Assembly: GCA_013867335.1 (NCBI GenBank)
Contig: JACEMX010000161.1
Coordinates: 1-39,349, forward strand
Direction of reading: 5' to 3'
DNA from: Candidatus Nitrosomaritimum aestuariumsis
Lineage (GTDB): Archaea > Thermoproteota > Nitrososphaeria > Nitrososphaerales > Nitrosopumilaceae
DNA: 39,349 nt
Made by a program: the position numbers and the translations under genes. This document shows positions 1 through 39,349 of this stretch, in pieces. The first letter of the stretch is position 1, and the number at the start of each line of letters is the position of its first letter. A model generated the notes under the pieces. It did no database searches and had not been told where the DNA came from. It worked only from the letters and a program-made list of their open reading frames with translations.

Positions 1-1152
1 GATTCATTTGCAATTGATATGGTAACTTGTAAAGATGGAGATGTTCTTGTAAAAAAAACTCAAACAGGAAATCATGCTTGTCTGCATGAATCCTCTGCAA
101 AGAAAATAGAAGCTCGAGGATGGGGAACTATTGTTTCAGCAAATGACAATGTAATTGTAATGGAGGGGGAAGAAATTGCATCTCCTGGCTCATTACTTGC
201 ATTATCAAGAGCTAATGTTCCAGCAACCATACCAATGCATCAGGGATTCTACAACGGTGAATCTGTTTATTTCATCATAACTGACTCTAGTGATCCTACA
301 CATGCAGAAGTCATTACTGAAAATCAAGGATGGAAGGTAGAACTTGCACCACTTTTGGCAAACGCACCAGATGAGGCATTATCTACAACCTACATGTTTA
401 CAAACGGAATATCCGGTGATGGTGTCCACAACTTCCAAGGCGAAGTATTTACTAGTACGCCTGCACAACAAGAAACTTACAGTGCACTAACTGCACACGT
501 ACATGTAACCTGGGCTGAGGATGTAACTCCAAGAATCTTAGACTCAGAAGAGATGATTTTGGAAGCCGAAGATGCAGGTGAGGTTACACTATCACCAGTA
601 CCAGTAGTATTGAACATGCCACAGATTGTTTGGCCAGAAGGCCAGATGATGGTAAAAGAAGACAAGACTCTAGCTGATGATACACCATATGGCGGAGGAC
701 AAGTACTAGATATTGATACTGAAGAGATGACTGTAACATTCATAGCTCATAGAGGTTGGGGACCTGATGGAAGAACAATCTACTATATTGTAACCGATGC
801 TACTCCAAGCGGTCCGGCAGGAATGATGGGAGTAGTTGATGCACCAACATCAGCTAGTTTGATTGCAAACTCTGCAGCAGTGGATCTATTCCAATTCAGA
901 AATGGAATTGCAGGATCTGGACCATTAGGATTCCAACCAGGAATCGCAGCAGGTGCACCAGGTGATGCAAACTATTCTCCAATGTGGAGGATATTCATGA
1001 TTGGTTGGGATGATCAGGCCAAACCTGCCGTACTTGAAACCAAAGCGGACATCGATGCATATCAACAAGCAGGATTGATTTCAGTTGGAATTGCAAGACC
1101 CATGGACTCTGATCATATAGTCAATTGTCCATTCATTGATCCCTTCCAATAG
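1..1152 (+). CDS. Secreted/extracytoplasmic thaumarchaeal hypothetical protein with two tandem related domains (5'-truncated by window edge)
   Basis: Frame is open from base 1 (D-S-F-A-I-D before Met at 19), so the ORF extends upstream. Internal duplication: 'VYFIITD...MFTNGISGDGVHNFQGEVFTSTP' versus 'IYYIVTD...FRNGIAGSGPLGFQPGIAAGAP'. Confidence 0.75.
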   Translation, partial: DSFAIDMVTCKDGDVLVKKTQTGNHACLHESSAKKIEARGWGTIVSANDNVIVMEGEEIASPGSLLALSRANVPATIPMHQGFYNGESVYFIITDSSDPTHAEVITENQGWKVELAPLLANAPDEALSTTYMFTNGISGDGVHNFQGEVFTSTPAQQETYSALTAHVHVTWAEDVTPRILDSEEMILEAEDAGEVTLSPVPVVLNMPQIVWPEGQMMVKEDKTLADDTPYGGGQVLDIDTEEMTVTFIAHRGWGPDGRTIYYIVTDATPSGPAGMMGVVDAPTSASLIANSAAVDLFQFRNGIAGSGPLGFQPGIAAGAPGDANYSPMWRIFMIGWDDQAKPAVLETKADIDAYQQAGLISVGIARPMDSDHIVNCPFIDPFQ

Positions 1153-1285
1153 AGGGAAACACTTTTTTCTTTTTTGGTACTTTTTATCAAATAATGCCAA
1201 AAAATCTAGTAATCTTCTAACTTCGATGATTGCATTTGCTTTTTGTGCTGGTGTTTATGTAAATAATCTCACGAAATTACTTTAA

Positions 1286-1657
1286 TCATTCTTCACGTAA
1301 CAACAAATCTTTCTTTATTGTTTCAAGTTTTTGAATAGTTGAAGGCTTTTCTTCAACAGAATGAATTCCAAGTTTCAAAAGTTCATTTCTATGACTTTCA
1401 GTTAATTCTAACACGCTTACGATAATTACTTTTTTTAATTCTGAAGGCCGTTTTGCCTTGAGATCATGAATAAATTCCATTCCACTGTATTTTGGCATAC
1501 AGATATCAAGAAGAATCAAATCATAGTCATTTTCTAAAACTAATCCTAACCCCTCTCTTCCATCATTTGAGCTTTGGACCGTGTGATTTTGAGTAGATAA
1601 CATATCTTGGTACAATTGGCATATTTCTGGAGAATCATCTACGTGTAAAATATTCAT
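1286..1657 (-). CDS. CheY-like response regulator receiver protein (stand-alone)
   Basis: MNILHVDDSPEICQLYQ..DLILLDICMPKYSGMEFI..VIIVSV..EKP: receiver DD, D and K motifs present; no output domain. Confidence 0.9.
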   Translation of the reverse strand: MNILHVDDSPEICQLYQDMLSTQNHTVQSSNDGREGLGLVLENDYDLILLDICMPKYSGMEFIHDLKAKRPSELKKVIIVSVLELTESHRNELLKLGIHSVEEKPSTIQKLETIKKDLLLREE

Positions 1658-1779
1658 TATTTTATTTGTCCAATAAAGATCATAACTATCTGTTTGTTCA
1701 TCTTGAACAAAGTAAATGGAGACTCATGATTTTTTAAATCATATTTAATTTCAAGATTTTTTAAAGGAGGTTTGGCCAT
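1657..1779 (-). CDS. Small hypothetical protein (~40 aa), possibly translationally coupled to the response regulator
   Basis: Internal ATG at 1779 gives MAKPPLKNLEIKYDLKNHESPFTLFKMNKQIVMIFIGQIK; its TAA overlaps the response-regulator ATG as TAATG. Confidence 0.4.
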   Translation of the reverse strand: MAKPPLKNLEIKYDLKNHESPFTLFKMNKQIVMIFIGQIK

Positions 1780-1800
1780 CAAACATGGAATATTTTTTAA

Positions 1801-2061
1801 TTGCAATGTCTTTACAAATCCATCTTGAATTTTCTTAAAGAAAAAATCAAAAAATATCAAGAAAAAAAATTACTCGAGGCTAAAGATAAATTAAAATTTT
1901 ATACACAAAATAAAACTAAATTAGAAAATCAATTAAAATCTTTAGGCCAAGAAGATTCATCTGAAATTCAAAAGAAGATTGAAACAAATCAAGAGTTTAT
2001 CGTGATTTGGAATAAAAATATTGAATCAATAAATAAACAATTGGAGAAATTGGGTGCCTGA
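1801..2061 (+). CDS. Small Lys/Glu-rich coiled-coil hypothetical protein; start uncertain
   Basis: ORF with heptad-like composition (KEKIKKYQEKKLLEAKDKLKFYTQNKTKLENQLKSLG). Its 5' end is antisense to the 1657..1860 ORF. Confidence 0.45.
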   Translation: MQCLYKSILNFLKEKIKKYQEKKLLEAKDKLKFYTQNKTKLENQLKSLGQEDSSEIQKKIETNQEFIVIWNKNIESINKQLEKLGA

Positions 2062-2103
2062 AGAGTGTAAAACCCTAATAATTGAGAGATTGTGGAGGAA
2101 TTC

Positions 2104-2466
2104 ATGGATTATGAAAAATTTTGTTCTGAAATTTTAAATTCTGATCCTAAAATCAGATTTGCCACTGCCTATGATGAATGGGCGGTAAAATTGGGCGGAG
2201 GAATACGGGAAGGTGTTACAAATTTACTTACTGAACGTAGAGAAAACGAGTTAGTTAATCTCTCTGTGATGGATTGGAAAGCCAGAAAGGAAATGTCTCA
2301 ATGGCTTGGAAAAACAATCTATACTCTTGCTGAATATGACAAGGTAAAACGATTCTCATTTTATCTCGGTGATGATAATTTGTTACTAGTTAGTGCTGAA
2401 AAAGACGCAGATACCAACAAGGTTGTAGATAATGTCATAAAATTGTACTACAAAAATATAGAATAG
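2104..2466 (+). CDS. Thaumarchaeal conserved small protein (DUF6659-like)
   Basis: MDYEKFCSEILNSDPKIRFATAYDEWAVKLGGGIREGVTNLLTERRENELVNLSVMDWKARKEMSQWLGKTIYTLAEYDKVKRFSFYL resembles a family I recall as abundant in ammonia-oxidizing archaea. ORF opens at 2092; Met at 2104 is a likely start. Confidence 0.6.
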   Translation: MDYEKFCSEILNSDPKIRFATAYDEWAVKLGGGIREGVTNLLTERRENELVNLSVMDWKARKEMSQWLGKTIYTLAEYDKVKRFSFYLGDDNLLLVSAEKDADTNKVVDNVIKLYYKNIE

Positions 2467-2584
2467 CCATACTGTTTTTCTGCCTTCAAAGTTCAGAATA
2501 ACAAAATATTTCTTCAAAGAATAATTTGCCTGTAGTACCTTGATTTAGCAATTAAGATATTAGTATCTTTGAATATTATCAAAC

Positions 2585-3046
2585 ATGAGTAACTCCAAAG
2601 AATCTTCAAAATCAAATCAAGACAAAAAAATATCTATATGTGATGTAATGAAAGAAGACACTTCAAGAATTATTCAAAAATTAGAATCTCAAATTCCCTC
2701 TAACTTTCAACAATATTCGGATCTTTATACTGCATATTTGCATACTTTGGAAGATGTTTTTGGGACTTGCTACATTTCAGAAAAAGAGTTTTTTGAAAAA
2801 TTAAACATTGATCAAGGAATTCTAACAGCATATCAGAAATATTCCAACACGCTTACTGAGACATATCTTAATCAAATTGAGTTATTCTCCAAAATAAAAG
2901 AACAAAACATCCAAGCACAAAAGTCCAACCTTGAAGTATATGATAACTTCATGCATTCAATGATGGATTCTTATGCAAAATTTTTATCTGCATTTAACAA
3001 AACTTCTGTTTCATGGTTTAATCAAAAAAATTATGAAAATCCGTAA
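2585..3046 (+). CDS. Hypothetical helical protein (phasin-like composition)
   Basis: Clean ATG ORF, predicted mostly helical, amphipathic (LYTAYLHTLEDVFG..YSNTLTETYLNQIELFSKIKEQN..AKFLSAFNKTSVSWF). Confidence 0.6.
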   Translation: MSNSKESSKSNQDKKISICDVMKEDTSRIIQKLESQIPSNFQQYSDLYTAYLHTLEDVFGTCYISEKEFFEKLNIDQGILTAYQKYSNTLTETYLNQIELFSKIKEQNIQAQKSNLEVYDNFMHSMMDSYAKFLSAFNKTSVSWFNQKNYENP

Positions 3047-3133
3047 GTTGTAATTTTTCTAGCCATCTATTATCTGTGGTATTAAAATCGATTTGGGAAA
3101 TATGTTTTAAGTTTAATTTTTTTCTGAAACTAT

Positions 3134-3292
3134 ATGGGTCTATTTTCAAACAAGAAGGAGATTGTAATATCAAATATTTGTCCTAAATGCAGTATGAAAT
3201 TCTCTGACCCAGAAAGAACACTACGACATATTGCAAAGGCTCACAAGCCTAAAAGAAAGTTTGAATGCAATTCATGTGGGTTTAAGAATTAA
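3134..3292 (+). CDS. Small zinc-finger protein (52 aa), absent from the ORF track
   Basis: Manual translation: MGLFSNKKEIVISNICPKCSMKFSDPERTLRHIAKAHKPKRKFECNSCGFKN*; C-x2-C-x12-H-x4-H finger followed by C-x2-C. Confidence 0.65.
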   Translation: MGLFSNKKEIVISNICPKCSMKFSDPERTLRHIAKAHKPKRKFECNSCGFKN

Positions 3293-3307
3293 AATTCTAA
3301 AAACATT

Positions 3308-3421
3308 TCAAAAAACCATTGATTCTATCTTCTCATACTGATCATGGTTTTTACAATTACAACCCGGATCTCTTATTTTAGGAGATAAACAACTACAATC
3401 CTTACAACATCCATACCTCAT
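3308..3421 (-). CDS. Cys-rich micro-ORF (37 aa), absent from the ORF track
   Basis: Manual translation of minus strand: MRYGCCKDCSCLSPKIRDPGCNCKNHDQYEKIESMVF*; six Cys in CCxxCxC + CxC pattern. Confidence 0.5.
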   Translation of the reverse strand: MRYGCCKDCSCLSPKIRDPGCNCKNHDQYEKIESMVF

Positions 3422-3769
3422 ATTAGGTTAAGCTACTAAAAATCATATTAGGATATGTGTGTATTTTATGGAACAACAAAATTCTGAACTTAATCATATA
3501 TCCAATTAATAATTTAATATTATGTTTAGTGATTCTCTGAATGCTTTTAACAATAATTCTAGTAAAACACAATACTTTAAGAATATCAAATACGAAATAA
3601 CCAAATTATAATTTGTCTTTTACATTATAATTGAAAGAATCTCTTGTAGCAGATCATGGTATAGAAACTTCGCCTATTTTTTCAATCAAATTTAAGCTCA
3701 AAGAAATACAGCTAAGATAATTTACAATAGACAAATACCACTTAAGAAACCATGATTTAGATAATATGT

Positions 3770-4585
3770 GTGGCCAGAAGATACAAACCTGTAATTTCAT
3801 ATCGATTAAAAGAAATCCCTGTAAAACAAATTAAGGTCTGGCGAGAAGCTCAAGCAAGAAAACTAGACAGAGAGGGAATTTCTGAGCTGGCTAAATCAAT
3901 AAAAACTGAAGGTCTACTAAACCCACCTCTTGTACAAAAACAAGACAAAAGTACCTATCTTTTGATGTCTGGTCAACGAAGACTTGCTGCTTTGAAAAGA
4001 TTAGGCGCAAAAAAAATTCCAGTACATCTTCTTACCAAACAAACAGCATATGATCTTGAAAATGCTAAAGCAGCATCCGTGGTGGAAAATATTCATCGAA
4101 ATGACATGAACCACAAAGAAATCGCAGATGCATGCAAATTCTTGCATGAACAAGTGGGAAAAACCACTGCTGCAAGGTCTATGGGAATGTCTGTACAGAC
4201 ACTAAACAAATATCTTGGATTTGCAGGGGTACCTGATAAATTAAAAGAACTGGTGCCCTCTAAAATCTCTCGTGATGAGGTGGTCAAACTATACCAAATC
4301 ATTCCTAATATTTCAAAAGCAGAAAAATTAATTGAAAAGCTATCAAAAATTGATTCTACTCTAAGAAAAAAATACCTAACAGCCCTTGCTCAGTCTCCAA
4401 AATCATCTCATCTTAAACTATTGAAAAGAGCAAAAGCAATGCTGATTAAACAAAATGTCTCCTTCAAACTGTCAAAGACAAATGCGCGTAAACTAGCAAG
4501 AGAATCCAACAAAAATGAAATCACTCCAGACGAACTAGCTGAAAAAATAATTTCAGACTATCTGAAACGCAAGAAAAGAAGATAA
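3770..4585 (+). CDS. ParB/Spo0J-family nuclease-fold DNA-binding protein
   Basis: IPVKQIKVWREAQARKLDREGISELAKSIKTEGLLNPPLV..YLLMSGQRRLAALKRLGAKKIPVHL (ParB N-terminal domain, GxRRxxA) plus HTH 'HKEIADACKFLHEQVGKTTAARSMGMSVQTLNKYL'. GTG start. Confidence 0.85.
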   Translation: MARRYKPVISYRLKEIPVKQIKVWREAQARKLDREGISELAKSIKTEGLLNPPLVQKQDKSTYLLMSGQRRLAALKRLGAKKIPVHLLTKQTAYDLENAKAASVVENIHRNDMNHKEIADACKFLHEQVGKTTAARSMGMSVQTLNKYLGFAGVPDKLKELVPSKISRDEVVKLYQIIPNISKAEKLIEKLSKIDSTLRKKYLTALAQSPKSSHLKLLKRAKAMLIKQNVSFKLSKTNARKLARESNKNEITPDELAEKIISDYLKRKKRR

Positions 4586-4634
4586 TTCACCTATCTATTC
4601 AAAATTTATACAATCAAAAAATAACAGATTGTAA

Positions 4635-5378
4635 TTGTCACGAGATAATAAAAAAACACTACCTTTTGATGCTGACTCTGACTATAGTCTTCCCGGTAGA
4701 TTTGAGGAAAGCAATCATGTGTATTATAATTCAGTAGATGAAATTGGTAGAACAAAAAGTAGAGGTATTTGGATAGCTGCATTATCATTTTTGATTGTTG
4801 CAGGAGGATTTTTTGCATATTATTTTATTTATCAAAATGAGATAGACTCTAGAATAATTCAGAACTCCCTAATTGTGGATCCAGAACGAAAATTGGCAAC
4901 TCAATATAATGTGGGAGAGTATGGAAGTGAACACTCCCATGCTGCAATAGTGATTTTTGTAAATGGGGAATTATTGAACTTTGGTCACTCTAAATTTCAA
5001 CTGACAAGTAAGTACATTCACTTTGAAAATCAAAACCCGTATATTCTTCATAAACATGCTACAGGTGCTCCCTTGGAAATGCTTTTCACGTCGATGGGAA
5101 TGCGACTGACTTCTGAGTGCTTTATGCTCAACTATGAATTATCCACTGAAACAGGGAAATTCTGTACTGATACAAAAAACACTCTTTCGCTTTATGTCAA
5201 CGGTAAACCGTATAATTCAAACTTGTCTCAGTATGTCTTTAAACACCATGATCGAATACTGATATCATTTGGGAATTCTGAATCTATTATGGAAGAACTT
5301 GCATTTTTAGAATCTCTAAAAATTTTTGATATTCCTAAGAAAACTCCTCGTTATTCTGGTGATGGAATTACAATATGA
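4635..5378 (+). CDS. Membrane-anchored extracytoplasmic protein with His-rich putative metal-binding motifs
   Basis: N-terminal TM (GIWIAALSFLIVAGGFFAYYFIY), then EHSHAAIVIFVNGELLNFG..YIHFENQNPYILHKHATGAPLEML. TTG start. Confidence 0.7.
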   Translation: MSRDNKKTLPFDADSDYSLPGRFEESNHVYYNSVDEIGRTKSRGIWIAALSFLIVAGGFFAYYFIYQNEIDSRIIQNSLIVDPERKLATQYNVGEYGSEHSHAAIVIFVNGELLNFGHSKFQLTSKYIHFENQNPYILHKHATGAPLEMLFTSMGMRLTSECFMLNYELSTETGKFCTDTKNTLSLYVNGKPYNSNLSQYVFKHHDRILISFGNSESIMEELAFLESLKIFDIPKKTPRYSGDGITI

Positions 5379-5449
5379 TTAAGATGAATCTATTTTATTC
5401 TCAAAATTTACCGTACCTGTGAATCTTATTACTTAAAATTCCAAAAATA

Positions 5450-5565
5450 TGCCGGGGGCGGGTTTCGAACCCGCGACCTCCAGATTATGAGTATTGCCTT
5501 CTTTGGAAGACCTGTTAGATTTTACCAAGCGAACTGGCACTCTAACCAGGCTGAGCTACCCCGGC
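5450..5565 (-). tRNA. tRNA-Met (elongator, anticodon CAT) with a 41-nt intron
   Basis: Minus strand GCCGGGG-TA-GCTC..GAGT-G-CCAG [intron 5493..5533] A-CTCATAA-TCTGG-AGGTC-GCGGG-TTCGAAA-CCCGC-CCCCGGC-A: full cloverleaf after removing the intron; anticodon stem CCAGA/TCTGG pairs only when spliced. Confidence 0.9.
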
Positions 5566-5702
5566 ACAATTTATGCCTGATATTTTAGGAAATTAAATGA
5601 TTCTAACATAATTTGAGGCATAATCTGAACTTTTTATCGAAAATTACACTGCAAGGCAGTGAATACGTATCAGTTAATACTTTTTAGCTACATTGTGATT
5701 TC

Positions 5703-7286
5703 ATGACTCTAAAAAATAAGCAGATTTTTCTAATATCCCTCCTAATTATTTCCACAATTGTAGTGTCTAATTTTGGATTTGTAAATATGGCCTTTGCACA
5801 AGAATACGATTTTGTTGCAGGAATACATACTGAAATAACTTTTTACTTTAGAGATGGAGCCGAAACGGTAAATTTTCCTGTATTTTCAACAACTTCTGAT
5901 TTAGTAGATAATGTTGGAACTAGTTTTGTTGTAGAGGGTGTAATTGGAGACAATCCTCATCTACACAAAGCCTTAGATGAAGCATATGAACATAGATTAT
6001 CCCGTACTACTGGAGGTAGTGCTTTTGAATATAACCATAGATTTTTTGACGTCGATGTTAATGTAGTACAAAATGGAGTTATTCTGAAACCCCTGAAATA
6101 TAACAACTGTGAAATTTCTCAATATGGGATATCTACTCTAAATGATGATTATGAGTCATATTTGGCCTCAAATACTGGATTTGCCATGGTTACTTCTATT
6201 GAATTTAATTGTGGGGGAGTTCATTTTGATTCAGAAAAAAATAGATACAATTCTGTTCCAGAAAAAGTTTTTACTGACTATGGCTCCTTGCCATTCACGC
6301 TTGCTGAGGATGTTCGAACTTTCTTAACTTTTGAATTTGATAATGGTGCTGAAAAAATTGAAAGTGTGATTTTCAATTCTATGTCTGGTTTTAGCGAAGG
6401 GAGTTATGATAATCCAAGCTTTCAGATAATCACAGCAGTATTGCCTCACCCATTGATAGATAATGCCATCGAAAATTCACAAAAAGTTTCAGGACTTGCA
6501 ACTACATTTAATCAGGACTTTGATGTCAATGTAGATTTTGTCAATTCAGAAGAGAAATTACGCGGACTAAATTTTGAAGGTTGCATTATTGATGGATATA
6601 GTATCGTAACCCTAAGAGATAAAGAAGAAGGATACACGGGAAAACGAGGATTTGCAACGGCTGAGATAATCGATGTTGAATGTTCTGGTTTGATTCCTGA
6701 TAACCCAAAATTCAAAACTATATCAAAAAAGAACTATGATTCTTCATCAATTACCCGAACATCACACACATACAATATGGGAACAGGCCCACATATGATA
6801 GCCACTTTTGATTTTGATGCTGGTAAAGAGATTGTAGATTTTCCTGAATTTTATCAAGGTAATTTAATCTCAAGGGGCAATCCGACTTTTCAACTAACAG
6901 GCGTTCCTGGAGTAACTCCATTGTTGAATGATGTTGTTGATAATTCTAGAAAAACTGGTGCAAAAATAACCGGTATAAACCCATTAACCGAACTATTTGA
7001 TGTAAATTTATCTCTAGTATATGGGATCGAAACAATACGCTCCTTTGATTACAACAACTGTCGTGTTATTGATTATGTAATAAAAACAGAACATGATGCC
7101 GAAGAGAGTTTTTACAATGGTTTTGCTCTTACCAACGAATATCACTTTGAATGTCAAGGATATCATCCAGTAAACTCAAGTGATCTATCTCCCAAACAAT
7201 CCAAAGCAAAATCAGAGTCTTCAATAGATTACAAAGCAAAACAGAAGTCAAGCTGGGATCCAAACTTTAGATACTCAAAGGATTAA
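5703..7286 (+). CDS. Secreted protein with three tandem copies of an uncharacterised domain
   Basis: Signal peptide (MTLKNKQIFLISLLIISTIVVSNFGFVNMAFAQ), then three repeat units (ITFYFRDGAETVNFPVF.. / LTFEFDNGAEKIESVIF.. / ATFDFDAGKEIVDFPEF..), each with a Cys pair. Confidence 0.8.
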   Translation: MTLKNKQIFLISLLIISTIVVSNFGFVNMAFAQEYDFVAGIHTEITFYFRDGAETVNFPVFSTTSDLVDNVGTSFVVEGVIGDNPHLHKALDEAYEHRLSRTTGGSAFEYNHRFFDVDVNVVQNGVILKPLKYNNCEISQYGISTLNDDYESYLASNTGFAMVTSIEFNCGGVHFDSEKNRYNSVPEKVFTDYGSLPFTLAEDVRTFLTFEFDNGAEKIESVIFNSMSGFSEGSYDNPSFQIITAVLPHPLIDNAIENSQKVSGLATTFNQDFDVNVDFVNSEEKLRGLNFEGCIIDGYSIVTLRDKEEGYTGKRGFATAEIIDVECSGLIPDNPKFKTISKKNYDSSSITRTSHTYNMGTGPHMIATFDFDAGKEIVDFPEFYQGNLISRGNPTFQLTGVPGVTPLLNDVVDNSRKTGAKITGINPLTELFDVNLSLVYGIETIRSFDYNNCRVIDYVIKTEHDAEESFYNGFALTNEYHFECQGYHPVNSSDLSPKQSKAKSESSIDYKAKQKSSWDPNFRYSKD

Positions 7287-7299
7287 AGTAGCCTATCTG

Positions 7300-8964
7300 T
7301 TAACCTTTAATCTCTTTCCACTGTGTGTTATCGTTTTTAACCCAAAGGAATTTTTTCTGCAATGCGGCAGTATAGAGTTTTTCCCATTCTGCTCCTACCT
7401 CATCTGTCCATGCTTTCACAACGCGAGGATCAATATAGTTTCGCAACGATGTTCCCAGATTATAATCTCTGGTTTTCTCTGACAAGTCAATCTGTAATTT
7501 CAATTTCTCTTGTCTTTCTTTATGCTTTAACTTTTGTTTTTTCATTTGATCATTTAGAGTTTTGATTCTTTTTTGCTTTGCCTTTTTTTGAGCATCTGTC
7601 TTAGTCTCCTTTGCTTCTACTTTCTTTAGTGTCTCTTCGGTCTTTTTCCAAGGCTTGTCTTTTTCCACCGTTTTTAGGGTGTCTCGTTTCTTTTGTAGAG
7701 TTTGCTCAAATGTTTTAGGAATTGTTCTCTTATGGTTACACATCACTGCAGCTTCCAAGTTTGCAAGCTTTGCATGATAGAGTTTCTCATTTGGTGTTTT
7801 ACCTTTTAGATTGTCATGTTCTTTGAGATAATTTTTCACAACATTTGTTGCAAGATATGTCCTGAAGACCTTGGCAGTTAAGCCTTTTACTATGCTTGAA
7901 TAATATGCATTGACATGGCGTGATGTAATGCCATCAAAAATATCGTCTTTGGGTTTTTTGTTTTGAATTATCTTTTTAAGATTTTCATGAAATTGTTTAT
8001 CGTGACCTTGTGCCGGAACAGTCTCTTGCCATCTAACACTATCTTTACCTAGAAAATCAAATTTTATTGCATCGGATGTAAGGTTGATGTGTTCTTTTCT
8101 CAGAGTAGTGGCGCCTACAGTGTCTGCCTCATCTGGGTCTTTTTCGTCACCCACCCTCATGGCTGTTCTGTAAATCAAATAACATGCAGTTGAAATTTTG
8201 ACAATTTTAGGATCTTTGCTTTTCATGTCTTTTACAATTCTATCTTTTATTTTTTCAATCTCTTTTGCAAGCTTTACTGCTTTTTCATATTTTTCCTTGT
8301 CTCTGTCTTGCTTCAGTCCTGCAGTATCTGCTAGCCAAACATATTTTCTTTTTTGCGTAAGATAATCCAACCAACTTGCAAGCCACATGGAATCTTTATC
8401 GTGAACAATTTTGCCCCAATTCCCTTCTGGAGCTTTGGCTTCTTTTCCAAGATTTAGTGTAACATCTTTTGCAGTGACCCTAGGTTTCCATCTACCTCGC
8501 AAGGGGTGTTCGCCTCTACCAATGAAAATCCCTGGAGGTTCGGCCATGTAATTTCCAACCTCTACCTCGCCTCCGTCCATTATTGCTTTACCATACTTTT
8601 CTTTTAGTTGTTCTCGTAATTCTTTTCTTTTAGCAGCAAGATCTTTCTTTTCTTCTTTTGTCATCATTTCCTTGAGGTCTTTTTCTTTGTCAACTAGCTT
8701 GTATGCATCTGAAAAATCAATGTCTTCATAGGATATTTTTTTGAATTTTGAGTCGAGAGTTTTAGCAAAATCTAACGTGAAGTTTTTTTGAAAAACCTTG
8801 TCCTGAGCATACGGGGTATCTTTTTTCTTGGCCCACTGGTAAACCATCTCTTCTTGATCAAGGCTTAGTGGAACATTTTCTCCTTTGATCTTTAGTTTTA
8901 TTCCCTGTGTCTCAAAGGCTGGTGGAAATAATATTCCGTTATGTTGTAATGTTTTCCATTTCAT
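7300..8964 (-). CDS. topIB: DNA topoisomerase IB (eukaryote-like)
   Basis: GGEVEVGNYMAEPPGIFIGRGEHPLRGRWKPRV, YRTAMRVGDEK, catalytic-Tyr region SLRNYIDPRVVKAW: typical eukaryote/thaumarchaeal TopoIB motifs. Confidence 0.95.
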   Translation of the reverse strand: MKWKTLQHNGILFPPAFETQGIKLKIKGENVPLSLDQEEMVYQWAKKKDTPYAQDKVFQKNFTLDFAKTLDSKFKKISYEDIDFSDAYKLVDKEKDLKEMMTKEEKKDLAAKRKELREQLKEKYGKAIMDGGEVEVGNYMAEPPGIFIGRGEHPLRGRWKPRVTAKDVTLNLGKEAKAPEGNWGKIVHDKDSMWLASWLDYLTQKRKYVWLADTAGLKQDRDKEKYEKAVKLAKEIEKIKDRIVKDMKSKDPKIVKISTACYLIYRTAMRVGDEKDPDEADTVGATTLRKEHINLTSDAIKFDFLGKDSVRWQETVPAQGHDKQFHENLKKIIQNKKPKDDIFDGITSRHVNAYYSSIVKGLTAKVFRTYLATNVVKNYLKEHDNLKGKTPNEKLYHAKLANLEAAVMCNHKRTIPKTFEQTLQKKRDTLKTVEKDKPWKKTEETLKKVEAKETKTDAQKKAKQKRIKTLNDQMKKQKLKHKERQEKLKLQIDLSEKTRDYNLGTSLRNYIDPRVVKAWTDEVGAEWEKLYTAALQKKFLWVKNDNTQWKEIKG

Positions 8965-9041
8965 CTATTTTCACTTTTAAAATTGCGGACTTTGACAAAA
9001 ATGGGAATCTATGTGTATATCAATTTAACGTAGGCATGCTC

Positions 9042-9872
9042 TTATCTGGGGAATAGCTCTTTTGACATGTATTTTTCAAATTCCAGGTCTGATTTTGATT
9101 TTTTTGCCTCCATAAACATGGCTGCATCTGCTCCGGCGATATATCTGGGCTTTACCTCGTCATCGTGAATTGCCTTTAGAACTACATCTGCTACTTGGGA
9201 TGGTGCAGTTCCCATCTCTACCATCATTTTCAAACCTGCGAGCATATTTTCTGTAATCTGTTGATATTTGGGATCTTTTTTTGATTCTGGAATCTTCATG
9301 GAATCAAAAAAGTTGGTTTTGATTACTCCTGGTTCAATCAATGTTGTCTTTATTCCAAACATTCCAAGCTCATATCTTAAACACTCTCCTAATCCTTCTA
9401 ATGCAAATTTAGAGCTGATATATGCGGGAGATCCTGGAAGGCCCATTCTTCCTGCAACTGAACTGATGTTTACAATAATTCCTGAATTCTGTTCTCTCAT
9501 TATTGGAGCAACCTCTTGAATTATTCTTACAACACTGAAAAAGTTGGTCTCAAACTGTTTTCTAAAATCATCAACTGACACATCTTCGGTACATCCAAAC
9601 TGCCCATACCCTGCATTGTTTACTAAGACATCGATTCTACCTGTGTCTTCAATTATTTTTTTAATTGCATCAATAATTGATTTTTCGTTATCTACGTCAA
9701 GCTCAATTATACTGATTGGCAGATTTTCGTTTTCTGCAATTTTTTTCAAATTCTCTCCTTTGGTAATATTTCTCATGGATGCAAATGTATGGTAACCATC
9801 TTTTGCTAATGCGATGGAGGTCTCATATCCAATTCCCGATGAGCTTCCTGTAACAAGAGCCACTTTTTGCAT
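9042..9872 (-). CDS. Short-chain dehydrogenase/reductase (SDR)
   Basis: VTGSSSGIGYE (TGxxxGIG), NNAGYGQ, YISSKFALEG (YxxxK). Confidence 0.92.
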   Translation of the reverse strand: MQKVALVTGSSSGIGYETSIALAKDGYHTFASMRNITKGENLKKIAENENLPISIIELDVDNEKSIIDAIKKIIEDTGRIDVLVNNAGYGQFGCTEDVSVDDFRKQFETNFFSVVRIIQEVAPIMREQNSGIIVNISSVAGRMGLPGSPAYISSKFALEGLGECLRYELGMFGIKTTLIEPGVIKTNFFDSMKIPESKKDPKYQQITENMLAGLKMMVEMGTAPSQVADVVLKAIHDDEVKPRYIAGADAAMFMEAKKSKSDLEFEKYMSKELFPR

Positions 9873-9912
9873 ATGTATTGTAGAAATTTGTTATATTTAT
9901 CCCATTTTGATT

Positions 9913-12423
9913 TTAGACTAAAGGACGGTCTCCTTCTGTTGGATCAATCAACTTCGTTTTCTCTCCTGAATTAATCCTTTGAAGAATTTCAAGGGATGAT
10001 TTTTTGTGCAAAAATTCATTGTTGTTTCCACATCTGTACGAAAAGGTACATCTGGGACAACCAGATTCATTTTGACATGGACATTCTTTTATGATAAACA
10101 TGCTTCTTTCAAACGCATTTTCGAGCCTATCATAGAGCGCTCTACTTGCTCCATTTCCGCCTATCGCTCCATCATAGATGAAAATCAGTCCTGAGGTTCC
10201 CAGAGAAATTCCTCCCAAATCCTGCGATACGCCACCGGTTATCATGTTGCTTCCTTCAATTACCACATGTTCGGTTGCATGGTATCCACTGGCCTCAGTG
10301 TATTCCTCATCTTCGGCATATTGAATTTCTTTTAGGGGCCTTGGTGCATGAAAAACAATACCTTTTGTGATAAAGTCATATTCTAAGGGCTCCTCAAGCA
10401 ACACCTTTTCTCCTTGGGTTACCTCTTGCCCTAACTCGATGTTTACATAACCATAAACCTGTTTTTTAATATGCAATTTACAAAAAGCTACTTCAAGTCC
10501 AAAAGCTTTTCTTTTTTCAAATACGATTTCAATTGTGGGCCACTCTTCAGTTAGTGCCTTAGTGTAGTATGGATAATCTTTTGGTATTCTTTCTAACTTT
10601 GCATAATTTTTTTTAGGGTACCCCATTTCTTTTACACGATATCTAAACCCTGCAAGAAAATAGATTGCATCTTTGTGAAGTTCTTCCAGTGCAATAGGCA
10701 ACGTTCTGTCTCCAACCTTTCTTTCGTTTAAGAAAATATCAATTGATTTTCCAATACCTCTTATGCTGTAATCATTTAACGTTGAACCAATTTGATCAAA
10801 ATTTGGAATTATTCTATTGTTGAATAAAACGAGATTTCCTTCATTTAGGTGATAATCAATCACTTCTTTATGCTCTTGCAGTTCATGCTTTGAAATGGGT
10901 TTGTCACATGCCATTGCCAAAACTTGAAATTCTTCTACAAATGGATTCTTAGGATCAATGTAAGTCCTTTCTACATCTTCAAAATAATCTTCAGGGTGAT
11001 TTTTGTAGTATTGGGAAATTGGGTCATTTCCAAGAGCCAAAAATGCATAACCTCTTTGTCCTTTTCTTGCAGCCCTACCAATTCTTTGAATTAAACGATT
11101 AACTGGTATTGTGGATGAAATAACACCATCAACATTTCCTACATCTATGCCTAATTCAAGCGTAGGAGTACAAGATATTGCCTGAAGGGTATCTCCTTTG
11201 AACTCTTTTTCTACGGAGCGGCGATAATTTGCCATCAGCCCTGCTCTGTGAACTTTGATGTTGACCTTCTGTTTTTTTGCCTGAATAGCCAACAGCTCTG
11301 AATTCAAATGAGAATTATTGAACACCATAGTTTTGTGATTTTTTTCAGTTAGTCTCTTAGTCAAATCTACCATTAATGCTCTTTGATTTCTCAAGGAAGG
11401 AAAAAGCATTACAAAATCTGTCTGCCCCTTTTTTCCTGAACCATGAACTATCTTCATTTTTACTCCAAATAGTTTTTCACAAAACTCCTTTGCATCCTCC
11501 AAAGTTGCAGAGGCCGCTACAAATTGTAGCTTATTTGCACAAATTCTCTTTAGACGTTTAATGATATAGTGTACATTAGAACCAAAAATCCCCGAATAAA
11601 CATGAGCCTCATCTACAACAAGAATTTTTACAGTTGTTAAAAGTGAACCAAATTTTGTCTGATGCCATAAATGATAATGAATCACATCAAAATTTGTAAC
11701 TAAGATTTGGGGTGGGCTATCTATAATCTCTCTTCTTTCTGTTTGGTTAGTATCTCCATCAAAGACTTTAACATCTATCCCTACCTTTTCTGCAAAATTT
11801 TTGATTTTGGGATATTGGTCTCTTGCAAGTGCTTTTGTGGGATAAACAAAAACTGCAAAAACATTTCCTGAATCGCCAGAATTTTTTATTTTTTGAACAA
11901 CTGGAATCAAAAATGCTTCTGTCTTTCCTGATGCAGTAGGAGCTTCAATTACGACATTTTCACCAAAAACAATTTCTTCAATTGCCTCTTCTTGAAATTT
12001 GTAAAATTGATTGATTTCCATTTCGTTGAGATGACGTGTAATTTCATCATCAAGGCCCATCTCTTCAACTTTCGAGCCCATTTTAGGCTCGGGATTCTTC
12101 AAAACCTTGTATTGTGAGATATAGTCTTTTTTGGAGTAGAGCACATTTTCTGTAATTATGTCTGGTTTGTTACTCCCTATCATTTTTTTTATTTCATTTT
12201 CTGTTCTGACAATCCCCTCTTCTTTGAGATTCTCTGAAATTCCATTTTCTGAAACCAACCCTTGATCAAATCTAGATAAAAATTCCAAAAATACTTCGTC
12301 ATAGTTTTTTGAAAATTCTAAAAGATCTTCTACCCCACAACTATTACATGAAACATGCATCTTTTTATTGAAAGTTTTTTGAATTTCTATTTTCGATTTA
12401 CATTTAGGACAAGAAAATTTCAA
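9913..12423 (-). CDS. DEAD/DEAH-box helicase of the MrfA/YprA/Hrq1-like type with C-terminal Cys cluster (DUF1998-like)
   Basis: APTASGKTEAFLIP (Walker A), VVDEAHVYSG, QRIGRAARKG; C-terminal CPCQNESGCPRCTFSYRCGN; N-terminal zinc ribbon CPKCKSK..CNSCG. Confidence 0.88.
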   Translation of the reverse strand: MKFSCPKCKSKIEIQKTFNKKMHVSCNSCGVEDLLEFSKNYDEVFLEFLSRFDQGLVSENGISENLKEEGIVRTENEIKKMIGSNKPDIITENVLYSKKDYISQYKVLKNPEPKMGSKVEEMGLDDEITRHLNEMEINQFYKFQEEAIEEIVFGENVVIEAPTASGKTEAFLIPVVQKIKNSGDSGNVFAVFVYPTKALARDQYPKIKNFAEKVGIDVKVFDGDTNQTERREIIDSPPQILVTNFDVIHYHLWHQTKFGSLLTTVKILVVDEAHVYSGIFGSNVHYIIKRLKRICANKLQFVAASATLEDAKEFCEKLFGVKMKIVHGSGKKGQTDFVMLFPSLRNQRALMVDLTKRLTEKNHKTMVFNNSHLNSELLAIQAKKQKVNIKVHRAGLMANYRRSVEKEFKGDTLQAISCTPTLELGIDVGNVDGVISSTIPVNRLIQRIGRAARKGQRGYAFLALGNDPISQYYKNHPEDYFEDVERTYIDPKNPFVEEFQVLAMACDKPISKHELQEHKEVIDYHLNEGNLVLFNNRIIPNFDQIGSTLNDYSIRGIGKSIDIFLNERKVGDRTLPIALEELHKDAIYFLAGFRYRVKEMGYPKKNYAKLERIPKDYPYYTKALTEEWPTIEIVFEKRKAFGLEVAFCKLHIKKQVYGYVNIELGQEVTQGEKVLLEEPLEYDFITKGIVFHAPRPLKEIQYAEDEEYTEASGYHATEHVVIEGSNMITGGVSQDLGGISLGTSGLIFIYDGAIGGNGASRALYDRLENAFERSMFIIKECPCQNESGCPRCTFSYRCGNNNEFLHKKSSLEILQRINSGEKTKLIDPTEGDRPLV

Positions 12424-12513
12424 TGATTATCTGATCTTTGAAAAATTATTGGAAATTTATTGTTTGATTGTTTTTGAATCTTGATTCCACGACATTATTA
12501 AGCTAGGAAAGGA

Positions 12514-13305
12514 TTGTCAATTCTAAACTTGAAAAAGATCGAAATAAACAAAATTTACAATAAAAATTGCATCGAGGGAATGGAGTTTCTTCCAAAAAAC
12601 AAAATTGATCTGGTAATCACTGATCCCCCTTTTGCCATTAATTTTAAGGCAAAAAAGGCAAATTATAATCGAATCTCATCGAGGGTAATCTCTGGATATA
12701 ACGAGATCAAACCTGAAGATTACTATGATTTTACTTATTTGTGGATGAAAGAAGTATTCAGAGTTCTAAAAGATTCAGGTAGCATGTATGTTTTTTCAGG
12801 CTGGAATAACCTCAAAGACATTTTATGCGCATTAGACGATGTTGGTTTTACAACAATCAATCATATAATTTGGAAATATCAATTCGGAGTTGTAACGAAA
12901 AAAAAATTTGTCACCTCTCATTACCATTGCCTCTATGTTTGCAAAAATAATGAGAAAAGGAAATTCTTCCCATTTTCACGATTCAAAAAAGAAGACAAGA
13001 CAAAGGAAGGTAGAAGCCTCCACTATAAGGATAAAGAAGATGTTTGGGATATCAAAAGAGAATACTGGACTGGAGATGAGAAAACACCAACCAAACTTCC
13101 ATCTGAACTAATTGAAAAATTACTTCACTACTCTAGTGAAAAAAAAGACATCGTAATGGATCCTTTTCTTGGTTCAGGGCAAGTTGCAGTGGTAAGTAAA
13201 TCCTTAGGTAGGCGTTATGTTGGGTTTGAGATTGTTCCAGACTATTACAAATTTGCAAAAAAACGATTAGATAAAAATCTCTACAGAGTTAAAAAATCAA
13301 ATTAA
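12514..13305 (+). CDS. Site-specific DNA methyltransferase (N4-cytosine/N6-adenine), beta-type motif order
   Basis: Motif IV ITDPPFAINF precedes motif I DPFLGSGQVAV..GRRYVGFEI. TTG start. Confidence 0.88.
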   Translation: MSILNLKKIEINKIYNKNCIEGMEFLPKNKIDLVITDPPFAINFKAKKANYNRISSRVISGYNEIKPEDYYDFTYLWMKEVFRVLKDSGSMYVFSGWNNLKDILCALDDVGFTTINHIIWKYQFGVVTKKKFVTSHYHCLYVCKNNEKRKFFPFSRFKKEDKTKEGRSLHYKDKEDVWDIKREYWTGDEKTPTKLPSELIEKLLHYSSEKKDIVMDPFLGSGQVAVVSKSLGRRYVGFEIVPDYYKFAKKRLDKNLYRVKKSN

Positions 13306-13655
13306 TTTGGTTTTTGATTTTCAGGATCGTCAATATTTTTTTGACCAATTTTATCTGAAATCACCTTTTGCAACTCTTCATCTGTTTTCCCGTCCGGCTT
13401 TATTCCAAGTGATTTTGCAATAACTTCATTTTTTTGTCTTTCATTTTCTACAGGGCCTGAAATCTCAACACTATCATGTGAGACTTCTTTTAACTGGTTT
13501 TGTACGTCTGCTTTGGCTTGATTATACTCACTTACCACTTTTCCTAATTTTCTAGCCGCTCCAGGTAAGTGACCTGTACCCAAAAATAAAATCAACACCA
13601 CAAAAATTATGATTACCCACTCTCCACCAACTATGTTCAAAGCGTGTTCAATCAT
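13302..13655 (-). CDS. tatA: Sec-independent protein translocase TatA/B-like protein
   Basis: Short N-terminal TM (GGEWVIIIFVVLILFLGTGHLPGAARKLGKVVSEYNQA) followed by an amphipathic helix. Confidence 0.85.
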   Translation of the reverse strand: MIEHALNIVGGEWVIIIFVVLILFLGTGHLPGAARKLGKVVSEYNQAKADVQNQLKEVSHDSVEISGPVENERQKNEVIAKSLGIKPDGKTDEELQKVISDKIGQKNIDDPENQKPN

Positions 13656-13715
13656 GGTATCAAATGACTTTGTTTGAAATTAAACGTAATGCTTCTTGCA
13701 CTCGCTGATTCAATA

Positions 13716-14873
13716 TCAAATTCTCTGAATTCGTTTGGGCTCGAGTTTTTTTCTTGAAAGTATGGCAAGAATAGTGACTCCTATTCCTATAATGAAAAAT
13801 ACCAAGTAGGGTGCCTGATCTCCAAACGATTGCGTAATTGGACCTCCTATTGTTGGACCAATTGCCCAGCCTATTCCAAAAACGGTCTCATACGCACCAA
13901 TTATCTTACCTGAGATGCCTTTACGTGTTTTACTCAAAATAATCTCAAGGGTCAAAGGGAAAAATATGCTAAATCCAAATCCCATCAAAACTAGTGCTAC
14001 TCCGTAAATTATAATCGAATCAGAGACCACAGAAATTGCTAATCCTAAAGAAACTGCAATTGTAGCTGCAATGAGGGTCTTGCTTGTGTGACGTGAGAAC
14101 TTTCCTGCAAGTGCAAGTGATACAACTCTGGAAACTCCAAATGCAAAATACAATAACAAAATATCAGTATCTGACATTCCGTTATCATTTAGAAAAGCAG
14201 GATAAATTGACAAGATAATTCCAAATGATGATGTGCAAAATATCAAAAGTATTATCACTTCGGGAAATTTTTTCATTTCCTTAATTGATGAAAATGAAAA
14301 TTTCTCATGATGATCCTTTACATTTTTTCTTGAAACTAATAGGGCAGTAATAATTGCAGTAGCTAAGATAAACGCAGTCACCTGAAATAGTATTCTATAT
14401 GTGATATCAAGCTCCTCGAGAAACACCGTTCCTAAAAGTGGTCCAATCATGAATCCCAAAACAAAGAACATTGTAAACCATGAGATGTTGCGAACTCTGT
14501 CTTTTTCTGAACTTTCTTTTGATATGATGGATTCACACGGTGGCCAGAAAAAGGCATGGGCGACTCCTGTCATTATTCGAAATCCCATTATCTCTGGAAC
14601 TGACTGTGCAATTGAAAGAAGATAGATTGATGCAGAATTAATGGCTGCTCCGAGTGCTAGAAGGTACCCATTATTGAATTTGTCAAGTAAGATTCCTACA
14701 AACAAAGGTATGAACATGTAAGGAATAAAATTTGCAAGCCCAATCAGCCCCAGCTCAGAATAGCTAGCACCAATTACATTTTTTGCAAAGACTGGAAGAA
14801 TGGGACCATGGAGTCCGTAAGAGATTCCGATGATTAGACCTGTTATGTTTACGAGAATTAGTGCCCTGTTCAT
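13716..14873 (-). CDS. Major facilitator superfamily transporter
   Basis: About 12 hydrophobic segments; MFS-like GILLDKFNNGYLLALGA and GFRIMTGVAHAFFWPPCES. Confidence 0.88.
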   Translation of the reverse strand: MNRALILVNITGLIIGISYGLHGPILPVFAKNVIGASYSELGLIGLANFIPYMFIPLFVGILLDKFNNGYLLALGAAINSASIYLLSIAQSVPEIMGFRIMTGVAHAFFWPPCESIISKESSEKDRVRNISWFTMFFVLGFMIGPLLGTVFLEELDITYRILFQVTAFILATAIITALLVSRKNVKDHHEKFSFSSIKEMKKFPEVIILLIFCTSSFGIILSIYPAFLNDNGMSDTDILLLYFAFGVSRVVSLALAGKFSRHTSKTLIAATIAVSLGLAISVVSDSIIIYGVALVLMGFGFSIFFPLTLEIILSKTRKGISGKIIGAYETVFGIGWAIGPTIGGPITQSFGDQAPYLVFFIIGIGVTILAILSRKKLEPKRIQRI

Positions 14874-15559
14874 TTGTATGCGGCAACCATTATTGCCCCA
14901 CCCATAAGATCTTTCTCAAACTCTACCCGAGAAAATTTCTCCAAAAGAAGTTCTTCTAATTTTTTATTTTTAGGCCATCTCTTGTATGTCCCATAAAGTG
15001 TAGCAAATTTGAGCCCGAGTTTACCTCCTGCGATAAAAGCAAGGATTGGAAGTATTGCTCTGAGGTAAAATGATACTCCAAATCTGATAAAAGCCTCATC
15101 TGGTTTTCCCAAATCTACAATTACGAATCTTCCATCTTTTTTCAATACTCTGTGAATCTCTGATATTGCAATTCTGAGATTTATTGCGTCCCGAAGTGAG
15201 TATCCGCACAAAACTGCATCAAACTCCTTGTCCCTAAATGGAATGTGCTCAAAAACTCCATTTGCCATGTCGGGAGTTTTCTCAAAAAAGGTTCCAGTGT
15301 TTTTCAGCATCGGAACAAGAGGATCATAAAGTGTAATTGAAATGTCTCCATTGCAAATATTCGAAGCTGTCTTTGACATGTTTCCAAAACCAGAACCTGC
15401 ATCAAGTATTTTATTACCTGGTAGCACTCGTCCTTTTATCCCTCTATTCCGGTGCTCTACATCTTTGCCAAGTGAAATGTAAGAATTCACTTTATCATAT
15501 ACTGGTATGATTTCACGCAGTACTTCTAGTACTTCTCCCCAGTAACTTCCAAGACCCAT
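14870..15559 (-). CDS. UbiE/COQ5-like SAM-dependent methyltransferase
   Basis: ILDAGSGFGNMSKTA (motif I), FDAVLCGYSLRDAINLRIAISEIHRVLKKDGRFVIVDLGKP. Confidence 0.85.
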   Translation of the reverse strand: MGLGSYWGEVLEVLREIIPVYDKVNSYISLGKDVEHRNRGIKGRVLPGNKILDAGSGFGNMSKTASNICNGDISITLYDPLVPMLKNTGTFFEKTPDMANGVFEHIPFRDKEFDAVLCGYSLRDAINLRIAISEIHRVLKKDGRFVIVDLGKPDEAFIRFGVSFYLRAILPILAFIAGGKLGLKFATLYGTYKRWPKNKKLEELLLEKFSRVEFEKDLMGGAIMVAAYK

Positions 15560-15616
15560 CAGCTAACCATCTCTAAAAAATTAGTATTGCTATTTTCAAT
15601 TCTAAATGACTGCAGA

Positions 15617-16342
15617 CTATTCTGCAGTAAACTTTGATACATTTTGAGAATAATTTTTTAAATCTGATTCAGAAATTTTTTCAAAAACTTTGCCTTTGCT
15701 TGTAACCTTTGCCATTTTTACAAAATCTATTCCCTCTTTTTTCTCTGCCTTGAGATTGATTGCTGCAATTGCAAGTGCTGCTGCATCTTCTAGACTCATA
15801 TCTGCATTGTAATTTTTCTCCAAAAATGAGTTTACTTCTTCAGAACCTGCTCCAATTGCAATTGCTGCATATTGTACAAAAGTTCCGCTAGGATCAGTCA
15901 CGTAGATTGATTCGCCTTTTTGGTCAACTCCCGCAATAATCAGCGCAACTCCATTTGGACGGACTCCGGAATATTGAGTAAATTGATGAGACTGATCTGC
16001 TAAGTGTTTTGCAACTGTTCCAACTTCCACTGCCTCATCATATGTCATTTTGTTTCCTTGTGAGAACAATCTTGCATTGTCCACTTGCACTCTGGCATCT
16101 GGAATATAGCCTGCTGCTGCTACTCCTATGTGAAAGTCCACCTGGAAAATCTTTTGAGTTACATTGCTTGTCTGAAGAGCTCTTGGTTTTTCTTCAACTG
16201 CCATAATTACTCCTTCCTTTGTTCTAATTCCGAGTGCTAAGGTTCCACGTTTTACTGTCTCAATTGCATACTCTACTTGGTATATTCTACCGTCTGGAGA
16301 GTACATTGTAGGTGTCATATCGTAGCCACGTGATGCCATCAT
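15617..16342 (-). CDS. psmA: Proteasome subunit alpha
   Basis: YDMTPTMYSPDGRIYQVEYAIETVKRGTLALGIRTKEGVIMAVEEK..GVRPNGVALIIAGVD: alpha-type signature. Confidence 0.97.
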   Translation of the reverse strand: MMASRGYDMTPTMYSPDGRIYQVEYAIETVKRGTLALGIRTKEGVIMAVEEKPRALQTSNVTQKIFQVDFHIGVAAAGYIPDARVQVDNARLFSQGNKMTYDEAVEVGTVAKHLADQSHQFTQYSGVRPNGVALIIAGVDQKGESIYVTDPSGTFVQYAAIAIGAGSEEVNSFLEKNYNADMSLEDAAALAIAAINLKAEKKEGIDFVKMAKVTSKGKVFEKISESDLKNYSQNVSKFTAE

Positions 16343-16442
16343 GATATGTCAAGTTCGCCTCTAAGTCAATTTAAGGGTAATTGTCTGGACTCAAATGGAA
16401 TAGATATGGAAAAGATTTGGAAATAGGGTTTTAAGCAAAAAA

Positions 16443-16472
16443 GTGGTCAAATGTTTAAGGAAAAATGACCAC
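16443..16472. promoter_or_regulatory. Perfect 7-bp inverted repeat GTGGTCA-N16-TGACCAC overlapping the start codon of the winged-helix regulator gene
   Basis: Direct reading: gtggtca at 16443-16449, tgaccac at 16466-16472; ATG at 16465-16467. Confidence 0.5.
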
Positions 16473-16851
16473 GCAGCAACTACTAGAATTCAAAGAAATC
16501 ATCCGATCAAAGTCTGAATCTGATCAAAGAAAACCAGACAAAGATACTAGGAAGCTACTGTTTTACCTTTTCACAAGTACTAGGGGAGGTTTTACAAGAT
16601 TGCGAATAATCATGCTTTTACTTGAAAACCCACTAAATACACATCAACTATCGCAAGATCTTGACCTTGATTACAAGGCAGTTCAGCACCACATGAAAGT
16701 TTTAGAGAAAAACAACATGGTGCAAAAAATTGGTGACAAATACGGTGCAATTTACCATCTTTCGACCTTTTTGGAGGTTAACATAAGAGCACTAGATGAG
16801 GCAATTGACAAGTTGGACCGCAAAATGAATCACAAAAAGGTCTACATCTAA
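16465..16851 (+). CDS. ArsR-like winged-helix transcriptional regulator
   Basis: TRLRIIMLLLENPLNTHQLSQDLDLDYKAVQHHMKVLEKNNMVQKIGDKYGAIYHLS (wHTH). Confidence 0.88.
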   Translation: MTTQQLLEFKEIIRSKSESDQRKPDKDTRKLLFYLFTSTRGGFTRLRIIMLLLENPLNTHQLSQDLDLDYKAVQHHMKVLEKNNMVQKIGDKYGAIYHLSTFLEVNIRALDEAIDKLDRKMNHKKVYI

Positions 16852-16889
16852 AGCAATTGATTTTTTAGAAACTCTCCATCAAAACTAAT

Positions 16890-17111
16890 GTGAAAGATTC
16901 CAAAACGATTCACTGTGATGTATGTGATGACAAAGTTGTTGAATCAGAATGGGAGTCTCACATTAAAACTGACACACACAAAGAAAATGCTCTAACTCAA
17001 ATCATGGAAGATAGAATTGGAAAAGAAAAACTAGTTGAGACAAGAGATGAAACTACAGAATTTTTAGAAGAGCTAGAGCAAGATTATGCTGATAAGGAAA
17101 AAGATCTTTAA
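16890..17111 (+). CDS. Small C2H2 (U1-like) zinc-finger protein
   Basis: IHCDVCDDKVVESEWESHIKTDTHKENA: C-x2-C-x12-H-x5-H. GTG start. Confidence 0.7.
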   Translation: MKDSKTIHCDVCDDKVVESEWESHIKTDTHKENALTQIMEDRIGKEKLVETRDETTEFLEELEQDYADKEKDL

Positions 17112-17142
17112 TCTAAGAATTTTTTTGTGTTAAAATTAGATT

Positions 17143-17643
17143 TTATCCGAAAATCTGTTCTTCTAAAAGTTCATCGTACTCTTCTACCATTCTCATTGAT
17201 AGAATAATACTTGGTATGACAGGCTCGCCTTTTGGTTTGATGCACTCTAATCCCAATCCTTCATCTCCACTTTCAACACTCATCATAACTTGAACCTCGT
17301 CTTCTCTGAAAAGAGGAATCATGGACTGGTTTACGATTACATCTTTTGATGTTCCGTGGTAAAGATTTGCTCGGATGTTGGAGTTTGGGATATCTTCGCC
17401 ATTTTTTCTCAACCAAATATCCACATAGCGAGAAACATCTCCCTTTTTCCTGCCTACTTGAGGGGCAGCCATTATGAAATAAAGTCCTGATCTTTTAATT
17501 CTAATAATTGAATTGTCTTTTGTTGTGAAATGTTCTATTCCAGTAATTGCATCGTTGACGTTGAGTGAAACCGGAGTTGGTGTTTTTGCCTTCTTTGGTC
17601 TTTGATCGTGATTGCATGACATTTGTGCAAAATCCCTGATCAT
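17143..17643 (-). CDS. C1q/TNF-like jelly-roll domain protein (similar to marine phage-type proteins)
   Basis: SIIRIKRSGLYFIMAAPQVG..RYVDIWLRKNGEDIPNSNIRANLY..EPVIPSIILSMRMVEEYD: resembles the 'vdIWLrkNGtdvpnSn...P.iPSiIl' pattern of viral C1q-like proteins. Confidence 0.6.
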   Translation of the reverse strand: MIRDFAQMSCNHDQRPKKAKTPTPVSLNVNDAITGIEHFTTKDNSIIRIKRSGLYFIMAAPQVGRKKGDVSRYVDIWLRKNGEDIPNSNIRANLYHGTSKDVIVNQSMIPLFREDEVQVMMSVESGDEGLGLECIKPKGEPVIPSIILSMRMVEEYDELLEEQIFG

Positions 17644-17740
17644 AAATTAAACAATTTTTGCGTGGCTTATAAGCTATTCGTAAATATTTTTTCTAAATGT
17701 ATTAATTTCATAGATGATTAAATCTCAGATCGCAGAAACA

Positions 17741-17750
17741 TACTTAAATA
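17741..17750 (+). promoter_or_regulatory. Putative archaeal TATA box upstream of glutamate dehydrogenase
   Basis: tacttaaata, ~29-38 bp upstream of the TTG start at 17779. Confidence 0.4.
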
Positions 17751-17778
17751 AACAGTAGTCAAGAAAAAAACGATTACC

Positions 17779-19059
17779 TTGGTAAAGTTTGGTGCCGATC
17801 CTTTTGCAAACGCAACTAAACAGCTTCATGATGCTTGTGATATTTTAGGAATTAAAGATGAAGGATTGATAAAATATCTTGCAATGCCAAACAAAGTGTT
17901 GAGAGTAAAAATCCCAGTAAGGATGGATAATGGAAAGATTAGAGTCTTTACAGGATTTAGAAGTCAACACAATAACGATAGAGGCCCATACAAAGGAGGA
18001 ATCAGATATTTCGATCCTGAAGGTGGAGTTGAATATATGGAAAGAGAAGTTATGGCTCTTTCTGCATGGATGACATGGAAAACATCAATTGCCGGTGTTC
18101 CATTAGGTGGTGGAAAAGGGGCGATTTTTGTAAATCCAAAGAAAGAAAAATTCTCTAGAATTGAAATGTCTAGATTAACAAGAAGATTTGCATTTATGAT
18201 TTCAGAAATTATTGGTCCTCAAAAAGACATTCCTGCACCTGATGTCTATACTACAGGAAAGGAGATGACACAAATCATGGATACTTATGGTAAACTAAAT
18301 GGTGTTACCCATCAACCAGGAGTTATTACAGGAAAACCAATCCCAATGGGAGGTTCTCTTGCTAGAAATGTAGCAACTGGTTTAGGAACTGCATATTGTG
18401 TAAGAGAAGCAGCACAAGAAATCGGTTTGCCACTAAGAGGTGCCAAAGTTGTATTGCAGGGATTTGGAAATGCCTCAACATTTGCAGGTGAATACTTGGA
18501 GAAAATGGGTTGTATTATAATTGGAGCATCTGATTCAAAAGGCGATATTATCAAAACTTCTGGAATGAAAATGAAAGATCTTGAAAAATGGAAACGAAAC
18601 AAAGGAACTGTTGTTGGATTCCCAGGAAGTACCAAAGTAACCACTGAAAAATTACTTACAACTAAATGTGATATTTTAATCCCAGGAGCACTTGAAAATC
18701 AGATTAACGCAAAAATTGCAAAGAACATTCAATGTAAAATAATTGGAGAGTCTGCAAACGGACCTACATTGCCAGAAGCAGATCCAATTTTATACAAAAA
18801 GAAAGTTGTTGTAGTTCCAGATATCCTTGCTAACGCAGGAGGTGTGACCATATCATACTATGAATGGGTCCAAAACAACATTGGTCAATATTGGGGATTT
18901 GTTCATGTTGCAAAACTAATGGAAGACCATCTTATCAAAGGATTCCATGATGCGTATGATCTGGCAGAGAAAAAGAAAATCGATATGAGAAGAGCTTGTA
19001 TGGCTATCGCTGTAAAGCGAGTAGTTGAAGCATTTGAAATGCGCGGAATCTGGCCTTAG
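17779..19059 (+). CDS. gdhA: Glutamate dehydrogenase (Glu/Leu/Phe/Val family)
   Basis: GFRSQHNNDRGPYKGGIRYFDPEG, GVPLGGGKGAI, PAPDVYTTGKEMTQIMDTYGK, VVLQGFGNAS, ANAGGVTISYYEWVQN. TTG start. Confidence 0.96.
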   Translation: MVKFGADPFANATKQLHDACDILGIKDEGLIKYLAMPNKVLRVKIPVRMDNGKIRVFTGFRSQHNNDRGPYKGGIRYFDPEGGVEYMEREVMALSAWMTWKTSIAGVPLGGGKGAIFVNPKKEKFSRIEMSRLTRRFAFMISEIIGPQKDIPAPDVYTTGKEMTQIMDTYGKLNGVTHQPGVITGKPIPMGGSLARNVATGLGTAYCVREAAQEIGLPLRGAKVVLQGFGNASTFAGEYLEKMGCIIIGASDSKGDIIKTSGMKMKDLEKWKRNKGTVVGFPGSTKVTTEKLLTTKCDILIPGALENQINAKIAKNIQCKIIGESANGPTLPEADPILYKKKVVVVPDILANAGGVTISYYEWVQNNIGQYWGFVHVAKLMEDHLIKGFHDAYDLAEKKKIDMRRACMAIAVKRVVEAFEMRGIWP

Positions 19060-19433
19060 GCAAAATAAGGCTCATAACAAACTAACTGCTCAATAAATCT
19101 AATTTTTCCTTTAGTTATTTTTGTTAGTTTTTGCTTGAATGTCAAATCAATTTTTGTCCTTCTCTGCAAAAGATGAATTGTTTTTCCAGTAAGATATTTC
19201 CCTTTTCTATCCCCATCAAATAGAATTATCAAACTCTCATGGATTGCAACTGAATCTACAAAATTTATCATCCCTCTATACTTGTGAAACTCTAAAACTT
19301 TACCTGAAAAACCAATTTTTCTCAAAGCTGCAGTGTCTCGTTTTCCTTCCACAATTATTACACTTTTTTTCATGGAATTTAGATTGGAGACAAAATTTTT
19401 CAACTCTGCAATTTCTTGCTCTGTTACAAGCAT
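19056..19433 (-). CDS. Small stand-alone Toprim-domain protein
   Basis: SVIIVEGKRDTAALRKIG (Toprim E motif) and LIILFDGDRKGK (DxD-like). 3' end overlaps gdhA by 4 nt, convergent. Confidence 0.8.
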   Translation of the reverse strand: MLVTEQEIAELKNFVSNLNSMKKSVIIVEGKRDTAALRKIGFSGKVLEFHKYRGMINFVDSVAIHESLIILFDGDRKGKYLTGKTIHLLQRRTKIDLTFKQKLTKITKGKIRFIEQLVCYEPYFA

Positions 19434-19481
19434 GATCCGTAATCTACTTTAACATATTAAGCACTTTTGCTTAATTTCATC

Positions 19482-20165
19482 ATGACCGATGTCCTTTTTG
19501 TGCAAAACACTCGAATAGAAGGTTCTGGCTATCTTGGAGAATTGATCAAAGAAGATGGGTTTAATGTACAGTCAGTTCATGCAAAAAATGAAAGCATACC
19601 TAAAAAAGAATTTTCACTAGTTGTAATTTTGGGAGCTCCAGAAAGCGCTAATGATAATTTACCATATTTACAAGAAGAGCAAAAACTCATCAAAAATAAT
19701 GTGGATAAAGAAATCCCGATACTTGGAATTTGTTTGGGCTCTCAGTTGATTGCAAAAACATTTGGAGCAAACGTGTATCCTGGCCCAAAAAAAGAGATTG
19801 GCTTTTACAATGATTTAGTTGCAGAGCCTAATTCGAGCCTATTTTCCGGATTTGAAAAACCATTTACCGTTTTCCACTGGCACGGTGATACCTTTGATTT
19901 GCCAGATGGCTCAAACAGATTGGCACATTCGGAAATCTATCCTAATCAAGCGTTTCAATACAAAAGTGCAGTGGGATTACAATTCCACATGGAGGTCAAC
20001 GAAGAAATGGTAAATCTCTGGTTGGATAACACCGAAAACAAACTACGTGAAATCCCATACATTGATCCTGAAAAAATTAGATCTGACATTGATGAAAATA
20101 TTTCAATTGTCAAAACCAATATGAAGAATTTTTACAACAATTTCAAATCATCGTTTCAACTTTGA
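19482..20165 (+). CDS. Class I glutamine amidotransferase (GMP-synthase GATase-like)
   Basis: LGICLGSQLIAKTFGA (nucleophile Cys), FHWHGDTFDLP, GLQFHMEV (His). ORF opens at 19467; MTDVLFVQN start preferred. Confidence 0.88.
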   Translation: MTDVLFVQNTRIEGSGYLGELIKEDGFNVQSVHAKNESIPKKEFSLVVILGAPESANDNLPYLQEEQKLIKNNVDKEIPILGICLGSQLIAKTFGANVYPGPKKEIGFYNDLVAEPNSSLFSGFEKPFTVFHWHGDTFDLPDGSNRLAHSEIYPNQAFQYKSAVGLQFHMEVNEEMVNLWLDNTENKLREIPYIDPEKIRSDIDENISIVKTNMKNFYNNFKSSFQL

Positions 20166-23123
<2,958 letters not shown>

Positions 23124-23258
23124 TCTATTCCACACTCTTTCTTATTTTCATTATTAGTTTTAAAAATAAAATTAATCTCATACCTCGTATCATCTTCCTT
23201 GAGCACCTATTTAGAAACATGAATTAATAACTGACTATGTGATTATGATATCGGGAAC

Positions 23259-23840
23259 ATGGGTGCAGCAAGGGAACAACAGCAAAAAAAAGAAACTACT
23301 AGGAGTATTACTTATCGACTCCCAGAAGTATTGATAAACGAACTGGATAGTGAGGCAAAACAAAAAAAAATCTCACAAAATGTACTGGTAAAGCAAATTC
23401 TGGAAAGATACATTCAGTGGGACCGATACTCTGATAAGATTGGAATGGTTCCTGTCCCAAGGGAAATACTTGAATCATTAGGAGAGGAACTTGACGGGAA
23501 AGATATTGATGAGATAATTAATGTCGTATTTCCAATGATAAAAAATAATGTTATGTTCATCAAGGGTGGTTATGACTTGGAAAGGTGTATTGAAACCCTC
23601 GAGGATTACATGAGGGCCTCTGGAATGAACTCTGATCACAGAATTGATGGTGAGCTTCATACCTTTATCATACAGCATGATTTGGGGATGAAGTGGTCTG
23701 TATTTACCGAACAACTTCTGACTCAAGTATTTCGTAACTTTGCATCTGACAAGGACCTAAAATTCCAGACCACTGATTCAACAGTGATTTTAAAAGTTGC
23801 CCTTGGTTCAGATTTTGATGAGCATCATTATCAAAGCTGA
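23259..23840 (+). CDS. Ribbon-helix-helix-like DNA-binding protein with a C-terminal domain of unknown function
   Basis: TTRSITYRLPEVLINELDSEAKQKKISQNVLVKQILERYIQWDR (RHH-like), followed by ~130 aa of uncharacterised sequence. Confidence 0.6.
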   Translation: MGAAREQQQKKETTRSITYRLPEVLINELDSEAKQKKISQNVLVKQILERYIQWDRYSDKIGMVPVPREILESLGEELDGKDIDEIINVVFPMIKNNVMFIKGGYDLERCIETLEDYMRASGMNSDHRIDGELHTFIIQHDLGMKWSVFTEQLLTQVFRNFASDKDLKFQTTDSTVILKVALGSDFDEHHYQS

Positions 23841-23885
23841 GATTTACTTTAGTCATTGAAATATTTGCAAAACTACCTCTAGTCA

Positions 23886-24278
23886 ATGAACGCTACTAGT
23901 AGTACCATGCAATTATGGATCGAAAAAGTAATGGATGATTCTGTCCTATCTGTAAATTCTACTGTTTCATCTTATGATGCTGCAAAATTAATGGAAGAAT
24001 CAAAAGCAGGGGCTATTGTAGTTTTAGAAAATCAGATTCCAACAGGCATTGTAACTAACACTGATCTTGCTGTAAAAATAATCGCACATTCCTATCCTAT
24101 TGATACTCCAATCCGTCGAATAATGTCATCTCCATTGATTTCAATTTCGCCTGAGACTGATATGAAAACTGCCTCTGAACTAATGACTCTAAGAAAAATA
24201 AGAAAACTTCCCGTCATTGATAATGACCAAGTAATTGGCATGATTGTTGCCTCTAAAATAGCTGAGCCTAACCACTAA
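23886..24278 (+). CDS. CBS-domain pair protein
   Basis: VMDDSVLSVNSTVSSYDAAKLMEESKAGAIVVLENQIPTGIVTNTDLAVKI..IMSSPLISISPETDMKTASELMTLRKIRKLPVIDNDQVIGMIVASKI. Confidence 0.9.
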   Translation: MNATSSTMQLWIEKVMDDSVLSVNSTVSSYDAAKLMEESKAGAIVVLENQIPTGIVTNTDLAVKIIAHSYPIDTPIRRIMSSPLISISPETDMKTASELMTLRKIRKLPVIDNDQVIGMIVASKIAEPNH

Positions 24279-24364
24279 TCTTAAAAGTTCTCAGTTTTTC
24301 CTGAATTACTAGTCGGTCTAGGGTGAAAAGCTTATTATAATTTGAAACGACTTTTTGAGATATT

Positions 24365-24715
24365 ATGGCATCTGAACAAACCCAAAAGTTGATCACTGTC
24401 ACTCCAAAAGCCGCAGAGAAGATTGTCGAGTTTATGAAAGAAGAAGCAGACAGTCCTGAATACCTTAGAGTATACGTCCAAGGTGGAGGCTGCTCAGGCC
24501 TATCCTATGGTATGGGATTTGAGAAAGCACCAGAAGAGGACGACTTGGTACTAGAGGAAAGCGGAGTAAAACTAATCGTAGATAGTTACAGTGTAGACCA
24601 TCTTAAAGGTGCAAACGTAGACTACATTGAAAGCCTTATGGGCTCAGGATTTAAAATCAATAATCCAAACGTAACAAAATCCTGTTCATGCGGTCACTCT
24701 TTTAGCACTGAATAA
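24365..24715 (+). CDS. Iron-sulfur cluster assembly protein (IscA/ErpA/HesB family)
   Basis: LRVYVQGGGCSGLSYGMGFE, SCSCGHSF: conserved three-Cys A-type carrier pattern. Confidence 0.94.
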   Translation: MASEQTQKLITVTPKAAEKIVEFMKEEADSPEYLRVYVQGGGCSGLSYGMGFEKAPEEDDLVLEESGVKLIVDSYSVDHLKGANVDYIESLMGSGFKINNPNVTKSCSCGHSFSTE

Positions 24716-24866
24716 ACCTGTTTTTTATTTTTCATTTTTTAGAATCGCTAATGTGTATTGAACACTTAAAATCTCAAAAATACACTATTGTATTCAAATG
24801 CTTGCGATACCCTCATATATCGAGAAACGAAAACCCAACCATGATAATTAAGGAGATGAAAAATTT

Positions 24867-26012
24867 ATGCCTCAATCAGGAATTGTCAAATATCACGTTA
24901 AACTTTCCTACGAAGTTGATGGGCTCGTTGAAAGAGCAGACATAATCGGTGCAATCTTCGGCCAAACAGAAGGACTGTTAGGCCCGGAGATGAACTTGAA
25001 TGAACTGCAACGAGTCTCTAAGGTTGGAAGAATTGAAGTTGATGCAAAATCCACTGCTAATACCACAAGTGGAACAGCCCTTATTCCAATGAGTACTGAT
25101 ATTGACACCTGCGCACTAATTGCCGCAGGAATTGAAAGCATTGACAAAGTAGGCCCATTTGATTGCAGCTTTAAACTAACGTCAATCGATGATGTTAGAG
25201 CAGCTAAGAAAGACGATATCGTAAAACGAGCAAAAGAAATCAAACAACGTTGGGCTACTAAAACAGTAAGCGAAGGCGAAGGAATGCTCAGAGATGTACA
25301 TGAAGGTGATTCACGTAAACTCTCAACTTACGGCCCATCAAAACTAACCTGTAGCTCCGGCGTTAATGATTCGCCTTGGATTATTCTTGTTGAAGGAAGA
25401 GCAGACGTGATCAACTTGCTAAGGGCTGGATATGACAATGCAATTGCCATTGAAGGCGCAAAAATTGACGAATCAATTAAAGAACTTTGTAATTCTAAAG
25501 ATAAAGTAGTAGCTTTCATTGATGGTGATAGAGCTGGCGGTTTCATACTAAAGGAACTCAAATCAGTAGTTGACCTTGATTATGAATTGCAAGCTGATAC
25601 TGGTGTGGAAGTAGAAGAATTAACACCGCAAAGACTAGATGAAATTCTAAAACCTGTTAAAGATGAAATTGAAAGCGGCGGACCAGCTCCACCAACTCTC
25701 AAAAAAGAAGAAGACAAACCAATTGCTGACTTGGCATCCAAAATATTCCCTGATCTAAATGAAACACTTGAAGCAATAGCTTTGGATGGTGATCAAAAAG
25801 AAATTTTCAAAGTTCCAATTAGCGAGGTAGTAAGTAAACTATCTACTCAAACTGGAATCAAATATCTTCTTCTTGATGGCATCATTACTCAAAGACTTTT
25901 AGAAGGTGCAAAAAACGCTGGAATTGAATGCGTTATTGGTCACAGAGTTGCAAAATTGTCAAACTCCGATGGCCTAACTCTAAAAACATTCGGTGATTTA
26001 GGCGTAGCATAG
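24867..26012 (+). CDS. dnaG: Archaeal DnaG-like Toprim primase
   Basis: KYHVKLSYEVDGLVERADIIGAIFGQTEGLLGPEMNLNELQ..WIILVEGRADVINLLRAGYDNAIAIEG..VVAFIDGDRAG. Confidence 0.96.
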   Translation: MPQSGIVKYHVKLSYEVDGLVERADIIGAIFGQTEGLLGPEMNLNELQRVSKVGRIEVDAKSTANTTSGTALIPMSTDIDTCALIAAGIESIDKVGPFDCSFKLTSIDDVRAAKKDDIVKRAKEIKQRWATKTVSEGEGMLRDVHEGDSRKLSTYGPSKLTCSSGVNDSPWIILVEGRADVINLLRAGYDNAIAIEGAKIDESIKELCNSKDKVVAFIDGDRAGGFILKELKSVVDLDYELQADTGVEVEELTPQRLDEILKPVKDEIESGGPAPPTLKKEEDKPIADLASKIFPDLNETLEAIALDGDQKEIFKVPISEVVSKLSTQTGIKYLLLDGIITQRLLEGAKNAGIECVIGHRVAKLSNSDGLTLKTFGDLGVA

Positions 26013-26021
26013 GGTTTCTAA

Positions 26022-26708
26022 ATGACTGAACTCAAGATTCAGCATATTCTAACTCTCACTCATCTTTTATCTAAAGGAGCAAAACACAACTTTGTTACCA
26101 TAACCACTTCTTCTTTAGGAAAAAGCATCAAAAAATCTCAGCAAGCTGCATCAAAACATCTATTGGAATTAGAGCAAAATAATTTCATTGAAAGAATAAT
26201 CAGCGGAAGAAAAGTTTCTGTAAAAATTACTCCAAAAGGATATTCTGAGATGGTAAAATTATCAGGTGTCTTACAAAAAAGTTTAAGCTCTTCTCCTTCT
26301 CATGTTTTGCTAAAAGGATCCTTGGTTTCTGGAATGGGCGAGGGTGCATACTATATGTCCCTTAAAGGATACACAAAGCAATTCAAAACAAAAATCGGTT
26401 ATGTTCCATTCCCTGGAACCTTTAACGTAAAACTGGGGAAAAAAGAGTACACCGAAGCAATCAGGCAATTTGAAGGGATGGATGGAGTTCACATTGACGG
26501 CTACTCTGATGGAAAGAGAACTTATGGATGGGTAAAGTGCTTTTCTGCTAAACTAAACTCGTCAGTTGACTGCCAATTAATTAGATTAGAAAGAACACAC
26601 CATGACACCTCTACAATTGAGCTCATATCAAAAACCAATATACGAAAAACTGCAAAGCTTTCAGACGGATCAAAAGTTACAATTACAATTCCGATTAATG
26701 GAAAATAA
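26022..26708 (+). CDS. ribK: CTP-dependent riboflavin kinase with N-terminal wHTH
   Basis: LKGSLVSGMGEGAYYMSLKGYTKQFKTKIGYVPFPGTFNVKL: archaeal RibK signature; N-terminal winged helix (KSQQAASKHLLELEQNNFIER). Confidence 0.92.
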   Translation: MTELKIQHILTLTHLLSKGAKHNFVTITTSSLGKSIKKSQQAASKHLLELEQNNFIERIISGRKVSVKITPKGYSEMVKLSGVLQKSLSSSPSHVLLKGSLVSGMGEGAYYMSLKGYTKQFKTKIGYVPFPGTFNVKLGKKEYTEAIRQFEGMDGVHIDGYSDGKRTYGWVKCFSAKLNSSVDCQLIRLERTHHDTSTIELISKTNIRKTAKLSDGSKVTITIPINGK

Positions 26709-26709
26709 T

Positions 26710-27351
26710 CTAGATACCGTGAATATCTTCACCGTATTTTTTTTCTATAACAGAGCTTGATACTTCAGGAATTGGTGACTGAAGCCTTGCAACTGTTACA
26801 TCCAGGTTTATTTTCTTGCATCCTTCTGTAATGAATTTCTCCTGATGAATCTGATCATACCCAAGTGCTATTATCTCCGGTCGAATAAGGTCAACAGTTT
26901 TGAAGATATCTCCTTCATGACCAACCACGCTCAGATTCACCATTGAGAGCGAGTCTACAAGCAATTTTCTTTGATTTTGATTATGTAATGGAAGACGCTT
27001 TTTCATCTTCTCGGCAGTTTTGTCAGTTGCAATCACAACTATGAGGATATCTCCCAGGGACTTTGCTGCATTTAGAGTGTGAATGTGACCAGGATGAATT
27101 ATGTCAAAAACTCCTCCGGCTAATACCACTTTAAGAGAACTTCTACCATTTTCTGTTAGTGTTTTTTTATCTTCATTGATCAGGTGATTTGAAATACACT
27201 CCTGTATTTTTGAGTCAATTATCTCGTCTGTTACTCCGACTTTTTCTTTTATGATGTCTGTTGGGTCTCTATCACTTAATGACGACACGTACATTGATGA
27301 TAAAATTAGCTTCTCTAACGGCTTCAACTTTATTTTATAGAATTGACCCAC
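26710..27351 (-). CDS. ribL: Archaeal FAD synthetase (RibL-like cytidylyltransferase) with N-terminal extension
   Basis: VVLAGGVFDIIHPGHIHTLNAAKSLGDILIVVIATD (GxFDxxHxGH); tail-to-tail with ribK. Confidence 0.85.
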   Translation of the reverse strand: MGQFYKIKLKPLEKLILSSMYVSSLSDRDPTDIIKEKVGVTDEIIDSKIQECISNHLINEDKKTLTENGRSSLKVVLAGGVFDIIHPGHIHTLNAAKSLGDILIVVIATDKTAEKMKKRLPLHNQNQRKLLVDSLSMVNLSVVGHEGDIFKTVDLIRPEIIALGYDQIHQEKFITEGCKKINLDVTVARLQSPIPEVSSSVIEKKYGEDIHGI

Positions 27352-27369
27352 TCTTTAATTCATCGATGA

Positions 27370-28407
27370 CTACATCTTAGGATCAAAGCCTTTTGCCAAT
27401 CTTAAGGCATCCACCAAACCATCTGCATACCCGATACTAAGTATGGCAACTTCATCTTGACCGTCTTCTAGAAATTTTTCTGCATCTCGAATGTATAGCT
27501 CTGCGTTTTCCAAAATTATCTGATATTCCTTTTGTCCTTTGTAGTGAGGCTCTATCTCTTCTAGAGCTTCGCGAACCATTGGAACATATTTTTTCATCAT
27601 TTGAATTGAAATCTTTTCTGTCTTCTCAGAATTATCTGTGGGTTCATCAAGACAATCTCCCAATATTTTCAGAGCATCTGATTCTGTAAAGTGAAGTCTT
27701 CCTGTAATTATTACGGTATGTGGTGGTTTGCCAAAATCCATTTTTTTTAGGCTAGATATTTTTCCTGAAATAATTGATTGATTTGCAAATCCAATTCTTG
27801 AGGCCACCACTGCATAAGTTGACGAATCAATAACGTTTCGTTTCTGCCCCTTTTCGGTTTCTACTAGTCCCATCAGTGCATCTTTTGGATCCAAGAAGAA
27901 ATCTTTGTCTTGATTATATTCTAAGAGCAAAACAGTGTGATTTCCCTCGATGATATTTTTGTAAATTACATAGTATGGAGTGGTAAGTGATTTCATCTCA
28001 CTCATTATTGTTGCAATTCTTCCAACTTTGTAAAAATGAAGGCCACACTCCCCTATCATTGAAGTCAAAGAAGAAGATGCATGAATTGATTTTGTTTTTA
28101 TTTTCTCTTCGATGGCTCTGGTGCGTAGTTCTATGTGGGTTGTGGCAATGTATGGGTCACCATAAGATAGAAGAACAACTTTATTTCTTTTCGCGTTTTT
28201 TAAAATCTCATTCCCATCTTCTACTAGCCATCTTTTTGCAGGTCTGAAATCTCCTTTTGTCATTTTTTTAATCTTTGACAAGTCAGATTTTCCAATAGGG
28301 CTAGTAAATTGTTCAAGATAAATGATGTCTGCCTTTGCTAAAACCTCTTGGGCCTCAAGCGGTATTGATTTTGCACCGGAAATTCCTAGGCCAACAAACC
28401 AAAGCAT
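27370..28407 (-). CDS. dphB: Diphthine synthase
   Basis: MLWFVGLGISGAKSIPLEAQEVLAKADIIYLEQFTSPIG..VVLLSYGDPYIATTHIELRTRA: SAM-dependent tetrapyrrole-methylase fold, DphB signature. Confidence 0.94.
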   Translation of the reverse strand: MLWFVGLGISGAKSIPLEAQEVLAKADIIYLEQFTSPIGKSDLSKIKKMTKGDFRPAKRWLVEDGNEILKNAKRNKVVLLSYGDPYIATTHIELRTRAIEEKIKTKSIHASSSLTSMIGECGLHFYKVGRIATIMSEMKSLTTPYYVIYKNIIEGNHTVLLLEYNQDKDFFLDPKDALMGLVETEKGQKRNVIDSSTYAVVASRIGFANQSIISGKISSLKKMDFGKPPHTVIITGRLHFTESDALKILGDCLDEPTDNSEKTEKISIQMMKKYVPMVREALEEIEPHYKGQKEYQIILENAELYIRDAEKFLEDGQDEVAILSIGYADGLVDALRLAKGFDPKM

Positions 28408-29540
28408 TACTGTATCTTCATTTTTCTATCGTGAAGTCGTTTCAAATGTTGTAAAGTTTTCTTTAAGATTTCAATCCCTCGAAGGTACTCATCAATTGAG
28501 ACCTTTTCATCTATTGTATGTGCTTCGTGAGGATCCCCTGGACCATAGGTTACAACAGGAATGTTCCATTGGTTTCCAATGACATTCATGTCTCCAGTTC
28601 CTGTTTTACGAATTAATGTTGGTCTGGAATGTTCTACTTCCATTACACCTAAGGTAAAGGCTCTGACAATTGGTGAGTTATGTGGTGCCTCAAAAGGTTC
28701 AGTCTCATCAAGTATGGAGTAAAATGCCTCAATCTGTCTTCTTTCAGAAATTTCCTTTACTAGTGTGGCAATTTTTTGTTCAACTGATTTACAGTTCATG
28801 TCTACTGGAATTCTGATATCCATTGTTGCCACGCACTCTTTTGGTGTAACGTTGTGGCTTGTTCCTCCAGTGATCTCAGTTAGCGTTGCAGTAAGCAACA
28901 TTCCCTTGGTTTTTTCTTCTTGTCCACTTTCAAGTCCTTGTTTGAGCTCATTTGTAAAAATCATGGATTCTTCTATGGCGTTTTTTGAGAGCCATGGAGC
29001 ACTAGCATGAGAACTATCCTCTGCTGTAATTTTTAGATTAATTGCCAATCTTCCTTTGTATGCTATTGTCACTTGTTTGATACCGCTTGGCTCGCCGAAA
29101 ATAGCGTAATCAATATCCATCTCTTTTTTGACTAAATTTTTAATCCCAGTGGCATTTCCTTCTTCATCTACTGCGCCAACAAAAATTACTGTCCCATTGT
29201 TATTTTGAATAGAAGCTGCTGCAAAAAGCATGGCCATCAAAGGTGCTTTTGCATCTGAGGCACCTCTTCCATAAAGTGAATCTCCTTCTTTTCTTACCTT
29301 TACTTTTCCAGGTACGACATCCATGTGACCGCACAAGAGAATCTTTGGAGAGCCAGAGCCTTTCTTTGCCAAAATATTTCCAACCTCATCAATGTGAATA
29401 TCTTCAAAACCCAAATCATCACACTTGTCTGCGAGAAATTCTGCCATTGCTCTTTCGTTCAGTGATGGTGTATACAGACGAAGAGCTTTCTCAAGCATCT
29501 TTACTGCAAATCTTGGTGTTACTGTAAATGTCGTGTCCAA
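28407..29540 (-). CDS. lysK: LysW-aminoacyl carboxypeptidase/deacylase (LysK/ArgE-like, M20 family)
   Basis: ILLCGHMDVVPGKV, LYGRGASDAKAPL, FVGAVDEEGNATG, GTGDMNVIG: M20 metallopeptidase motifs; operon context with lysW/lysX. TTG start. Confidence 0.88.
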   Translation of the reverse strand: MDTTFTVTPRFAVKMLEKALRLYTPSLNERAMAEFLADKCDDLGFEDIHIDEVGNILAKKGSGSPKILLCGHMDVVPGKVKVRKEGDSLYGRGASDAKAPLMAMLFAAASIQNNNGTVIFVGAVDEEGNATGIKNLVKKEMDIDYAIFGEPSGIKQVTIAYKGRLAINLKITAEDSSHASAPWLSKNAIEESMIFTNELKQGLESGQEEKTKGMLLTATLTEITGGTSHNVTPKECVATMDIRIPVDMNCKSVEQKIATLVKEISERRQIEAFYSILDETEPFEAPHNSPIVRAFTLGVMEVEHSRPTLIRKTGTGDMNVIGNQWNIPVVTYGPGDPHEAHTIDEKVSIDEYLRGIEILKKTLQHLKRLHDRKMKIQ

Positions 29541-29543
29541 TTC

Positions 29544-30392
29544 TTACTTGCCAGATTGCATTGCATAGTCAAGCATTAATGAAGGTATATCAACATCACA
29601 AACTCTGACAGTGTTTTTGTATTCAGTAGTGTTGTTTACCTCGTGAACTACTAATCCTCGTTCGTCACTTTCCATCAGGTCTACACCAACTATTTGGCCT
29701 TGTACGGCATCTTTTGCTTTAATGCACATCTCCTCCATCTCTTGGGTGACTGGGCATGGGGTTGCAGTTCCTCCCAAGGCCATATTTGTTTTCCAATTTC
29801 CATCACCGGAAGTTCTGTAAATTGCCGCAACAATTTTGTCTCCAACCATTATGGCTCTAATGTCTCTGGGAGGTCTTTGAACAAATTCCTCCAAATAATG
29901 AACTTGATAAATTGGATACATTTTTTCTCGGCTCTCGATAATGCCATCTGCGGAGTCTTTGTCGTTTAATTTTGAAATTAATCTTCCCCAACTTCCTACT
30001 GTTGGTTTTATGACTTTGGGATACCCTTGAATGTCTAGTGCTTCTATGGCCGCATCTTTGGAAAATGCGACAGTTGCATCAGGTGTTGGCACTCCATGTT
30101 TTTTCAACAGCATGTGGGTAAACAACTTGTTTCCGGCAAATATCCCTGTGTTAAGGCAATTGATTACATTTACACCAAGACCTTCAAGAGCTGCAGTAGA
30201 GTGAAGGTTTCTGTAATAGCTTACACACCTCTGAATTACAGTTCCATAGTCTTCTGGTTTTTTCTCTAAATCTAAAAATAATTTTTTACAATCGACCATC
30301 TGGATATTGATATTCTTTTTTTTTCCAGCTTCTAGTAGAGCTTTTTCTTCCCATCGGATGGTATCGTAAAGAATCGTTACGTCAGGATTCAC
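29544..30392 (-). CDS. lysX: LysW ligase, RimK-like ATP-grasp (probable alpha-aminoadipate ligase LysX)
   Basis: ATP-grasp: GYPKVIKPTVGSWGRLISKL, FVQRPPRDIRAIMVGD, VGVDLMESDERGLVVHEVNNTTEYKN. GTG start at 30392 overlaps the lysW TGA (GTGA); ORF track used TTG 30401. Confidence 0.88.
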   Translation of the reverse strand: MNPDVTILYDTIRWEEKALLEAGKKKNINIQMVDCKKLFLDLEKKPEDYGTVIQRCVSYYRNLHSTAALEGLGVNVINCLNTGIFAGNKLFTHMLLKKHGVPTPDATVAFSKDAAIEALDIQGYPKVIKPTVGSWGRLISKLNDKDSADGIIESREKMYPIYQVHYLEEFVQRPPRDIRAIMVGDKIVAAIYRTSGDGNWKTNMALGGTATPCPVTQEMEEMCIKAKDAVQGQIVGVDLMESDERGLVVHEVNNTTEYKNTVRVCDVDIPSLMLDYAMQSGK

Positions 30393-30556
30393 TGTCCCCA
30401 ATCCTCGCCAACCGTTTGGGCCGGCTTTAGATCGAAACCATCTGAACCTTTTGCTAATTCAAAACTTGCACCGCATTCGGGACATGTTACGATTTCTCCT
30501 TCTAAAGCATCGCTTGGTATGGAGATATCTGCATCACATTCATCGCATTTTGCCAT
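30389..30556 (-). CDS. lysW: LysW amino-group carrier protein with atypical C-terminus (EDWGQ)
   Basis: Manual translation: MAKCDECDADISIPSDALEGEIVTCPECGASFELAKGSDGFDLKPAQTVGEDWGQ* (55 aa). Start overlaps the upstream synthase stop (TAATG) and end overlaps lysX (GTGA). Absent from the ORF track. Confidence 0.93.
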   Translation of the reverse strand: MAKCDECDADISIPSDALEGEIVTCPECGASFELAKGSDGFDLKPAQTVGEDWGQ

Positions 30557-31746
30557 TATTTTTCCTCGGGTTTTTCTTTTTTGTCGTCATTAATTATCTT
30601 TTTTTCGAGTCTGTCTGCTAATGGAATTTCAATAAGATCCCCCATTCGTAAGTTCTTCAAACCTGTTGCAACGGCTTTTGCAGACTCGCTGTCTTTTTCG
30701 AGCCCTAAAATGGACATCAAATAAGACGCACCTGTTTTTCCTGCAAGCTCCCCGAAAACAATCCTCCTTCGGTTACCCACTGTTCTTGGTGGAATAGGCT
30801 CATAGGCTGCTGGGTTTCTGAGAATTGCAGCCAGGTGGGTTCCTGCTTTGTGCTTGTATGCTGAGCTTCCAACAATGGGCTTTGAATCATACGGCTTGAT
30901 TATTGTATATTCTTCAATTAATCGAGACAAGTCTTGAAGCATGTCCAGTCTAAAGTCATTTGGAGATTTGTAGAGGTAAGTCAATGCCACTGAAACTTCT
31001 GCAAGTGATGGAATTCCAGTTCTCTCACCTATTCCGTCAATTGTAGTGTGTATTTGATCTACTCCACCGTCACATGCAGCAAAAGCATTTGCAAGTGCAA
31101 ATCCAATATCATTGTGTACATGTGCATCAAGTGGTGTGTCTACTGCTGACCTGACTTTTTTTACAAAATTATACATTCCCACTGGACGTAGGATTCCTAC
31201 AGTATCTGGAAGACTGATTCTGTCCACACCTGCTTCTTCTATCGCTCTGCACATCTTTAAGAGAAATTCTGGCTCTGCTCTGCTTCCATCTTCAACTGTA
31301 AATCTAATTTTTAATCCATGAGACTTTGCATACTCTACTGTTTCTACTGCCCTTTCCATTGCTTGCTGCCTTGTGATTCGAAGTTTGTCTTTCAGGTGAA
31401 TGTCTGAAATACCAAGATAAGCTGCACACCATTTTGCATCGCAGCTCAGAGAAACATCGATGTCTTCTTTGAGTGCTCGTCCATGAGAAACAATATCTGC
31501 ATTAAGGCCCTGCTTGATGATTGTTTTTACTGCTTCTTTATGATCATCAGATACAACCGGAGAAATTTCAATTTGGTCTACTCCAAAATAATCTAACATC
31601 CATGCAATCTGTATTCTCTGCTTGTTGGTAAAAGAAACTCCTGGGTGTTGTTCTCCTTCTCTTAGAGTGCTATCAAGAACTCTAATCTTCTTTGGATTCT
31701 TTTCATACGAGTTGTACAAATCTGCATAGTAATTCGGATCCTTCAT
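30556..31746 (-). CDS. Homocitrate synthase-like (isopropylmalate/homocitrate synthase family)
   Basis: IRVLDSTLREGEQHPGVSFTNKQRIQIAWMLDYFGVDQIEI..DAHVHNDIGFALANAFAACDGGVDQIHTTIDGIGERTGIPSLAEV..SAYKHKAGTHLAAIL. Confidence 0.9.
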   Translation of the reverse strand: MKDPNYYADLYNSYEKNPKKIRVLDSTLREGEQHPGVSFTNKQRIQIAWMLDYFGVDQIEISPVVSDDHKEAVKTIIKQGLNADIVSHGRALKEDIDVSLSCDAKWCAAYLGISDIHLKDKLRITRQQAMERAVETVEYAKSHGLKIRFTVEDGSRAEPEFLLKMCRAIEEAGVDRISLPDTVGILRPVGMYNFVKKVRSAVDTPLDAHVHNDIGFALANAFAACDGGVDQIHTTIDGIGERTGIPSLAEVSVALTYLYKSPNDFRLDMLQDLSRLIEEYTIIKPYDSKPIVGSSAYKHKAGTHLAAILRNPAAYEPIPPRTVGNRRRIVFGELAGKTGASYLMSILGLEKDSESAKAVATGLKNLRMGDLIEIPLADRLEKKIINDDKKEKPEEK

Positions 31747-31862
31747 TACAGAAATCGTTGGGATAATTTTTCCATATAAACATATTCGTACTACATTCGT
31801 TGGATTTTAACAAAGATGATCCTAAATTCAAAGAATTTCGATTTTTTAAAACGAATGTCGGT

Positions 31863-32282
31863 TTAGACTATTTTTCTTAAAATTATTACCGTATTGGTAT
31901 CAATAACCCCTGGAATCTTTCTTAACGCATCAATACTATTGTTAATCTCTGCAATGTTTGATGCACTGATAATTGTTGTAATATCATACTGCCCTGTAAT
32001 TTCGTAAACTGTCTTGACTCCTTCTAGTTTTGCAAGTTTTACTGAAACTTTTGATGTGTCAGTTGCAGAATCAACTGAAACTAGAACTATTGCGCTGGTT
32101 ACATTTTCTTCTCCAAGCTCTAAAGTAAATCTCTTGATTGCACCTGTGTCTACTAAATTTTTAACCCGCCTTCTAACTGCTGATTCTGAAAGCTTTAGTT
32201 TCTTTCCAATATCTACAAAAGACTCTCTGGAATTTTCTCTAAGAAAATCAATAATTTTTTCGTCTACTTTATCCTTGAACAC
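31863..32282 (-). CDS. Lrp/AsnC-family regulator (LysM-like candidate)
   Basis: KIIDFLRENSRESFVDIGKKLKLSESAVRRRVKNLVDTGAIKRFTLEL..KTVYEITGQYDITTIISASNIAEINNSIDALRKIPGV: HTH + RAM domain. Confidence 0.92.
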   Translation of the reverse strand: MFKDKVDEKIIDFLRENSRESFVDIGKKLKLSESAVRRRVKNLVDTGAIKRFTLELGEENVTSAIVLVSVDSATDTSKVSVKLAKLEGVKTVYEITGQYDITTIISASNIAEINNSIDALRKIPGVIDTNTVIILRKIV

Positions 32283-33450
32283 TTCTTTTCTTCTCCTCTT
32301 CTGTAAGTACAGAATCTAAGGCTTGTAAAACTTTTGTTATATCTTCTTCAGTTATTACTAGAGGGGGAAGAATTCTCAGAATATTTCTACCAGAATAAAG
32401 CATCAAAACTCCCTCTTTGATTAAATTCATCAGTATGTCTCTTACCTCAAACTTTAACTCTACTCCTATCATTAGGCCTTTGCCTCTTATTTCTCTGATT
32501 ATCGCATGCTTTTCTTTTAGTTTCTCAAGTCCTTCTCTGAAAATTTTTCCCATCTTTTCAGAATTTTCAATCAAACCATCTTCAGTTATGGCTTTGAGAG
32601 CTGCCACTCCTGCAGCACATGATAATGGGTTTCCTCCAAACGTTGAGGAGTGTTCACCCTTGCTAATTGATGCCAAAATATCTGGTCTTACAAGTGTGGC
32701 GCCCATTGGGACTCCTCCTGCAATTCCTTTTGCAAGGCACATGATGTCAGGAGCTGTATTCCAGTGATCACAAGCCCATAATCGTCCAGTTCTTCCTAGA
32801 CCTGCCTGAATTTCGTCAAAAATTAAAAGAATTCCTTTCTCATCGCACAACTTTCTTACTTCCTGTAGGAATCCATCAGGTGCAACAACTATCCCGCTTT
32901 CTCCTTGAATTGGCTCTAAAATCACAAATGCAGTGTCATCATCAATTACTGAGCGGAGGGATTCCATATCTCCGTATGATGCAAAAGATACTTTTTCTAC
33001 TAATGGTGCAAATGCTTTTTTGTATTTTGGATTAAATGTTAATGATAATGCTCCGAAGGATTTTCCATGGTAGGAGCCTTTCATTGCAACCATTCCTTTT
33101 TTGCCAGTAAACTTTCTTGCAAATTTCATTGCAGCTTCTACAGCTTCTGCTCCACTATTGTTTAGATGAACCTGTGTTAGATTTTTTGGTGCAAGACCAA
33201 TCAGTGTTTTGAGAAACTCTTCTCTTGTTTTGTTATAAAGAGAACTGTGAACTGTAATGATTTTGTCAACTTGTTCTTTAATTGCTTTGTTTACTCTATC
33301 ATTCTGATGTCCGACAAGTGCAACGCCATAGCCTCCCATACAATCAATGTACTCTTTTCCATCAGTATCCCAAACATGGGCTCCTTTTCCTTTCTCAACT
33401 GTTACTGGAAATCTCTGATAGAGGTTTCCCATAAATTGGTCTTCACTCAT
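32269..33450 (-). CDS. lysJ: LysW-aminoadipate semialdehyde / acetylornithine aminotransferase
   Basis: Class III PLP aminotransferase: LILFDEIQAGLGRTGRLWACDHWNTAPDIMCLAKGIAGGVPMGATLV..STFGGNPLSCAAG. Confidence 0.93.
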   Translation of the reverse strand: MSEDQFMGNLYQRFPVTVEKGKGAHVWDTDGKEYIDCMGGYGVALVGHQNDRVNKAIKEQVDKIITVHSSLYNKTREEFLKTLIGLAPKNLTQVHLNNSGAEAVEAAMKFARKFTGKKGMVAMKGSYHGKSFGALSLTFNPKYKKAFAPLVEKVSFASYGDMESLRSVIDDDTAFVILEPIQGESGIVVAPDGFLQEVRKLCDEKGILLIFDEIQAGLGRTGRLWACDHWNTAPDIMCLAKGIAGGVPMGATLVRPDILASISKGEHSSTFGGNPLSCAAGVAALKAITEDGLIENSEKMGKIFREGLEKLKEKHAIIREIRGKGLMIGVELKFEVRDILMNLIKEGVLMLYSGRNILRILPPLVITEEDITKVLQALDSVLTEEEKKRSVQG

Positions 33451-34246
33451 GTTGAATCACCGTACAGTTATCATGAGAAATTGCTGCAGATATAGGATTT
33501 TCTTTCTGACCATTTGCAATCAAAGCCTCTTTTACTCCCATGTCTAATGCTTCAGTTGATGCTAGGATTTTTTTCTCCATTCCGGGACCAATTTTTGGCC
33601 TGATTTCTTTTGCTTCTGCAAGAGTTAGTTTAGTTACCAGTTTGTCATCCATCAAAAGCCCATCTACATTTGTGATGAAAAGCACCTTGTCAGTTCCTAC
33701 TCTTCCTGCCACATATGCTGCAGCTCTGTCCCCATCTACATTGAGAAATTCAGACTCTTCGCTTATTGCAATGGGGGAGATGACTGGAGTGAGGCCTTGA
33801 TCAAGCAAGGATTTGATTAATTCTGAATTAATTTGACGAATTTTACCTGTGTATCCTCCATCAATTGCCTGTTTTCGGCCTTTTTCATTTACGATTAGTA
33901 GCTTCTTTTTTCTTTCTGCCTGTATCACTTTGGCATCTACTCCGGACAAACCAATTGCATTAACTCCATTTTTTTGAAGCATCTGAACTATTGTCTTGTT
34001 TATTCGTCCGGCCATAACCATGGTAAAAATTTCAGCAGTTTCTTTGTCTGTATACCTGCTTTTGATTCCGCTGGGGGATGTGACAAACTTTGGTTCTTTC
34101 CCTAACTGTTCGCAAACTTTGGTGACTTCCTTTCCTCCGCCATGAACAATAATCACTCCTTCTGTTTCTGCAACTTTTTTGATATCTAAAATTGTTGAAG
34201 GATGTAAGTTATCTACCACACTTCCACCGATTTTGATTGTAATCAT
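33443..34246 (-). CDS. lysZ: LysW-aminoadipate/glutamate kinase
   Basis: Amino-acid kinase: MITIKIGGSVVDN, VIIVHGGGKEV, LNVDGDRAAAYVAGRVGTDKVLFITNVDGLL. Confidence 0.93.
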   Translation of the reverse strand: MITIKIGGSVVDNLHPSTILDIKKVAETEGVIIVHGGGKEVTKVCEQLGKEPKFVTSPSGIKSRYTDKETAEIFTMVMAGRINKTIVQMLQKNGVNAIGLSGVDAKVIQAERKKKLLIVNEKGRKQAIDGGYTGKIRQINSELIKSLLDQGLTPVISPIAISEESEFLNVDGDRAAAYVAGRVGTDKVLFITNVDGLLMDDKLVTKLTLAEAKEIRPKIGPGMEKKILASTEALDMGVKEALIANGQKENPISAAISHDNCTVIQHE

Positions 34247-34248
34247 TT

Positions 34249-35295
34249 CTAAACCGGTGTTAGTGGTGTGTATCTTAAACCATCCATCTCATCGAATCCA
34301 CACATTACATTCATGTTCTGAATGGCTGAACCTGCAGCTCCTTTCATCAGGTTATCTGAAGCTGATAGGGCAATCAATCTATGATTGTCTTCATCCAAAT
34401 CAAATCCGATGTCACAAAAGTTTGAACCAACCAAGAACTTTGGATCTGGGAATTTGTATAATCCTTTTTTGTCTCTAATCAATCGGACAAATTTTTCTTC
34501 ACCATAAGTTTGACGATAAAGCTTCCACAATTCTTTTTCTTCAATATCTTTTTTCATAAATGTGTGATTGGTACATAATATTCCGCGTACTACATCTACT
34601 GCATGTGGGCTCATTGAAACGTGAATCTTTCTTCCTGCAATCTCACTTAGTTCTTGTTCGATTTCACCGGTGTGTCTATGTTTTGCAGGCTTGTATGGCC
34701 TGATAACTCCTGCTCGCATTGCATGCGCAGTACCAGAGCCTGAACCTGCTCCTGATGAGCCAATCTTAGAATCAACTACAATGTGCTCAGTATCAATCAG
34801 ATCATTTCGAATTAGTGGTGCTAGTGCTAGCATTGATGTTACTGCCATACAACCAGGGCATGATACAAGCTGTGCGTTTTTGATTTGTTCTCTGTGTAAT
34901 TCAGGAACTCCAAAAACAGAATTTTTCAAATAATCTGGATGTGGGTGCTCCCATCCATACCATTTATCGTAATCTTCAGGGGTGTGTAATCTATAATCTG
35001 CACTCAAATCAATAATTTTGATACCTCTGTCGTAGAGGGCCTTTACAATTTCAGTTGCTGTTCCATGTGGTACTGCAGTAAACACCAAATCACATTGGTC
35101 TGAAATTTTCTCGTAATCCATCTCTGAAAATGTTAGATCGGTAAATCCCTTCAAGCTTGGTTGAACTCTGTGCAAATACTCTCCGACATGCTGTCGTGAG
35201 GTTACCATGCTGATCTCAACGTCTGGGTGATTTACAAGTAAACGAAGGGTTTCTCCTCCTACATATCCTGAAGCGCCAACTACTCCTACTTTCAT
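34249..35295 (-). CDS. lysY: LysW-aminoadipyl/glutamyl phosphate reductase
   Basis: MKVGVVGASGYVGGETLRLLVNHPDVEI, VSCPGCMAVTSMLALAPL (catalytic Cys), HRHTGEIEQELSEIAGRKIHVSMSPHAVDVVRGI. Confidence 0.94.
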   Translation of the reverse strand: MKVGVVGASGYVGGETLRLLVNHPDVEISMVTSRQHVGEYLHRVQPSLKGFTDLTFSEMDYEKISDQCDLVFTAVPHGTATEIVKALYDRGIKIIDLSADYRLHTPEDYDKWYGWEHPHPDYLKNSVFGVPELHREQIKNAQLVSCPGCMAVTSMLALAPLIRNDLIDTEHIVVDSKIGSSGAGSGSGTAHAMRAGVIRPYKPAKHRHTGEIEQELSEIAGRKIHVSMSPHAVDVVRGILCTNHTFMKKDIEEKELWKLYRQTYGEEKFVRLIRDKKGLYKFPDPKFLVGSNFCDIGFDLDEDNHRLIALSASDNLMKGAAGSAIQNMNVMCGFDEMDGLRYTPLTPV

Positions 35296-35323
35296 GATAA
35301 ACTGTGTCGTAATGGAGTATAAT

Positions 35324-36181
35324 TTATTTCCTAATGCAACTCAAAGCGTATTCTACCATAGCTTTTGGAATATTTCTCTTGGAGACTCTTGCCAATCCCT
35401 TAAACTCTACAGTGTTGTTGACTTCGTGAACCACTAGTCCTGTTTTTTCATCTTCCATCATGTCAATTCCCAAAATACCTCCGCCCATTGCCTTTGAGGC
35501 CTTTACTGCAATATCCTCCATTTCTTTTGTGATCTCACAGAGTTCTGGGTCTGCCCCAAGTGCAATGTTTGTCTTAAATCCCTCTGATGACTTTCTGTAC
35601 ATTGCAGCAATTGGCTCATCACCTACGGTAATTACACGAATATCTCTTGGGGGTCTTTGGATTAACTCTTGAAGGTAGTAAATTCTATCATGTGGGCCAT
35701 CATTTATGTCTCTAATTTCCATTATGGCATCAGCAGTATCCTTGTCTTTAAGAGGCATGACTCCCCGGCCCCAACTTCCAATTAATGGTTTGATTACAAG
35801 TGGGTATCCAACTTTTTCTAGATTTTCTAATGCACTTTCACTTGAAAATGAAAAGTATGTCTTTGGAGTTGGAACATTGTGTTTTTTTAATCTCAGTGTC
35901 ATAATCATCTTGTTGCCACAAATGTTTGCCACATCATACGAGTTTATGGTTGGAACATCCATAAACTCTAGACTGGACGTAAAGTGCAACCCTCTAAAAT
36001 AACTCACACATCTTTCTAAAACAACATCTCCAAGATCATAATCTTCTTTTTTACTATCTGTGTTAATTTTGGTGATTTTGGCATCAAGCATCGATGTATC
36101 GCATCCAAGATCAGATGCTTCCTTTTGGAGCATCTTCTCTTCGGACCTTAATCGGTCAAAGACGATACAGACTTTTGACAT
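35324..36181 (-). CDS. argX: LysW ligase, RimK-like ATP-grasp (probable glutamate ligase ArgX)
   Basis: GYPLVIKPLIGSWGRGVMPLKDKD, LIQRPPRDIRVITVGDEPIAAMYR, GIDMMEDEKTGLVVHEVNNTVEFKG; operon with argG. Confidence 0.88.
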   Translation of the reverse strand: MSKVCIVFDRLRSEEKMLQKEASDLGCDTSMLDAKITKINTDSKKEDYDLGDVVLERCVSYFRGLHFTSSLEFMDVPTINSYDVANICGNKMIMTLRLKKHNVPTPKTYFSFSSESALENLEKVGYPLVIKPLIGSWGRGVMPLKDKDTADAIMEIRDINDGPHDRIYYLQELIQRPPRDIRVITVGDEPIAAMYRKSSEGFKTNIALGADPELCEITKEMEDIAVKASKAMGGGILGIDMMEDEKTGLVVHEVNNTVEFKGLARVSKRNIPKAMVEYALSCIRK

Positions 36182-36348
36182 TACTCTCCCCAGTCTTCGC
36201 CTACACTTTCTGCTTGTTTTAGCACAACATTTGATCCGTCTTTACTTGCGATTTCAAAGTCTGCACCACAATCAGGGCAGGAGACAATTTCTCCAACTGA
36301 GGCGTCGTCTGGGATGTTTAGAGTTGCATCACATTCTGGGCAGTTCAT
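36181..36348 (-). CDS. lysW: LysW amino-group carrier protein with canonical C-terminus (EDWGE)
   Basis: Manual translation: MNCPECDATLNIPDDASVGEIVSCPDCGADFEIASKDGSNVVLKQAESVGEDWGE* (55 aa); overlaps argG stop (ATGA) and argX start (TAATG). Absent from the ORF track. Confidence 0.95.
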   Translation of the reverse strand: MNCPECDATLNIPDDASVGEIVSCPDCGADFEIASKDGSNVVLKQAESVGEDWGE

Positions 36349-37544
36349 GTTTTTGTTGACCTCTTCTTTTGTAATTTATTAGCTTCTGTTGACTGCATTC
36401 CCCACAATTCTACGAATCCTTTGGCTAATCTCTGATCAAATGTTGATTCTGTGCCATATGTGGCAATCTCATGACTGTAAAGCGACTTTGAAGATTTTCG
36501 TCCAACAACTCTGACATTTCCCTTGAATAGTTTGAGTTTCACGGTTCCTGAAACTGTTTTTTGTGAGGCTTCAATAAATCCATCAAGATCATCTTTGAGT
36601 GGATCCTGCCAAAGCCCAGAATATACAAGATATGCCCATTCATCATCAATTAGCGACTTGAACTTGTTTTGGTGTTTTGTGTGGACCATTTTCTCCAAGT
36701 CCTGATGTGCCTCAATTAAGCAAGTGGCAGCAGGGGTCTCATACACTTCACGGGATTTTATCCCAACAACCCTGTCTTCGATGTGGTCTACAATTCCAAC
36801 ACCTGCATCTCCTGCCTTTTTGTTTAGATATTCAATTAGTTTTACCGCATCTAGTTTTTTTCCATCTACTGCAACTGGTACTCCTTTTTCAAATTTAATT
36901 TCCAAGTAAGTTGGTTTGTCCGGCAAGTTTTTTGTCTTAACCCAAATGAAGGCATCATCAGGTGGTTCGTTGTATGGGTCCTCTAATACTCCTCCTTCGA
37001 TTGCGCGGCCCCACAAGTTTTGATCAATGCTGAACTTTTTGGCAACAGTGTCAATTTGAATTCCGTGTTTGTCTGCAAATTTTAATTCAGTTTCCCTGTC
37101 TAGATTTTTGTCTCTGATTGGTGCAATAATTGGTAAATCAGAACCTGAACGAAGTGTGATGTCAAATCTTACTTGGTCATTTCCTTTTCCCGAACACCCG
37201 TGAGCAAGTGCTGTTACTTTTTCTTTTTTTGCAATCTCTAAAACTTTTTCAGCAATTAATGGTCTTGCAAGTGCAGTTGCCAAACAATATTTTTTTTGGT
37301 ATAGTGCATTTGCTTTAATTGAAGGAAAGATGTATTTTTCTGCAAATTCTTTTCTGGCATCAATGTTGTAGTGCTTTTTTACTCCAAGCTTTTTTGCTTT
37401 TGCTGCAATCTTTTTGTGATCATCACCTTGACCGACATCAACTGTAACTGTGATTACATCCATGTCGTGCTCTGCTTGTAAATATTTTACAACCACCGAC
37501 GTATCTAATCCTCCAGAAAATGCCAAAATTCCTTTTTGAGTCAT
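36345..37544 (-). CDS. argG: Argininosuccinate synthase
   Basis: GILAFSGGLDTSVVVKYLQAEHDMDVITVTVDVGQGDD, ALAHGCSGKGNDQVRFD, WGRAIEGGVLEDPYNEPPDDAF. Confidence 0.97.
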   Translation of the reverse strand: MTQKGILAFSGGLDTSVVVKYLQAEHDMDVITVTVDVGQGDDHKKIAAKAKKLGVKKHYNIDARKEFAEKYIFPSIKANALYQKKYCLATALARPLIAEKVLEIAKKEKVTALAHGCSGKGNDQVRFDITLRSGSDLPIIAPIRDKNLDRETELKFADKHGIQIDTVAKKFSIDQNLWGRAIEGGVLEDPYNEPPDDAFIWVKTKNLPDKPTYLEIKFEKGVPVAVDGKKLDAVKLIEYLNKKAGDAGVGIVDHIEDRVVGIKSREVYETPAATCLIEAHQDLEKMVHTKHQNKFKSLIDDEWAYLVYSGLWQDPLKDDLDGFIEASQKTVSGTVKLKLFKGNVRVVGRKSSKSLYSHEIATYGTESTFDQRLAKGFVELWGMQSTEANKLQKKRSTKT

Positions 37545-37677
37545 AAAACATCTTTTCCGACGTAATTTGGAATTTATCTTTTGTGATATTGTTTTTCAAA
37601 AATCTCGGGCTGAAAATTTCTGGCTAGCTTGAGCTAAAATTCGATGATTATTTATCCGTCAAATATAACGCTGTTTT

Positions 37678-38703
37678 ATGAAAATAGGCAAGGCTATCTT
37701 AGCAGGTATTGGAATAGTTTTGGTAGCCATAGCCGTAGGACTTGTCACAAATTCTGGTTCTGAAGCAAATAACGAAACCCTCCGAGTAGCGTTTTTTCCA
37801 AACATCGGCCATGCAATTCCAGTAGTTGGAATGGAGCGAGATACTTTTGAGGATAATCTTGGAAATGCAACTACTATAGAAACTAAATTGTTTGATAGCG
37901 GACCACAAGTTATAGAGTCACTTTATGCAAATTCTATTGATATTGCATATGTTGGACCAGGCCCTGCAATTAACGGCTTTTTAAAATCTGAAAACCGAGA
38001 TGTTGTAATTTTGTCTGGAGCTGCAAGTGGGGGCGCAAGTTTTATTGTCCATCCTGATTCTGAGATAATCTCTGTTGAGGACTTTGCAGGAAAACGAATT
38101 GCCGCTCCGCAAATTGGAAACTCTCAGGATGTTTCTTTAAGAAACTATCTTTCAGAAAACGGATTGAAATCATATGAAAAAGGTGGCTCTGTTATTGTTT
38201 TGAATATTCCAAATCCTGACATTTACACATTATTTACAAAAGGAGAGATTGATGGTGCATGGGTTCCTGAACCATGGGCCACTATACTTGTTCAAGAACT
38301 TGGAGGACAACGACTATTCTTTGAAGAAGAACTTTGGCCACAAGAAAAGTTTGCATCAGTTTTATTAATTGGACGACAAGAATATGTGCAAAACAATCCT
38401 GAAATAATTTCAAACTGGTTAGAGTCACACGAGCAAACCGTAAACTGGATAAACCAAAATCCACAGGAGACGCGAATTATTTTTAATGACTTTATGCAAA
38501 ATCATATGGGCCAATCACTCTCAGATAGTGTGATTGATGAGGCGCTAGGTAATTTGGAAATTACAACTGACCCAGTTGATGAGTCCATTTACACTTTTGC
38601 TGCAAGAGCTGATTCACTTGGCTATCTTGGGCGAGACGGATACAGCTTGGATGGGATTTTTTTTGACATAGCTTCAAATGAATCCCTACAGGAGAATAAA
38701 TGA
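37678..38703 (+). CDS. ABC transporter substrate-binding protein (NitT/TauT/SsuA-like)
   Basis: N-terminal TM/signal; LRVAFFPNIGHAIPVVGMERDTFEDNLG..DIAYVGPGPAINGFLKS..GKRIAAPQIGNSQDVSLRNYL..GEIDGAWVPEPWATILVQELGG. Confidence 0.9.
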   Translation: MKIGKAILAGIGIVLVAIAVGLVTNSGSEANNETLRVAFFPNIGHAIPVVGMERDTFEDNLGNATTIETKLFDSGPQVIESLYANSIDIAYVGPGPAINGFLKSENRDVVILSGAASGGASFIVHPDSEIISVEDFAGKRIAAPQIGNSQDVSLRNYLSENGLKSYEKGGSVIVLNIPNPDIYTLFTKGEIDGAWVPEPWATILVQELGGQRLFFEEELWPQEKFASVLLIGRQEYVQNNPEIISNWLESHEQTVNWINQNPQETRIIFNDFMQNHMGQSLSDSVIDEALGNLEITTDPVDESIYTFAARADSLGYLGRDGYSLDGIFFDIASNESLQENK

Positions 38704-39349
38704 CAATGGCAAAACTAGAGACCAAAGGTATTGTAAAATATTTCAAACATGAGAGCCATGAACTCACCGCTCTTGGAGGTGTTGACCTAAAGGTTGAAGA
38801 TGGGGACTTTGTGTGCCTGGTTGGACCTTCTGGATGTGGAAAGTCTACCTTTTTGAGAATTGTTGCAGGCCTTGAAACACCGGATGATGGTGAGATTCTC
38901 TTTGATGGTAAACCAGTCACAACTACTGGGCCTGAGAGGATTATGGTGTTTCAGGAAGGTGCTCTATTTCCATGGCTCAAGGTCCAGGATAATGTAGAGT
39001 TTGGCCTCAAAATGGCAGGCATCCCAAAAGATGAGCGAGCACAAATCTCAAAGAGATATCTGGATATGATGCAGCTGACAAAGTTTGCAAATTCGTTTAC
39101 ATATCAATTATCCACTGGAATGAGGCAGCGAGTAGCGATAGCAAGAGCACTTGTTATGGATCCAGATGTGTTATTGATGGATGAGCCATTTGCAGCACTT
39201 GATGCCCAGACAAGGGATTTGCTGTTAATTGAGATGCAGCTGATCTGGGAGAAGACCAAAAAGACAATTTTATTTGTTACACACAATGTTGCAGAAGCTG
39301 CTGTACTTGGAACCAAAGTTGCAGTGTTTAGCAACAGGCCTTCTAAAAT
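38700..39349 (+). CDS. ABC transporter ATP-binding protein (NitT/TauT type), truncated at window end
   Basis: Manual translation: [100 protein letters not shown]..; ATGA overlap with the upstream gene; open to the window end. Confidence 0.94.
   Translation, partial: [216 protein letters not shown]

Follow-up and report, generated by a model that had tools for sequence, protein, structure and literature searches.

A LysW amino-group carrier with an encoded C-terminal glutamine in ammonia-oxidising archaea: a possible pro-carrier activated by deamidation

The LysW pathway is taught as requiring a C-terminal glutamate on its carrier protein, and the question raised by the present locus is how a lysine operon can work when the carrier encoded in it ends in glutamine. 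The window, i.e., the whole stretch of DNA analysed (39,349 nucleotides; contig JACEMX010000161.1 of Candidatus Nitrosomaritimum aestuariumsis), holds two carrier genes, lysW-Q and argW, and these are the two clear LysW carriers of its genome. Translation bore out the preliminary description of the window, according to which the lysine-side LysW ends in EDWGQ, the LysW of the argG/argX side ends in EDWGE, and the last codons differ in one base; it was also right that a terminal Gln, which lacks the carboxylate used by LysX, needs explaining. In Thermus the substrate is gamma-linked to the C-terminal Glu of LysW and a free gamma-carboxylate is required (PMC10433800). The features of the locus are collected in Table 1.

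Table 1: Positions in the window, strand and evidence for the genes of the lysine and arginine branches.
Feature	Position	Strand	Evidence
lysK, M20 metallo-hydrolase freeing the product from LysW; proposed deamidase	28407..29540	-	TIGR01902, 278 bits (cut-off 163); best PDB relative 5xoy, [LysW]-lysine hydrolase
lysX, ATP-grasp ligase loading LysW, GSWGR motif	29544..30392	-	TIGR02144, 322 bits; PDB relatives 3vpd, 5k2m, 3vpb
lysW-Q, lysine-side amino-group carrier LysW, 55 aa, two CxxC, C-terminus EDWGQ	30389..30556	-	translation; NF041070, 88.9 bits (cut-off 75); Pfam Zn_ribbon_LysW PF21344 over cut-off
terminal sense codon CAG (Gln55), position where Glu normally bears the substrate	30392..30394	-	CAG conserved in Nitrosopumilaceae
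homocitrate synthase-like (HMGL-like and HCS_D2 domains), directly upstream of lysW-Q	30556..31746	-	Pfam; NCBIfam TIGR02146, 372 bits, below cut-off 414
LysM-type Lrp/AsnC transcriptional regulator	31863..32282	-	NF040947, 192 bits (cut-off 180)
lysJ/argD-type aminotransferase, common to both branches	32269..33450	-	TIGR00707 over cut-off
lysZ, amino-acid kinase family	33443..34246	-	Pfam AA_kinase
lysY/argC-type semialdehyde dehydrogenase	34249..35295	-	Pfam Semialdhyde_dh and dimerisation domains
argX, second LysX-family ligase, adjoins the Glu-type carrier	35324..36181	-	TIGR02144, 301 bits, over cut-off
argW, arginine-side carrier paralog, C-terminus EDWGE (VGEDWGE, then stop)	36181..36348	-	translation; NF041070, 91.5 bits
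argG, adjoins argW	36345..37544	-	name from the preliminary description; BLAST partner conserved in most related loci

The lysW-Q protein has the LysW zinc-ribbon domain with both CxxC motifs (NF041070 and PF21344), and it and its paralog exceeded the cut-off of NCBIfam NF041070 (carrier_LysW_Arch); its gene lies beside the LysX ligase gene in the lysine operon, with lysK, lysM, lysJ, lysZ and lysY close by, and at the attachment residue, the C-terminal Glu of EDWGE, a Gln is encoded. The tail translated from the minus-strand ORF is VGEDWGQ, the codon CAG at 30394-30392 being followed by the stop TGA at 30391-30389; this stop is overlapped by the predicted GTG start of lysX (30392-30390; CA-GTG-A). 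The overlap was considered as the cause of the Gln and rejected: it explains the final G of the codon, but GAG would be equally suitable, and Gln was found without such an overlap in group g23 (CAG TAA) and in genome G256 (CAG TAA). The two carriers are ~58% identical overall, i.e., old paralogs and not a recent duplicate with a single mutation. In size, zinc ribbon and EDWG tail lysW-Q is like the LysW/ArgW carriers of Thermus, Sulfolobus and Thermococcus (NF041070, TIGR01206; PDB 3wwl, 3vpb, 5k2m), and its locus is like their operons in having LysX, LysK, LysZ, LysY and LysJ; unlike lysW-Q, the described members end in Glu. Directly downstream of lysK, a diphthine synthase gene (Dph5, with a C-terminal DUF357 domain; 27370-28407, minus strand) was observed.

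The conservation of the terminal Gln, proposed for checking in the preliminary description, was examined in related genomes. The same CAG codon was present in each of the eight genomes of the genus (that of the window and 7 others) in which the lysine-side gene could be read. A DNA pattern for EDWGQ plus stop, whose TRR term also admits TGG (the extra match of G256 at C1:1952672 is such a case and not a LysW), was matched in 277 of the 400 genomes sampled from the order; among genomes ≥90% complete and ≤5% contaminated the count was 168/209. The reversed control pattern gave almost no matches in the same 400 genomes, and the pattern for either end, Gln or Glu, matched 374/400. The pattern match in G445 sits elsewhere in its contig, and the true LysW of G445 ends in Glu. 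Close relatives thus do not all end in Glu; named records with the Gln end include Nitrosopumilus salaria BD31, Nitrosopumilus sp. Nsub, Nitrosarchaeum sp. BD3 and N. limneticus.

In the family of the window (f1; identified as Nitrosopumilaceae through named matches) the terminal residue is Gln on the lysine-side carrier and Glu on the arginine-side carrier, with few exceptions, and the same division was found in family f2 (group g23); in the large third family, f8, which is probably Nitrososphaeraceae, Gln occurs on both carriers, on the arginine side only, or on the lysine side only. No match of the Gln-end pattern was obtained in the remaining families of the order (f3-f7 and f9-f17). All end combinations across the two branches (Gln/Glu, Gln/Gln, Glu/Gln, Glu/Glu) occur in sister genomes. 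Outside the order but within the phylum, whole genera have one carrier, ending in Gln: a single Gln-ending carrier was found in all six tested g74 genomes and in members of g80, g101 and g117; viral contigs gave one weak partial LysW match. The gene order lysW-lysX-lysK-dph5 is kept in most f1 and f8 relatives. A LysW identical to that of the window occurs in JAICHE010000049.1 (L043), a metagenome-assembled genome labelled Nitrososphaeraceae, a label that is probably wrong. In the Gln-ending carriers of g74 and g101 (L309-L316), EH(D/E)ECG or EHEDCG replaces the second CxxC, a change that resembles the LysW chain of PDB 3vpb, which has three Cys.

A profile search identified closed genomes with no Glu-type carrier at all: G256, G287 and G294 have one LysW each, ending in EDWGQ, together with both ArgX and LysX, and G300, G322 and G324 have two LysW each, both ending in EDWGQ. 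A Glu-type paralog therefore cannot do the carrier work everywhere, and in these genomes the Gln-ending LysW must serve as carrier, unless the two pathways run in some other way. This finding, stronger than any other single result of the analysis, lay beyond the view of the preliminary description, which had treated the Gln as an oddity of one lysine-side carrier; the Gln is indeed there, but the trait is much wider and extends to both pathways, to several archaeal lineages and to actinobacterial clusters. As to gene content, the genus group of the three single-carrier genomes (g29; loci L212, L213, L214) seems to have lost argW; argX follows directly after argG, and the two pathways are left to share a single LysW that ends in Gln.

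Changes between Gln and Glu were counted on trees of the two ligases: at least seven on the LysX tree and at least two on the ArgX tree. Lysine-side Gln looks ancestral to f1, f2 and f8 on the LysX tree, and Glu then reappears in G147/G148/G113/G169, G161, G292, G328/G332/G340 and G342/G397. The last residue of 168 distinct proteins was EDWGQ-type in 111 and EDWGE-type in 57, with nothing else; in the last codon, 7 changes were found at base 1 and none at base 2. It follows that the gamma-carbonyl is what matters, and from the free combination of ends and their repeated exchange, that the two forms are interchangeable for the same enzymes. Within f1 the end changed twice in 94 lysine-side sequences and not once in 62 arginine-side sequences; third codon positions there showed a median of 12 and 10 changes, respectively, and the EDWG tail is invariant. 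With end changes so rare within a family, a neutral drift of Gln to Glu and back can be rejected; both ends look selected, and the sequences suggest that only residues with a gamma-carbonyl are tolerated; the encoded terminal Gln is an old, selected trait.

The motifs of the partner enzymes LysX and LysK are retained with either end of the carrier. The motif GSWGR, reported to recognise EDWGE (PMC10433800), is kept in 145/146 ligases beside Gln carriers and in 96/96 beside Glu carriers. Frequency differences in LysX between the Gln and Glu groups are dominated by phylogeny and were set aside. A LysK above the TIGR01902 cut-off was found in every one of the 31 genomes tested, usually as a single copy; that of the window, whose nearest solved relative is the Thermus enzyme 5xoy, is the only such gene found in its genome and encodes a TIGR01902-type M20 hydrolase whose active-site motifs are conserved. 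LysK was compared between Gln and Glu carriers by invariant residues: H72, D74, D96, E126, E127, E150 and H341 do not vary, whichever carrier is present, and include residues aligned with the active-site motifs of 5xoy.

Since the established reaction needs a free gamma-carboxylate, the Gln must lose its amide or the chemistry must differ; loss of the amide is the simpler option and accounts for Gln and Glu carriers sharing enzymes. LysW-Gln would be made as an inactive, amidated carrier; after translation the side-chain amide of the terminal Gln would be hydrolysed to give Glu and ammonia; LysX would then load alpha-aminoadipate onto the freed gamma-carboxyl, and LysZ, LysY and LysJ would convert the loaded alpha-aminoadipate; finally LysK would free lysine and regenerate LysW-Glu, one deamidation per carrier molecule being enough. 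LysK is the candidate deamidase because it already cleaves a gamma-amide at the same residue, and unmodified Gln has that same bond, ammonia standing where lysine would be. That deamidation takes place, by whatever enzyme, is in our judgement probable, and among the four explanations offered in the preliminary description it appears to fit best. For the fuller reading, by sequence and by analogy, in which LysW-Gln would be a working pro-carrier deamidated most likely by LysK, the chances seem about even. We know of no M20 enzyme acting on LysW-Gln, and Glu-only genomes have LysK just as regularly, so that its occurrence does not tell the readings apart. If the end were corrected by LysK at no cost, it should drift; the near-fixed ends (2/94 and 0/62 changes) mean that the Gln must confer some advantage for which the model gives no account. 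One speculation is that the carrier would be unloadable until LysK is present, and loaded intermediates would then not accumulate.

The amide may be removed by an agent other than LysK, either another amidase or slow spontaneous deamidation in hot habitats. All the evidence for interchangeable Gln and Glu applies equally here, a glutamine-amidotransferase-type hydrolase stands beside such carriers in Streptomyces and Rhodococcus, and other deamidase folds are conceivable; yet the search for two known protein-glutamine deamidase families, Pup_ligase/Dop (PF03136) and CheD, found the former in 0/16 genomes, with a positive Corynebacterium control, and CheD absent from 12 of the 16, including the window genome, G256, G287, G294 and the tested g74 genomes. 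Nor does any extra gene consistently stand beside lysW-Q in the related loci, as mapped by homologs of the window's own genes only. On this balance an agent other than LysK is unlikely, though still to be reckoned with.

A second alternative, confined to the family of the window, makes LysW-Gln a scaffold or regulator and lets the Glu-type ArgW carry both substrates. In this family one paralog keeps Gln and the other Glu, with very few changes, and one carrier can suffice: in G014 (L224; a 3.2-Mb single contig of the same family) the interval from the homocitrate synthase gene to lysX yielded no LysW, and the sole LysW found is of Glu type beside argX. Sister lineages, on the other hand, manage with Gln-type carriers only, the EDWG tail is constant, and on the lysine side two or more returns to Glu took place in the family while the operon stayed intact. 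The scaffold or decoy with a shared Glu-type LysW, as put forward in the preliminary description, thus fails in the closed Gln-only genomes, and could hold in the species of the window, which retains a Glu-type paralog, although we consider it improbable there.

Similarly improbable is that the Gln is never converted, LysX loading LysW-Gln through the side-chain amide, by transamidation or an amidine link, or through the alpha-carboxyl. Linkage to the alpha-carboxyl of the last residue would make the side chain irrelevant and so account for the equivalence of Gln and Glu; RimK-family ligases, which are related to LysX and appear among its PDB matches, act on C-terminal residues of proteins. 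Other last residues would then be expected, however, and the census of 168 proteins with an unchanged base 2 holds none; this option of the preliminary description is disfavoured on that ground. GSWGR and the other invariant LysX residues are unaltered as well, and in Thermus the bond is known to be a gamma linkage to the terminal Glu (PMC10433800), which leaves alpha linkage very improbable. As for direct use of the amide, LysX or a partner would activate the carboxamide with ATP and the amine would displace ammonia or form an amidine, with no free LysW-Glu. This fits the Gln/Glu-only census, and ATP activation of amides is known in enzymes such as PurL; against it, LysX is ~94% identical between sister species with Gln and Glu carriers, and among 930 residue states on the LysX tree none tracks the switch in all five supported contrasts, the best averaging 2.9 of 5 in a comparison of low power. 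The chance of direct amide use is slimmer still. If the Gln were never converted, lysine, and in some lineages arginine, would be made on a carrier bond new to the LysW family. A sequencing or assembly error or a strain mutation, the last option of the preliminary description, can be dismissed, the same codon and the EDWGQ pattern being conserved in hundreds of independent genomes, closed ones included, and nothing having been found in its favour.

Deamidation of an encoded terminal Gln, the preferred reading, has a counterpart in actinobacteria: Dop deamidates the C-terminal Gln of Pup and also cleaves Pup conjugates, and lineages with a Glu-ending Pup keep dop (PMC3511204). Pup-GGQ is likewise a small protein whose encoded C-terminal Gln must become Glu before the gamma-carboxyl is used, and both Pup and LysW occur in Gln and Glu forms in different lineages; that the conjugate-cleaving enzyme is also the deamidase holds for Dop and is only proposed for LysW. 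The proteins are unrelated, Pup tagging proteins for degradation, and Dop is a relative of glutamine synthetase, whereas the LysW candidate, LysK, is a zinc M20 hydrolase. Since no homolog of Pup ligase or Dop was found in the 16 archaeal genomes, this is not a Pup system, and the logic alone is common to both.

Actinobacterial plasmids carry LeuA-LysW-RimK-ArgC-kinase clusters in which, as at the lysW-Q locus, a LysW-like carrier has its own RimK-type ligase; the carrier ends in RDWGQ in Streptomyces and in RDWGE in Rhodococcus, the clusters being otherwise similar (L359, L363, L364, L365, L366) and likely to serve secondary metabolism. No lysK was present in the stretch seen, and a glutamine-amidotransferase/C26-type hydrolase with a GICGG nucleophile motif was found instead; the glutamine-amidotransferase fold handles gamma-amides. 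In two Streptomyces clusters with EDWGE carriers an M20 hydrolase is encoded beside the kinase gene, and in a third cluster several genes away. This pattern fits a releasing hydrolase that also handles the primary amide; the sample is small. The carrier gene of NZ_CP133193.1 is missing from the PLSDB gene table. In Staphylococcus epidermidis, a 54-kb plasmid (NZ_CP043848.1; L355) carries an EDWGE LysW adjoining a RimK-family ligase, where a carrier-protein pathway would hardly be expected.

A search of open-access papers turned up no mention of a LysW ending in Gln; most LysW biochemistry is in subscription journals. The LysW adopted in a metabolic model of N. maritimus is Nmar_1287, beside argX (PMC6038301). 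Annotation keyed to EDWGE overlooks a class of working carriers. Ammonia-oxidising archaea are among the most abundant cells in sea and soil, and with Gln in every copy in some of them, the synthesis of lysine, and probably of arginine, should need an activation step outside the accepted pathway. Deamidation, if it takes place, would give the Pup/Dop principle a second and unrelated example.
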